Shown: positions 1 through 54,654 of the stretch, piece after piece
Layout: each line of letters begins with the position of its first letter
Position numbering within the stretch: the stretch's first letter is position 1
DNA from: Sunxiuqinia dokdonensis
GTDB lineage: Bacteria; Bacteroidota; Bacteroidia; Bacteroidales; Prolixibacteraceae
Length of the DNA stretch: 54,654 nucleotides
Reading direction: 5' to 3'
Assembly (NCBI RefSeq): GCF_001270965.1
Contig: NZ_LGIA01000152.1
Location: 1-54,654, forward strand
Position numbers and translations under genes: made by a program
The notes under the pieces: generated by a model
Seen by the model: only the letters and a program-made list of their open reading frames with translations
The model's database searches: none
What the model was told of the DNA's origin: nothing

Positions 1-17
1 TCATAAGGATTAACTAA

Positions 18-3000
18 TTAATCACCTTCACCATCTGGATTATTACCCTGGCAAACTCTTTTCTGGTATTCCGATGGATTCTCTCCGAAGTGCTTTTTGA
101 ATTGTTTGCTGAAGTAGTTTGGATCATTAAAGCCAATAGCAAAAGCCACTTCCGAAACCGTTTGGTTGGTGTCGCACAACAAGCTGCCCGCTTTTTTCAT
201 GCGGACAATGCGTAGAAAATCTTTTGGTGAATAACCAGATATCCCCTTCATCTTTTTGTAAAAAACGGTTCTGCCGTAACTAAAATGTTGAAGCAAGGTT
301 TCGATTGAAAAATCCGGATCGGACAGGTTTTCCTCTACCAATTGAACCACCTTGTCCAAAAACTCCTGATCGGCTGCGGAATGTGCCAAAGCCTTGGGTG
401 CTGTCTGCAAATCGCGGCTAAAACGTTCTCGCAGTTGTTTGCGCTGCTTCAGCATATTTTTGATCCGCTTCTCCAAATATATCATATTGAAGGGCTTGGT
501 GATGTAGTCATCGGCTCCGGTCTCAATACCCTCAATCTTGTGCTCTTCCAGCGATTTAGCCGTCAGCAGGATGATGGGAATGTGGCTGGTGTGAAACTCC
601 GTTTTCAACATGCGGGTCAATTCAATACCGTCCATTTCAGGCATCATGATATCGCAAACGATGAGGTCCGGATCTTTATTTTTTGCCAGTTCCAAGCCAA
701 TTTTTCCATTTGCCGCTTGCAACACGTGATAATTCGACGATAAATTATTTCGAAGATAAAGCTGTAAATCGAGGTTGTCTTCCACCACCAAAATCGTCTC
801 CTTTTCTTTTTCCGATTTCCTTCCAAGTGGTTCCGCATCCGGCTCATCTTCATCGACCACATCCACAAACTTTTTTGTGTAATTGAGTTCCGGAAGCACA
901 GCCGAACGGTCCATTTCATCTTCGGAAGCGAACACCAACGGCAATTTTACGGTAAAGCAGCTTCCTTTACCCAAGGTGCTTTCAACCGAAACCACGCCAC
1001 CCTGCATTTCCACAAGCTCGCGCACCAGCGACAAGCCAATTCCGGTGCTTGATTCTTCTTTCCAGCGCGAACGGTTGCCCAGGTTAAACCGCTCAAAAAT
1101 ATGCGGTAAGTCCTTTTTGCGAATGCCTTCACCTTTGTCAGAAACCGAGATCAGAAGCTGGTTCTGTGCTTCGGCCAACTCCAAATTCAGCACAATTCGC
1201 TGACCAGAGGCCGTGTGTTTAAAGGCATTGGACAAAAGGTTAAAAACGATTTTCTCAAGCGATCTAAAATCCAGCATCACCGGGCGATCAGGCGCTTCGG
1301 ACCTAAATGAAAAGTCAATCTGCTTACGTTCAGCCAGTGGCTTGAACGTTTGAAAAATCTCATCCAAAAACGGAACAAGCGCTCCCCGAACAGGTGTTGG
1401 CTTGAAAAAACCCTTCTGAATTTTCCTGAAATCCATTAGCTGATCAATCAACTCCAACAAGCGGTGGGTGTTGCGCCTCACCATGCGCAATGGTTTTTCC
1501 ACCGCTGGTGAAAGATTTCTACCACCAAGCAAGTCTTCAACCGGCCCCAGAATCAAGGCCAATGGCGTTTTAAACTCATGCGAAATGCTGGTGTAAAATT
1601 TGAGCTTATCGTCGGCCAGCTGTTTTTCAAACTGCACCTCATGCTTGAGTCGGATGCGTTCCAGGATGATGCGGCGGGCCAGCCAAAACAAGCCAAAGGC
1701 CAGCAGAAAGTAAGCGGTGTACGCCCACCAGGTTTTCCATGGCGGCGGGGCAATACTCAAGTTCAGCGTCATTTCCGGGTTAGTCCATACTCCATCGCTG
1801 TTCGATGCCCGCATGCGGAACCGGTAATCGCCCGGCTGCAATTCCCGATAAATAGCTGAACTGAGGTTTCCCGACCGGTTCCAGTTTTGCTCGTATTCTT
1901 CGAGTTGAAAGGCGTATTGAATTTTTGAAGGGGCTTTAAAGTCGAGCGCTGCAAATTCAAAAGTAATCACATTTTCGTTGTATTTGAGCCGGATTGATTC
2001 TGAGGGATCGTTTAAAACATGCCTCGCCTCCGATAGTTTTTCTTTGTCGGTTTTGCCATTAACCAATAAGTTGGTCAGCACCAGCGGAACTTGCCGCTGT
2101 GACTTTTGCACAGAATCTGTTTCGAACCAAACCATACCCGAAATATGACCAAAAACAAGCTTGTTTGAGCTGGTTAAAATTCCAGGGCCTTCAGAAAAAG
2201 AATTCTCTCCCAACCCGTTTGCGGCATAAAAATTTTCGAATGTTTGTGCTTTCGGATCGTACTTGCTTAAGCCAAAATCGGTGCCCACCCACAAAAAGCC
2301 GTGGTGGTCTTCAACAATACTAAGCACCAGGTTGCTCGTCAACCCATCGCTTTCCCTGATATAATCGAACTGAAATGGCTGATCAGCCGGCACCGACTTC
2401 AATCGATTGATTCCGCCACCATAGGTTCCAACCCAGATCGTTCCGTCCGAATCCTGCGAAACACCAATCACATCGTTATAAGATAAACCCAGCGGATCAT
2501 TCGTCCGTTCAATCTGCCGGAACTTCAGGTTGTCGGCCGTCACGTATTGCCCGGCCACGAAATTCAAGCCATTGGAGGTGCCAACCCACATGTTACCCTG
2601 GCGATCTTCCAAAAAACAACGCACCCGATCATCGGAAAGGGCGAACTTGTCGTTTTCGTTATGCCGATAATGCAACACTTCCTGCCCATTGCGCAGCGGA
2701 TTTCGAATAATATTGACACCGCCATGATAAAGCGCGACCCACATTTGTCCATGCCGGTCTTCGTGCAAATCAAACGCATCGTTGTGGCTCAAGCGGCTGC
2801 GCTCCGGCGAGCTGGTCGAAAACCGTTGGATTTCTACCTGATTGAATGCGGAAACCGAATGGTTCGAGGGGATATTTTTTAGTACAAATATGCCGTCGCC
2901 CTTGGTGCCAATCCAGATGTTGCCGTTTCCATCTTCTTCAAAAGCATAAACGCCCGAATGTATTCTCAAGGCCGGCAGCAGATCCTTCAAATTGAAAAGC

Positions 3001-4466
3001 GGCTGAAATTCCTGGTCATACACTATCACTTCCCCTCTTTTATTGCCGGTCCATATCCACTTACGACTATCTTCATAAACGGCGCGCACTTCATTGGAAA
3101 AATCACGTTCGGCACCTGTTTTGTTTTTCAACGAATGAAAGTTCGACTGTTCCAAGTTGACTTTATTCACCCCGCGCTTGTAGGTTCCGGCCCAAATATT
3201 GCCGGACCGGTCGTGTGCAATGGACAAAATCAGGTTCGAAGACAGGCTACCGGGGTTATTCTCCTCGTTCAAAAACTGTTCAAAAACCTCCTGCTCCCGG
3301 TCAAAGCGCGATATTCCGCCACCGTAAATCCCCACCCACAAATCACCGTTTTGGTCTTCCTGAAACACCTGCTTCTCCCCTTCCAAAATGGATTGCCGGA
3401 CTTCGGGCTGAAGCGGATAGTGGGTAAACTTCTGAAGATCGGGCTGAAAACGTACCACGCCACGTAAATCGGTCACAAACCAGCAATCGCTGTGCTGATC
3501 GAGGTAGAACGAAGCCAGCAAGTTGGTGGGGAGGCTGCTATTATCGCGATTGAAATACTGTTGGCCCCCCGTTTCACTATCCACGACAAGCAGGCCACTT
3601 TCTGTCGCCACAATCACACGCCCATCTTTTGACGCTTGCAGGTCGCGAACACGCTGTGTTCCGTTACTCAGTGCGGGTGTTTTCCAAACCAGTTCGGCTT
3701 GGCCCTGGCTTATTTTGAAAAGTTCGCCGGTTTGTGTTCCGGCCCACACCGCCGTTTCGGTTTCGCAAAAAGCCACAACACTCCTACCCGGATCAGCAAG
3801 AAACTGCCGCGCCTTTCCCGAGGAATCAACCGACATGCGGTCGTCCGGCAGATAGCTGATGCCCTCGTAGGTTCCAACCCAAAGCCCATTGTTTCGATCG
3901 GCCCAAATTTCATTCAGATAATCCGAGGTCAGCCCATTATTTGAGGAAAAAAACCAGCTTGAATAGTCAGGCGATTCGGCTGTAGAAATAATCCGCACAC
4001 AGCCTTTGCCTCCCAGATACATCCAGACAACACCGGGTGACGACTCATAAACCGAGCTGACGGTACAATCAATATACTCTTCTCCCAGGTTTGAGGGAAA
4101 ATTAATAAATGTCTCTGTCTGCGGATCAAACCGGTGCGCATGATCATCGTAGGTCGTTGCCCAAATGTAGCCGGCACCATCCTGAAAAAGTCCGCGTATT
4201 TTATTGTTCCCGATTGAAGTCGAATCACCCGGATCGTAGTCAAATGTCTTGAACTGTTTTCCGTCGTATCGGCTAAGCCCGTTCAAGGTTCCAAACCAGA
4301 GGTAACCCTCCTGATCCTGAAGCATGGTACGCACGGAGTTATTTGCCAAGCCATGCTCAATGGTTAGCTGCTCAAACGACAACTTACTTTGGGCATTGGC
4401 CAGCAAAAAAATCAGCTGGAAAAGAAAAGTGATTAGACAATACCTTATCCGTTTAGCAAGATTCAT
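18..4466 (-). CDS. Hybrid two-component system sensor/response regulator (HTCS)
   Basis: A 1482-residue one-protein two-component system. A signal peptide (about 1-25, ending ANAQ) is followed by a long periplasmic sensor of Reg_prop beta-propeller repeats (many GxLWFGT / GNIWIGT blades), a Y_Y_Y domain, and a membrane segment near 905-930 (WWAYTAYFLLAFGLFW). The cytoplasmic part holds a histidine kinase with phospho-acceptor His963 in SISHEFKTPLA, an ATPase domain (N-box LLSNAFKH), a receiver domain with phospho-acceptor Asp1272 in VCDIMMPEMDG, and a C-terminal AraC helix-turn-helix. In Bacteroidota such proteins usually sense a glycan breakdown product and activate a neighbouring polysaccharide-utilisation locus. 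No such locus is visible here; it may lie left of the window. Length and domain order are normal, and no residue needed for phosphotransfer is missing. The ligand is unknown. Confidence 0.95.
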   Translation of the reverse strand: MNLAKRIRYCLITFLFQLIFLLANAQSKLSFEQLTIEHGLANNSVRTMLQDQEGYLWFGTLNGLSRYDGKQFKTFDYDPGDSTSIGNNKIRGLFQDGAGYIWATTYDDHAHRFDPQTETFINFPSNLGEEYIDCTVSSVYESSPGVVWMYLGGKGCVRIISTAESPDYSSWFFSSNNGLTSDYLNEIWADRNNGLWVGTYEGISYLPDDRMSVDSSGKARQFLADPGRSVVAFCETETAVWAGTQTGELFKISQGQAELVWKTPALSNGTQRVRDLQASKDGRVIVATESGLLVVDSETGGQQYFNRDNSSLPTNLLASFYLDQHSDCWFVTDLRGVVRFQPDLQKFTHYPLQPEVRQSILEGEKQVFQEDQNGDLWVGIYGGGISRFDREQEVFEQFLNEENNPGSLSSNLILSIAHDRSGNIWAGTYKRGVNKVNLEQSNFHSLKNKTGAERDFSNEVRAVYEDSRKWIWTGNKRGEVIVYDQEFQPLFNLKDLLPALRIHSGVYAFEEDGNGNIWIGTKGDGIFVLKNIPSNHSVSAFNQVEIQRFSTSSPERSRLSHNDAFDLHEDRHGQMWVALYHGGVNIIRNPLRNGQEVLHYRHNENDKFALSDDRVRCFLEDRQGNMWVGTSNGLNFVAGQYVTADNLKFRQIERTNDPLGLSYNDVIGVSQDSDGTIWVGTYGGGINRLKSVPADQPFQFDYIRESDGLTSNLVLSIVEDHHGFLWVGTDFGLSKYDPKAQTFENFYAANGLGENSFSEGPGILTSSNKLVFGHISGMVWFETDSVQKSQRQVPLVLTNLLVNGKTDKEKLSEARHVLNDPSESIRLKYNENVITFEFAALDFKAPSKIQYAFQLEEYEQNWNRSGNLSSAIYRELQPGDYRFRMRASNSDGVWTNPEMTLNLSIAPPPWKTWWAYTAYFLLAFGLFWLARRIILERIRLKHEVQFEKQLADDKLKFYTSISHEFKTPLALILGPVEDLLGGRNLSPAVEKPLRMVRRNTHRLLELIDQLMDFRKIQKGFFKPTPVRGALVPFLDEIFQTFKPLAERKQIDFSFRSEAPDRPVMLDFRSLEKIVFNLLSNAFKHTASGQRIVLNLELAEAQNQLLISVSDKGEGIRKKDLPHIFERFNLGNRSRWKEESSTGIGLSLVRELVEMQGGVVSVESTLGKGSCFTVKLPLVFASEDEMDRSAVLPELNYTKKFVDVVDEDEPDAEPLGRKSEKEKETILVVEDNLDLQLYLRNNLSSNYHVLQAANGKIGLELAKNKDPDLIVCDIMMPEMDGIELTRMLKTEFHTSHIPIILLTAKSLEEHKIEGIETGADDYITKPFNMIYLEKRIKNMLKQRKQLRERFSRDLQTAPKALAHSAADQEFLDKVVQLVEENLSDPDFSIETLLQHFSYGRTVFYKKMKGISGYSPKDFLRIVRMKKAGSLLCDTNQTVSEVAFAIGFNDPNYFSKQFKKHFGENPSEYQKRVCQGNNPDGEGD

Positions 4467-4596
4467 GCGTGCTAAAATAGGAATAAATGAATGACCTGCA
4501 CCCCTGACCTAAGTAAAATTTGCCAAGCAATACAAACTGTCAAAGTGCAAATAAGTCCTAACTTCAGGAGTTTTATTCAGACGCGGACTAAAATTC

Positions 4597-4628
4597 TTGC
4601 TCAAAAGAAGAAAATTTTATTACATTTG
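4597..4628 (+). promoter_or_regulatory. Promoter of the tRNA-Cys gene
   Basis: TTG at 4597-4599 and TACATTTG at 4621-4628 are separated by 21 bases. They match the Bacteroidota primary sigma-factor consensus (TTTG at -33, TAnnTTTG at -7, 19-21 base spacer). The tRNA begins 17 bases downstream. Confidence 0.7.
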
Positions 4629-4644
4629 CAGTCCATTAAAAATC

Positions 4645-4715
4645 GGTCTCTTGGCCGAGTGGCTAGGCAGCGGTCTGCAAAACCGCGTACGGCGGTTCGA
4701 ATCCGCCAGAGACCT
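4645..4715 (+). tRNA. tRNA-Cys (anticodon GCA)
   Basis: A full cloverleaf can be folded. The acceptor stem pairs GGTCTCT (4645-4651) with AGAGACC (4708-4714). The anticodon stem GCGGT/ACCGC encloses loop CTGCAAA with anticodon GCA at 4677-4679. The T arm is GGCGG-TTCGAAT-CCGCC. The discriminator base is T4715, as expected for cysteine tRNAs. CCA is not encoded. A recombinase gene starts 250 bases downstream, so the 3' end of this tRNA is a candidate integration site. Confidence 0.97.
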
Positions 4716-4739
4716 CTTTTTAGGATTCCAAACGACATC

Positions 4740-4782
4740 AAAAGCCAGTAAATCGTTGATTTATTGGCTTTTTCTATTTTTT
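4740..4782 (+). terminator. Rho-independent terminator after tRNA-Cys
   Basis: AAAGCCAGTAAATC and GATTTATTGGCTTT form a 14-bp stem with one G-T pair around a 3-base loop. A T-rich run (TTTCTATTTTTT) follows on the plus strand. Confidence 0.8.
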
Positions 4783-4828
4783 AACATATCAAAATAATCC
4801 AATCAAAACCATATTGCTGGTGTACGAT

Positions 4829-4961
4829 CCGGTGAGCTTTTTTTTATACTAAATTTGCTCACCAGCATCCTTGCATTGATTTGTATATCTGAAGGATACG
4901 GAAACAGAACTCATTAATTTATTGGCAAAAATGATCTTGTTTGAAGCATTTTCCGGTGAGC
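4829..4961. repeat. Three copies of GGTGAGC upstream of the recombinase
   Basis: GGTGAGC occurs at 4831-4837 and 4955-4961 on the plus strand and at 4857-4863 on the minus strand. The two plus-strand copies are both preceded by CC. The first and second copies face each other, and the flanking GCTGGTG (4816-4822) and CACCAGC (4860-4866) extend the dyad. The last copy ends 4 bases before the annotated recombinase ATG. Lying between a tRNA and an integrase, these could be arm-type integrase sites or an autoregulatory operator. That role is inferred. Confidence 0.45.
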
Positions 4962-4965
4962 AAAA

Positions 4966-6279
4966 ATGGGATCATCAAATAAAACAGTTCAGAACACACT
5001 AAAACAAATGAATATGGAAACGATGCAATCATTTGGAATTCAGTTTATCACAAGACAAAGCAGAGAAAAAAATGATCTAAAAAGCCAACGAATTTTTGCC
5101 CGAATTACCATCAATGGTTCAAGGGCAGAAATCTCATTAAAACAACGAGTGGAACCTAAGGACTGGAATTCAGTCAAAGGAATGGCAAAAGGCAAATCAG
5201 GAGAGCAAAAAAAACTCAACCAATTTCTGGATCAGGTAAGAACAAAATTATCTAACATCTACAGGGAACTTATGGTAGAAGGAGAGCTGCCCACTCCCAA
5301 GGCTGTAAAAAACCACTTTCTTGGAATTAAAGAACAGGGCAAAACTCTGCTCGTCGCTTTTGACTATCATCAAAAGATATCCACGAGTGACCTTTCAGAA
5401 TCAACCCTCCAACATTATGAAACTACCGGGAAATATGTGAGAGAATTTCTACACAAACGCCTCCAAACATCCGATATATATCTTTCGAAAATAAACTACA
5501 AATTTATTACTGACTTTGAGTATTTTCTGAGAACACGACAACCAACGGATCATATAAAACCATTATCCAACAATGGAATAATGAAGCACTTGGAACGTGT
5601 ACGTAAAGTCATCAAATTAGCGAAGAAACTTGAATGGACAAACAAGAATCCATTTGAGAGCTATCAAATTAAGTTCAAGAAATTTGATCGTGAATATCTG
5701 GAACCAGACGAACTGCAAATTCTGGAAAATGCAGAATTCAAGGTAGATCGCCTAAAATACACCAAAAATCTCTTTATATTCAGCTGCTATACAGGACTCG
5801 CCTATAGCGATGCCATTCGGTTAAAATTGGAAAATATTCACCTCGGAATTGACGGAAACTATTGGATTATTACAACACGAAAAAAGACCAATACCGCATT
5901 AAGACTTCCAATATTGCCTAAAGCCCAGGAAATAATTGAGCAGTACAAGGATCACCCCCGTTCAGTGCATCGCGGAACAGTATTCCCTGTGATTTCTAAT
6001 CAAAAATTAAATAATTACCTCAAGGAAATAGCAGATATCTGTGGGATTAAAAAGAACCTCACTTTTCATTTGGCCCGGCACACTTTTGCCACCACGGTAA
6101 CCCTTAGTAACGGAGTCCCGATCGAAACGGTCTCAAAAATGCTTGGACACACCTCGTTGCAAACGACACAGATTTATGCTAGAATTGTTGATACCCGCAT
6201 GTCTGATGACATTTCAATTCTGAAATCAAAACTTGAAACAAAGGAAATTCCGATAAAAAAAGTTAACCATTTGAAGTAA
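4966..6279 (+). CDS. Tyrosine recombinase / integrase (Bacteroidota type)
   Basis: A 437-residue site-specific recombinase. The N-terminal arm-binding region (RITINGSRAEISLKQRVEP) and a SAM-like core-binding domain precede the catalytic domain. The catalytic H-x-x-R (His368, Arg371 in HLARH), the second His (LGH, His395) and the nucleophile Tyr404 (QIYARI) are present. The position normally held by the first catalytic Arg is Ala279 (TGLAYSD); loss of this Arg is also known from the Bacteroides integrase IntDOT, so the enzyme may be active. ATG 4966 gives the longest reading; ATG 5008 (MNMETMQSF) would fit the usual family N-terminus as well. The gene follows tRNA-Cys, but no other element genes (mobilisation, excision, cargo) are seen before the sulfur operon, so it looks like a remnant or a solitary integrase. 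Confidence 0.92.
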   Translation: MGSSNKTVQNTLKQMNMETMQSFGIQFITRQSREKNDLKSQRIFARITINGSRAEISLKQRVEPKDWNSVKGMAKGKSGEQKKLNQFLDQVRTKLSNIYRELMVEGELPTPKAVKNHFLGIKEQGKTLLVAFDYHQKISTSDLSESTLQHYETTGKYVREFLHKRLQTSDIYLSKINYKFITDFEYFLRTRQPTDHIKPLSNNGIMKHLERVRKVIKLAKKLEWTNKNPFESYQIKFKKFDREYLEPDELQILENAEFKVDRLKYTKNLFIFSCYTGLAYSDAIRLKLENIHLGIDGNYWIITTRKKTNTALRLPILPKAQEIIEQYKDHPRSVHRGTVFPVISNQKLNNYLKEIADICGIKKNLTFHLARHTFATTVTLSNGVPIETVSKMLGHTSLQTTQIYARIVDTRMSDDISILKSKLETKEIPIKKVNHLK

Positions 6280-7082
6280 TAAAGAGTCGATTAAATTCAT
6301 TCAATATGTTTACTGGGAACGGATCATATATGTCAATTGCAGGGAATAAACTGCAGACTCCATTTCTTTTGCACTTTACTTTTCGTTCAAAGTCCTCCAC
6401 CTGCCGATGGATCTTTTGACCCACTTTTCATCGCGGTTGTAACGAAAGATATCCTCCAGGGTTGCTTAGTTTTCTTGATCTATTTTGATGTCCCCATACT
6501 TAAGGTCATTATTACTCATCTGGCTGATTCTGCGGGCCTGATAATTATTGCCGGCCTGGGTAAGCACATCCCATAATCGACCCGCCCGATCCTAATGACC
6601 TTCCATGCCTGGATACTTCTTTATATTTGTCCCAGACTAAACGGGGCAGTTATACTGGATGACGGATCCCAGCTTCCGTGCAAATCCTTTGATCAACTTG
6701 AATCAAAAAACCATCATCGCCGGCTTGTCTTATAGAGTAACTTGAAACGGGTTTTAAGTTTCTGAAATCATTCATTATAGATCGCTGCCACCTTGCACAC
6801 TTTTTCATGGCTTCTGGCACGCCGCTAAATTTAAATTTTTGATTTACTGGCGTGAGCTATCCCGGATGAGGTCAACGGGGTGCATGTCAGGTTTTCCATG
6901 CGAAGAGAATGTGAGATATCGAAAGGGAAAAACTGAACACATTCGAAGGACGGTTACCAAGAATAGCAACCGCCCCTTTATCGTTCCGGGAAGCGAAATA
7001 ACTTTGTCAAAAAATTGAGTGGCAAAGAAATAGCACACGCAGATCACCAGCAATTATTTAGAAATCCATTTTTTCCAAATTT
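6280..7082. other. 803-base gene-poor stretch with a possible decayed reading frame
   Basis: No intact gene is supported here. On the minus strand two protein-like stretches can be read. 6820-6650 runs 56 codons (VPEAMKKCARW at the start) to a stop. 6591-6376 continues in another frame (GRLWDVLTQAGNNYQARRIS early on) with an in-frame TAA after DIKIDQEN, then goes on protein-like (LEDIFRYNRDEKWVKR). Interrupted frames of this kind suggest an old gene broken by stops and frameshifts. I do not recognise the family. The short open frames at 6337-6576 (plus) and 6844-7053 (minus) do not look like proteins. Confidence 0.3.
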
Positions 7083-9413
7083 TTATTTTTTACGGATTAG
7101 TACTGACCAATAATTTTCCACATTTTTGACCTCTGACACGTCATGCCCTTCACCGCGCACCGAACCGGGAACATTGTTGATCGGTGCTCCGTCATCCAGC
7201 AAAATTTCTAGGAATTCACCGGAATGCATCTGAGCCAGTTCGATCTTGGTCTTCACAAAATTCATTGGACAAGCCACTCCCCGAAAATCCTTGAAACGTT
7301 TTTCTTGTGCTTCATTTTCGGGGCTTTCAGATTTTGGCTTTACCTGTTTCACTTTAAATTGAAGAGAATCATCCATGCTATTGTATAGCTCAATAACGGA
7401 TGAAGCCAATTCAAAAATGAGTCCCTGGTATTCCTGAAAGTTGCCTTCCGGATTTTTTAGGGCCAGTTGAACCACCGGACCAAATTTCATATCCACATGA
7501 CCCTCACGGATAAAGTCATCTTTGAAAGCGGTAAAAACCTCCTCCCGGTTTTTGGGTTCAATTCCACGGGTAACCAGCAACATACGCGAAGCATGAAAAA
7601 CAACTTCATACAGTAATTGACTCGTTGCTGTTTCATGGAAACTTTCTTTGATCTTCTTCTGAAGTTCCAGGATGAAATCCCTGTCAAAATCGATCATGTC
7701 AAACATTCCGGCAGAACATTCAGCCTGCCCTTTTCCCGTCAACGAGAACAATTCCTGCGCTCCCCAATCGAAATAATAATTTTTGTCTTCTTCAAACGAC
7801 GGGACCTCGTCGTACTTTTTCAGCAACTGACCGATTTCTTTTTCCCCTCCAGCTTGCAAATAGGAATCGAAACCGTCATATGCTTCTTTTCGAGATGCGT
7901 ACAATTCTATCACTTCTGCTGCAAAAACCGGAAGATCACGGGCGCTAATCTGGCCGATCATCTCACCCAAACGAGCTATGCCCCAGCCAGTCTGTCCCCC
8001 AAGCGTGACGTAATAAGCCGGGTAAAGCCTTTCATTCCGCGAAGCCCGTCCGTAAAATCCCAGATTAGCTACCTGGTGTTGTCCGCAGGAGTTCGGACAT
8101 CCGGACAAATTGATCCGGAAATTAGAAACCTTATCCAATGTCAGTTTATCGAGAGTCGAAAGCCTGGATTTAATGGCTTTTGACGCTCCTTTGGAAAGGC
8201 AAATTCCCAGTCGGCAAGTATCGGCGCCGGTACAGGCCACCAGGCTGTTTAAAATCCTCGGAGAACTGATTTCAATCCCAATGGTATTTAAAAGATGAAA
8301 GAGGCTTTGCAGTTGATCTCCGGGAATATTCCGAAGTAAAATATTCTGCCTCATGGTTAAACGGAGGCAGCCGGGCCCAAAAGGTATCAAAATTTGCGAT
8401 AAACGTTCAAGCGTCTTTGCACCGGCCATGCCATGTTCAAACGGGATTTCCACCGAATATAACCCTTGCTGCCGTTGTTCATTCACATACCTTTGGGCCC
8501 AAAGAGTAAAAGCCCTGCTCCCGTCATGAGCCAACCTGTTTGGCTGGCTGGTTGATGCAGGCATTTCAGGAAGGTTCAACGGGTATTTTCGTTCTTGTTT
8601 CAGTTGATTAAAGTAACCGTGAAATAGCTCAAAAACCTTTTCTACTCCCAGTTTATAAAAGATGTATCGAATCCTCGCTTTGTGCCGGTTACGGCGGTTA
8701 CCATGTTCTGAAAAAAGCTGTTTAACCGCTTCGGCAACATATAAAATATCCGACGCCGGAAGAAAGTCAAACAATAAATTCCCTGCCGATGGTTTTGAGC
8801 CCAGTCCGCCGCCAAGAAACACCTTAAAGCCTTTCTCCCCGTTTAAAGTTGTGGCTAAAAAGCCCAGATCGTTGAATAGCGCATTGGCATTGTCTGACTC
8901 GTTTCCGGCAAAAGCGATTTTGTACTTCCGCGGCAGCGACCATGAATCGGGCTCGGCGATCAGGGTATTGGTCAGCGCCACCGCATACGGCGTCACATCA
9001 AACTCTTCACCCGTAGCAATACCGGCATCTTCTGAAGCCATGATGTTACGCACAGTGTTCCCTCCGCCTCCCCGCGACGAAAGGCCCAGATCATACAGTT
9101 CAGCAAGAATAGCGGGCGTTTGCTCCAGGCTGACATTGTGAAACTGTAATTCCTGGCGGGTTGTGAAATGGATCGGTTCGCAGCCATGTTTTGCGGCAAT
9201 TCGTGCAACACCAAGCAACTGCGCAGGAGAAATTACTCCGGCAGCACAGCGTGCCCGTACCATATAGGTTCCGTTGTTCCGCTGCTCATAAATTCCCATC
9301 GGGACACGGATCGCTTTAAATTTGACAGGTTCAATTGTCCCACTCTGAAAATCTGTTATTTCGCGGGAAAAAGCTTCTATTTCACGTTTTAGTGTATTGG
9401 GTATCGTGTACAT
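7083..9413 (-). CDS. Sulfite reductase fused to HEPN-like and TusA-like domains
   Basis: 776 residues, last gene of the sulfur operon, 17 bases behind the JAMM protease. Residues about 1-510 form a nitrite/sulfite reductase with two ferredoxin-like half-domains and the siroheme/[4Fe-4S] ligands: Cys-x5-Cys in CTGADTC (near 392-398) and Cys-x3-Cys in GCPNSCG (near 437-441). It should reduce sulfite to sulfide in the cytoplasm. Residues about 560-690 are helical and resemble a HEPN domain (LLYEVVFHASRMLLVTRGIEPKNREEV). The last ~75 residues are TusA/SirA-like with the CPMNFVK motif (Cys near 712), a persulfide-carrying fold. Ordinary sulfite reductases lack both tails. The TusA tail suggests that nascent sulfur is passed on as a persulfide rather than released; that is inference. 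Nitrite as substrate is possible but the neighbours argue for sulfite. Confidence 0.88.
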   Translation of the reverse strand: MYTIPNTLKREIEAFSREITDFQSGTIEPVKFKAIRVPMGIYEQRNNGTYMVRARCAAGVISPAQLLGVARIAAKHGCEPIHFTTRQELQFHNVSLEQTPAILAELYDLGLSSRGGGGNTVRNIMASEDAGIATGEEFDVTPYAVALTNTLIAEPDSWSLPRKYKIAFAGNESDNANALFNDLGFLATTLNGEKGFKVFLGGGLGSKPSAGNLLFDFLPASDILYVAEAVKQLFSEHGNRRNRHKARIRYIFYKLGVEKVFELFHGYFNQLKQERKYPLNLPEMPASTSQPNRLAHDGSRAFTLWAQRYVNEQRQQGLYSVEIPFEHGMAGAKTLERLSQILIPFGPGCLRLTMRQNILLRNIPGDQLQSLFHLLNTIGIEISSPRILNSLVACTGADTCRLGICLSKGASKAIKSRLSTLDKLTLDKVSNFRINLSGCPNSCGQHQVANLGFYGRASRNERLYPAYYVTLGGQTGWGIARLGEMIGQISARDLPVFAAEVIELYASRKEAYDGFDSYLQAGGEKEIGQLLKKYDEVPSFEEDKNYYFDWGAQELFSLTGKGQAECSAGMFDMIDFDRDFILELQKKIKESFHETATSQLLYEVVFHASRMLLVTRGIEPKNREEVFTAFKDDFIREGHVDMKFGPVVQLALKNPEGNFQEYQGLIFELASSVIELYNSMDDSLQFKVKQVKPKSESPENEAQEKRFKDFRGVACPMNFVKTKIELAQMHSGEFLEILLDDGAPINNVPGSVRGEGHDVSEVKNVENYWSVLIRKK

Positions 9414-9430
9414 GATTTTTTTTGAATTTC

Positions 9431-9826
9431 TTAAATGAGTGTATAATCAACCGACGTGACTTTTCCGTTTTCGATCTTGAAAAATTTCAGGATTTCAGCG
9501 GGTTCAGCCAATGAAATGATACCATATAAAATTTGAGGATCGAATGCCAACCTGATATCTTCTTTCGAAGGCCTGGCCGGCGTTTCCGGGTGACTATGAA
9601 AGTTGGCAATAATTTCCAGCCCTTTATTACGGGCATTGATCATTGTTTCAAATTGCTCTTTCGGATCAAAGGAGAAATGCTCCGGGCTGTGATCGATATT
9701 GGTCAACCTGTAACAATGGGTAATTTTATTATCCTTTCCCGCCAAATAGCCACAGGCCTCATTGGGCAACTCCTCCCTGGCAATCTGTTGGATTTGTTCC
9801 AGGACGTTTCGCTTTATTTTAATCAT
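9431..9826 (-). CDS. hcyD: JAMM/MPN+ metalloprotease, sulfur-carrier processing (HcyD/Mec-like)
   Basis: 131 residues counted from ATG 9826 (MIKIKRNV); the open frame extends to 9916 but the extra 30 residues overlap the upstream gene and do not resemble the family. The zinc signature H-x-H-x7-S-x2-D is complete (HSHPETPARPSKED), with the upstream catalytic Glu in NEACGYLAG. Bacterial JAMM proteins of this kind remove residues after the Gly-Gly of ubiquitin-like sulfur carriers (Mec in Mycobacterium, QbsD in Pseudomonas, HcyD in Wolinella). The carrier encoded three genes upstream ends in GGG-Ser-Ile, so a substrate needing just this cleavage is in the same operon. Confidence 0.88.
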   Translation of the reverse strand: MIKIKRNVLEQIQQIAREELPNEACGYLAGKDNKITHCYRLTNIDHSPEHFSFDPKEQFETMINARNKGLEIIANFHSHPETPARPSKEDIRLAFDPQILYGIISLAEPAEILKFFKIENGKVTSVDYTLI

Positions 9827-9851
9827 TTGTCTGTTGTTTTTAACGATTCGA

Positions 9852-10652
9852 TTAATGTAAATCGCAAGCTGGCATTTCCTCCATCTCCAGAGTCTTGATT
9901 TCAGGATGTTCTCCACAGAGTTTACAGTTTTTGTTTGGTGTGAAATTGACTTCCCTGAATTTCATTTTCAGTGCATCGAAAATCAACATGCGGTTGGTGA
10001 GCAAATCTCCGGTCCCAACCAAATATTTGAGTGCTTCCGTCGCCTGAATTGTTCCCAACATTCCCGCTATAGAGCCTAAAACTCCCGCCTGAGAGCAGCT
10101 GGGCACTGCATCTTTTGGTGGCGGCCCACCAAATACACAACGGTAGCAGGCACTTCCAGGAACATAAGTCATTGTTTGCCCCTCGAAGCGAAGAATGCCC
10201 CCGTGCGAAAATGGCTTTTGCGCCATCACGCAGGCATCGTTCACCATAAATTTGGTGGGAAAATTATCGGTGCCGTCAATTATAAAATCATAATCGTTGA
10301 TGATCTCGAACGCATTGTCCGGCATCAACAGCGTCTTGTAAGTGTTGACTTTGACTTCTGGGTTGATCAGCTTGATTTTATTGGCAGCAGATTCCACCTT
10401 GGGAACATTCAGGTCAGCGGTAAAATGGATCACCTGCCGTTGCAGGTTCGTTCGGTCCACCACGTCGCCATCAATGAGACCAATAGTTCCTACTCCAGCC
10501 GCAGCCAGGTAAAGAGCCACGGGCGACCCAAGACCACCCGCACCAACCACCAGCACCTTTCCTTCCATAATTCTTTGCTGGCCTTCGACCCCTACATTCT
10601 GCAGAATCAGGTGGCGGCTGTACCGTTCAATTTGTTCTTCCGTAAAATTCAT
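9852..10652 (-). CDS. hcyF: E1-like adenylyltransferase, MoeB/ThiF family (HcyF-like)
   Basis: 266 residues from ATG 10652 (MNFTEEQIERYSRHL), the typical family start; ATG 10685 would add 11 atypical residues. The nucleotide-binding GAGGLGSP motif, the Asp/Arg region (DGDVVDRTNLQRQ) and two zinc CxxC pairs (CYRC and CKLC) are present. There is no C-terminal rhodanese domain, so sulfide must come from elsewhere. It should adenylate the C-terminal glycine of the ThiS-like carrier encoded upstream as the first step of thiocarboxylate formation. Context favours the homocysteine pathway over molybdopterin or thiamine synthesis, since no moa, moe or thi partner genes flank it. Confidence 0.88.
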   Translation of the reverse strand: MNFTEEQIERYSRHLILQNVGVEGQQRIMEGKVLVVGAGGLGSPVALYLAAAGVGTIGLIDGDVVDRTNLQRQVIHFTADLNVPKVESAANKIKLINPEVKVNTYKTLLMPDNAFEIINDYDFIIDGTDNFPTKFMVNDACVMAQKPFSHGGILRFEGQTMTYVPGSACYRCVFGGPPPKDAVPSCSQAGVLGSIAGMLGTIQATEALKYLVGTGDLLTNRMLIFDALKMKFREVNFTPNKNCKLCGEHPEIKTLEMEEMPACDLH

Positions 10653-10681
10653 TCCTAACGATTTTTGGTTTTTGTTTGCTT

Positions 10682-11920
10682 TCAAATTTGTTGAAATGCA
10701 CTTGCCAGATCATTGATCAGATCTTGCCTTTCTTCAATGCCCACGGCCAACCGGATAGTGGTTTCGCGAACATCAAGCGACTTCAGCGTGGCAGCATCGT
10801 ACTCGCAAAAGATCGTCGATGCCGGATGCAGGATCAGTGACTTGTTATCATTGATATTCGTGGCTTTCCGGATTAGCTGAAGTCCATTAATCATCTCGAA
10901 ACATTGCTCCTTCGACTCCAGGTCAAACGTAAGCACTGCTCCTGGTCTCTTTCCAAACTGCTGCTGGCTGACTTCATAAAAGTGAGAACTTTTTAAGCCA
11001 GGATAGTTCACCGAACGTACCTTGGGCTGGGCTTCCAGCCATTGAGCAATAGCCTGTGTATTGCGACAAGCCTGGTCTACCCGGAGCGTGAAAGTTTCCA
11101 GTCCCAGTGACTGCAACCAGGCATTGTGTGCAGATAAAGTTGCCCCCAAGTTCCGGGCCACTTCTTTTCGCAGTTTGGCCATTAGTGCGAACGGTCCGAA
11201 TTTTCTTGCGAACGGAGCGACTTTCCGGTTTTTAGCCCAATCATATGTTCCATTGTCCAGAATAACTCCTCCTAACGCAGTGGCACCTCCAGAAATGAAC
11301 TTGGTGCTGGAAATCATCTCCACATCAACGCCAAACTCTTTCGACCGAAAGAGGTAAGGTGGAGTGAGGGTAGTGTCGGCCAACAAAAGCAGATGATGCT
11401 TACGCGCTATGGTTGCCAGCTTCCTGGTATCCGCCACTTCCATTTGCGGATTGGTGATGGTTTCGAAAAAGATGGCCCGTGTATTTACATCAATCAAAGG
11501 TTCGATCGTCTCAGTCCGGCTGAAATCAGCAAAACGAAATTCGATTCCCAAATCCGTCAGCGTTTCGGCGAACAGCGAATAGGTATTGCCAAAAATCTTT
11601 CGGGTGGTTATGATATTCTCTCCTTGTCCGGCAATAGCAACCAGCAGGTTACTGAGAGCAGCCATTCCAGTCGAAAAAGCCATGCTTCCCAAAGCCCCGG
11701 ATACTGTGCGCATTTGATTTTCAAAATGCTCCAATGTCGGGTTAGTGATCCTGGAATAGACATGCCCGGCTTTACTGCCTCTGAAAGCCGCTTCAATCTC
11801 TTCCGCTGAATCAAAACTAAATGCAACACTGTCATACACCGGCATCCGCAGCGCTTGATGGCTATCTTCACGCAAATAAGGCGTGTGCAAAACTTTAGTA
11901 GAGAAGTCAAGTGGTTCCAT
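10682..11920 (-). CDS. metY: O-acetylhomoserine sulfhydrylase-type PLP enzyme (MetY)
   Basis: 412 residues from ATG 11920 (MEPLDFSTKVLHTPY); the longer frame to 11986 overlaps the carrier gene. Cys/Met-metabolism PLP-dependent fold; the PLP Lys lies in SSTKFISGGATALGG, with the conserved YSRITNPT and STGMAAL motifs near the N-terminus. It would replace the acetyl group of O-acetylhomoserine with sulfur to give homocysteine. In the Wolinella succinogenes pathway the sulfur donor is the thiocarboxylate of a small carrier protein, and the carrier gene here lies 19 bases upstream. Cystathionine gamma-synthase or lyase activity cannot be excluded from sequence alone. Confidence 0.85.
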   Translation of the reverse strand: MEPLDFSTKVLHTPYLREDSHQALRMPVYDSVAFSFDSAEEIEAAFRGSKAGHVYSRITNPTLEHFENQMRTVSGALGSMAFSTGMAALSNLLVAIAGQGENIITTRKIFGNTYSLFAETLTDLGIEFRFADFSRTETIEPLIDVNTRAIFFETITNPQMEVADTRKLATIARKHHLLLLADTTLTPPYLFRSKEFGVDVEMISSTKFISGGATALGGVILDNGTYDWAKNRKVAPFARKFGPFALMAKLRKEVARNLGATLSAHNAWLQSLGLETFTLRVDQACRNTQAIAQWLEAQPKVRSVNYPGLKSSHFYEVSQQQFGKRPGAVLTFDLESKEQCFEMINGLQLIRKATNINDNKSLILHPASTIFCEYDAATLKSLDVRETTIRLAVGIEERQDLINDLASAFQQI

Positions 11921-11939
11921 ACATTTAGATTGATACCTT

Positions 11940-12152
11940 TTAAATTGAACCACCGCCCATGAAATAAAGGAAATCAACCTGATCATTTTCTTTTAGGAGG
12001 GTTGATTCTAACTGTTCTTTAGCAATGAAAGCTCCGTTTAACTGAACTGTTACCATTTCAACAGTCTGAACGCCGTTCGCTTTCAAAACTTCTGCAACCG
12101 AAACCTGTGTGCTTTCAATTGCGCTTTCTTTTCCGTTAATTTTAATGTTCAT
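11940..12152 (-). CDS. hcyS: ThiS/MoaD-like sulfur carrier with a C-terminal Ser-Ile tail (HcyS-like)
   Basis: 70 residues with a beta-grasp fold (MNIKINGKES; LKENDQVDFLYFMGGGSI). ThiS and MoaD normally end in Gly-Gly, the site of thiocarboxylation. Here two residues (Ser-Ile) follow the glycines, so the protein cannot be adenylated until they are removed. The same operon encodes the JAMM protease to do that, an E1-like enzyme for activation and MetY as the acceptor enzyme. It sits 26 bases after the OsmC gene. Thiamine-pathway ThiS is the alternative, but no thi genes are nearby and the masked tail argues against it. Confidence 0.88.
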   Translation of the reverse strand: MNIKINGKESAIESTQVSVAEVLKANGVQTVEMVTVQLNGAFIAKEQLESTLLKENDQVDFLYFMGGGSI

Positions 12153-12178
12153 TGTTCTTGATTTTTATTTTTAACTAT

Positions 12179-12631
12179 TCAGATTGCTGCTGCCTCCAAG
12201 ACTAGATTAAAAGAAAGTGGAGTTGGATTAGCAAGATTATCATTGATTGGACACCGGGCTTTGATCGTTTTGATCCAGTTTTCAATTTGTCCAGGCGATG
12301 CGTCTGTCTCAGGTGAAAAGTGCACATCAATTTGCTTGAACCCGGCCCTCTCGTCATCTGATTTTCCCAGCAGCCGGGCAGGATTAATGCTTCCCTGAAC
12401 TGCTATCTCAAGTCTTTTAAGATTTACACCTAATTCACGTGCAGTAAGATGTGCAACTACATTTATGCAACCTGCATAACTTGCCAATAAATACTCAACA
12501 GGATTGGCCCCAAAATCATCGCCGCCCAAAATAGGAGGCTCATCAATAATAAGATTAAACTGCCGGACATCTGCAGAAAAGCGGGCTGCCGACTGAGCCT
12601 TTCCCTGGACTCTAAATTTAAGATCTGTCAT
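12179..12631 (-). CDS. OsmC-family thiol peroxidase-like protein
   Basis: 150 residues. OsmC/Ohr fold with both redox cysteines: one in ASYAGCINVV and one in KARCPINDNL, the usual spacing for the family. OsmC proteins reduce organic hydroperoxides through a reactive thiol. It is the first structural gene behind the attenuator and the first of six tightly packed genes (gaps of 17-29 bases). The membership in a sulfur-transfer operon suggests a role with sulfane-sulfur or persulfide rather than general osmotic stress; that part is inferred. Confidence 0.85.
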   Translation of the reverse strand: MTDLKFRVQGKAQSAARFSADVRQFNLIIDEPPILGGDDFGANPVEYLLASYAGCINVVAHLTARELGVNLKRLEIAVQGSINPARLLGKSDDERAGFKQIDVHFSPETDASPGQIENWIKTIKARCPINDNLANPTPLSFNLVLEAAAI

Positions 12632-12650
12632 TCTATTTTAGTTTTTTGAT

Positions 12651-12683
12651 AAAAAAAAGCCTCTCACAATGTTGTGAAAGGCT
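12651..12683 (-). terminator. Leader terminator (attenuator) of the sulfur operon
   Basis: On the minus strand AGCCTTTCACAA (12683-12672) pairs with TTGTGAGAGGCT (12669-12658), a 12-bp stem with one G-T pair and a very short loop, followed by seven T (12657-12651). It lies between the leader peptide and the OsmC start (12631), so it would stop transcription before the operon. Confidence 0.85.
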
Positions 12684-12719
12684 CAGAATTTATTCGCTCT
12701 TTAAATATGTCTCTGTATT

Positions 12720-12782
12720 TTATAAAAGCATGACTCCACCTTCCACATGTTTGAACAACATACAGCAACACATACACATCAT
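12720..12782 (-). CDS. Cys/Met-rich leader peptide of the sulfur operon
   Basis: A 20-codon frame (ATG 12782, TAA 12720) too short for ordinary gene finding. The peptide begins MMCMCCCM: four Cys codons at positions 3, 5, 6 and 7 and Met at 1, 2, 4 and 8, then LFKHVEGGVMLL. The Cys codons lie 16 to 30 bases before GTGGAAGG (12746-12739), which can pair with CCTTTCAC (12681-12674) of the terminator stem. A ribosome stalled on the Cys codons for lack of charged tRNA-Cys would leave GTGGAAGG free to form this antiterminator. The codon bias, position and pairing agree with an amino-acid attenuator like trp or his. Nothing shows directly that it is translated. Confidence 0.75.
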   Translation of the reverse strand: MMCMCCCMLFKHVEGGVMLL

Positions 12783-12796
12783 GCTATTGGAAAGTG
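12736..12796 (-). promoter_or_regulatory. Alternative leader RNA pairing (anti-antiterminator)
   Basis: CACTTTCC (12796-12789, just before the leader ATG) can pair with GGAAGGTG (12743-12736) with one G-U. This sequesters the antiterminator strand. AGCATGAT (12786-12779) can also pair with GTCATGCT (12734-12727). The two pairings are mutually crossing. With the antiterminator 12746-12739 : 12681-12674 and the terminator, this gives the 1:2, 2:3 and 3:4 exclusive pairings of a classical attenuator. Confidence 0.55.
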
Positions 12797-12827
12797 ATAA
12801 GTTCATCAATTTTGTCTTTTGATAGTA

Positions 12828-12848
12828 ATCCTACCGTTATTATAGGAT
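12828..12848. repeat. Inverted repeat ATCCTA-N9-TAGGAT upstream of the leader
   Basis: ATCCTA (12828-12833) and TAGGAT (12843-12848) form a 6-bp inverted repeat 46 bases upstream of the leader ATG. A weak -7-like TAAGTTTA lies at 12857-12850 on the minus strand. It may be an operator or a 5' hairpin. Confidence 0.3.
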
Positions 12849-12919
12849 GTAAACTTAGTAATTATTCAGAAATTTGTCCCCATCACCCCTTTATTTGTAA
12901 TGGTTATAAATAGGCCGTA

Positions 12920-13387
<468 letters not shown>

Positions 13388-13407
13388 TTAATTGATTAAT
13401 AGTTTTT

Positions 13408-15195
13408 TTATTTTGAAAATGGCATATAGGGCTTACCACCTCCTTTAAACCCGGCATTTTTATAAAACTCTACAAATGTCAAACGCATTGGATGAACAAA
13501 TGCCCCAAGTGATGAGATAGCCAGGTTTGCCGTATGCCCGACCACAATGATCAGGAAGAAGATGACCGGTCCAACATAGGGTGCCTGGCCAAATGAAACA
13601 GCCATTTGGTTGATGACCAAACCCAAAATAGAACTGGCAATCCCCAATGCAAACAAGCGGATATACGACAACAAATCGCCAAAAATACCCGTGACCGTAT
13701 TGTACATTTCCCAAAGCCCGCCGATCATCCGCATGTGAATCGACCCGGTTCCGGAGAAAAAGAGAATCAATAAACCAGACAACATGAAAAGACCGGTTTC
13801 CATGACCTTCTGCAGGGTAGAAGTTCCGGTATCTTTCAAAAGAAACTCGAACACGGCTGCAGTGAAAAACAAAAGCAGCCAGCCCACCGAACTTAAAGCC
13901 TGGAGCGGGTAAGGTTGTTTCAACTGGTTTTTCACCCGCAGGACGATACCGAAGATGATTTGTATGGCACCTATGATTAATGCCAATGTAAAGACTTGTT
14001 CGCTTTTCAGGAACATTTCCCTGACATTCTCCAAAGCGGGCACCTTTGCAAGCTCAATTCCGAAGAAAGTTCCGAAAATCACACCCATGGCGAAAGTGGA
14101 AACACCAAAAAGCTGCCCCAATGTCAGAAAGTTTCTCGTTTCAGAAGAAACAAACCTTTTGGCAATGGTTGAACCCAGCAACAAAACCAATCCATAGCCT
14201 GCATCGCCCAGGCAAAAGCCAAAAAACAGCATGAAGAACGGGGCGAAATAAATTGTCAGGTCCAGCTCTTGATAGGCTGGCAATGCAAACAATTTGGCAA
14301 TTGGTTCAAACAGCCTTCCGAATTTATTATTTAGTAGCTGAACCGGCGGCTCTTCGTCTGCTGTGCCTGGCGATTTTTCATACATGATATGATTTTCCTT
14401 CAGGTATCTTTTCAATTTTGCTTCCGCGGTCACAGGCACCCAGCCTTCCAACACCTGAATGGCCCCTTCTCCTATTTCGGCCGCCGGATGGTGACAAACC
14501 CGGAGCCAATCCAGCCTTGCCTGTATCCATTTCAACCTGTTTCGAAGTACTTCCCAACCCGTATTGGCAGTTGTTCGTAATTGCTCTTCGATACTGTCGA
14601 TTTCCTTTTTTGCCGCTTCCGCTTCTTCCGTCAACTGAACAAACTGTTTCCGGCAAGGAAATTCCTTTTGGCATCCTGCAAATTCTTCTTTGGACTGACC
14701 AATAACAACAAATTTGATCACTTTTGAATCCTGGTGCACAATTTCCAACGGGAAACCGTTCAACCAATCTGCATTAAATTTTTTGGGCGAAGCGGAATAG
14801 AAATTGAGTGTTAATCCAACTTTAGTCAATTCGTTCACCAGTTCATCCGAATAATCACCCCAGATTTCGCGAATTGCTTTTGCTTTCCGCAGAAGGACCA
14901 ATTCTTGACGATTTGCTTCCAGTTTTTTATATAACCCGGCGGTTTGATCCACAAGTTCAGCAGCCTTCCGGTCTGCTCCTGTAGTCTTGTCCTCCGGATT
15001 TTTGTATGGTTTTAGTATTTCAAGCGTTTTCCTAATCCTGTCTGTTTCTGGGCCAAGAACATCAACTTCACAGGGAAGTGAACCGTTTTTGCCGGTATCG
15101 ACATGTACCACCCCCAGTTCTTGCAAATCATCAAGAAAATCCGGGTATAACCTGTAATACAGGACAAATGAATATTTCTTCATTGGAATAATCAT
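13408..15195 (-). CDS. ntpI: V-type ATPase subunit I (stator membrane subunit a)
   Basis: 595 residues. The N-terminal half is cytoplasmic and coiled-coil rich, linking to the peripheral stalk. The C-terminal half (from about 310) has seven or so membrane helices with the conserved GDAGYG and HTANLAISSLGAFVHPMRL stretches that form the ion half-channels. ATG 15195 overlaps the stop of subunit D by four bases (ATGA), typical of translational coupling; Met5 (15183) is an alternative. Confidence 0.93.
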   Translation of the reverse strand: MIIPMKKYSFVLYYRLYPDFLDDLQELGVVHVDTGKNGSLPCEVDVLGPETDRIRKTLEILKPYKNPEDKTTGADRKAAELVDQTAGLYKKLEANRQELVLLRKAKAIREIWGDYSDELVNELTKVGLTLNFYSASPKKFNADWLNGFPLEIVHQDSKVIKFVVIGQSKEEFAGCQKEFPCRKQFVQLTEEAEAAKKEIDSIEEQLRTTANTGWEVLRNRLKWIQARLDWLRVCHHPAAEIGEGAIQVLEGWVPVTAEAKLKRYLKENHIMYEKSPGTADEEPPVQLLNNKFGRLFEPIAKLFALPAYQELDLTIYFAPFFMLFFGFCLGDAGYGLVLLLGSTIAKRFVSSETRNFLTLGQLFGVSTFAMGVIFGTFFGIELAKVPALENVREMFLKSEQVFTLALIIGAIQIIFGIVLRVKNQLKQPYPLQALSSVGWLLLFFTAAVFEFLLKDTGTSTLQKVMETGLFMLSGLLILFFSGTGSIHMRMIGGLWEMYNTVTGIFGDLLSYIRLFALGIASSILGLVINQMAVSFGQAPYVGPVIFFLIIVVGHTANLAISSLGAFVHPMRLTFVEFYKNAGFKGGGKPYMPFSK

Positions 15196-15791
15196 GGTAG
15201 TTCCTCTTTTTGAATTTTTGATTTCAATAATTTCTGTGCAGCTTTTGACAAATTGTCTTCATCTTCCAGATATCTTTTAATCTGGCGGATTGCTGACTCC
15301 AAAGAAGGTATTTGTACCTTTTCGAATAAGTTTACTTTTTGGGTCGCCTTTTTCCGGGCGCCTTCAAGCAGCGCGAGACGCTCTTTCATCACCTGGTGTT
15401 TGGCCAGAGCATGAAACAGTTTCTCGAGTTTGGGCAAACCATCGCTAAACCAATCGGGAGAGGCTGTCATGGCAAATTCCTGTCTTTGTGACTTCACTCC
15501 TTCAAAGCGGGGAATGAGAATACCGGCAACTTTACTATTGCTGATCCTAACCTCTTTCACCTTCAGGAGGGAAAAGTCAAACTCGTTCCACAAAATTTTC
15601 CAGGGCTCTATCTCTTTTTCGACAGCATCGCGTTCAAGCTTCGCTTTTTCAAGCTCTCGCCGGGTCTCCAAAACCATAGCACGCAAGGCGGCTTCCTTGT
15701 TTTTCAGAGTAGGAAGCGCTTTTTTTCGCACCGTGAGCTGTTTCTGAAATTCACGCAGCGTGGTCTTGTTATATTTGATCTGTAGCTTCAT
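15192..15791 (-). CDS. ntpD: V-type ATPase subunit D (central stalk)
   Basis: 199 residues, predominantly two long helices forming a coiled coil (LQIKYNKTTLREFQKQL at the start; EDEDNLSKAAQKLLKSK near the end). It is the rotor axle between the A3B3 head and the K ring. Positioned 11 bases after subunit B and overlapping subunit I by four bases. No subunit F gene, which normally partners D, is seen in the operon. Confidence 0.9.
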   Translation of the reverse strand: MKLQIKYNKTTLREFQKQLTVRKKALPTLKNKEAALRAMVLETRRELEKAKLERDAVEKEIEPWKILWNEFDFSLLKVKEVRISNSKVAGILIPRFEGVKSQRQEFAMTASPDWFSDGLPKLEKLFHALAKHQVMKERLALLEGARKKATQKVNLFEKVQIPSLESAIRQIKRYLEDEDNLSKAAQKLLKSKIQKEELP

Positions 15792-15802
15792 CTTCGATCT
15801 GT

Positions 15803-17134
15803 TCAGACGATTTGTTTTACATTCCAGTACAGATCGACAAATTCCTGCTTCATTCCGGCTTCGTCTTCGGTCATGTATTTCCCGAACAATTTCCAGGTCT
15901 CGTCCAGCATCTCATTTGTTTCCAGCTTGACATCGATGGCCAGGATGTTACGCGAATAGTCTTCGGCGAACAGGAGCACGCGGCGGTCGTAATCCGATAA
16001 TTCGAACCCGTTTTCCAGCTTGGTTTTCGAGTTGGCGGCATCGGCGTAAAGGCGGATGGCGGCATTCATGACCTGCGGATGGTCTTTCCGGGTCACCTTG
16101 CCGATCACCAGTTGCTTGAGCCGTGAAAGGCTGCGGAAGGGATCAATGATCACCTTATTTACTTCGGGCGAACGCCGCAAAAAAAGCTGTCCTTCCGTAA
16201 TGTATCCGGTGTTGTCCGGGACGGCATGGGTGATATCGCCCCCCGAAAGCGTGGTTACGGCCAAAATGGTAATATTTCCGCCATCAGGGAACTGTACTGC
16301 TTTTTCATAAATTTTGGAAAGGTCGCTGTACAATGAGCCCGGCATGCTGTCTTTCGAAGGGATTTGGTCCATGCGGTTCGCCACGATGCTCAGGGCATTG
16401 GCATACTGGGTCATGTCGGTGAGCAGCACCAGCACCTTTTCATTTTTCTCAACGGCAAAATGTTCGGCGGCTGCCAGTGCCATGTCGGGAATCAGCAGAC
16501 GTTCCACCGGCGATTTGTCGGTAGTATTGATAAAACCAATGATTTTTGATTCGCCGTAACCTTGTTCGAACGTGTTTTTGAAGAACAGGTAATCATCACG
16601 CGTCAGGCCCATGCCTCCGAGAATGATCTTATCCACCTTTGCACGAAGAGCGATTAGCGCCAGTACCTGGTTGTACGGTTGATCCGGATCGGTGAAAAAA
16701 GGGATCTTTTGTCCCGAAACCAGGGTATTGTTCAGATCAATACCGGCGATACCGGTGGCGATTAGTTCGCTGGGTTGCTTACGACGTACGGGGTTCACCG
16801 AAGGCCCTCCAATAGGATAGGCACGCCCTTCAACGGCAATCAGCCCATCAATTGGTTGTCCAAAGGCATCAAAAAAACGGCCATTCATATGCTCGCTTAA
16901 AGGTAACATGGGCGTTTTTCCGGTGAAAATAATTTCTGCATCATTGCGTAAACCTTCAGTCCCTTCAAAAATCTGTAAAGTGACTTTATTCCCTGCAATT
17001 TTCACAACCTGTGCCGCACGGCCCTGCACGTAAGCCATTTCTTCGTAACCCACGCCTTCCGCTTCAAGGGTGCAGGTTGCTTTGGTGATATTGGTCAAAC
17101 GGCAATATATTTTTTGAAATGCACCAGGTTTCAT
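15803..17134 (-). CDS. ntpB: V-type ATPase subunit B (non-catalytic)
   Basis: 443 residues, RecA-like fold without a Walker A lysine motif, as expected for the B subunit. Conserved segments include GRFFDAFGQPIDG, SGQKIPFF and the ADMTQYANALSIVANRMDQIPSKDSMPGSLYSDLSKIYEKA region (seen here with LLTDMTQYA). It alternates with subunit A in the catalytic hexamer. The start overlaps the stop of subunit A by four bases. Confidence 0.95.
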   Translation of the reverse strand: MKPGAFQKIYCRLTNITKATCTLEAEGVGYEEMAYVQGRAAQVVKIAGNKVTLQIFEGTEGLRNDAEIIFTGKTPMLPLSEHMNGRFFDAFGQPIDGLIAVEGRAYPIGGPSVNPVRRKQPSELIATGIAGIDLNNTLVSGQKIPFFTDPDQPYNQVLALIALRAKVDKIILGGMGLTRDDYLFFKNTFEQGYGESKIIGFINTTDKSPVERLLIPDMALAAAEHFAVEKNEKVLVLLTDMTQYANALSIVANRMDQIPSKDSMPGSLYSDLSKIYEKAVQFPDGGNITILAVTTLSGGDITHAVPDNTGYITEGQLFLRRSPEVNKVIIDPFRSLSRLKQLVIGKVTRKDHPQVMNAAIRLYADAANSKTKLENGFELSDYDRRVLLFAEDYSRNILAIDVKLETNEMLDETWKLFGKYMTEDEAGMKQEFVDLYWNVKQIV

Positions 17135-18906
17135 ACTTCTACAGTTTTGAGGTTAATAATTTGATCTAATTCATTTTCATAGGCGCTAAACTTCTCCGAA
17201 TTGAATTCACTGTAATTCATTTGTTTGAATAAATTGATGACTCTTTTGAAGAAGTTGCGCACCCGGTTGAAATCGTCAAATCCAAAGTCTGTCTGAACGA
17301 TTTTAATCACTTTATCCATCATGTATCGTTGCCGGTCCGGCGGCGTATTGCAATCGATATCGTCAAATGCATCTTGCTGGAGAATAGCAAAATCAATCAG
17401 CTCTGCTTTCCAGAAGGTTTCATGGTATTCAACGGGTACGCCATCATCACCCAGGATATTGATCTGCTCATTGATCTCCTGTCCACTGATCATGAAGTTT
17501 TTCACAAAGTCAATTTTTTCAATCCAGTTTTCATCAATTTCCTGTTTCGCAAATGAGATGTATTCATCATATTCCAGGTATTTCGAATAACTTTCAATGG
17601 GATCGATCGCCGGGTAGCGTTTGCTGTCAGCCCGGTTTTGTGAAAGGGCGAAAAAACAGCGGGCCACTTTTTTGGTGGCTTCGGTTACTGGTTCCAGCAG
17701 GTTTCCCCCGGCCGGTGATACCGTCCCGATAAAAGTGATCGATCCGCTTTTCCCGTTGTTTTGTACGGTGAAGCCTGCACGCGAATAATAATTGGCGATG
17801 ATGGCCGACAAGTCCATCGGGAAAGCGTCGGGCCCGGGAAGTTCTTCCATCCGGTTCGACATTTCCCGCAGCGCCTGCGCCCAGCGGGATGTGGAATCGG
17901 CCAGAAGCAAGGTTTTCAATCCCATGGCACGATAATATTCGGCAATGGTCATGGCTGTGTAAACCGAAGCTTCTCTGGCTGCAACTGGCATGTTCGAGGT
18001 GTTGGCGATGATCACGGTCCGTTCCACCAGCTTTCTACCTGTTCGCGGATCATCCAGATGCGGGAATTCGGTGAAGATTTCCACCACCTCGTTGGCGCGT
18101 TCGCCGCAAGCGGCGATGATCACCACATCGGCAGCGGCCTGTTTGGCCAAAGCATGTTGAAGAACCGTTTTCCCGCTTCCAAAAGGTCCGGGGATAAAAC
18201 CTGTTCCACCTTCCAAAATTGGGTTCATCGTATCAATCACGCGGATTCCCGTTTCGAAGAGTGTTCCCGGCCTCCTCTTTTCGCGGTAAACTGTAATTGG
18301 CAATTTCACCGGCCAGGTCTGGATCATGTTTACTTCAATCTCTTCACCCTCATCATTGGTCAAACGGGCAACGATATCGGTAATTTTATGTTCGCCTTTT
18401 TCGGCTATCCAGCTTAGTTTGTATTCGCCTTCGAGTTTAAAGGGCGCCATAATTTTATGTTGGACGTGGTATTCGGGCACCTCGCCAAGCCAATCGCCGG
18501 CTATGACCTTCTGACCGGTTTCTGCCAGCGGAGTGAATGGCCAAACAGATTCTTTGTCGAGCGGGAAAGTCCGGGCGCCGGGTTCGAGGAACATTCCCTC
18601 CATTTTGTCAAGATCGTTCTGCAAACCATCATAATTCCGGGTTAACATACCGGGCCCCAGGCTGACTTCCAGCATGTGACCTGAAAAAAACACTTCTATG
18701 CCTGTCCGGAAGCCACGGGTAGTTTCAAAAACCTGTGCATAGGCTTTGTTCCCCTGTGTTTTGATCACTTCGCCCATGATTTCCTTTCCATTATGGAGAA
18801 AGAAGCAAATCCCGTTTTGAATGAGCGGCCCGTCTGCAACGGCTTCCACCAGGTTGCCCACGATGGCTATTACTTTTCCTTTGCTGATAATTAAATTATT
18901 TTCCAT
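17131..18906 (-). CDS. ntpA: V-type ATPase subunit A (catalytic)
   Basis: 591 residues. Walker A GPFGSGKT near residue 238, the catalytic GERANE motif, and LLADSTSRWAQALRE downstream. It contains the long non-homologous insertion (near 100-200) that distinguishes V-type A subunits from F-type beta. It hydrolyses ATP to pump ions, or synthesises ATP in reverse. Gene order E, DUF2764, A, B, D, I, K is that found in Bacteroidota and Chlamydiae. Confidence 0.96.
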   Translation of the reverse strand: MENNLIISKGKVIAIVGNLVEAVADGPLIQNGICFFLHNGKEIMGEVIKTQGNKAYAQVFETTRGFRTGIEVFFSGHMLEVSLGPGMLTRNYDGLQNDLDKMEGMFLEPGARTFPLDKESVWPFTPLAETGQKVIAGDWLGEVPEYHVQHKIMAPFKLEGEYKLSWIAEKGEHKITDIVARLTNDEGEEIEVNMIQTWPVKLPITVYREKRRPGTLFETGIRVIDTMNPILEGGTGFIPGPFGSGKTVLQHALAKQAAADVVIIAACGERANEVVEIFTEFPHLDDPRTGRKLVERTVIIANTSNMPVAAREASVYTAMTIAEYYRAMGLKTLLLADSTSRWAQALREMSNRMEELPGPDAFPMDLSAIIANYYSRAGFTVQNNGKSGSITFIGTVSPAGGNLLEPVTEATKKVARCFFALSQNRADSKRYPAIDPIESYSKYLEYDEYISFAKQEIDENWIEKIDFVKNFMISGQEINEQINILGDDGVPVEYHETFWKAELIDFAILQQDAFDDIDCNTPPDRQRYMMDKVIKIVQTDFGFDDFNRVRNFFKRVINLFKQMNYSEFNSEKFSAYENELDQIINLKTVEV

Positions 18907-18959
18907 AATTATCTATTTTTTTTACCGGTTGGGAAAGCTTATCCGTCACCGGCTTTTTC

Positions 18960-19763
18960 TTAGTTATGCACTTCTTTTATCATTTTATTGGCCAGTTCCA
19001 CCGGATTGACCGGTTTTTTTCGTTGGAGAAGCGTTGCCCAACGTTCCAGCAATAGTAATTTTTGAAAATATCCCAGTAGCACATCCACCGTGAAATATTC
19101 AAAACGGTTGATCTCATCGATCATATCCCAACGTACCTGATCCATGGCCAATTCCCGTTCCTGGTAGTTTATCTTTTCGATGATGATTTCCAATTGAGGG
19201 GCAACCGAAAATTCTGTCCGGATAATTTTCTCCCTGACAGAAAAATCATGCAACAATTCACTGTAGCCATTTCCTTTGATCAATTGCTCTTCTTTATCGA
19301 GTGAATTTATCTCACACCTGCCGGCTGCCAGGAAGTTGAGCCGGTTAAGCTCCAGTTCTCCCCAGCATTTCAGAAACCGGTTTTTGGAACAGCGCATCTG
19401 CCCATAATGAAATTCCTGCAGTTTCTGCGATATGAGCGTTTCGTTCGGATACTCTTTTTGTCGCTCTTTCCATCTTACCATCTTTTTCAGATAAGCAGGA
19501 GCCTGATGAAATCCTTCGTTATCAGTGTAAAATGCTGTAGCATTCAATCCCGGAAGTGGTTCATTGTTTGGAAGACGGCCACTAAAGAAAGCTGCCAGTT
19601 TCCGGTTAAATTTCTGAAACCACAACAAACGGATAAAATCCATCTCTACCGGAAATACTTTTCCTTCCAGGCTGCCAAGAAAATGTTCCGGAAGCTCAAA
19701 TGTGGCTTCTGGATCAAATTTCAAATCAGGCAGCTCAGCTATTAAACTATAATTAACGTCCAT
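18960..19763 (-). CDS. DUF2764 family protein of the V-ATPase operon
   Basis: 267 residues, soluble, starting MDVNYSLIAELPDLKFDPE. The family is restricted to bacterial V-ATPase operons of this layout and stands where archaeal operons carry subunit C. It lies 4 bases after subunit E and 53 before subunit A, so a stalk or assembly role, possibly as a subunit C equivalent, is likely but not shown by the sequence. No catalytic motif is seen. Confidence 0.8.
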   Translation of the reverse strand: MDVNYSLIAELPDLKFDPEATFELPEHFLGSLEGKVFPVEMDFIRLLWFQKFNRKLAAFFSGRLPNNEPLPGLNATAFYTDNEGFHQAPAYLKKMVRWKERQKEYPNETLISQKLQEFHYGQMRCSKNRFLKCWGELELNRLNFLAAGRCEINSLDKEEQLIKGNGYSELLHDFSVREKIIRTEFSVAPQLEIIIEKINYQERELAMDQVRWDMIDEINRFEYFTVDVLLGYFQKLLLLERWATLLQRKKPVNPVELANKMIKEVHN

Positions 19764-19767
19764 GATT

Positions 19768-20382
19768 TTAAGGTTTGAACAGGTATTCCCTGATTTTGGG
19801 TTTCATCAGTGACGCAAAGAACGTTTCGAAATCTTCGTCGGTGAACGAAATTTTAAAGCCAGCTTCATCATTAACAATTTGGAAACCCTTTTTTAAGTCT
19901 GCAACTGGTTTTACAACGAGGTTTGTTCCCATGATATCCGATGCATCAGATTGGATCATAGCTTCCAGATTGTCAACCATTTTTTCGGGTACCAGAGCTT
20001 CGACCGGCTGTGCATTTCCGTTGTTCCAGTTCCAGCTTTTTAAAATTTCCAGGATCATGTCCTTCATAAAATCCACATTATCCGAAAGCCTGGCGGCCAT
20101 TACCCCGGCCGTTCTTGCTGTGATCAGATTACCGACTTCCTGTCTTGTTATTTCGAGGACCTGAATTTTAGTCGCTTGTAAATCTGCTTTGAGGGAAGCG
20201 TTTATTTTTTCAGATTCACTTTTCGCTTGCGACAACATCGATTCAGCCCTGGCTTTGGCTTGAGCAGTAGTTTCCTCCGCCTTTTGAGAAGCTTCTTTCA
20301 ATATCCGGTCCGCCTCTTCACGGGCTTTGGCTATCCCATCGTTATAGATATTTTCGGTTAATTCTTTAATCTTTGTATTCAT
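19768..20382 (-). CDS. ntpE: V-type ATPase subunit E (peripheral stalk)
   Basis: 204 residues from ATG 20382 (MNTKIKELTENIYNDGIAKAREEA); the frame stays open to 20484, but that part overlaps the SPFH gene and is not family-like. A long Ala/Glu/Lys-rich helix (about 15-95) precedes a C-terminal globular domain, as in stalk E subunits. The stalk partner G or H is not encoded here. Confidence 0.88.
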   Translation of the reverse strand: MNTKIKELTENIYNDGIAKAREEADRILKEASQKAEETTAQAKARAESMLSQAKSESEKINASLKADLQATKIQVLEITRQEVGNLITARTAGVMAARLSDNVDFMKDMILEILKSWNWNNGNAQPVEALVPEKMVDNLEAMIQSDASDIMGTNLVVKPVADLKKGFQIVNDEAGFKISFTDEDFETFFASLMKPKIREYLFKP

Positions 20383-20425
20383 TGTAATCGATTCTACTGG
20401 TTTATAAAAATTAAATTCCGCCGGA

Positions 20426-21244
20426 TTATTTGCGCTGATTTGTATCAACAATAATCGGGATCCCGTCCTTTCCGGTGGGGACAAAATAAAATGTAGAGTT
20501 GGGGCTTTGCGTCAGTTTTTCCTGCACTTCCAATGATTTATACTGGAGATATTTAGTGGTCAGTCCCTGATCAATAATTTTTTGAGCGTCACTTTGTCCC
20601 TTGGCTTTTATGCGCTGGATTTCCGCATCTTTTTTGGCAACTTCAATCTCAAAATCCTTTTGCTCGACCTTTTGTTTGGTCGCTAGTTTCTCATCCGTAG
20701 CCCGGGTTACCATTGGAGAGAACACAATGTGATCGAGTGTAACACCTTCTAATTCTACATGTTTCCCCTCGATTTTTTTAGCCAGTTCGCCGAAAATTAT
20801 AGATTCGATTTCCCGACTTTTAGCAGGGAGTTTTTCATATTTATAAGATGCGATGACTGCCCGGCTTACTGAAATAAATTCCGGTTTGATTATGCGCTGA
20901 TAATAATCTTTTCCAATTTCAAGTTCGAGAAAGGGCAACTCCTCTGCCCTTGGCTTTAGTATTACAGAAAATGTTAATTCAGTGTGTAGTTGATCGACTG
21001 TGAGTACTCGGATTTTTTCCTGAAAACTATTCAATTGGATATCATATTTGATCATTTCATTCCATGGCCATTTCCAGGTAAACCCATCCTGATATACTTT
21101 GTCGGTTTTAATTCCATCTCCTAAATTACGATTCAATACGCCCATTTGCCCGGGTCGTATCACAGCACAATTTGTAACTAAGAACAATAAAGTGAAAACA
21201 GAAAATAAGTGTGCAAATTGTTTTTTATAAATTGACCTTTTCAT
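20426..21244 (-). CDS. SPFH/Band 7 (prohibitin-like) putative lipoprotein
   Basis: 272 residues. The N-terminal hydrophobic segment ends in LFLVTNC, a possible lipobox with Cys26. The SPFH domain follows (about 30-180: RPGQMGVLNRNLGDG; VSRAVIASYKYEKLPAKSREIE), then a charged coiled-coil (about 185-225). Proteins of this family form large ring scaffolds at membranes. It is the first gene of the V-ATPase operon, 43 bases before subunit E. A link to ATPase assembly or membrane organisation is inferred from position only. Confidence 0.8.
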   Translation of the reverse strand: MKRSIYKKQFAHLFSVFTLLFLVTNCAVIRPGQMGVLNRNLGDGIKTDKVYQDGFTWKWPWNEMIKYDIQLNSFQEKIRVLTVDQLHTELTFSVILKPRAEELPFLELEIGKDYYQRIIKPEFISVSRAVIASYKYEKLPAKSREIESIIFGELAKKIEGKHVELEGVTLDHIVFSPMVTRATDEKLATKQKVEQKDFEIEVAKKDAEIQRIKAKGQSDAQKIIDQGLTTKYLQYKSLEVQEKLTQSPNSTFYFVPTGKDGIPIIVDTNQRK

Positions 21245-21394
21245 ATCTCTTAAATTTATTAAACATTTGAATTCCAGTATTATTTCTTCATATAGCGGCC
21301 ATGATTTTACTTGAAAAACAAGGGTATTCTGCTCTTTTCAGTTTGTTGTATTCAAACGAAGATCAGACCCACTATTAACAACATGAAATTCTAT

Positions 21395-21763
21395 TTATAA
21401 GAGATAGGATTGGATTTTAGCCAGTATTACCTGAATTTTAAGAGGTGGTGGTTCAATATTCTTTGCCGATGGAAAAAATTGGTTTTGAAGGTCTATGTAT
21501 TTAGTCCCCTTTTCAGGTATTGGCGAGGTAAATTGGGGTGATACAAGTTTAATATTTAAGTTTTCATTTATATAAGGAAACGTATTTTGGTAAATAGCGA
21601 CTTCCTCGTGGCAACAATTAGCCAGATTGCACGCATTGTTTTTCTGAACCTGCAATGTAGTTTTTTGTGCATCACCGGAACAGTAGTATTTGTGTATTTG
21701 AATACCAATGGTGGACAATACAACAACCACTGTCAAAATAATATGGATAGCGATTCGGAGCAC
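21395..21763 (-). CDS. HYC_CC_PP family small secreted protein (copy 3)
   Basis: 122 residues. An N-terminal hydrophobic helix is followed by the family hallmarks: HKYYCSG (the HYC motif), a CC pair (NCCHEE) and a C-terminal PP (EPPPLKIQVILAKIQSYLL). Two paralogues occur at 28073-28441 and 35639-36004. The proteins are found near metal-efflux genes in Bacteroidota; the function is unknown, and the conserved His/Cys residues suggest metal binding. This copy is the most divergent (HKYYC rather than SKHYC) and lies behind the terminator of the HMA operon. Confidence 0.75.
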   Translation of the reverse strand: MLRIAIHIILTVVVVLSTIGIQIHKYYCSGDAQKTTLQVQKNNACNLANCCHEEVAIYQNTFPYINENLNIKLVSPQFTSPIPEKGTKYIDLQNQFFPSAKNIEPPPLKIQVILAKIQSYLL

Positions 21764-21809
21764 TATAGTTTTTTAAAACTTTATCTTAAATGCATTAAAA
21801 GTAAATCAG

Positions 21810-21847
21810 AAAAGGGATCAAGATCAAATAATATCTTGATCCCTTTT
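21810..21847 (-). terminator. Terminator of the HMA operon
   Basis: A perfect 15-bp inverted repeat, AAAAGGGATCAAGAT (21810-21824) and its complement (21833-21847), with an 8-base loop. The stem ends in AAAA/TTTT, so it can work on either strand. It lies 10 bases after the third HMA gene. Confidence 0.88.
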
Positions 21848-21857
21848 AAAACTAAGA

Positions 21858-22241
21858 TTAATGTTGATGTACCGGATGCATTTTCATTTGCATCTTCTCT
21901 TCTTTTTTAGTGATGCGTTGATACTGGCAACAACCCGGCAAAGCATCATAGGCCTCATCGGTAGCCCTATGCATTTCTGTGTCGTAACCAGCCTTGGCAA
22001 TGGCCATGTGTACTTTATGCACCTCTGTTTTACTATCATCCAAAACAATTTTCATCATTTTGGTTTCAAGATTCCAGTCAGCAGAATTAACTCCTTCAAC
22101 CTGATTCGCTGCTTTTTCAATACGCTTTTTACACATATCGCAGTTTCCGCCCACTTTAAAATTCTCGATTTTATTGCCTGCGGAAACAACTATTGTTCCC
22201 AGCAGGAATAAGGTTAACAGACTTAAAATTTTCGTTTTCAT
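21858..22241 (-). CDS. Secreted HMA-domain metal-binding protein (paralogue 1)
   Basis: 127 residues: signal peptide (to about 21, VVSAG), then an HMA fold with the metal-binding GGNCDMCKKRIE motif (Cys-x2-Cys) and a second cysteine pair in LPGCCQYQR, ending in a Met/His-rich tail (MQMKMHPVHQH). HMA proteins bind Cu(I) and related soft metals; this one would act in the periplasm. It is one of three tandem paralogues (next at 22261 and 22671), 19 bases apart. Confidence 0.87.
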   Translation of the reverse strand: MKTKILSLLTLFLLGTIVVSAGNKIENFKVGGNCDMCKKRIEKAANQVEGVNSADWNLETKMMKIVLDDSKTEVHKVHMAIAKAGYDTEMHRATDEAYDALPGCCQYQRITKKEEKMQMKMHPVHQH

Positions 22242-22260
22242 TTTTTTGTATTAGAAATTA

Positions 22261-22635
22261 TTATTTGTGTTCATGTTTCATCGGCTTTTTTGCAGCCTTA
22301 AGTACAGACCGATCATATTTACAGCAGGCTGGCAGTCCATTGTATGCATCATCACTTGCTTTGTGCATTGGTGTATCATGACCCACCTTGGCAATAGCCA
22401 TGTGTACCTTATGGATGTCTGTTTTCGAATCATCCAGGGTGACACTGATCTCTTTGGTTTCCTTATTCCAGTCGGCTTTCGAAACTCCCTCCACTGCCAA
22501 GGCAGCCATTTCAATGCGCTTTTCGCACATCTCACATTTCCCGTTTACCAGGAATTTTTCCGTTTTGTCTTTTGCAAAAACGGATACTGTCCCCATTAAG
22601 AAGACAACAACTAAACTTAAAACTTTTGTTTTCAT
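22261..22635 (-). CDS. Secreted HMA-domain metal-binding protein (paralogue 2)
   Basis: 124 residues with the same layout: signal peptide ending VFAK, HMA motif GKCEMCEKRIE, second cysteine pair LPACCKYDR and a short His/Lys tail (MKHEHK). About half of the residues are shared with paralogue 1, including DDSKT-[ED]-[VI]-HKVHMAIAK. The triplication suggests gene amplification for periplasmic copper buffering or different metal partners. Confidence 0.87.
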   Translation of the reverse strand: MKTKVLSLVVVFLMGTVSVFAKDKTEKFLVNGKCEMCEKRIEMAALAVEGVSKADWNKETKEISVTLDDSKTDIHKVHMAIAKVGHDTPMHKASDDAYNGLPACCKYDRSVLKAAKKPMKHEHK

Positions 22636-22670
22636 ACGAATTAATTTTAATAATTAAACTATTTCCCAAT

Positions 22671-23126
22671 TTATTTTTGTTCACAACAAGAACCCGAATT
22701 TGGTCCTTTATCGTGAACACATTCTTCTTTATTTGCTTTTGATTTTAGTGATCGCTGAATTTCCATCAAGGCATGACTATTTACTTTTCTGTTGTCATCC
22801 CTCTCATAACGGCAGCATCCCGGAAGTTCGGCGTATCGTTTATCGTTGGCGCTAAAGAGCCCGGTGTCATGGCCGGTCATTGCAATCGCCGTTTGGATTT
22901 GCTGCGCACTTATTTTTTGATCGTCGTAACTTATCGATAAATCTTTCGTTTCCGGGTCCCATTGAGCAGTTTCAATGCCATCCAGCGAAGTGGCGGCTTT
23001 TTCAATGCGTTTTTTGCACATATCACACGATCCATTCACTTTGATCTTTTCAGTTTTATTCACTGCCATGACATTGAGTCCCACCAGCAGGAAAAATAAT
23101 GCAAGCTGAATTGATTGTAATTTCAT
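22671..23126 (-). CDS. Secreted HMA-domain metal-binding protein (paralogue 3)
   Basis: 151 residues: signal peptide ending NVMAV, HMA motif GSCDMCKKRIE, second pair LPGCCRYER, and a longer tail ending CVHDKGPNSGSCCEQK with three more cysteines. The extra cysteine-rich tail is not present in the two neighbours and could offer a further metal site. It starts 3 bases after the stop of the upstream gene, so the two are surely co-transcribed. Confidence 0.86.
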   Translation of the reverse strand: MKLQSIQLALFFLLVGLNVMAVNKTEKIKVNGSCDMCKKRIEKAATSLDGIETAQWDPETKDLSISYDDQKISAQQIQTAIAMTGHDTGLFSANDKRYAELPGCCRYERDDNRKVNSHALMEIQRSLKSKANKEECVHDKGPNSGSCCEQK

Positions 23127-23129
23127 TTT

Positions 23130-23585
23130 TTAGTTATTTTTATTGATAAACAATTTGTAATTTTCTTCCGATTTGAAGTAGGTCACCTTATCGCTCAATC
23201 CGTTAAACAAAACAGCATAAGCGTCTACTTTCTTTATTCGTTCCTGTGTCAAGGGGTCTTTAGCAAATTGCGAATTTCCTAAATTCAATTTTAACTTTTT
23301 TGCACACTTGGAACAGCAGACATACCATTCATCGCTTCCAATGAAAAAAGACGATGCGTTTTTTATTTGGAGCTTGTTCGAATACATACATAACTTTCCC
23401 GCAGGCAACTCTTTTTGTTGGTATTTCATAATCTGCCTACTCCTGATGATACTGCTTCTCAAATTATGCTGGTATAAAAACCAGGTAGCGAAAATGAAAA
23501 ATAGTATTCCCCCGAAAAGAAAGGCACGATTTATCCATTTTTCTTTTTCCATTTTTCTTTTTTGGGATTTTGTCATTTTCTTCAT
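23130..23585 (-). CDS. Membrane-anchored Cys-rich (TRASH/YHS-like) protein
   Basis: 151 residues. A charged N-terminus (KKMTKSQKRKMEKEKW) leads into one membrane helix (about 20-38, AFLFGGILFFIFATWFLY), then a periplasmic domain with Cys residues in GKLCMYS and YVCCSKCAKKLK. The spacing resembles small YHS/TRASH metal-binding domains. Start sites at Met4 or Met12 are also possible. Position between HMA genes supports a metal role; the exact function is unknown. Confidence 0.6.
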   Translation of the reverse strand: MKKMTKSQKRKMEKEKWINRAFLFGGILFFIFATWFLYQHNLRSSIIRSRQIMKYQQKELPAGKLCMYSNKLQIKNASSFFIGSDEWYVCCSKCAKKLKLNLGNSQFAKDPLTQERIKKVDAYAVLFNGLSDKVTYFKSEENYKLFINKNN

Positions 23586-23674
23586 GGTGTGGTTGAAATA
23601 GCTACTTTTACATTTTAAGGATCATAAGAATCAAATTCATCGCCTTCATCCAATGTTAGTGAATAAAATCGGCT

Positions 23675-24010
23675 CTAACTCTTTTTATTTTCAGCGTTCA
23701 CATTGCAGCAATCAATGCCTTGATTTCCAAAGTTTTCGCTGTTTTCTTTCGCCATCTTTAAAAGCCATCTTTTAATAATGCCCATTTTCTTTGGCACATC
23801 AGAAAATTCAATGTTTAGCCGCTTGATTACTTCGGTAATCTCTTCTTTGCTGATCAGGTATGGATTATATTCAAACGAAGCAGATCGATCTGCAAATTTC
23901 ACATTGGAGATACCTTTCTCTGACATAACTAAAGACGTGCAGGATTCAATCTCCTCCCGGGTCAGTGTCTGCTCAGCCCAGAATGTTATGTTTTTTAAAT
24001 AGTTGTCCAT
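23675..24010 (-). CDS. HMA-like small protein lacking the CxxC motif
   Basis: 111 residues with an alternating beta-alpha pattern (TLTREEIESCTSLVMSEKGISNVKFADRSASFEYNPYLISKEEI can be read as an HMA-like fold) but a single Cys where CxxC would stand, then a C-terminal CC in GIDCCNV. It could be a degenerate metallochaperone. It overlaps the 3' end of the upstream zinc-ribbon gene by 16 bases. I would call it a putative HMA-related protein only. Confidence 0.5.
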   Translation of the reverse strand: MDNYLKNITFWAEQTLTREEIESCTSLVMSEKGISNVKFADRSASFEYNPYLISKEEITEVIKRLNIEFSDVPKKMGIIKRWLLKMAKENSENFGNQGIDCCNVNAENKKS

Positions 24011-24396
24011 GTCTTAATTTTTCTTACTGTTTTTAAATTATTCCGATAGCATTCGGGGCACCAGCTTTTTCTGTTTTTAATACTGAAAGCCGTCGCGTAC
24101 CATTGATGCCCATTTTGGCACTGCCAGCGCATCTTTGCTTTTGAATTGGTATATTCTTTGGTTAAACATTTGCCACCTTTTTGCTCAGCAAGCTTTTTCA
24201 ACTCACCCAGGGAAAGTTTAAGGTTTCCTGCACACACCGGGCACCAACTTCCTGCATACAAGATGCTGTCAGCCGTTGCATACCATTGATGCCCGTCTTT
24301 GCATTGCCATAATAACTTTTGCTTTTGTTTCGAATAATGGCGGGACAAACAATATCCTCCTTTTATTTGTGCTATTTGACGAAGTCTTTCTATCAT
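23995..24396 (-). CDS. Treble-clef zinc-ribbon repeat protein (DUF4379-like)
   Basis: 133 residues from ATG 24396 (MIERLRQIAQIKGGYCLS), 7 bases after the upstream stop; a longer frame to 24510 runs inside that gene. Two repeats of a zinc-binding unit are visible: WQC-x2-GHQWYATA...WCPVC and again WQC-x2-GHQWYATA...WCPECY. Such units occur in DNA-associated and metal-sensing proteins. The cluster context is metal handling; whether it binds DNA is unknown. Confidence 0.7.
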   Translation of the reverse strand: MIERLRQIAQIKGGYCLSRHYSKQKQKLLWQCKDGHQWYATADSILYAGSWCPVCAGNLKLSLGELKKLAEQKGGKCLTKEYTNSKAKMRWQCQNGHQWYATAFSIKNRKSWCPECYRNNLKTVRKIKTWTTI

Positions 24397-24403
24397 ATCT
24401 TCA

Positions 24404-24940
24404 CTATTTTCCCGAGGGTAAAGAATAGACCAGAGTTTCTCTGTTCTCATCAAAATGTTTTCCGATGAGCTTAAATACCAACAAATTCTTTTGTCCGTTT
24501 GAATGAACAATTTTCATGTCGTGGCTACCCAACACTTCAAGCAGAGAATCCCCAGTTTCATTTATGATGTTCAATGTGAATTCCATTGGACTCCGTTCAT
24601 CTTCCCGGACGTCATCACTATCCGGAATCTTATACTTTACGCAGGAGTAGGCCATTTCCATAAGATCATCCTTATTAAATGTATGAACTGAAATATGTTT
24701 TATTTCATCCAGTTGATGCCCCTCAGGTAAAGGCAGATTTACTTCACGCCAGAGCGTTTTATCTAAATTGAAAACAAAAACTTTTTGTTCCTTCTTGTTG
24801 TATTTGACATATTTGATTGTCCCGTCATCCAGTTGGAACGTTTTGTACATAGAAGACACTGCCCCCTCGTATTTTAACTGGGCACAGACGTTAACCGAGA
24901 TGAAGAGGAAAATTCCTGCAAGTAAAATCTGTGCTTTCAT
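24404..24940 (-). CDS. Secreted protein of unknown function
   Basis: 178 residues with a clear signal peptide (to about 20, NVCAQ). No recognised domain. The body is rich in beta-strand-like segments (TFQLDDGTIKYVKYNKKEQKV) and acidic in the middle (PDSDDVREDERSP). It lies 10 bases after the AlbA_2 gene and before the zinc-ribbon gene, in the presumed HMA operon. Confidence 0.7.
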   Translation of the reverse strand: MKAQILLAGIFLFISVNVCAQLKYEGAVSSMYKTFQLDDGTIKYVKYNKKEQKVFVFNLDKTLWREVNLPLPEGHQLDEIKHISVHTFNKDDLMEMAYSCVKYKIPDSDDVREDERSPMEFTLNIINETGDSLLEVLGSHDMKIVHSNGQKNLLVFKLIGKHFDENRETLVYSLPSGK

Positions 24941-24950
24941 GTCTTGAGTT

Positions 24951-25739
24951 TTAGTTTCTTTCCCTTGTTTGAAGGTATTTTACCGTTTCGCTCGTCGTAA
25001 GCGGGTTTGTCACATTTCCTGTTCTCAGGTAGAATATGGTCCTGTTCCCTTCGTTCAGGTAAACCGGACGTTCGGGAGAAGGCTCGATGTAGAGCGTGCA
25101 GATTTCCCTGTCTTGAACCGTGTGGAAAGCAATGTGGATTTTTGAGCAGATATCTTTGCCAAATGCATTGGACACCAGTAAGATTATTCGCTGTTGGAAC
25201 CCGTCCTTATCTTTCTTTTTCAAAGACCAGTAATCATCGCTAAGCCCGAGTATTTTGCCGTAATCATCCACCCCGATGATCAAAGTACCCCCTTTCGCGT
25301 TCAGAAACCCGGCAATTTCCTTTAATACAACCAGTTCAAGGTTTTTATCGGTTTTTACTTGTCTGTAATCGTGCCGTAAGGAGGATTTAAATTCGACAAA
25401 TTCATTTTCTCCATTTGCAATCAGGCTGGGAATGCTTTGTTGAAGTAATTGCCTCTTCCCATATAACATATGTTCTCTCTTTTTAATGGATTTATAATAT
25501 AAGCCCGAGCTTAGCCCTACAAATGCGCCCAGCGTAGCAAAGGCCACTGACATCGGCATCATATGCAGGCTAAAAGAATGTCTGAAATTTTCTATAAAAA
25601 TCCGGATTAAATCAGTAAGCCCGTTTTCTCCCGGGTTCAATTCAAAGCTATGGATAACCATACTGATCGGGTGTATAAGAAAATATCCGATGAATAATCC
25701 GATGACTGTATGCAGAATGAGTTCCCTATTGTTTTTCAT
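24951..25739 (-). CDS. Membrane-anchored AlbA_2 (Schlafen-type) domain protein
   Basis: 262 residues. Two N-terminal membrane helices (about 8-28 and 60-82) precede an AlbA_2 domain (about 108-235) with its hallmark FVEFKSSLRHD, AGFLNAKGGTLIIGVDDYG and FYLRTGNVTNPL. AlbA_2 domains bind nucleic acid or nucleotide and usually sit in soluble regulators; a membrane-tethered version is less common. It is the first gene of the presumed HMA operon, separated by 196 bases from the porin. Confidence 0.82.
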   Translation of the reverse strand: MKNNRELILHTVIGLFIGYFLIHPISMVIHSFELNPGENGLTDLIRIFIENFRHSFSLHMMPMSVAFATLGAFVGLSSGLYYKSIKKREHMLYGKRQLLQQSIPSLIANGENEFVEFKSSLRHDYRQVKTDKNLELVVLKEIAGFLNAKGGTLIIGVDDYGKILGLSDDYWSLKKKDKDGFQQRIILLVSNAFGKDICSKIHIAFHTVQDREICTLYIEPSPERPVYLNEGNRTIFYLRTGNVTNPLTTSETVKYLQTRERN

Positions 25740-25791
25740 GATGAAATTTCATATTACTAGTGATACTACTCCGTGAATCCGATGTTAAATA

Positions 25792-25822
25792 AACCGGAAG
25801 GGGCCGTCACCCCTTCACGGTT
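25792..25822 (-). terminator. Hairpin after the YceI-porin pair
   Basis: AACCGGAAGGGG (25792-25803) pairs with CCCCTTCACGGTT (25810-25822) with a small bulge. Only a weak T run (GGTTTATTT) follows on the minus strand, so termination may be partial. Confidence 0.5.
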
Positions 25823-25935
25823 GGCTTTTCACTTTACCTTATCGTTCTTCTGGCCTTTTTCTTTTTGCAACTTAATTTGAGTTTCACACTCCTGGGATTT
25901 CTGTTTCTTGAATCCCATCGCAACGCAATGTGTTG

Positions 25936-27237
25936 TTAAAAGCTGATGACCGCTTCCAATACAACGCCACTGAATTCAGCTCCGGCAAACCTGCCGGTCC
26001 ATGCGTCGCCATTATAGCTTTGGTCAACGTATTCCAGTTTTGTTAAAACGTTATTGGAAAGAAACCATCCTCCACCTACATTTAACCGACTGACATCCAG
26101 CTCCTCAGTTGAACTTTCCCGCTGTTTGCCTTTGACGGTATTGTACCTTCCCCCAATGTAAAATTTTTCATCTGACCCCAATCGGTATATTAATTCTCCG
26201 GCCAGCTGCGTGAATGCGCCTTCTTCATCGGTTTGTGGTTGAGTAAACTCATTATTTCCGTTGGCCCGCTCTACAATGCCGAAAAATTCAAGGCCTTTAA
26301 ATTTTATAAAAGGGTTAAACTGCAACGCTGTAATTTTGGTAAAGCGTGCGTTGTATTGGCCGTCTCGCGGACCACCCTGGGTGTTGCCCTCTTGATCCGG
26401 AACAGTGTACAGTACATTGAAATACCTTGCTCCTCCGCGATCGCCGCCATAAAGGTAGCCGCCATTGGAAGTTCCATTGTTGATATACCATGATCCGGTA
26501 AGACGCACTCTCAGGTCGTCGTTGAGTTGCTTATCATATCCCAGCTTGCCGTAGAAAGACGGTTTGTTGTCGGTGTTGTCGTTGACTGTTACATTTTGAT
26601 TTAGCTTCCCATTTGTTAATCCAATCACGGCAAGCAGGCCGTTGTTCTGCAAGGTAACTTCTCCAAATGCTTCCGTTGAGAATGCATCCATGAGGTAATT
26701 TCCAACGAAAGGATTAAATATTCCCCTGGCATTATCAGATCGCCTGAAGTGGGCATCTCCATAATTAAACTCGTCCAGGCCGATGGTGATGCTGGTGTAT
26801 TTCATCAAGCCTTCCAAAAAGCCGGGCCGGACAAAATCCAATTTATCAACCTGCATGTGCCCACCTTTTACCCAGGATTCATTATGCGCTCTTGAAGACA
26901 AGTAGGTTTTCAGGTGCATTCTCACTCCATCCATTAATTGCACGTCCAAATTCAGGTTTGCTGAAGGCAGGTTGAAATCGGATCCTAATTCAACAAGGTT
27001 GCCCGCGGTATTACTCTGGGTCAAGCCTTGAAATTGCATGGAAAAATCGCCACCAAGGCGTACTTTAAATCCATCAAAAACAACATTGTCGGCTTTTGGA
27101 GTTTCAAATACGTTCAGTCCTTCCTTATCGTTCGGCCTGAAAAATTGCAACTTGGGTTGCTGCGCATAGACTGCGCCAGACACCATTAACAATAGGGAGA
27201 TAAATACAGTGCTGAATTTATTATTGATCTTTTTCAT
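25936..27237 (-). CDS. Outer-membrane porin (phosphate-selective porin O/P-like)
   Basis: 433 residues with a signal peptide (to about 26, GAVYAQ) and a long series of amphipathic beta-strands ending in an aromatic C-terminus (VVLEAVISF), the outer-membrane barrel signature. Similar proteins are annotated as porin O/P-type. It follows the YceI gene by 11 bases, so the two are one unit. The substrate is unknown; in this island a role in metal-salt or oxyanion passage is possible. Confidence 0.8.
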   Translation of the reverse strand: MKKINNKFSTVFISLLLMVSGAVYAQQPKLQFFRPNDKEGLNVFETPKADNVVFDGFKVRLGGDFSMQFQGLTQSNTAGNLVELGSDFNLPSANLNLDVQLMDGVRMHLKTYLSSRAHNESWVKGGHMQVDKLDFVRPGFLEGLMKYTSITIGLDEFNYGDAHFRRSDNARGIFNPFVGNYLMDAFSTEAFGEVTLQNNGLLAVIGLTNGKLNQNVTVNDNTDNKPSFYGKLGYDKQLNDDLRVRLTGSWYINNGTSNGGYLYGGDRGGARYFNVLYTVPDQEGNTQGGPRDGQYNARFTKITALQFNPFIKFKGLEFFGIVERANGNNEFTQPQTDEEGAFTQLAGELIYRLGSDEKFYIGGRYNTVKGKQRESSTEELDVSRLNVGGGWFLSNNVLTKLEYVDQSYNGDAWTGRFAGAEFSGVVLEAVISF

Positions 27238-27248
27238 TTTTTTGAATT

Positions 27249-27857
27249 TTAGTTTGTTGTTTTTAAAGCTGTTTCATTCGTTGATTTAAAAATTGTTTCA
27301 AATGAGAGTTCGAGATCATCCCCGGTTTTTATGGTGCCAAACATGGCTTTGGGAGGTGCTACCTTAAAATCGGAGAATTTGATCTTATGAGAACCCGAGA
27401 ACGAGACACCGCCTTCCGACAGGTTATAGTTGACATCCCAGTCGGCCACACGGGTAGTACCGGCAATAGATAGCTTGATTTTCGCTTTGACCAACTGTTC
27501 AGAGATGACCTCTGCTTCGGTCAGTTCAAGCTGTATCTTCGGATTTTTATTTGCCTGCAAAGCATCATAAGCATTTTTGTCCATTGCTCCCTTTCCGCTT
27601 TTTAGTGACGTAACTGGCAAATCGACGATTAAATAATTAATACTCGCGATTTTGCCATTTTGAAGTGTAATCGTTGCAACACCGTGTGCTTTTGTTGATA
27701 TCATTTCCCAATCGTGCAGAGTAGACGTCCCCTCGACTTTAAATTGTTGATCGGGAGAAAGCACAAAGGAGCCCTGGGCATATACCTGAACGGAAAATAT
27801 GACAAGCGCAACAATGGCGATATATCGAAATGTTTGAACTATTCGTATCATTGTCAT
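27249..27857 (-). CDS. YceI family secreted lipocalin-like protein
   Basis: 202 residues: signal peptide (to about 28, VYAQG) then the YceI beta-barrel, with the conserved opening FKVEGTSTLHDW and the loop AGTTRVADWDV. YceI proteins bind isoprenoid-type lipids or quinones in the periplasm. It is the first gene of a two-gene unit with the porin. ATG at 27857; Met3 is equally possible. Confidence 0.85.
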   Translation of the reverse strand: MTMIRIVQTFRYIAIVALVIFSVQVYAQGSFVLSPDQQFKVEGTSTLHDWEMISTKAHGVATITLQNGKIASINYLIVDLPVTSLKSGKGAMDKNAYDALQANKNPKIQLELTEAEVISEQLVKAKIKLSIAGTTRVADWDVNYNLSEGGVSFSGSHKIKFSDFKVAPPKAMFGTIKTGDDLELSFETIFKSTNETALKTTN

Positions 27858-27880
27858 TTTGTTTAAAATGATTAATTACA

Positions 27881-27906
27881 AGAGAACGGCAATGAGCTTG
27901 TTCTCT
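27881..27906. repeat. Inverted repeat AGAGAAC-N12-GTTCTCT upstream of YceI
   Basis: AGAGAAC (27881-27887) and GTTCTCT (27900-27906) are a perfect 7-bp inverted repeat, centred about 36 bases upstream of the YceI ATG. Operator or 5'-UTR hairpin; the sequence does not decide between these. Confidence 0.35.
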
Positions 27907-28072
27907 GAAAAATGAATTTTGAAAAACGTAGGAAAGTTCAGTCGGAAAATAGTTCGGTGTGTGCCAAACAGCGAGTCGGGCGAGGCAATCCGAGGATAAT
28001 TAACAGATTATTTCACACCCCCGAATGCTTCTGGGTGATGACACATTTCATCCTGAACTTTTTAGCCAGGGT

Positions 28073-28441
28073 TCATAAAAGATAAGCCTGTATACGGGAA
28101 AGGACAGTTTGTATTTTAGGCGGTGGCGGTGCATCCAGAAAAGATACAGATGATGGTTTTTCTGTAGCTCCCACAGGAACTAATTCAACCAGTGCAGGCA
28201 ATACCACGGCAAATTGGGTAAAATCAAACGCATGTGTAGTAACAGAAAAATCATCTTGAATTTTGATGGTAAAAGATTCATGATGACAACACTCGTTCGG
28301 CATTTTGCAGCAATCTTCGGGAGTTGAAAGTACACCCATGGACTCAAGGGAGCTGCCACAGTAATGTTTAGATACAGTCATTCCCATCGTGGCCAGCAGG
28401 ATGAGCGAAATAAGCATAATATGACTGATCTTTTTTAGCAT
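28073..28441 (-). CDS. HYC_CC_PP family small secreted protein (copy 1)
   Basis: 122 residues from ATG 28441 (MLKKISHIMLISL); the frame stays open to 28498, but the paralogue at 35639-36004 starts at the same point. Motifs: VSKHYCG, ECCHHES and a C-terminal PPPPKIQTVLSRIQAYLL. It is very similar to copy 2. The promoter carries the direct repeat also found ahead of copy 2. Confidence 0.82.
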   Translation of the reverse strand: MLKKISHIMLISLILLATMGMTVSKHYCGSSLESMGVLSTPEDCCKMPNECCHHESFTIKIQDDFSVTTHAFDFTQFAVVLPALVELVPVGATEKPSSVSFLDAPPPPKIQTVLSRIQAYLL

Positions 28442-28461
28442 TTCTATGAAGTTCGTACCAA

Positions 28462-28523
28462 TAAATGTAATTCTATTTTTTCTTAAAAATGTACACAATT
28501 TTGAGAAAGATGTGCATAATTTT
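28462..28523 (-). promoter_or_regulatory. Promoter and direct-repeat operator of HYC copy 1
   Basis: TACATTTA on the minus strand (28469-28462) fits the -7 box, 20 bases before the ATG. Twenty bases further upstream, TGTACACAATTTT (28490-28502, plus-strand reading) is followed 21 bases later by TGTGCATAATTTT (28511-28523). The same layout with the same distances precedes HYC copy 2. A 21-bp-spaced direct repeat abutting the -33 region is typical of AraC-family activator sites. Confidence 0.6.
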
Positions 28524-28592
28524 ACAAAAACAGGTTCTGAAAATCAGTTAAATAGATGTTGAAAAAATACATTCACTTTCAGATATTTTAGT

Positions 28593-28627
28593 AAAACCGG
28601 AAAGGGGCTAATCCCCTTTCCGGTTTT
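28593..28627 (-). terminator. Terminator of the cus operon
   Basis: AAAACCGGAAAGGGG (28593-28607) and its perfect complement (28613-28627) form a 15-bp stem with a 5-base loop, 6 bases after cusB. TTTT ends the stem on both strands. Confidence 0.88.
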
Positions 28628-28632
28628 CTCTT

Positions 28633-30474
28633 TTATTTCAGTGTTTCCCTGTTCTCGCCGCATCCCAACATCGCTTCCCCGAAATAGGGGTTGCGTATTT
28701 CTTCTGAGTCACTCAACCAATAAGCCCCTTTGTCACGGTTGGCCATCGGGCAATATTGATAGTAAGCAGTTACATCTTGCAATCCAAATGATTTGATGCT
28801 CTTATAAAAAGCCAGGTTGAACTTGGCAAATTCCGTGCGCTGTTTTTCAATAGCAGAAAGTTTACTAATTGACTTAATTGTGCCCTCCAATGTTTTTAGT
28901 TGTTCCATCCAGACCATGTGGGCATCGCCTTTTAGAAGGCCCATGTCCACGGACTTGAGGGCCTTGCCAACTTCTTCGGCTGTACTGCCCGCCTTTTTGG
29001 CATCGGTAGCCACGAAAGCATCTTTTAGGGGCACGTAAGCTTTGTAAACCTTGGTTAACTGCGCTTTGAAATCGGGACTGATGTTGTTCAGTTCTTTGGT
29101 CATGTCCATGTCCTGATGTCCGGCATGGTCACCGGTGGCTTTGCTGCCTTCCATGTCCATTCCTCCATGGTTGTGACCGGTTGAAACAACACCGCCTTCC
29201 GGATTCATCATGCTTGGGAGCCCTTGTAACTGGGCGGCTGCATCAATCTTGAACACCCCATTCACTGCTATTTCTTCTCCAGCCTGAAGACCATCGGCGA
29301 CAACATAAAAAGCGCCCGCTTCCGGCCCTAAATCGATCTCGCGATAGAGGAAAGTGGGAGTCTCCCGATCGACGACTTTCACGTAAACGACCGCCCGCTT
29401 CCCAGTCCAAAGAATGGACGACTTCGGAATCAAAATCTCACTGCTTTTTTCAGCGATATTGGATTTTACAATACCATTTGCAAACATCTCCGGTTTTAAT
29501 TGCTCCTTCTTATTTGAAAGTTCAACCCGTACCCTGGCCACCCGGGTAGCCGCATCAATGAAAGGATCGATGTAGCTGACCCTCGCTTCAAAAGTTTTCA
29601 TTGGCAATGCCGGGATGGTAATTTCAACCCGGTCACCCAATTTAATCCAGGGAAGATCGCTTTCATAAGCGTCAAACATCACCCAAACATGTGAGAGATC
29701 AGTTACTTTGAATAGCGGGGTTCCTTCTTTTACATAATCTCCCAGGGCTACATGGCGCATCATCACCGTCCCGGTAATCGGCGATAATACATCGAAATAA
29801 AGCTGCGGTTCCCCTCTCTCTTCAATTGCTGCAATTTGGTCATCAGTCAGGTCCCAAAGTTTGAGTTTTCCTTTCGATGCGGCATAAAGTGCAGGACGGC
29901 TATCTTTATACGAAATAGCTTCGAGCAGTTCGCGTTGCGCGGTGACCAGGCCCGGAGAATAAATGGTTGCCAGTTTTTCTCCTTTTTGTACCTGTTGCCC
30001 TGTAAAGTTGACAAACAACTTTTCAATCCGTCCGCCAAACCTGGCGGTGAGTTCCGCAATATTCCGCTCATCTGCATGAACTTTTCCCTGCAAAAAGACG
30101 GATTTTTGAGGGGCTCCTTTTGATACGATCAATGTCTGTATTTCGGCTAGTTTAGAGGCTGATTCGCTCATGGCAATCTCATTCGGGTTAACATCATCCC
30201 CGCCAGACTGCATGGATGACAACGGGATCAAGTCCATCCCGCAAATGGGGCAATCTCCCGGTTTGTCCTGTTTAATTTGCGGATGCATGGAACACGTCCA
30301 GGTCGTTGGATCTTCCGATTCGTGATTGTGCCCTTCATGTCCTTCAACTCCTGTCTGTGACGCGGTTGATTCTCCTCCTGAATGGAAAAACAACCAACCA
30401 AAGAGAATTCCCAAAATTAAGGTGCCAACTACCAGCTTGTAGTTTCCTTTTATGTTATTGATCAAATTTTTCAT
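28633..30474 (-). CDS. cusB: RND efflux periplasmic adaptor (CusB-like) with DUF3347 tail
   Basis: 613 residues. An N-terminal anchor helix (about 13-32) is followed by a heavy-metal-binding ribbon (TCSMHPQIKQDKPGDCPICGMDLIPL, read in two parts: CSMHP and CPICGMDL). The HlyD-type adaptor core follows (about 100-410), then a Met/His linker (HNHGGMDMEG) and a C-terminal DUF3347 domain ending NPYFGEAMLGCGE. It bridges the inner-membrane pump CusA and the outer-membrane CusC and hands over Cu(I)/Ag(I). The ribbon and the DUF3347 are additions to the minimal adaptor, common in Bacteroidota. Confidence 0.93.
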   Translation of the reverse strand: MKNLINNIKGNYKLVVGTLILGILFGWLFFHSGGESTASQTGVEGHEGHNHESEDPTTWTCSMHPQIKQDKPGDCPICGMDLIPLSSMQSGGDDVNPNEIAMSESASKLAEIQTLIVSKGAPQKSVFLQGKVHADERNIAELTARFGGRIEKLFVNFTGQQVQKGEKLATIYSPGLVTAQRELLEAISYKDSRPALYAASKGKLKLWDLTDDQIAAIEERGEPQLYFDVLSPITGTVMMRHVALGDYVKEGTPLFKVTDLSHVWVMFDAYESDLPWIKLGDRVEITIPALPMKTFEARVSYIDPFIDAATRVARVRVELSNKKEQLKPEMFANGIVKSNIAEKSSEILIPKSSILWTGKRAVVYVKVVDRETPTFLYREIDLGPEAGAFYVVADGLQAGEEIAVNGVFKIDAAAQLQGLPSMMNPEGGVVSTGHNHGGMDMEGSKATGDHAGHQDMDMTKELNNISPDFKAQLTKVYKAYVPLKDAFVATDAKKAGSTAEEVGKALKSVDMGLLKGDAHMVWMEQLKTLEGTIKSISKLSAIEKQRTEFAKFNLAFYKSIKSFGLQDVTAYYQYCPMANRDKGAYWLSDSEEIRNPYFGEAMLGCGENRETLK

Positions 30475-30487
30475 GATTATTGATATT

Positions 30488-31720
30488 TTATTTTCCCATT
30501 AAATAATTGATAAATGAAACTGAAGCCTGTTTATCTGCCCTGGCCTTTTCCAACTCGAGATTATATTTAAGAACTTTACGTTCCATCCGCAGAATTTCCT
30601 CAAAGTTCTTATTTCCTGTGGAATAATCGGTCTCTAACAACGTTAATGATTTCCGTGCCAGTTCAAGCTGTTTCTCATACAGGCTTAACCTCCGGACAGC
30701 GTCCCGGTAGTCCTTCCAGTTATTTTCGAAAAGTGTTTCCAGCATGTTGGTTTTATCCACCTTTTCATTGGCTTTGGCAGATTCCAGGTAGGCCACTTCC
30801 TGCACCATAGCTTTGTACTTGTTGCGATACAACGGAATAGTCACCCCAACAGAAGGAAACATAAAGGCGTCTGTTCCCGCCATGTTATTTTCCCCTTTTC
30901 CAACGACTGTATAATCCAGCCCGATTTTAAAACTTGGTTTTCCCATCAGCGAAGCCACTTCCTTTTTATATTGAAGCGCTTCCTGCTGCAGGTCAATTCC
31001 CAGCAACTGGTGGTTCTTTTGAATAATTGAATCGAGCGCAGCCTCCTTATTCAACGGGAAATCGTCCGACCACAGGAGATTAGGAACGTCCACCAGCGAT
31101 TTTTCATCAACATTTAAAAGGTTATTGAATGTTGTTGTCAACACATGCTGCTGGTCTTTCAATAAGGCCAACTGGTTTTCCAAATCATTGATTTCTATCG
31201 AAATTCGGTATTCATCAAGTGACGAAACCAGACCGGCTTCGACTTTGATAATGGCCAGCTTTCTGAAAATATGGAGAATATCCAGATTTTCCATGGTGAT
31301 ATCAATGGCCTTATAATTAAAGTACAGGTTGAAATAGTTATTTCTGACCGTATTGAACAGCTTGGATTTGGATTCTTCAAACAACTCATATTTCGCTTTG
31401 GCAGTTTGTATGGCCACATTTTCCTTGGCTTTGAGGGTTCCAAACCAAGGAAACATTTGTGAGGCCGATAATTTAAATTGTTGCGGTCCCACGCGCGTTT
31501 CAACTGGTTGGATAAAGTAGCCAAAAGCAACCTGCGGGTCTGGCAGCGCTTTAACTTGCGGCGCAACTTCAAGGGCAGCCATGTATTCATCAAACCGAGC
31601 CTTGAGCTCCGGGTTATTCTCTGCCGCAATTTCCAGATACTTGTTTAGTCTATTTTGTGCCGATGCCACTGAGGAAATCAGCAAGATGAGCATCCCTATT
31701 ATAATTTTATATTTCTTCAT
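30488..31720 (-). CDS. cusC: TolC-family outer-membrane efflux protein (CusC-like)
   Basis: 410 residues with a signal peptide (to about 22, SVASAQ). Two long helical repeats typical of outer-membrane efflux proteins (NPELKARFDEYMAALEVAPQ in the first). It forms the outer-membrane exit duct for the CusAB pump. It lies 4 bases after cusA and 13 before cusB. Confidence 0.92.
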   Translation of the reverse strand: MKKYKIIIGMLILLISSVASAQNRLNKYLEIAAENNPELKARFDEYMAALEVAPQVKALPDPQVAFGYFIQPVETRVGPQQFKLSASQMFPWFGTLKAKENVAIQTAKAKYELFEESKSKLFNTVRNNYFNLYFNYKAIDITMENLDILHIFRKLAIIKVEAGLVSSLDEYRISIEINDLENQLALLKDQQHVLTTTFNNLLNVDEKSLVDVPNLLWSDDFPLNKEAALDSIIQKNHQLLGIDLQQEALQYKKEVASLMGKPSFKIGLDYTVVGKGENNMAGTDAFMFPSVGVTIPLYRNKYKAMVQEVAYLESAKANEKVDKTNMLETLFENNWKDYRDAVRRLSLYEKQLELARKSLTLLETDYSTGNKNFEEILRMERKVLKYNLELEKARADKQASVSFINYLMGK

Positions 31721-31724
31721 GGTT

Positions 31725-34700
31725 TTACGCTTTTAACTTTTTTAACTCCCGTTTAACCTTTCCTTCCTGCCACATGCTGTAAAACACCGGCAATACCAAA
31801 ATGGTCATCACCTCAATGAGCATTCCCCCAAACAGCGGGATGGCCATCGGTATCATGATATCGGAGCCTTTTCCGGTAGAGGTAAGCACCGGGAGCAGGG
31901 CAATGATGGTGGTGGCCGTAGTCATAATGGCCGGGCGCACCCTTTTCGAGCCAGCTTCAAGGATAAGCGCGCGCACCTCTTTAACCGTTTTAGGGTTATT
32001 CTTTTCTTGCAATTGTTTGATGTAGGTGCTGATCAACACCCCATCGTCGGTGGCCACCCCAAACAGGGCAATAAACCCAACCCAGACCGCCACGCTGAGA
32101 TTGATGGTGTGCACCTGAAATAAATCCCGGAGGTTCATGCCACCCATGGTCCCGTTTAAAAACCAGGGCTGGCCATACAACCACAGCATGATAAAACCGC
32201 CTGACAATGCCACAATAATCCCGGTAAAGATAAGTGAAGTAGCAGTTACTGAACGGAACTGAAAATAAAGGATCAGGAAAATGGTCATCAAGGATATGGG
32301 CACCACAACCATCAACCGTTTGGTGGCCCGGATCTGGTTTTCGTAGTTCCCTGTAAACACATAGCTGACACCGGCCGGCAATTCAAAATCACCCTTATCC
32401 ATTTTATCAGCCAGGTAGGCCTGGGCATTTTCTACCACATCCACTTCGGCATAGCCTTCTTTTTTATCAAAAATGACGTAACCTACCAGAAATGTATTCT
32501 CACTCTTGATTAACTGCGGGCCCCGTATGTAATGGATGGTAACCAATTCCCCAAGTGGGATTTGAGATCCGGATGGTGTTGGAATCAGGATTTTTTTCAA
32601 ATCTTCAGGATTATCACGATATTCACGCGCATATCTTAAACGAACAGGGAAACGTTCACGTCCTTCCACAGTAGAAGATAGCTTCATACCGCCAATAGCG
32701 CTGCTCAGTGTCATTTGCAGGTTTTGAATGCTTAACCCGTACCGCGATATTGCTTTGCGATTTATTTCCATCTCCAGGTAAGGTTTGCCCACTACCCGGT
32801 CAGCAAATACCGACATTCCCTGAACGCCTTCAACTTCTTTCAGTAACCGTTCAAGCTCGAATCCCACCTTTTCAATGCTCTCCAGGTCGGGGCCAAAAAC
32901 CTTGATCCCCATCGGAGCACGCATTCCGGTTTGCAACATTACCAAGCGAGTTTGAATGGGCTGTAATTTTGGAGCAGAAGTTAAGCCGGGAATAGTGGCT
33001 TTTTGAATAATTTCATCCCAGATATCATTGGGCGATTTTATATGCTCCCGCCATTGGCGGAAATATTCTCCATTTTTATCTTTGACCAAGTCCTCTTTTT
33101 CAATCAAACGGAATCCATCTGTTTCAGGATTGTAAGTCGATCCATCCTGTAATACAAAAGCATCATTTTTATCGACTTTAAAACGCATCCGATGCCCATC
33201 TTCATTTAAAATGTATTCTGACTTATAGTTGATCACGTTTTCATACATGGAAGTAGGCGCAGGGTCGAGCGCGGAGATAACACGTCCCCATTTCCCGACC
33301 ACACTTTCCACTTCGGGTATCTCATTGACTTTTTTATCCAACAGAGCAATCACTTCCAAGTTTTCCTGAATGCCTGAATGCGGCATGGTTGTTGGCATCA
33401 GCAGGAAAGATCCTTCATCCAGGGAGGGCATAAATTCCTTTCCGATGCCCGGTATGTGCGAATTCAAACTCTGATATGTGTCGGTTTTTTTGATGAAGTC
33501 TGGCATAAAGCCAAACATTTTATCAAAACCTTGCCAGGTCGTGATCCCAAAAACAACGATCAAAATTGGAGCTGATAAAAACGCCCATTTGTATTCGAGG
33601 CACCAACGTAAAATTTTGGGATAGAACAAAACAAACAGCGACATTGCCCCAAGTATTACGCCAACCATAGCAATGACAAACAAGAAATTGGCAAACAACG
33701 AATTCTGTGCGCCAAGTGGCATCCATGCTTTGGTTAAAAAGAACACGACCACAACTACGGTTATGCAGATATTGATCACATTGGGCCAGTTAATTTTCGA
33801 ATCTTTCCATTTATCCTCAAACAAACCATTCGCGCCGTAAGCCGACAAAGCCAGGGCAATATAGTAACCAGTGGCTACTGAAATAATCAGTCCGGCTGCA
33901 ATGAGCAAAATGTTCCAATATTTTTTATACCTGTTTTTGTCGAAACGGATTGAAAAGATCAAATTTGCCAAGGTGGGGATGATAATCAAACCAATAACCA
34001 ATGCTGAAAGCATGGTAAAGGTTTTGGTAAAGGCCAGCGGCTTAAACAACTTTCCTTCAGCAGCTTCCATCGCAAAAACCGGTAGAAAACTCACGATGGT
34101 AGTTGCCAGGGCAGTAATTACCGCTCCCGCTACCTCAACGGTCGCTTCGTACACGGTATTCAGCAAATGTTTTCCCCTGGCGCCGATGTTCTCCGGCATA
34201 TCCAGATGTCGGATGATATTCTCGGTGAACACCACTCCGACATCGACCATCACGCCAATGGCAATGGCAATGCCTGACAAAGCTACAATATTGGCATCGA
34301 CACCAAACTGCCGCATGGTAATGAAGGTGATCAAAACGCCGATAGGTAGCAAACTTGAGATAAGAAAGGAAGCCCGCAGATTCAGAACCAAAACGATAAC
34401 AACCAGGATACTGATCAGCAATTCCAGGGTGATTGCCTCTTCGAGTGTCCCGAGGGTCTCCTTAATCAATCCGGTCCGGTCGTAAAAAGGGACGATGGTT
34501 ACCTTGGATACGGTTCCATCTTTCAGTGTTTTTGAGGGTAACCCCGGGGATACTTCCGCGATTTTGGCTTTTACATTGTCAATCGCTTCCAGCGGATTGG
34601 CTCCATATCTCGCAACAACAACGCCACCGACAGCTTCTGCGCCTCCTTTGTCCAAACCACCCCGACGGGTAGCAGGTCCAAAGTTGATTTTGGCAACATC

Positions 34701-35531
34701 TGACAGGCGTATCGGCACGTTATTCCGGACGGCAACAACACTTTCTTCCAGGTCTTCCAGGTTTTTAATGTATCCCAGAGCCCTGACCAAATACTCAGCC
34801 CGGTTAAATTCAAGCGTCCGCGCCCCAATGTCGAGGTTGCTGTTCTTTACGGCTGACATGATTTGGGCTACATTGACCCCGTGAGCCTTCATCGCATTGG
34901 GATCAATATCAATTTGATATTCTTTTACAAAGCCGCCAATTGAAGCCACTTCTGCGACACCTGTTGCTGAGGTCAAAGAGTAACGGACATAAAAATCCTG
35001 AATGGTGCGCAGTTCGTGCGGATCCCAGCCACCGGCCGGGTTACCATCCTTATCTCTTCCCTCCAAAGTGTACCAGTAAACTTGCCCCAGGGCGGTGGCA
35101 TCAGGGCCCAGCGCCGGTGCAACATCTTCGGGCAGCGTGCCAGCCGGCAGCGAATTGAGTTTTTCCAGAATCCTTGTCCGGCTCCAGTAGAACTCTACAT
35201 CTTCGTCAAAAATAATGTAGATACTGGATAAGCCAAAAATGGAATTGCTCCGGATGGTTTTTACTCCCGGAATTCCTAATAAGGATGTTGTTAGTGGATA
35301 AGATATCTGGTCTTCGATATCCTGTGGCGAACGGCCCGGCCACTCGGTATAGACAATTTGCTGGTTTTCGCCAATATCAGGAATGGCATCAACCGGCACC
35401 GGGTCAGATGGCAGGATCCCTGTATCCCACCCAAACGGGGAATTAACAATTCCCCAACTAATAAAAATGGTTAATACCAAAAAAGTAACCAGTTTATTCT
35501 CAAGGAAAAAACGAATAATTTTATTAAGCAT
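31725..35531 (-). CDS. cusA: Heavy-metal RND efflux pump (CusA/CzcA family)
   Basis: 1268 residues, longer than the usual ~1040. HME-RND hallmarks: N-terminal helix ending WDTGILPSDPVPVDAIPDIGENQ, TM4 with IGVMVDVGVVFTEN (the proton-relay Asp and Glu), and a C-terminal ATDDGVLISTYI segment. The excess is in an extended region about 525-620, with extra membrane helices (WPNVINICITVVVVVFFLTK), and a charged insert after 800. It drives export of monovalent or divalent metal by proton antiport. Cu(I)/Ag(I) is favoured by the neighbours; Zn/Co/Cd is the alternative. Confidence 0.95.
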   Translation of the reverse strand: MLNKIIRFFLENKLVTFLVLTIFISWGIVNSPFGWDTGILPSDPVPVDAIPDIGENQQIVYTEWPGRSPQDIEDQISYPLTTSLLGIPGVKTIRSNSIFGLSSIYIIFDEDVEFYWSRTRILEKLNSLPAGTLPEDVAPALGPDATALGQVYWYTLEGRDKDGNPAGGWDPHELRTIQDFYVRYSLTSATGVAEVASIGGFVKEYQIDIDPNAMKAHGVNVAQIMSAVKNSNLDIGARTLEFNRAEYLVRALGYIKNLEDLEESVVAVRNNVPIRLSDVAKINFGPATRRGGLDKGGAEAVGGVVVARYGANPLEAIDNVKAKIAEVSPGLPSKTLKDGTVSKVTIVPFYDRTGLIKETLGTLEEAITLELLISILVVIVLVLNLRASFLISSLLPIGVLITFITMRQFGVDANIVALSGIAIAIGVMVDVGVVFTENIIRHLDMPENIGARGKHLLNTVYEATVEVAGAVITALATTIVSFLPVFAMEAAEGKLFKPLAFTKTFTMLSALVIGLIIIPTLANLIFSIRFDKNRYKKYWNILLIAAGLIISVATGYYIALALSAYGANGLFEDKWKDSKINWPNVINICITVVVVVFFLTKAWMPLGAQNSLFANFLFVIAMVGVILGAMSLFVLFYPKILRWCLEYKWAFLSAPILIVVFGITTWQGFDKMFGFMPDFIKKTDTYQSLNSHIPGIGKEFMPSLDEGSFLLMPTTMPHSGIQENLEVIALLDKKVNEIPEVESVVGKWGRVISALDPAPTSMYENVINYKSEYILNEDGHRMRFKVDKNDAFVLQDGSTYNPETDGFRLIEKEDLVKDKNGEYFRQWREHIKSPNDIWDEIIQKATIPGLTSAPKLQPIQTRLVMLQTGMRAPMGIKVFGPDLESIEKVGFELERLLKEVEGVQGMSVFADRVVGKPYLEMEINRKAISRYGLSIQNLQMTLSSAIGGMKLSSTVEGRERFPVRLRYAREYRDNPEDLKKILIPTPSGSQIPLGELVTIHYIRGPQLIKSENTFLVGYVIFDKKEGYAEVDVVENAQAYLADKMDKGDFELPAGVSYVFTGNYENQIRATKRLMVVVPISLMTIFLILYFQFRSVTATSLIFTGIIVALSGGFIMLWLYGQPWFLNGTMGGMNLRDLFQVHTINLSVAVWVGFIALFGVATDDGVLISTYIKQLQEKNNPKTVKEVRALILEAGSKRVRPAIMTTATTIIALLPVLTSTGKGSDIMIPMAIPLFGGMLIEVMTILVLPVFYSMWQEGKVKRELKKLKA

Positions 35532-35581
35532 AGAATGACATTTATGATTTTTTTGACCTCAATATATAAAAATTATATTCT

Positions 35582-35608
35582 GAACTTATCTCTGTAAGAA
35601 ATAAGTTC
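35582..35608 (-). promoter_or_regulatory. Hairpin or operator upstream of cusA
   Basis: GAACTTAT (35582-35589) and ATAAGTTC (35601-35608) form an 8-bp inverted repeat with an 11-base loop, 51 bases before the cusA ATG and just after HYC copy 2. It could be an operator, or a weak terminator of the upstream gene with A/T-rich flanks. Confidence 0.4.
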
Positions 35609-35638
35609 TGAGAAAAATACTCTAAATTGAGTCACAAA

Positions 35639-36004
35639 TCATAAAAGGTATGTCTGCAAACTGGAAAGGATTCTTTGTATTTTGGGCGGTGGTATAACCA
35701 TGAAAGACGTGAATGATTTTTTCTCCGTCGATTCAATCTGGTACAATTCAATCAACGCAGGTAGTATGACTGCAAATTGGGTAAAATCGAAAGCGTTTGT
35801 TGCAACAGAAAAATCATCCTCAACCTTAATCGTAAAAGATTCATTATGACAGCAGCCTGATGGGACTTCACAGCAGCGATCCGGTGCAGAAAGTACTCCA
35901 ACGGACTTCAGGGAATCCCCGCAGTAATGTTTAGATACAGTCATTCCCATGGTAGTTACCAAGATGAGAGACATAAGAGCAATATGACTGATCTTTTTGA
36001 ACAT
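35639..36004 (-). CDS. HYC_CC_PP family small secreted protein (copy 2)
   Basis: 121 residues. Signal-like helix (MFKKISHIALMSLILVTTMG), then VSKHYCG, GCCHNES and IPPPKIQRILSSLQTYLL at the C-terminus. It closely resembles copy 1 throughout. Located directly between the AraC/HMA regulator and cusA. Function unknown; a periplasmic copper-related role is inferred from location and the conserved Cys/His. Confidence 0.84.
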   Translation of the reverse strand: MFKKISHIALMSLILVTTMGMTVSKHYCGDSLKSVGVLSAPDRCCEVPSGCCHNESFTIKVEDDFSVATNAFDFTQFAVILPALIELYQIESTEKKSFTSFMVIPPPKIQRILSSLQTYLL

Positions 36005-36024
36005 CTATACGAAATTAATGAATG

Positions 36025-36086
36025 CAAATGTAGCTTTTCCCTGCACGTTGAAAGTATACAATTCTAATAAAAATGTGCATAATTTT
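36025..36086 (-). promoter_or_regulatory. Promoter and direct-repeat operator of HYC copy 2
   Basis: TACATTTG on the minus strand (36032-36025) is a perfect -7 box, 20 bases before the ATG. Twenty bases upstream lies AGTATACAATTCT (36053-36065) and, 21 bases after its start, TGTGCATAATTTT (36074-36086). The layout is identical to that of HYC copy 1. The AraC/HMA regulator gene ends 12 bases further on. Confidence 0.62.
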
Positions 36087-36098
36087 GCAAAGCAGCTT

Positions 36099-36668
36099 TC
36101 AAATCCCGTCTAAAGGTTTTCTCCCGGAATTTTTGAGTTTCATGAATAGCGATGGAGATAAGCCTGTTACAGCTTTGAATTGCCGGGAAAAATGCTGACT
36201 GGAACTGTAATTAAGCTGAAAAGCAATTTCGCTGACATTTAGTTCCCCGTATATTAGAAGTTCCTTCGCTTTTTCAATTTTTTGAAGAATCAGGTATTTT
36301 TCAATCGTCATCCCTTCTTGTGTAGAAAATAATTTACTCAGAAAAGAATAACTAAGCCCCAATTGATTGGGAATCTGTTCGCTCAAACGCCCAATTCTTT
36401 CCGGCTCATGTTGGTGATGTACCATGGAGATAATGGCATTTTTTATCTTTTCAACCAACTGCGAATTTCTATTGCTCAGTAATTCAAATCCTAGTTCCTT
36501 AAGTTTGATTTCCAGTTTTCTTTGAATATCATCATCCAAAGGGTTGGCAAGTTTAACCTCACCCAATCCCACATCAATATCTTCAATGCCCATTTCTTTA
36601 AGGATTCTTTCCACTGCTAATATGCAGCGGGGGCAGACCATGTTTTTGATATTTAAGACAGTTGTCAT
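36099..36668 (-). CDS. AraC-family regulator with N-terminal HMA-like CxxC domain
   Basis: 189 residues from ATG 36668 (MTTVLNIKNMVCPRC); the frame is open to 36770 but the extra residues overlap the upstream gene and are not protein-like. Residues 1-65 resemble an HMA fold with Cys-Pro-Arg-Cys at the metal-binding loop. Residues about 90-185 are an AraC helix-turn-helix pair (NVSEIAFQLNYSSSQHFSRQFKAVTGLSPSLF). A fused HMA and AraC domain suggests a one-component copper sensor. It would be well placed to bind the direct repeats at 36053-36086 and 28490-28523. Binding is inferred. Confidence 0.85.
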   Translation of the reverse strand: MTTVLNIKNMVCPRCILAVERILKEMGIEDIDVGLGEVKLANPLDDDIQRKLEIKLKELGFELLSNRNSQLVEKIKNAIISMVHHQHEPERIGRLSEQIPNQLGLSYSFLSKLFSTQEGMTIEKYLILQKIEKAKELLIYGELNVSEIAFQLNYSSSQHFSRQFKAVTGLSPSLFMKLKNSGRKPLDGI

Positions 36669-36696
36669 TTGAATTGAAATTACATTTAACCTGATA

Positions 36697-37308
36697 TTAA
36701 TGTTCGTGCGAACCAGGATCATGTTCCTGACTCTGATCCGGTTCACCATGTTCATGCGTGCTATGGTCATGATGCTCTGGTACCGCTTCTAAAGTATCCT
36801 CGCCTGTACCTTCGTCATGGTGATCCGTTTCTCCACTTCCATGCTCATGTTGGTATTCACCATGGGAAATAATCTCTTCCATTGGAACCACGCCAGCGCC
36901 TTGTTCATACACCATTTTGCCTCCCAGGTGCGCTGAATAACCCAGTAAGCCCGATGAAAGCACAAGAATGGTCACCAAGGCTGAAAATTCTGTTGTTTTC
37001 ATTTTCGATTTACGAATAAACAGCCAAATCAATACAGCGAGGAAAATTCCTGAAAAAATAAATCCAAGCAATTCATGGGTTTCCATGATGGAATGAATGG
37101 TGTCGTTGTGTACCAGGGTCTTTTCTTCAACAAGACCTGATATCAAGGCAAGAATGGCGCCTGCAACTCCCAGTATCAGGTTCCAGAACAGCGCTTCTTT
37201 GAGGGTATTTCTCTTACCCTTCCAAATCAGGGCAAGGATTCCCAGTATAGCGGCGCTGATTAAAAGCGCCACCGGGAAATGAACGATTCTTGGATGTAGT
37301 GGTATCAT
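36697..37308 (-). CDS. DUF2231 membrane protein with His-rich tail
   Basis: 203 residues. Four membrane helices (starting HPRIVHFPVALLISAAILG, the DUF2231 hallmark) followed by a C-terminal tail from about 150 that is packed with His, Glu and Asp (HEHGSGETDHHDEG and more). The tail can bind several metal ions. It lies 22 bases after copA and before the AraC/HMA gene, probably co-transcribed. Confidence 0.82.
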   Translation of the reverse strand: MIPLHPRIVHFPVALLISAAILGILALIWKGKRNTLKEALFWNLILGVAGAILALISGLVEEKTLVHNDTIHSIMETHELLGFIFSGIFLAVLIWLFIRKSKMKTTEFSALVTILVLSSGLLGYSAHLGGKMVYEQGAGVVPMEEIISHGEYQHEHGSGETDHHDEGTGEDTLEAVPEHHDHSTHEHGEPDQSQEHDPGSHEH

Positions 37309-37330
37309 TATATGAATGTTTAATAATTTT

Positions 37331-39763
37331 TTATTTTTTCCTCAACCGCAAAGCATTGCCAATAACCGACACGGAACTAAAGCTCATTGCCGCGGCTGCG
37401 ATAATCGGGCTGAGCAATATGTCAAAGAACGGGAATAATATGCCGGCCGCCACGGGTACGCCTAACGCGTTATAAATGAAGGCAAAGAACAGGTTCTGCT
37501 TAATGTTCCTCATCACCTGATGACTTAATTCCCTGGCCCGGACAATCCCGTTCAGATCGCCTTTTACTAATGTGACCTCGGCGCTTTGCATGGCGATGTC
37601 GGTTCCGGTTCCCATGGCAATTCCCACATTGGCCTGTTCAAGCGCCGGGGCATCGTTGATGCCGTCGCCTGCCATGGCAACGATATGGCCCTGTTCCTGC
37701 AATTCCTTTACTTTTTTGTATTTATCGTCGGGGAGGCAATCGGCCATGAACCCATCCAGGTGAAGCTCTTCAGCAACAGCGCGTGCGGTAAATTCATTGT
37801 CGCCCGTAAGCATGTGTACTTTTATGCCCATTTTTTGCAAATCCACTATGGCTTTTGCCGAGCTTTCCTTGATTTTATCTGAAACCGTTACAATGCCTTC
37901 AACCTTGTTTTCAATGAGCAAGTACATCACAGTCTGGGCTTTCAACTGCCATTCTTTGACAATTTTTCTGTTCTTTTCATCCAAGCTCGCATCAAATTCA
38001 TCGACCAGTTTTTGGTTTCCCAATGCAATCTTTTTCCCTTGATAAATTGCCTTAACTCCCTTGCCTGTAACCGATTCAAATTTGTCCATTTTTATCAGCT
38101 TCATGCTTTTTTCTTTGGCGCCGGCAACTATGGCGTCGGCAAGCGGGTGTTCACTATTGGCATCGATTGAGGCCGCCAGTTTTAGAATCTCATCATCGGG
38201 CATTGAACCAAAGGATTGATAATTCTTAAGGCTGGGTTTCCCTTCGGTTATAGTACCGGTTTTATCTATTATCAGGATATCCACTTTGTTCATTTCCTCT
38301 ATAGCACGGGCATCTTTTACCAGGACGCCCGATTGTGCCATCCGTCCGGATCCAACCATAATCGACATAGGAGTAGCAAGACCCAATGCACACGGACAGG
38401 CAATAATCAATACCGCCACTGCATTTACAAACGCATAAACGTATGCAGGTTCCGGTCCCCATATTGCCCAAACGGCAAAAGTGACCAGAGCAATTGAGAT
38501 AACGATCTGCACAAAGTATTTTGCAACGGTGTCTGCCAATTTTTGAATTGGTGCGCGTGAACGGCTGGCCGTGTTCACCATTTCGATGATTTGTGCAAGT
38601 AAGGTATCACTGCCCACTTTTTCGGCTTTCATTTCAAAGGCTGTTTTCCCGTTGATGGTTCCACCTGTTACTTTATCGCCCTCCGATTTTTCAACCGGAA
38701 TGGGTTCGCCGGTAATCATACTTTCGTCAATCACCGCCTCGCCCTTATGTATACTGCCGTCAACAGGAATTTTTTCGCCGGGCTTCACTTTTAAAATATC
38801 ACTAACATTCACATCCTCCAGAGGAACTTCGATTTCTTCTCCATCTCGGATGACCCTCGCTACCGGAGGAACCAATCCGAGCAAGGCTTTTATTGCCGAA
38901 TTTGTTTTGCTGTGTGCACGCAATTCGAGTACCTGCCCCAACAGTACTAATGTTAGTATTACAGCAGCTGCTTCAAAATAAAGATGGACGTTTCCGTTCG
39001 CATCTTTGAACTGCTCAGGAAAGGCACCAGGAATAATTAAGGCAAATACACTGAAAAGATATGCAGCTCCGACACCAATGGAAATCAGTGTCCACATATT
39101 GGGCATCCACCGAACAATGGAACTCCATCCTCGCTTGAAAAACTCCCAACTGGAATAAAAAACAACCGGTGTGGCAAGTATAAATTCAATCCAACCCAAT
39201 ACTTTCCTGGGTGCTATCTCATCCAACTTCAGAAATGGGAAATATTCCGACATGGCAATAACAAATACCGGAATACTAAGTACTGTCGCCACCCAGAATT
39301 TCTTTGCCATTTTCTTGTAGGCTTTTTCTTCCTCGCTGGTTTCTTCACCTTTTTCGGGAACCAAATCCATCCCACATTTTGGACAACTGCCCGGGTGGTC
39401 TTGTTTCACTTCCGGGTGCATGGGGCAGGTGTAAATGGTTTGTTTGCTGCCCGGAATCTGCTTTGCCTCCTCTTTTTTCAGGTGCATACCACAAACCGGA
39501 CAGTCACCCGGCTCGTCGTAGGTTTTATCGCCTTCACAGCGCATGGGGCAATAATACTTTCCGCTTCCACCAGAATGGTCGCTATGACTGTGGTCATGCT
39601 TGTGTTCTCCATGGTCATGTTTGTGGTGACCATTATTGCTGTCATCGCCACTTACAGGAACCAGGTGCATATTGCAAACGGGGCAATCGCCGGGCTCATC
39701 ATACACTTTGTCGCCCTCGCATTTCATGGGACAGTAGAAATTACTATGTTTTGTTTTTTCCAT
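37331..39763 (-). CDS. copA: Copper-transporting P1B-type ATPase (CopA) with three metal-ribbon domains
   Basis: 810 residues. The N-terminus carries three heavy-metal-binding ribbons in place of HMA domains: [20 protein letters not shown] near 10-30, [20 protein letters not shown] near 75-95 and [18 protein letters not shown] near 113-131, with a His-rich linker ([18 protein letters not shown]). The pump core has CPC in [11 protein letters not shown] near 456 and the phosphorylated Asp in DKTGT near 500, plus TGDNE and GDGINDAP. It exports Cu(I)/Ag(I) from the cytoplasm. CPC supports Cu/Ag specificity. Confidence 0.95.
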
Positions 39764-40010
39764 TTCGCTCAGTTTTATTTTAACCCGAGATCCCTTTTTT
39801 TCATTTCGAATTACTCTTTGTCAATCTCGTATCGTTCGTTGAGGATATCATGTGTTGATTTATCTGTCGTGTTGTTACCGTTTTGATTGGGAGAGTGGGC
39901 AACGCCCCAAAAATATGGCAGCGACAAGAATAAGCCTAATTGTTCACCACCTGCTTATGCCAAAATTCATCCTCAAAATCCATGCATTTTGTCCCCCTTT
40001 ATCTTTAAAA
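39764..40010. other. Gap between DUF302 gene and copA
   Basis: 247 bases without a supportable gene. Only a short GGGC-AAC-GCCC hairpin (near 39898) is seen. The copA promoter should lie here but no good -7 box is visible. Confidence 0.4.
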
Positions 40011-40397
40011 TTAAAGTGAGGCGATAACCTTTTCAAGTTTTGTCTTAATCTCTCCTGCAATACCTGCAAGCTGTTTATTATCAACAGCCATCATAGAGGC
40101 TACTGGGTTAACGGCTGCAATCTCCACCAGGTTTTCTCCAATTTCCTGCACAATTACATTGCACGGAAGCATGGTCCCAATCTTATCTTCGTACTGAAGT
40201 GCCTTATAAGCATTGGGCGGGTTACAGGCCCCAAGGATTCTATATTTCCTGAAATCAACATCCAGTTTTTCTTTTAACTTTTGTTGAATATCAATTTCGG
40301 AAAGTACCCCAAAACCTTCTGTTTTTAATGCTTCTGTTACTAGCTCTACCGCCCGGTCAAAATTTGCCGTAATTGTTTTATTGATATAATATGCCAT
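40011..40397 (-). CDS. DUF302 domain protein
   Basis: 128 residues, soluble. The DUF302 pattern is clear (FGVLSEIDIQQKLKEKLDVDF; RILGACNPPNAYKALQYED; MLPCNVIVQE). It has two conserved Cys, one in GACNPP and one in LPCNV. Such proteins are often found with metal-efflux genes and bind small ligands or metals; the biochemical role is unknown. It lies 12 bases after the Met/His-rich protein gene. Confidence 0.85.
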   Translation of the reverse strand: MAYYINKTITANFDRAVELVTEALKTEGFGVLSEIDIQQKLKEKLDVDFRKYRILGACNPPNAYKALQYEDKIGTMLPCNVIVQEIGENLVEIAAVNPVASMMAVDNKQLAGIAGEIKTKLEKVIASL

Positions 40398-40409
40398 GAT
40401 TGATAATTT

Positions 40410-40919
40410 TTAATGGTCATGATTGTCGTGATTTGATTTTTCTTTCGTGTTCATCATTTTCCCGTCGGGATCCATCGTGCCTTTTTCTTTCATTTTCTGC
40501 ATGCACATCTTCATCATTTCGGGATGTTCTGTCATCATGTTGATCATCTGATTACGCATGACAGTGTCTTTTTTGCACATTTCCATCATATTTCCCATCA
40601 TTTTTTGCATCATTTCAGGATTGTCTTTCATCATCTCCATCATTTGATGCTCATCATTTTTATGCATCATACCACTTTCCTTCGATTCGATTTTTTTCAT
40701 TTGGTGGTTTTCTGTATTACGCATCATCATCGCACCATGTTCATTTTCCTTTGCCACTTGCATGAAATCCATCATTAGCTGGTGGTCTTCAGCAATGGCG
40801 TTAAAAATCTCCGTACGAGTTTTCTGGTTATCAAGTAAGCTTTTCACATCGGTATTTTGGCCGTTTACGTTGAAAACCAAAACTGTAAGCATCGTAATAA
40901 AAATTGTTATTGTTTTCAT
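40410..40919 (-). CDS. Secreted Met/His-rich metal-binding protein
   Basis: 169 residues from ATG 40919 (MKTITIFITML); the open frame to 41003 is not needed. A signal peptide (to about 21, NVNGQ) is followed by a very Met/His-rich body with repeats of MM-x2-NPEMMQKMM and MMTEHPEMMKMCMQKM type and a tail of NHDNHDH. Thioether and imidazole ligands of this kind bind Cu(I) and Ag(I). A periplasmic copper buffer is likely. Confidence 0.8.
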   Translation of the reverse strand: MKTITIFITMLTVLVFNVNGQNTDVKSLLDNQKTRTEIFNAIAEDHQLMMDFMQVAKENEHGAMMMRNTENHQMKKIESKESGMMHKNDEHQMMEMMKDNPEMMQKMMGNMMEMCKKDTVMRNQMINMMTEHPEMMKMCMQKMKEKGTMDPDGKMMNTKEKSNHDNHDH

Positions 40920-40950
40920 GATATTAAATTTTAAATGATTAATAAATTTC

Positions 40951-41208
40951 TTAGCAGCATCCGTGTGAATGACCGTGTGAATCTTTACCGCTGTCAACAG
41001 CAACTAGTTTCATATTGCAAACCGGGCAGTTTCCTGGGGTATTATAGGTTCTGTCACCTTCGCATTTCATGGGGCATTGGTAAACAGTGCCAGACATTGT
41101 CTTATCCTTATGCACAGGTTGATGTATATCCTGCTTCGTTTTGTACACCGTTTGTGATGTATTCTGGCTACTTTTTCCTTTTGAAAACAAATCTTTTAAC
41201 TTTTTCAT
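40951..41208 (-). CDS. Small heavy-metal-binding ribbon protein
   Basis: 85 residues. One copy of the ribbon domain found in CopA and CusB ([20 protein letters not shown], near 45-64) and a C-terminal HGHSHGCC. No clear signal peptide, so it may be cytoplasmic and pass metal to CopA. It is the first gene of a unit with the Met/His-rich and DUF302 genes. Confidence 0.8.
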   Translation of the reverse strand: MKKLKDLFSKGKSSQNTSQTVYKTKQDIHQPVHKDKTMSGTVYQCPMKCEGDRTYNTPGNCPVCNMKLVAVDSGKDSHGHSHGCC

Positions 41209-41233
41209 GATTCCTTTCTTTAAGTTTATAGTG

Positions 41234-41241
41234 CAAATTTA
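41234..41241 (-). promoter_or_regulatory. -7 box ahead of the ribbon protein gene
   Basis: TAAATTTG (minus strand, 41241-41234) fits TAnnTTTG, 25 bases before the ATG. TGTTACATTATTT starts 20 bases upstream (41262), the same offset as the repeats at HYC copies 1 and 2, but the match to their consensus is poor. Confidence 0.4.
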
Positions 41242-41302
41242 CAGGATATTCATTGCTAATATGTTACATTATTTTTTGAATAATTTACAAAATTTAATGA
41301 AT

Positions 41303-41864
41303 TCATACGTCGTTAAGCGAACTCCGCTTTTGTTCTTTAAGATTTTTAAAATACGAGAGGCTAAAACCTGTAACTTTTTTAAACTGCCCTGACAGATGCG
41401 CTACACTGCTGTACCCCAGCTCCCAGGCAATTTCGCTCAGGTTCTTTTGGTCGTATACGATTAACTCTTTTACCCTCTCAACCTTAAGGTTTATAAGATA
41501 CTTTTCAATTGTTGTACCCTCAACCGAAGAAAAAAACGAACTTAAATATGGGTAATCAAGATTCATTTTTTCCGATAGATAATCAGAAAAGTTGTGCTTT
41601 TCTTCCCACTTTTTCTGAAAAATAAAATCAATTGCCGCCGTTTTAATTTGCTCGATTAGTATTCTTTGTGAATTGTTGATAATCTCGAAGCCGACATCTT
41701 TCAACTTATTGTCAATTTTTTTTTAGAGTTGTGTCGTTAACTTCGTCGTTTGTTTCAACATTCCCCAATTGAACATTTTTGACTTGAATACCTGCTTCCA
41801 GAAATATCTGATTGACCACCATAATACATTGGTTGCAAACCATATTTTTAATCGAGCTTTTCAT
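41303..41864 (-). pseudogene. Frameshifted AraC/HMA regulator (second copy)
   Basis: The frame starting at ATG 41864 (MKSSIKNMVCNQC) has an HMA-like domain with Cys-Asn-Gln-Cys and runs to a stop just after a run of nine A (minus strand, nine T at 41716-41724). One base fewer would join it to the downstream frame (IDNKLKDVGFEI), which carries the AraC helix-turn-helix (NLSEIAWELGYSSVAHLSGQFKKVTGFSLSYF) to 41303. The joined protein would match the intact regulator at 36099-36668 in length and order. It could be a true inactivation, a homopolymer sequencing error, or expression by slippage on the A run. Confidence 0.8.
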
Positions 41865-41865
41865 A

Positions 41866-42276
41866 TCATAATTCCTCTTTTATTTCGCCACACGAAAGCA
41901 TTTTCTCTCCAAAATATGGGTTTTTGATTTCCTTGTTTTGACTTATCCAATAAGCTCCTTCGTTGTTAAAAGCCATAGGGAAGAAAGCGACAAAAAGATT
42001 ACCCTGCTTCAACCCGAAGCTTTTGATAGTACAATACATAATTTCTGAAATATGGCTGAAGTATGGACGTTTTTTTTCAAGGCCTGCAATATGCTGCATC
42101 TCTTTCAGCTTGGTTTCATACAACGTTTTGTGGTTTTGCCACGCTTCCAGCCCTTTGCCGTCTAGTTGTGACGGAACCACTGCCGATACTTTTTCAGCCA
42201 TCACTCCGACGGATTTATTCACAGCTTCTTCATCGTCTTTTACCAATGCATCTTTTCTCTGCAAATAGGCATTCAT
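41866..42276 (-). CDS. Stand-alone DUF3347 domain protein without signal peptide
   Basis: 136 residues. The body matches the C-terminal domain of the CusB adaptor in this window (YFSHISEIMYCTIKSFGL; GAYWISQNKEIKNPYFGEKMLSCGE). DUF3347 proteins are normally periplasmic, but this frame begins inside the domain (MNAYLQRKDALVKDDEEAV) and an in-frame stop lies two codons before the ATG. It therefore looks cytoplasmic or 5'-truncated. It lies 8 bases after the methyltransferase and directly before the frameshifted AraC gene. Confidence 0.75.
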   Translation of the reverse strand: MNAYLQRKDALVKDDEEAVNKSVGVMAEKVSAVVPSQLDGKGLEAWQNHKTLYETKLKEMQHIAGLEKKRPYFSHISEIMYCTIKSFGLKQGNLFVAFFPMAFNNEGAYWISQNKEIKNPYFGEKMLSCGEIKEEL

Positions 42277-42284
42277 AACTCAAT

Positions 42285-42935
42285 TTATTTTAGACTTTTT
42301 TCTCCTGTTGCAATATATGTTGAGCCAAAATAATATTCTTTGAACGTAATTAGTTTAAGATATTTTTCCAGGGATTCCCATGCATGGCGCTCTTTCATAA
42401 TATATGTTCCGCCGAAAGGTTTGATAAATAGTAAAACCATAAATTTTGCAAACCAATCCGACCATCCATCAGGCTTTTTAAAATCGAGAATGACAAATTT
42501 TCCGCCTTTGTCAAGAGAATAGGCACCTTTGCTTATTATTGAATCATATTCAGGAATCAACGTTACAGCATAAGAAGAAATAATCCCGTTAATATCTTTT
42601 GGGAATTGATATTGTGCCGCATCGCTTTGAATCAAAGTAACATTTTTCCACTTTTTTTCTTCGACTTGCTTTTCGGCAATTTTCAGCATATCAGCAGACA
42701 AATCCACACCAATTATTTTACCTTTAGAACCAACAGCATTTTGAAGATGTGGAAAATTTAGGCCGGTACCACAACATAAATCAACAGCAGTATCTCCCTT
42801 TCTTAGATTAAGGGCCTCAACGGCTTTCATCCTGTAAAAATTCACCCTCCATCCGATGAGATTAAAGAGTTTAACGCTGTAATTATATGCAGGAGCCCTT
42901 TTATGATATATTTCTTTTATCTTTTCTTTATTCAT
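42285..42935 (-). CDS. Class I SAM-dependent methyltransferase (UbiE-like)
   Basis: 216 residues from ATG 42935 (MNKEKIKEIYHKRAPAYN); ATG 42980 would add 15 residues. The SAM-binding motif is VDLCCGTGLNF, followed by GVDLSADML and SDAAQYQF. Close to ubiquinone/menaquinone methyltransferases in fold. The substrate is not known; in this island methylation of a metalloid or a small molecule is possible. The Cys-Cys in motif I is unusual but not diagnostic. Confidence 0.85.
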   Translation of the reverse strand: MNKEKIKEIYHKRAPAYNYSVKLFNLIGWRVNFYRMKAVEALNLRKGDTAVDLCCGTGLNFPHLQNAVGSKGKIIGVDLSADMLKIAEKQVEEKKWKNVTLIQSDAAQYQFPKDINGIISSYAVTLIPEYDSIISKGAYSLDKGGKFVILDFKKPDGWSDWFAKFMVLLFIKPFGGTYIMKERHAWESLEKYLKLITFKEYYFGSTYIATGEKSLK

Positions 42936-43092
42936 TTCTTCAGTTAAAATTGGTAAATACCGGTTCCCACTCCTTTTCATACATGTACTTTTGCCTATGA
43001 ATTGAAATTCATTTCATCGATTTTGCTCACACAGGCAAGGCTCAAACAAGTTCGGTTTTGCTCTCACATAATCGCAAACATTCACCAGAACT

Positions 43093-43434
43093 TTAGACTG
43101 ACAGGATACCTTTCTCGTCGGTTCTAACTTTATAAACTTCCTCTACCGGCGATACCATAATCATCCCGTCTCCCCGGTAGCCTGTCCTTCCGTTTTTCCG
43201 AATCAGGTCAATGACCGGATGTACATGTTCATCCGCAGCTAAAATTTCAAGTTTGATGACCCGATATGCATCCGCGAAAGGGTATTTGGCACTGATGTGT
43301 TCTTTTTCATGGTCTGAATACTGGCCGGTGCCTTCACATTCAACAAGGGTCATACAGCAATAGCCGGCCTGATTAAGGGCTTTGTAAACATCTTCTACCA
43401 TCCGGTATCTGATATACGCTTTGATTAGTCTCAT
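43093..43434 (-). CDS. PII-like signalling protein
   Basis: 113 residues with the PII trimer fold (MRLIKAYIRYRMVEDVYKAL; TGYRGDGMIMVSPVEEVYKVRT at the C-terminus). The T-loop (VECEGTGQYSDHEKEHISAKYPFADA) differs from canonical GlnB and lacks the usual uridylylated Tyr context. PII-like proteins of this kind are known to cluster with RND metal pumps. No amtB or glutamine synthetase gene is nearby, so a classical nitrogen role is unlikely. Confidence 0.8.
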   Translation of the reverse strand: MRLIKAYIRYRMVEDVYKALNQAGYCCMTLVECEGTGQYSDHEKEHISAKYPFADAYRVIKLEILAADEHVHPVIDLIRKNGRTGYRGDGMIMVSPVEEVYKVRTDEKGILSV

Positions 43435-43735
43435 AATATGAAGATTTTAAAATTCAACAATAATTTAAAGATACTGAATCCCTGATGTTTATCTATTACA
43501 CAATTCAAGGTAAAACTTACATGATTTTCTGGTTTTCAGTATTTTTTATCAACTTCTTAAATTGACGCAGGGAATGCCCGGTTACCGTTTTAAATTCGCA
43601 GCAGTCCTAACTAATAATATTTTTATCCGTTAAAGTGTGAGATTGCCCTGGAGTTTGCCCTGTCAGAATTGGGAAATTCTCAATTAATAATTTAATTTTA
43701 GCTGTTTTAATCGATAAAAGAAGATAAAGGAGAAT
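43435..43735. other. Intergenic region between the PII-like gene and nuoA
   Basis: About 300 bases between divergent genes. It holds the near-palindrome at 43667-43685 and a possible TTG (43669-43671) / TAATTTTA promoter for nuoA. No short gene is supported. Confidence 0.5.
43667..43685. promoter_or_regulatory. 19-bp near-perfect palindrome upstream of nuoA
   Basis: AATTGGGAAATTCTCAATT differs from its reverse complement at only one arm pair (and the centre). It lies about 50 bases upstream of the nuoA ATG, between the candidate -33 and -7 boxes. A dimeric repressor or redox regulator could bind here. Confidence 0.5.
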
Positions 43736-44152
43736 ATGATTTCAGAATACGGAATTATTTTGTTGTATGTTATCCTTGGTTTTATATTTGTGGGAATTGC
43801 GCTGGCACTCTCGGCAATTATCCGGCCAAGTCATCCAAACCCAGTTAAAAATTCAACTTATGAATGCGGGGAAATACCGATAGGCGAACCTTGGATTAAA
43901 TTTAACGTGCGGTTTTATGTTATCGCATTGGTTTTTTTATTGTTTGAAGTCGAAATCGTTTTTTTGCTCCCATGGGCAATGGTATTTAAACAATTGGGAT
44001 GGTTTGCATTTATAGAGATGATTGTATTTGTAGTGATTCTTTTTACAGGATTCGTCTATGTTTGGGCAAAAGGCGACCTGGATTGGGAAAAACCAAGGCC
44101 GCATATTCCGAAACTGGAAGACCTGGTAATTGGCAAAAAGCAAAAGCAGTAG
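43736..44152 (+). CDS. nuoA: NADH-quinone oxidoreductase subunit A
   Basis: 138 residues, three membrane helices. The family signature is present ([39 protein letters not shown]). A good Shine-Dalgarno-like AGGAG (43727-43731) precedes the ATG by 4 bases, notable because Bacteroidota often lack one. First gene of the nuo operon. Confidence 0.96.
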
Positions 44153-44156
44153 AAAG

Positions 44157-44690
44157 ATGGGGTTATTAAACAGATTGGACGATCCCTATGAAGGTGGGGG
44201 AATAGTATTAGGAAAAATTGAAGATATACTAAACTGGGGAAGGAGCAAATCGAATTGGTACCTTCATTTCGGCCTGGCCTGTTGTGCCATTGAATTTATG
44301 GCCATGAATGCTTCGCACTTTGATTTTATGCGGTTTGGCACTATTCCCAGGACAAGTCCGCGACAAGCCGATTTTATCATGATTACCGGTACCGTTACTT
44401 TCAAAATGGCCGAAAGGATTAAAATTCTTTATGAACAAATGGCTGAACCTAAATATGTCATATCCGTCGGGTCGTGTTCAAATTGCGGTGGGCCATATTG
44501 GGAACACGGCTATCACGTGCTTAAAGGCGTCGATAAAATAATACCTGTCGATGTTTATATCCCCGGCTGTCCACCCAGGCCAGAGGCATTTCAAGAGGGA
44601 ATGATCAAATTGCAAAAGAAAATCAACGAACAGGCTATTTTCAATAAAAGAAAAAGGTTGAAGAAAGAACAAAGCGACGATAATAAATAA
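44157..44690 (+). CDS. nuoB: NADH-quinone oxidoreductase subunit B (N2 cluster)
   Basis: 177 residues from ATG 44157 ([14 protein letters not shown]), 4 bases after the nuoA stop; the frame opens at 44130 inside nuoA. Ligands of the terminal [4Fe-4S] cluster N2 are present: the Cys-Cys pair in ACCAIEFM, Cys in GSCSNCGG and Cys in [10 protein letters not shown]. It passes electrons to quinone. Confidence 0.96.
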
Positions 44691-44702
44691 TTTGCAGTAA
44701 AG

Positions 44703-45179
44703 ATGTTGACAAACGAAATATTCGAAAAACTGAAATCGGAATTTGGCGAAAATATTCTCGAATGCAACGATCAGCAACCGGTCGATCATTTTATAGTAGT
44801 CAAGTCGGAAAAATTATTTGAGATATGCCACACATTGCGCGACGATGACGATTTTCTCTTTGATTACCTGATGAGCCTTAGCGGCATGGATTTGAACGAG
44901 AATTTAGGCGTCGTCTATCATCTGTATTCCATGAAACTAAAACATAAACTTGTATTAAAAGTTATGGTTCCCAAGACCGATCCAAAAACGCCTTCCGTTG
45001 AAAGGATATGGAGAACTGCCGACTGGCATGAAAGGGAAGCGTATGATCTTATGGGAATAGAGTTTACAGGGCACCATAATCTCATCAGGATATTGTGCCC
45101 TTACGATTGGGAGGGGCATCCGTTGCGAAAAGATTATCAAACGCCAGAATCGTATCATGGAATGAAAACATCTTCTTAA
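44703..45179 (+). CDS. nuoC: NADH-quinone oxidoreductase subunit C
   Basis: 158 residues with the 30-kDa subunit signature (RIWRTADWHEREAYDLMGIEFTGHHNLIRIL and the end GHPLRKDYQTPES). In many Bacteroidota nuoC and nuoD are fused; here they are separate, 9 bases apart. Confidence 0.94.
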   Translation: MLTNEIFEKLKSEFGENILECNDQQPVDHFIVVKSEKLFEICHTLRDDDDFLFDYLMSLSGMDLNENLGVVYHLYSMKLKHKLVLKVMVPKTDPKTPSVERIWRTADWHEREAYDLMGIEFTGHHNLIRILCPYDWEGHPLRKDYQTPESYHGMKTSS

Positions 45180-45188
45180 AATCGGGTT

Positions 45189-46340
45189 ATGGGTGAATTA
45201 AAAAGGTTGGATCTTGAATATAATCAGTTGACATCGGATAAAATGAGGCTCAACGTTGGGCCTCAGCACCCATCAACACACGGAGTGCTCAGGCTTGAAG
45301 TCGTGGTTGACGGTGAAATCGTTACCGAAGTTATTCCTCACCTTGGTTATTTACACCGAAGTTTTGAAAAGTATTGTGAACAAATGACATATGTGCAAGT
45401 CATTCCTTACATTGACAGGATGGATTACATTTCTGCCATGAATAATGAATGGGTATATGTGATGGGAATGGAAAAACTGATGGGGCTCAAGGTTTCTGAC
45501 AAAGTTGAATATATCCGTGTAATCCTGGCCGAACTGAACAGGATTGCCAACCACCAAATTGCAGTGGCCACCTTTGGGCTCGATGCAGGAGCCTTCACCC
45601 CGTTTCTCTATTATTTCAGGGACAGGGAACACATCATCTGGGTGTTCGAGAAACTTTCGGGGGCAAGGTTACTTTATAACTATTTCAGGGTTGGCGGGTT
45701 GGCAGCCGATATATATGACGGCTTCAAGGAAGACTGCCTGAACATTGTGAAAAGAGTGAGGAAAACAAATGAAGAGCTAATGGATCTGTTGATACTTAAC
45801 GGCATTTTTATCAAAAGAACGGCCAACGTAGGCATTTTGCCGCCGGATGTTGCCATCAGTTATGCCTGTAGCGGGCCGGTCTTAAGAGGTTCAGGCATCA
45901 AATACGACCTGCGGAAAGACGAACCCTATTCTATTTATGACAGGTTCGATTTTGATATACCGGTTGGCGACGGGGAAGTCGGTGTCCCGGGTGACTGCTG
46001 GAACAGGAATATTGTGAGGGTAAGGGAAATGGAACAGTCGTGCAGGATCATTGAGCAGGCCCTTGAACAAATGGACATGGAAGGCGATGTTAAGGAACTG
46101 GTCCCGAGAAGGGTAAAGCCGCCAGCAGGGGAAGTGTACATGCGGGCAGAAAACCCAAAAGGCGACCTTGGATTATACATTGTAAGCGATGGCACCGACA
46201 AACCTGAACGGATAAAAGCCAGGGGAACGAGTTTCGTCAATCTTTCAGTCATACCTGAGATTTCGAAAGGATATATGTTTGCCGACCTTATTTTGATATT
46301 GGGAAGCATTGACATTGTGCTCGGTGAGGTTGACAGATGA
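45189..46340 (+). CDS. nuoD: NADH-quinone oxidoreductase subunit D
   Basis: 383 residues, the 49-kDa quinone-site subunit. Conserved motifs: MRLNVGPQHPSTHGVLRL near the start, HLGYLHRSFEKYCE and the C-terminal DLILILGSIDIVLGEVDR. Together with NuoB it forms the quinone-reduction site. Confidence 0.96.
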   Translation: MGELKRLDLEYNQLTSDKMRLNVGPQHPSTHGVLRLEVVVDGEIVTEVIPHLGYLHRSFEKYCEQMTYVQVIPYIDRMDYISAMNNEWVYVMGMEKLMGLKVSDKVEYIRVILAELNRIANHQIAVATFGLDAGAFTPFLYYFRDREHIIWVFEKLSGARLLYNYFRVGGLAADIYDGFKEDCLNIVKRVRKTNEELMDLLILNGIFIKRTANVGILPPDVAISYACSGPVLRGSGIKYDLRKDEPYSIYDRFDFDIPVGDGEVGVPGDCWNRNIVRVREMEQSCRIIEQALEQMDMEGDVKELVPRRVKPPAGEVYMRAENPKGDLGLYIVSDGTDKPERIKARGTSFVNLSVIPEISKGYMFADLILILGSIDIVLGEVDR

Positions 46341-46365
46341 TTTATTTAACAACAGGCTGTAAAAG

Positions 46366-47418
46366 ATGGAGAGCATTAATTTTTTATATGAATTGTTAGG
46401 CAAAAACGCGTTGACAATAACCCTTGTGGTGATATTGCCTTTGGGTTTTGTTTTGATATATGCCCTGGTGGCGATACTCGCCGAACTGAAAACGTCGGCG
46501 TGGATACAGGAACGGTTAGGGCCGATGAGAACCGGTCCATGGGGTATTCTGCAACCGGTTGCTGAGGTGATAAAACTTATTCAGAAAGAGGATATTACTC
46601 CAGCCAAAGCTGATAAGCTGCTTTATAATGCCGCTCCGTTTATCGTATTCACAGGTGCTTATTCGGCATTTGCGGTAATCCCGTTCAGCGAATATTTTGC
46701 GCCGTCGCGTATCGATCTGGGGCTGTTTTATATATTTGCCGTGGGTTCCATCAGCGCGCTGGGTATCGTTATGGGAGGTTGGGCATCCAACAACAAATAT
46801 TCTATGATGGGCGCCATGCGTTCCGTTGCACAGCTTATCAGTTATGAAGTGCCGGCAGCCATCGCCATCCTGTCAATTGTCGTTTTGACGTCAACCATGA
46901 ATTTGCAGGAAATCAACAAGTTGCAAACGGGGTGGTTTTGGAATTGGTTTTTGTTTGGCGGGCCGGGCACATTGGCAAAATGGTGGATTGTTCCGTTTAC
47001 CATTATTCTTTGTATGATATATTTTATAGCCGCTTTGGCAGAAACCAACAGGTTACCGTTTGATATTCCCGAAGGCGAATCGGAGTTGGTCGCCGGATTT
47101 CATACCGAATACAGCGGGATCAAGTTTGCTATGTTTTTCTTTGCCGAATACGCCTATATGTTTGTTGTAGCAGCAATACTCACAACTGTTTTTCTTGGTG
47201 GGTGGAATTCACCATTCGGCAACTTGATGCAAGGGCCCGGCTGGGGTGTGTTCTGGTTTATCTTTAAAGGCTTTTCCGTGGTGATGGTCCAGATATGGAT
47301 CAGGTGGACACTGCCAAGGTTCAGAGTCGATCAATTGATGTACCTCGGGTGGAAGATCCTTCTGCCTATATCATTTGTGTGTTTTTTAATAATCAGTTTA
47401 TATGTAATGTTGAAATAG
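46366..47418 (+). CDS. nuoH: NADH-quinone oxidoreductase subunit H
   Basis: 350 residues, eight membrane helices, ND1 homologue. Characteristic loop ERLGPMRTGPWGILQPVAEVIKLIQKEDITP and the acidic loop LPFDIPEGESELVAGFHTEYSG. It links the quinone site to the antiporter chain. Confidence 0.96.
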   Translation: MESINFLYELLGKNALTITLVVILPLGFVLIYALVAILAELKTSAWIQERLGPMRTGPWGILQPVAEVIKLIQKEDITPAKADKLLYNAAPFIVFTGAYSAFAVIPFSEYFAPSRIDLGLFYIFAVGSISALGIVMGGWASNNKYSMMGAMRSVAQLISYEVPAAIAILSIVVLTSTMNLQEINKLQTGWFWNWFLFGGPGTLAKWWIVPFTIILCMIYFIAALAETNRLPFDIPEGESELVAGFHTEYSGIKFAMFFFAEYAYMFVVAAILTTVFLGGWNSPFGNLMQGPGWGVFWFIFKGFSVVMVQIWIRWTLPRFRVDQLMYLGWKILLPISFVCFLIISLYVMLK

Positions 47419-47430
47419 GATTGACAGAAG

Positions 47431-47997
47431 ATGGTTCAATATTTTAAAACAATATGGTCAGGAATAGCTACTACATTTACAGGGATGAAAATCACCCTGA
47501 AACATTTGTTTACAAAAAAGGTCACTATCCAATATCCCGATGAGAATTTTCCTTTACCCGAAACTGCAAGAAACAGACTGTTCATGGAAATGACAAAATG
47601 TATCGGTTGCAAGAATTGCGCGAAAATATGTCCGGTTAATTGCATCGATATAGAAACAATTAAAGTTTCGCCGGAAGATCCGCATAAGGAATTACATCGA
47701 AATGGAAAAGAGAGAAAGCTGTGGGTGCCAACATTTGAGATAGATTTTGCCAAATGTTGCTATTGCGGGCTGTGTACAGAGGTTTGTCCGACAGATGCCA
47801 TTATACATACTAAAGAATTCGAATATTCGGAATATAACAGGGAAAATTTAGTTTATAAATTCCATACACTCACACCCGAACAAACCGAAGAAAAAAGAAG
47901 GTTGCTCGAAGAGCTTGACGCTAAAAAAGAAAAAGAGAAAAAACAGGATGAAAATAAACCGGGAAACAAAGAGACACCGGGGGAAAAGAGGGAATAA
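47431..47997 (+). CDS. nuoI: NADH-quinone oxidoreductase subunit I
   Basis: 188 residues. Two [4Fe-4S] motifs: CIGCKNCAKICPVNC and CCYCGLCTEVCPTDA. A charged Lys/Glu-rich tail (about 150-188) is longer than usual. With nuoEFG absent, it would be the entry for electrons from an unknown donor, perhaps ferredoxin. Confidence 0.96.
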   Translation: MVQYFKTIWSGIATTFTGMKITLKHLFTKKVTIQYPDENFPLPETARNRLFMEMTKCIGCKNCAKICPVNCIDIETIKVSPEDPHKELHRNGKERKLWVPTFEIDFAKCCYCGLCTEVCPTDAIIHTKEFEYSEYNRENLVYKFHTLTPEQTEEKRRLLEELDAKKEKEKKQDENKPGNKETPGEKRE

Positions 47998-48036
47998 AAA
48001 ACGATTTACGGAATTGACGAAAATTAATAAACATAT

Positions 48037-48540
48037 ATGGATTTAATAACAATAACATTCTATTTTTTGGCTACCCTAACCATCGTTTTCAGTGGCATTG
48101 TCGTCTTCTCGAAAAATATTATGCATTCCGCTTTTGCACTGCTTTTTACCCTATTTGGAGTAGCAGGCCTGTATGTTCTGCTTAGCGCTGATTTTTTGGC
48201 CATTACCCAACTCATGCTTTATATCGGCGGTATTTTGGTGCTGATAATTTTTGGGGTTGTGCTTACATCGAGAATTACCGGGATTGATGTCAGAGCGGGC
48301 TCGCTGGGGAAAATACAGTTATTTGCGGCAGTCATAATTACCGTTGTAATTGCTGCATCACTAATATGGATGTTTAAGTCGACAAAATGGTATATGGCCG
48401 AAATGAAAGAGGTTAATTCCACGGTTCGTCAAATAGGAAACGAATTGTTGACCAATTATCTCCTTGCTTTTGAAGCCGCTTCTATGTTGCTTCTGTTAGC
48501 AATTGTGGGAGCCGCGCTCATTGCCAGAAAAAAACATTAA
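48037..48540 (+). CDS. nuoJ: NADH-quinone oxidoreductase subunit J
   Basis: 167 residues, five membrane helices. Conserved QLMLYIGGILVLIIFGVVLTSRITG carries the pi-bulge region of TM3. Start ATG 48037; 39 bases from nuoI. Confidence 0.94.
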   Translation: MDLITITFYFLATLTIVFSGIVVFSKNIMHSAFALLFTLFGVAGLYVLLSADFLAITQLMLYIGGILVLIIFGVVLTSRITGIDVRAGSLGKIQLFAAVIITVVIAASLIWMFKSTKWYMAEMKEVNSTVRQIGNELLTNYLLAFEAASMLLLLAIVGAALIARKKH

Positions 48541-48553
48541 AACCTGAAAGATT

Positions 48554-48862
48554 ATGCATATAGGCCTGGTTCATTATTTAGTTGTAAGCGCATTGTTGTT
48601 TTCCATGGGATTATTCGCAATAATCTCAAGGAAACATGCGATTTTGGTTCTCATGGGGATAGAACTTGTGCTCAATGCCGCGAATATTAATTTTATTGCA
48701 TTTGCAAAATATGGCGGTATGAATATTGAGGGTCACGTGGCTGCTATTTTTGTGATTATACTGGCTGCGACAGAAGCAGCAATCGCATTGGCCATAATTT
48801 TAAATATATATCAACACTTCAGGCATGTGAATGTTGATGAGGTGGACGATCTGAAAGAATAA
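48554..48862 (+). CDS. nuoK: NADH-quinone oxidoreductase subunit K
   Basis: 102 residues, three membrane helices. The two acidic proton-path residues are present, one in MGIELVLNAANINFI and one in AATEAAIALAI. Thirteen bases after nuoJ. Confidence 0.95.
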   Translation: MHIGLVHYLVVSALLFSMGLFAIISRKHAILVLMGIELVLNAANINFIAFAKYGGMNIEGHVAAIFVIILAATEAAIALAIILNIYQHFRHVNVDEVDDLKE

Positions 48863-48882
48863 TTCTTATTGTTTGAAATAAT

Positions 48883-51027
48883 ATGACAAAAGATACATTG
48901 CTGCTCAGTTTTATCGTACTGCTCATCCCGATGGCAAGTTTCCTGATCAACATTTTTTTTGGAAACAAATTGGGAAGAAAAAGCGGAATAGTCGGAACTT
49001 TTATACTTGGAATCGATTTGGCATTGGCCATTGTTGCAGCATATAATAAGTTGTTTGTTTTTTCGGAAGAACCGGTCATCCAGACCAGGATTGAATGGTT
49101 TAATCTGGGAACAGTAAATTTTGATATCGGGATTGGTATCGATAACATTGCCACTATTATGCTCGTCGTGGTAACGCTCATCAGTTTTCTGGTGCACCTG
49201 TTTTCCACGGTGTATATGAAAGGTGACAGGCGTTATCCTACTTACTTCGCCTACCTGGGACTTTTCACATTTTCAATGCTTGGAATCGTTATTACCAACA
49301 ATTTCCTTTTAATGTATATTTTTTGGGAATTGGTTGGGATAAGTTCTTACCTGTTAATAGGTTTTTGGTATGAAAAGGGCTCCGCGGCCAACGCCGGGAA
49401 AAAAGCTTTTATCACAAACCGCATCGGGGATCTTGGTTTTTTCATCGGCATTATGATTTTGTTTTTCACCTATAATTCTTTCATGTTCGATGATATTTTT
49501 TCTGGAATCGCATCGGGCAAAATGCCATTCAATAATCCAACGATGTTGACGGTTACGGGAATTTGCATTTTCATGGGCGCCATCGGGAAATCTGCACAGT
49601 TTCCATTACATGTTTGGCTTCCCGATGCCATGGAAGGCCCCACACCCGTTTCTGCATTGATTCATGCAGCAACCATGGTGGCTGCGGGGGTTTATCTCGT
49701 TACTAAGGTGTTTGTGATGTTCACGGCCGATGCGCTGACATTTATTGCACTCACGGGAGCTATCACGGCATTCATGTCAGCATCTATCGCCCTTGTCCAG
49801 AGAGACTTTAAAAAGATCCTTGCATTTTCTACCATCAGCCAGTTGGGATATATGATCATGTCTCTTGGGGTAGGAGGTTACACAAATGGTTTTTTTCATT
49901 TGGTTACGCATGCGTGGTTTAAAGCTGCGTTATTCCTTACAGCGGGTTCGGTTATCTATGCCATGCATGAGTCAATTCATCATAAGAACGATCATCATAC
50001 GGATGCCCAGGACATATACAATATGGGAGGATTGCGAAAAACCATGCCGTGGACTTACCTGACTTTTATGATCGCTACATTTGCCTTGTCAGGCATACCT
50101 TTTACCTCTGGTTTTTTAAGTAAAGATGGTATTCTGGCAGGCACCCTTGCCTATGCGAACCTGACCGGTGGGTGGCATTGGGTGATTCCCGTATTAGGCT
50201 ATTTGGCAGCAGGAATGACAGCTTTTTATATGTTCAGGTTAACAATCCTGGCTTTTCATGGAGAACATAAGACCGAGATTGCCAGGAATACAAAAGAAAA
50301 CAAATTACCCATATTATTTCCTCTGGTGTTACTGGCGTGTTTGTCGTTCTGGTTTGTTTATTCCTCCAATCCATTCGAAGCTTCGGAAGGTTGGTTTCAG
50401 GAAAAGGTAGTTCAGCCTGTATCTGTTGTCCCCGAAACCAGTCAATGGAAATTTTTATTGCCGGAAATGGCGGAAGGACAAGCTCATAATCAGGGCGATA
50501 ATCCCGAAAATAGCGATGTGGTGCAGGCAAGCCCGGAAAATACCTACTTAAACCGTTTCCACGAAGAATCGCATCATTTCCACTACCTTGCAATGGGAAT
50601 CTCCTTATTCATGGCAGCTCTTGGGATAATGCTCGCATTCATGATGTATAAATTCAAAATTATTAACGCAGGCAAACTGGAAGTAAGGTTTAAATTTTTG
50701 CATTCATTTCTCTATAATAGATGGTATTTTGATGAACTTTATCAAGCAACAGCGATTGTAGGAACACTTGCATTGTCAAAATCATTGTCATGGTTTGACA
50801 CTTATATTGTAGATGGTTTGGTTAACCTTAGTTCCTATATAATAAGATTTGTAAGCCGTTTAACAGGCCTTTTCGACAATTATGTTATTGATGGGGCTGT
50901 TAATATGGCTTCAACGTTTACCGGTTATTGTGGGAGTAAAATTAGAAAGCTGCAAACGGGTAAAGTGCAGGCATATATTGTGTTCATGCTTTTGGGAATA
51001 TTAACAATGATATACTTTTTTGTATAA
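48883..51027 (+). CDS. nuoL: NADH-quinone oxidoreductase subunit L
   Basis: 714 residues, the antiporter-like subunit with the long lateral helix. Motifs WELVGISSYLLIGFWYEK, LHVWLPDAMEGPTPVSALIHAATMV and the late HHKNDHHTDAQD loop. The C-terminal extension (about 560-714) holds the lateral helix and a further membrane segment. Confidence 0.96.
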   Translation: MTKDTLLLSFIVLLIPMASFLINIFFGNKLGRKSGIVGTFILGIDLALAIVAAYNKLFVFSEEPVIQTRIEWFNLGTVNFDIGIGIDNIATIMLVVVTLISFLVHLFSTVYMKGDRRYPTYFAYLGLFTFSMLGIVITNNFLLMYIFWELVGISSYLLIGFWYEKGSAANAGKKAFITNRIGDLGFFIGIMILFFTYNSFMFDDIFSGIASGKMPFNNPTMLTVTGICIFMGAIGKSAQFPLHVWLPDAMEGPTPVSALIHAATMVAAGVYLVTKVFVMFTADALTFIALTGAITAFMSASIALVQRDFKKILAFSTISQLGYMIMSLGVGGYTNGFFHLVTHAWFKAALFLTAGSVIYAMHESIHHKNDHHTDAQDIYNMGGLRKTMPWTYLTFMIATFALSGIPFTSGFLSKDGILAGTLAYANLTGGWHWVIPVLGYLAAGMTAFYMFRLTILAFHGEHKTEIARNTKENKLPILFPLVLLACLSFWFVYSSNPFEASEGWFQEKVVQPVSVVPETSQWKFLLPEMAEGQAHNQGDNPENSDVVQASPENTYLNRFHEESHHFHYLAMGISLFMAALGIMLAFMMYKFKIINAGKLEVRFKFLHSFLYNRWYFDELYQATAIVGTLALSKSLSWFDTYIVDGLVNLSSYIIRFVSRLTGLFDNYVIDGAVNMASTFTGYCGSKIRKLQTGKVQAYIVFMLLGILTMIYFFV

Positions 51028-51045
51028 ATTTTAAAAACAGGTTAT

Positions 51046-52674
51046 ATGCAAGGGGCAATAAACTTTCCGATTTTAACATTGATCACTTTCCTTCCGGCTT
51101 TGGGAATTCTTATAATATTGTTAATCCCTTCAGGAAAGGACAAAGAAGCAATTGATCTTTCGAAAAAAACAATAAAATGGGTGAGTTTGGGGATTACATT
51201 TATTCAGCTAATCCTCGCAGCGATAATTTATGTTTTCTACAATTCTGCTAAAACAGGGATAAACGATATAAATACCTTCCAGTTTGTTGAGAAAGTAAAC
51301 TGGATACATGCAAATTTGCCGCTTATAGGGAACATTGACATTGATTATTTCCTGGGGATTGACGGAATAAGTGTTCCAATGCTCCTCCTTACAACAATAA
51401 TTTGTTTTGTAGCAATATTGCCGTCATTTAAAATCACGAAAGCAGTGAAGGGTTATTTTGCCATGTATCTGCTGCTTGATTTGGGAATGGTCGGAGTTTT
51501 TTGTGCCCTGGATTTCTTTTTATTTTACGTCTTCTGGGAGTTGATGTTGCTGCCTATGTATTTTCTGATCGGTATTTGGGGTGGACCGCGCAAAGAGTAT
51601 GCAGCCATCAAGTTTTTTATATACACATTGGTCGGCAGTGTATTAATGCTTTTGGTAATGATTGGACTTTTTCAGAGCGTAGGTACATTTAACATCCTCG
51701 ATATGATGGATCCTGCCAATTTTAAAGCGGGAGCTATTTTAAGCGGGTCGGCAACCACGTTAAGGTACGCCGCGTTTTTGGCTTTGTTTATCGGCTTTGC
51801 CATTAAAGTTCCATTGTTCCCGTTCCATACATGGTTGCCGGATGCCCACGTTGAAGCGCCTACACCCATATCGGTGATTTTGGCCGGTGTGTTATTGAAA
51901 ATGGGCGCCTATGGTATGATCAGAATTGCTTTTCCGATATTCCCGGAGGCATTTGGATACTTCCAAAGCCTGATTGCCTGGATTGGCATGATCAGTATTC
52001 TTTACGGAGCTTTATGTGCATTAGGGCAACACCGGGTTGGAAAAAGAGACTTGAAAAAATTGATTGCCTATTCGTCGATCAGCCACATGGGGCTTGTGAT
52101 GCTGGGATTGTCTTCCATGAGGCCGGAAGGTATGGTTGGGGCCATCTTCCAGATGTTCAACCACGGTACAATAACTGCCATGTTGTTTATGATTGTCGGC
52201 GTCATTTATGACAGGGCACATACCCGCGGATTAGACGATTTTGGTGGTTTGGCGAAAAAAATGCCTGTTTACACTGGGATCATGGCGATTGCTTTTTTCG
52301 CGGCCATTGGATTGCCTGGATTAAGTGGATTTATTTCGGAAGTGCTGGTTTTCCTGGGGGCATTCAAAACATTCCCGGTATTGACGGCCGTTTCTGTTTT
52401 GAGTATTATTTTAGGTGCCGGGTATATGCTTTGGGCCCTGCAAAAAATATTTTTCGGTGAGTTACCCAATAAATGGAAAGGCCCATGGGACCCGACAGGG
52501 ATAGAATATAAAACAGATGATATCAACGGGTTGGAATTAACCGCACTCATACCGCTTGCTGTTATAATCATTTTTCTCGGAATTTATCCAAATCCTATGA
52601 TTGATTTAATTTCAGGATCAGTGAATCATTTTATTGATTTGATGAAACCGTTTGTATTTATCGGCGGGTTATAG
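51046..52674 (+). CDS. nuoM: NADH-quinone oxidoreductase subunit M
   Basis: 542 residues, Mrp-type antiporter-like membrane subunit. Key segments: FWELMLLPMYFLIGIWGG, FPFHTWLPDAHVEAPTPISVILAGVLLKMGAYG and AYSSISHMGLVMLG. Nineteen bases after nuoL. Confidence 0.96.
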   Translation: MQGAINFPILTLITFLPALGILIILLIPSGKDKEAIDLSKKTIKWVSLGITFIQLILAAIIYVFYNSAKTGINDINTFQFVEKVNWIHANLPLIGNIDIDYFLGIDGISVPMLLLTTIICFVAILPSFKITKAVKGYFAMYLLLDLGMVGVFCALDFFLFYVFWELMLLPMYFLIGIWGGPRKEYAAIKFFIYTLVGSVLMLLVMIGLFQSVGTFNILDMMDPANFKAGAILSGSATTLRYAAFLALFIGFAIKVPLFPFHTWLPDAHVEAPTPISVILAGVLLKMGAYGMIRIAFPIFPEAFGYFQSLIAWIGMISILYGALCALGQHRVGKRDLKKLIAYSSISHMGLVMLGLSSMRPEGMVGAIFQMFNHGTITAMLFMIVGVIYDRAHTRGLDDFGGLAKKMPVYTGIMAIAFFAAIGLPGLSGFISEVLVFLGAFKTFPVLTAVSVLSIILGAGYMLWALQKIFFGELPNKWKGPWDPTGIEYKTDDINGLELTALIPLAVIIIFLGIYPNPMIDLISGSVNHFIDLMKPFVFIGGL

Positions 52675-52712
52675 TAAATAATGTTGCAGGCTTCTAATAT
52701 TTTTAACAAATT

Positions 52713-54221
52713 ATGACAGATTTATCTACTTATACTACAGACCTGATAAAAAGTTTTGAATTTTTCAAACCGGAAACAACATTGACGGCCACCATTATTC
52801 TGACAATTATTTTTGATCTCATTTTTAAAAAATCAAAACACATATCGGGTTACGTTGCAATTATTGGAATCGTGATTGCGGGGATATTTCTTCACCAACA
52901 AACCGGAGTTGAATACAAAGCATTCGCTAACCTTCTGGTAATTGATGATTTCGGAGTTTTCATGAAGTATATTATTTTGCTGTCAAGTTTGATTATCATC
53001 ATATTTACTTTCTACTCCAAAGAACTTCACCCAGGCAAACCAAGGCTTGGGGAGTATTTCACTCTGATGATGGGTATGACCCTAGGGATGTTTCTTCTGG
53101 TGGGGTCGGCCAATCTCATCATGATATATCTCTCTATCGAAATCATGAGCATTAGTTCATACGTGCTGGCCGGCTACACGAAGGAAATAAAACGTGCATC
53201 AGAAGCATCATTGAAATATGTTATTTTCGGTGCTGCATCAACGGGTATTATGCTTTATGGAATTTCAATTCTTTTTGGGTTAACCGGAAGTTTGAACCTG
53301 TTCAATATAAATCAATATATTGCTTCCGGGAATGTCGATGATATGCCCTTGTTTGTTTCCAGTTTGATGATTGTCGCCGGATTTGGATATAAAATATCGG
53401 CTGTTCCATTTCATTTTTGGACACCCGATGTTTACGAGGGCGCACCTGTCACCATCACTGCTTATTTATCGGTTGCCTCAAAGGCTGCGGGTTTTGCGGT
53501 ATTGCTAAGGTTTTTTAAGACCGGTCTGGTAGATCCTTCTTCAGGGACATTGGAAACCTGGAATTTAATTGGGAATATCGATTGGCGTTATGTATTGATC
53601 GTTATATCGATTCTGACCATGACGCTGGGCAACCTGGTTGCGGTTTGGCAAAACAATATGAAAAGGCTGTTGGCCTATTCAAGTATAGCTCATGCAGGCT
53701 ATATGTTAATGGCCGTTGCGGTGTTGAACGACAACGGAGCGACAGCAGTACTGATTTACTTCTTTTTTTATATGCTGATGAATCTGGGCGCATTCTTTAT
53801 TGTTCAATTGATAGCCAATAAACTGGATACCGAGGATATTGATGATTATGCCGGGCTGGGCTTTCGATCGCCTGTTCTCGGGGTTTGTCTAACGATTTTC
53901 CTGATTTCACTGACAGGTTTACCGCCTACTGCAGGTTTTATCGGAAAACTATATGTATTTACTTCGGTGATTAATGCAGGATTTGTATGGCTGGCTGTAA
54001 TTGGAGTTGTCAATAGTGTAATTTCACTTTACTACTATATTAAAGTGGTGAGAAATATGTACCTGAGACAAAATGAACATTTCCAAAGTAAGCTTACTTA
54101 TTCCCCCACGGAGATATTGATTGTGCTTATGTTGGCAATCCCAACCCTGTTTTTCGGTGTTTATTTTACGCCAATTGTAGAATGGGCTAATCTTTCCGTA
54201 AATATTTTGGTGAACAAGTAG
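52713..54221 (+). CDS. nuoN: NADH-quinone oxidoreductase subunit N
   Basis: 502 residues, third antiporter-like subunit. Key segments: YLSIEIMSISSYVLAGY, VPFHFWTPDVYEGAPVTITAYLSVASKAAGFAV and AYSSIAHAGYMLMAVA. Last gene of the operon; a stop at 54221 is followed by IS debris. Confidence 0.96.
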   Translation: MTDLSTYTTDLIKSFEFFKPETTLTATIILTIIFDLIFKKSKHISGYVAIIGIVIAGIFLHQQTGVEYKAFANLLVIDDFGVFMKYIILLSSLIIIIFTFYSKELHPGKPRLGEYFTLMMGMTLGMFLLVGSANLIMIYLSIEIMSISSYVLAGYTKEIKRASEASLKYVIFGAASTGIMLYGISILFGLTGSLNLFNINQYIASGNVDDMPLFVSSLMIVAGFGYKISAVPFHFWTPDVYEGAPVTITAYLSVASKAAGFAVLLRFFKTGLVDPSSGTLETWNLIGNIDWRYVLIVISILTMTLGNLVAVWQNNMKRLLAYSSIAHAGYMLMAVAVLNDNGATAVLIYFFFYMLMNLGAFFIVQLIANKLDTEDIDDYAGLGFRSPVLGVCLTIFLISLTGLPPTAGFIGKLYVFTSVINAGFVWLAVIGVVNSVISLYYYIKVVRNMYLRQNEHFQSKLTYSPTEILIVLMLAIPTLFFGVYFTPIVEWANLSVNILVNK

Positions 54222-54240
54222 TAAAAATCATTGGATGGTA

Positions 54241-54542
54241 ATGTACACTGATTTGCGGAAAGGGCATCGCCCCTTGATGGATCAATACAATGTCTCACAA
54301 ATAGAAAGCGATGGCGGCATGAATTTCAAGGCTCTACACACCATTATACATCAAGTGAAGTCATGGTTACGGACAACTTACTAACTTACTCATGGGTGAG
54401 TGAATTCCACATCAATAGATATCTGAATGAATTTTACTATCGCATAAATCATTCGCAGATGACAGAAAATATCTTCTTCAATAATATCCCGCAAATGGTA
54501 GCTGCCGGCAAAATTTATCAGACCTGTTTAATTGGGAGATAA
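54241..54542 (+). pseudogene. Decayed transposase fragment, IS1595 (ISXO2-like) type
   Basis: The frame from 54241 reads TDLRKGHRPLMDQYNV and IESDGGMNFKALHTIIHQVKSWLRTTY before a stop at 54382. After removal of eight bases the frame resumes as WVSEFHINRYLNEFYYRIN to a stop at 54542. HxxxIHQVKSWLR..Y followed by HxNRYLNEFxYRxN is the C-terminal pattern of IS1595-group transposases. The N-terminal two thirds, including most of the DDE site, are missing. The reading break coincides with an 8-base duplication (TAACTTAC). Confidence 0.7.
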
Positions 54543-54654
54543 CTACTGACCTCTGTTAGTTTTAATTGATGTATGAATATTATCTAGTCGTCCCTGAAAA
54601 AGTTTTCAATAGGGGGATAAAAAAAAAAAAAAAAAAAAGAAAAAAAAATTTTTT
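54543..54654. other. Window end with A/T homopolymers
   Basis: No gene is seen. The last 35 bases are A runs of 20 and 9 and a T run, unlike the rest of the window, and look like a contig-end artefact. Confidence 0.6.

Follow-up and report, generated by a model that had tools for sequence, protein, structure and literature searches.

A candidate cysteine-codon attenuator before a protein-thiocarboxylate-type methionine operon of Sunxiuqinia dokdonensis, with related leaders at other sulfur operons

The leader of an osmC-led sulfur operon on the minus strand of the window (the whole 54,654-nt stretch of Sunxiuqinia dokdonensis DNA considered here) is very probably a ribosome-mediated transcription attenuator that senses how much charged tRNA-Cys is available. 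It combines the features of such attenuators: a conserved short ORF, codons linked to the operon, three mutually exclusive helices (1:2, 2:3, and 3:4), and a terminator with a U tract. From these features, we infer that the leader is translated, stalls ribosomes, terminates transcription, and responds to starvation. With this leader included, the genome appears to have at least three Cys-leader units, which would make up a small cysteine 'ribulon'.

A conserved leader ORF with a cysteine core

The preliminary description of this DNA had proposed a 20-codon leader frame starting MMCMCCCM. The frame itself (MMCMCCCMLFKHVEGGVMLL) is present at 12720-12782, with its start (base 12782) at codon 9 of a longer ORF; because the upstream in-frame ATG is invariant, and the intervening stretch open, in all 21 aligned leaders of this type, the true start is probably that ATG, 8 codons further upstream, for a total of 28 codons. 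The same alignment provides the comparison with related genomes that had been set beforehand as a test, and the leader passed it, with the ORF and its Cys core kept in 21/21 leaders and the helices paired in 96.6-100% of alignment cells. Cys occupies the three core positions in 21, 17, and 18 of the 21 leaders, encoded at each position by TGT in some leaders and TGC in others, with Ser (4) or Arg (3) as the exceptions; two of the three positions thus vary, and the Met codons on either side are invariant. Gap runs inside the ORF part of the alignment are only 3 nt (64) or 6 nt (26) long, these 90 counts being row-wise over related sequences and not 90 separate events, and gap runs 3' of the ORF part in the same leaders come in ten different lengths from 1 to 12. 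Coordinates are collected in Table 1.

Table 1. Features of the leader, its operon, and related loci (window positions unless a locus is named)
Feature	Position	Strand	Remarks
Promoter -7-like box TAAGTTTA	12850..12857	-	exact TAnnTTTG in 15/21 leaders; window copy deviates at last base
Inverted repeat ATCCTATAATAACGGTAGGAT	12828..12848	.	CCTA-N9-TAGG, just downstream of -7-like box; 10/21 osmC-type leaders
Leader peptide ORF MNLSLSNSMMCMCCCMLFKHVEGGVMLL	12720..12806	-	28 codons + stop; open in 21/21, start ATG invariant
Segment 1 CACTTTCC	12789..12796	-	pairs with 12737-12744; seven of eight pairs counted
Cys-codon cluster TGT ATG TGT TGC TGT	12762..12776	-	codons 11-15; 4 Cys in 5 codons
Small hairpin TATGTT/AACATG inside ORF	12746..12762	-	paired in 98.4% of cells; UA to CG in 3/21
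Segment 2 GTGGAAGGTG	12737..12746	-	common to helices 1:2 and 2:3; GTGGAAGG part is 12739-12746
Segment 3 CCTTTCAC	12674..12681	-	antiterminator partner and 5' arm of terminator
Intrinsic terminator	12651..12684	-	12-pair stem 12657-12684 and T8 12651-12658; ten counted pairs paired in 100% of cells
OsmC-like protein, first gene	12179..12631	-	PF02566
ThiS-like sulfur carrier, HcyS-like by context	11940..12152	-	PF02597; TIGR01683 (thiS) above NCBIfam cut-off; C-terminus GGGSI
MetY-like O-acetylhomoserine sulfhydrylase	10682..11917	-	PF01053; best NCBIfam TIGR01326, below cut-off
ThiF/MoeB-like adenylyltransferase	9852..10658	-	PF00899
JAMM (Prok-JAB) metalloprotease	9431..9829	-	PF14464
Sulfite/nitrite reductase, C-terminal TusA domain	7083..9413	-	PF01077, PF03460, PF01206
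Cytophagales-type loci	L050-L054, L056-L058, L060, L061, L063, L066-L069, L071, L073, L075, L077		~100-450 nt before osmC

Within the 54.7-kb window, a scan found a single short ORF that combines four or more Cys in 8 residues with an end no more than 80 nt from a terminator, and 60 first-order Markov simulations gave none. The motif TGYNNNTGYTGYNNNATG matches 14 sites in the 5.0-Mb genome, one of which is the osmC leader; at 12 of the other 13, no ATG opens a short, Cys-rich ORF resembling a leader. A 22-codon ORF containing CCCC (MLHRCCCCSMIILNWESARISC; L082, C104:1020-1037, minus strand) lies within a 283-codon open frame of another frame and probably arose by chance.

Upstream of the leader ATG, by 44-51 nt, sits a box resembling TAnnTTTG, which we take to be the Bacteroidota promoter -7 consensus; its position suggests a predicted start site that leaves an untranslated leader before the ATG. 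The adjoining inverted repeat is possibly an operator near the transcription start and thus a second control layer. Its CCTA-N9-TAGG form is present in 0/16 of the cysK or sulfite-operon leaders checked, and the pattern TCCTAYN7RTAGGA has a single site in the genome.

The 21 leaders, the window included, come from a sample of osmC upstream regions assembled from sets of 46 and 30 loci, which after removal of duplicates left 59 distinct regions. In another 19 of the 59, mostly from Cytophagales families, the ORF is longer and its Cys run is terminal or nearly so, and three (L059, L062, L065) carry a short frame of the MDM(M)CCM type upstream of osmC. No leader was recognisable in the other 16, mostly upstream of distant osmC genes and including loci where osmC follows another gene as well as an osmC with a stop (L031). 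On a contig shared by L153 (G123:C250) and L074, Cys leaders stand in tandem, one before an osmC fragment matching residues 1-66 only and one before the next cysK.

Mutually exclusive helices and an intrinsic terminator

Both structural claims made for this leader held up: a 12-bp hairpin with a T run lies before the first gene, and the three exclusive pairings among CACTTTCC, GTGGAAGG, and CCTTTCAC can form on the minus strand as described. All 21 leaders have a stem with a tract of T7 or longer behind it. Since a terminator scan of 6500-14000 returned 7 sites against 8.1 expected by chance, it is by stem length and T run, and not by mere presence, that the leader hairpin stands out. The 156-nt leader (12645-12800) has a predicted folding energy of -42.9 kcal/mol (z -3.46), with none of 200 dinucleotide shuffles as stable, and in the free fold helices 1:2 and 3:4 are formed.

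Across the 21 leaders (alignment A2), bases are paired in 96.6% of 147 cells for helix 1:2, 98.8% of 168 for helix 2:3, 100% of 210 for helix 3:4, and 98.4% of 126 for the small hairpin inside the ORF. Sliding the partners by 1-3 columns lowers pairing to 45-69% for 1:2 and 2:3, to 31-63% for 3:4, and to 17-81% for the small hairpin. Changes on both sides of a pair occur in three cells of helix 1:2 (L003, L015, L020), three of helix 2:3 (GC to AU; the window, L045, L047), one of helix 3:4 (the window), and three of the small hairpin (L043, L045, L047). The covariation score was reached by 1, 0, 70, and 2 of 500 shuffles for 1:2, 2:3, 3:4, and the small hairpin, respectively, and the count of double-change pairs by 42, 172, 70, and 240; because the double changes are few, fall in related sequences, and are not clearly above the shuffles in number, covariation taken alone is modest.

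No Rfam family matched the leader at its gathering score. The best weak match was PyrR (32.4 vs 54 bits), and the sub-cut-off matches near the leader (PyrR, ncr1575, ctRNA, Qrr), which we rejected, probably reflect its hairpin and U tract. The leader matched no T-box, either at the gathering score or at E up to 1, and no SAM riboswitch (RF00162); over the whole window, only tRNA matched at gathering score. A tRNA-Cys gene had also been placed about 8 kb away; it is present (4645-4716), but it is not evidence for the mechanism. A plasmid search gave no match.

A proposed kinetic switch between terminator and antiterminator

We propose that, when cysteine is sufficient, the ribosome would pass the Cys codons and segment 2 and leave at the stop; after its release, 1:2 would re-pair, segment 3 would be free for segment 4, and transcription would terminate at T8 before osmC. 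When charged tRNA-Cys is short, the ribosome would halt at codons 11-15 and block the pairing of segment 1 with segment 2. In this stalled state, 2:3 would pair once segment 3 is made and the terminator would be pre-empted, so that the operon for protein-thiocarboxylate-type homocysteine/methionine synthesis and sulfite reductase would be transcribed.

We folded the leaders under a ribosome constraint, assuming a footprint that reaches from 17 nt upstream to 15 nt downstream of the A-site start. In RNA ending just after segment 3, 2:3 formed in 18/21 leaders with the ribosome on the first Cys codon, and in only 16/21 with it on the last. Without a ribosome, segment 2 paired with bases before the Cys codons (1:2-type) and 3:4 formed, in 21/21. 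When full-length RNA was folded with the first Cys codon occupied, 18/21 leaders nevertheless formed the terminator, so the switch must be kinetic (co-transcriptional), as in classic attenuators. Positioned at the stop, the ribosome masks no more than 4/8 of the segment 2 bases, and 2:3 could then form in 12/21 leaders, the window's not among them; for termination in the fed state, the model would also need ribosome release and re-pairing of 1:2.

The operon behind the leader

The operon (Table 1) resembles, in its gene set, the protein-thiocarboxylate methionine pathway of Wolinella, which Krishnamoorthy and Begley (2011) are said to have described as comprising a carrier and ThiF-like, JAMM, MetY-like, and reductase proteins. 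Unlike the Wolinella set, the operon in the window has an OsmC-like gene in first place, behind a Cys leader. The pathway is cited in PMC5764234 and PMC6225789.

In six relatives (two of them identical to a third), the carrier ends in GGGS plus 4-6 residues; such extensions, like the GGGSI tail in the window, would suit trimming by the JAMM protease. Gene order is identical in L034, L037, L041, and L043, which have an extra stretch between the ThiF and JAMM genes that matches part of the reductase query, and it is identical across the available DNA in L005 and L035. Other relatives have a CysK-type gene after osmC (L033, L045, L048) or no convincing operon.

Cysteine leaders elsewhere in the genome and family

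A covariance model built from the 21 osmC-type leaders was searched against the organism's own genome, 140 genomes of the family, and 395 of the phylum. In its own genome, where the window leader itself scores 142 bits, the model found two further Cys leader-terminator units, bringing the genome's number to three: MNFTFSNIYMCCCMMTTWGRYV before cysK (C198:1942-2071, 63.8 bits; TIGR01139 above cut-off) and MKMTCTMMCMCCGLFMQKGKKI before a cysJ-cysI-siroheme operon (C160:11441-11573, 55 bits) ordered DUF2061, precorrin-2 dehydrogenase-like (PF13241; named by context), cysJ, cysI, HEM4, NAD-binding protein, and cobA. A fourth full-length match (C156:5508-5647, L236; 29.3 bits, E 6.1e-4) is a Leu/Ile-rich leader, MTRIYSISILGILLGILLWMR, before leuA; at L235, a leader peptide MKLFSTYIIILVVVILGTS precedes ilvD. 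Both are candidates for classic branched-chain attenuators in the family. All remaining matches in the own genome are partial or weak.

Family-wide, 134/140 genomes have matches at E up to 0.01, many of them weak. Among the matches listed, we considered those of full length to E 5.5e-7, less the training loci (76), together with the C156 match; of these 77, 73 lie upstream of a cysteine or sulfate-assimilation gene, or 74 if HemA is counted. We took as the next gene the longest ORF with its start no more than 330 nt away, a few of these being truncated at contig ends, and classed it by BLAST at E 1e-3 to seeds typed by Pfam. It encodes CysK in 51 cases, a precorrin-2 dehydrogenase-like protein in 14, CysJ in 4, DUF2061 in 3, and CysD in 1; HemA, a LuxR-type regulator, ilvD, and leuA account for one each. 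As the model was trained on Cys leaders, the Cys richness of its matches is not independent evidence, but the identity of the downstream genes is. The two Cys-less matches, which stand before ilvD and leuA, have Ile/Leu/Val leaders; the codons of a leader thus follow its operon. One cysK match (L232) has no readable Cys ORF within the matched stretch. At L113 (G139:C129:1915-2060), an MCMCYF leader and hairpin precede a LuxR-type response regulator, possibly linking cysteine supply to that regulator or else a chance occurrence.

Pairing energies between segment 2 and the terminator arm, usable for 97/98 units, indicate that the average fit of a leader to its own terminator exceeds its fit to the terminators of other gene classes. 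Own-arm means are -15.0 for OsmC (n=21), -12.2 for CysK (n=50), and -12.5 for P2DH (n=14), and means across the OsmC, CysK, and sulfite-operon classes (P2DH, CysJ, DUF2061) range from -6.7 to -11.1; within the last group, the three classes fit one another at -10.1 to -13.7. With random partners of the same class the means are -10.2 (CysK), -11.8 (P2DH), and -14.6 (OsmC), so that the CysK fit, at -12.2 with the own arm, is partly particular to the unit. Nor is fit always class-specific, as OsmC leaders pair with CysK arms at -10.8 vs -10.2 for other CysK leaders. The fit of leader to terminator is thus largely retained despite differing sequences.

Distribution across the phylum and stacking with SAM riboswitches

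At E up to 0.01, 180/395 phylum genomes (own included) contain matches, most of them weak. Of 29 loci among the matches listed (own genome excluded), 19 match the model at full length, and 15 of these precede MetY-like (9), MetN-like (3), rhodanese (2), or CobA-like (1) genes, ten of the proteins having been typed by Pfam and the other five by near-identical N-termini. Among their 15 ORFs, 11 have three or more Cys in 8 residues, those of L122, L129, and L135 have two, and that of L142 has one. The remaining four full-length matches (L132, L136, L139, L140) have no recognised sulfur gene downstream. The other ten loci are terminator-only matches, none of them before a recognised sulfur gene by eye, and were treated as chance. 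Leaders with both Met and Cys codons stand before metN-like methionine transporter genes at L135, L138, and L150.

A check in other families, centred on cysK, makes no use of the model. The cysK search matched 64/148 genomes, and in 7 of the 29 upstream regions among the matches listed there is a short ORF with three or more Cys in 8 residues, vs 1/29 on the reverse strand; a single family (f14) supplies 4 of the 7, and a clear terminator is visible by eye in L250 and L255. The other 22/29 listed regions lack such an ORF, so the device is not universal.

Of the 19 Cytophagales-type osmC loci, nine were tested for a SAM riboswitch (RF00162), and all nine have one upstream of the Cys-run ORF, giving the order SAM riboswitch, ORF with a terminal or near-terminal Cys run (e.g., CMCCCC-stop), osmC-metY; most of these leaders have no clear T-tract terminator by eye. 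The reverse order is found at L125:1501-1801, where a Cys/Met leader with a terminator-like end is followed by a SAM riboswitch (1677-1801) and metY; this riboswitch was the one Rfam match among ten loci with other leaders. A weak Rfam match to RT-9 was seen in L057.

Taken together, we think it likely that Bacteroidota possess a cysteine 'ribulon', in which independent Cys-codon attenuators, unrelated in sequence from lineage to lineage, precede cysK, cysJI-siroheme and OsmC/thiocarboxylate-methionine operons, metY, metN, cobA, and rhodanese genes, and in some lineages are stacked with SAM riboswitches, in one order or the other, such that one transcript integrates SAM and charged tRNA-Cys.

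Discussion

Among the alternatives to a leader that senses cysteine through its Cys codons, the one closest to it is a sulfur-amino-acid attenuator at which ribosomes stall on the Met as well as the Cys codons of MMCMCCCM. We hold such a contribution of Met to be possible but rather unlikely, and the chance we allow it overlaps with the far greater one we give to the Cys-codon attenuator. The operon's product is homocysteine and then methionine, the Met codons flanking the Cys core are invariant in 21/21 leaders, Met-rich leaders such as MMCMCCYM and NMMCCGAM occur before metY and metN elsewhere, and the leader MMMCMM of L142 has a single Cys, all of which would fit a Met signal. However, the second Met codon lies within the small hairpin, which may explain its invariance, and, with Cys leaders standing before cysK and cysJI as well, the shared factor is cysteine. 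Furthermore, six of the seven cysK Cys runs in other families (4/7 from one family) have no flanking Met (e.g., FCLCCCCG, FCCCLCCG, CCCTPCCG), which favours cysteine as the signal.

The remaining alternatives each dispense with some part of the attenuator. Mycobacterial polycysteine ORFs reportedly (Canestrari 2020) act by translational control, and a Cys-run stall that frees the start of the first gene could suit most Cytophagales-type leaders, which lack a clear T-tract terminator by eye; for the window, with its 12-pair hairpin and T8 and a stem followed by at least T7 in 21/21 leaders, we regard this as quite improbable. An equally slim chance attaches to a terminator under protein or metabolite control (a riboswitch or RNA-binding protein) with an incidental ORF: the conservation of structure would be expected, but no Rfam family reached its gathering score (PyrR fell at 32.4 vs 54 bits), and gaps in threes and the match between codons and operon argue for translation. 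That the hairpin merely ends an upstream transcript, with Cys codons nearby by chance, is hardly credible; intergenic terminators are common and the next upstream ORF (12920-13375) is on the same strand, but the ORF and helices are kept in 21 leaders and the promoter-like box in 15, 0/60 simulations gave such a unit, and the arrangement recurs before cysteine genes.

The Cys-codon attenuator preferred here belongs to a known kind. The trp, his, and leu leaders are ribosome-mediated transcription attenuators, and like them the window leader has a short ORF with codons for an amino acid, three exclusive helices, and an intrinsic terminator before a biosynthetic operon; it differs from them in that the amino acid is cysteine, the host belongs to Bacteroidota, and segments 1 and 2 lie within the ORF, with the stop downstream of segment 2. 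The mycobacterial polycysteine ORFs of Canestrari et al. 2020, reportedly also the source of the word 'ribulon', are reported to be leaderless and to act on translation. They share with the present leaders the placing of Cys-run ORFs before several cysteine operons of one genome, as a ribosome-coordinated set, whereas the window leader has an intrinsic terminator. These ORFs are cited in PMC9094748.

In PMC1262725, cys leaders of Actinobacteria are presented as having no conserved terminator hairpins. The uORFC-8-2 before cysS in Rhodobacterales (PMC8632094) is similar in that its short ORF contains Cys codons and has a terminator-like stem and U run behind it, and differs in its two tandem Cys codons, its cysteinyl-tRNA synthetase gene, and its host group, the Alphaproteobacteria. 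Within Bacteroidota, attenuation by leader peptides is suspected for amino-acid operons of Flavobacterium psychrophilum (PMC9723704), and leader-peptide candidates are given for B. thetaiotaomicron (PMC7366714); the main text of these sources, as far as accessible, names no cysteine leader. The literature searched, with subscription papers and supplements outside its scope, yielded no cysteine leader in Bacteroidota. Thus, although the kind of mechanism is known, a cysteine-leader regulon in Bacteroidota is probably undescribed.

To our knowledge, the regulation of cysteine synthesis is poorly described in Bacteroidota, which are major gut and marine degraders. Codon-level leaders at three sulfur operons of one genome and in its relatives would offer a direct answer, with no repressor protein needed. 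The leaders may also serve as functional labels that tie the OsmC-like protein, DUF2061, and the thiocarboxylate methionine cluster to cysteine supply, and their stacking with SAM riboswitches would make a natural two-input gate.
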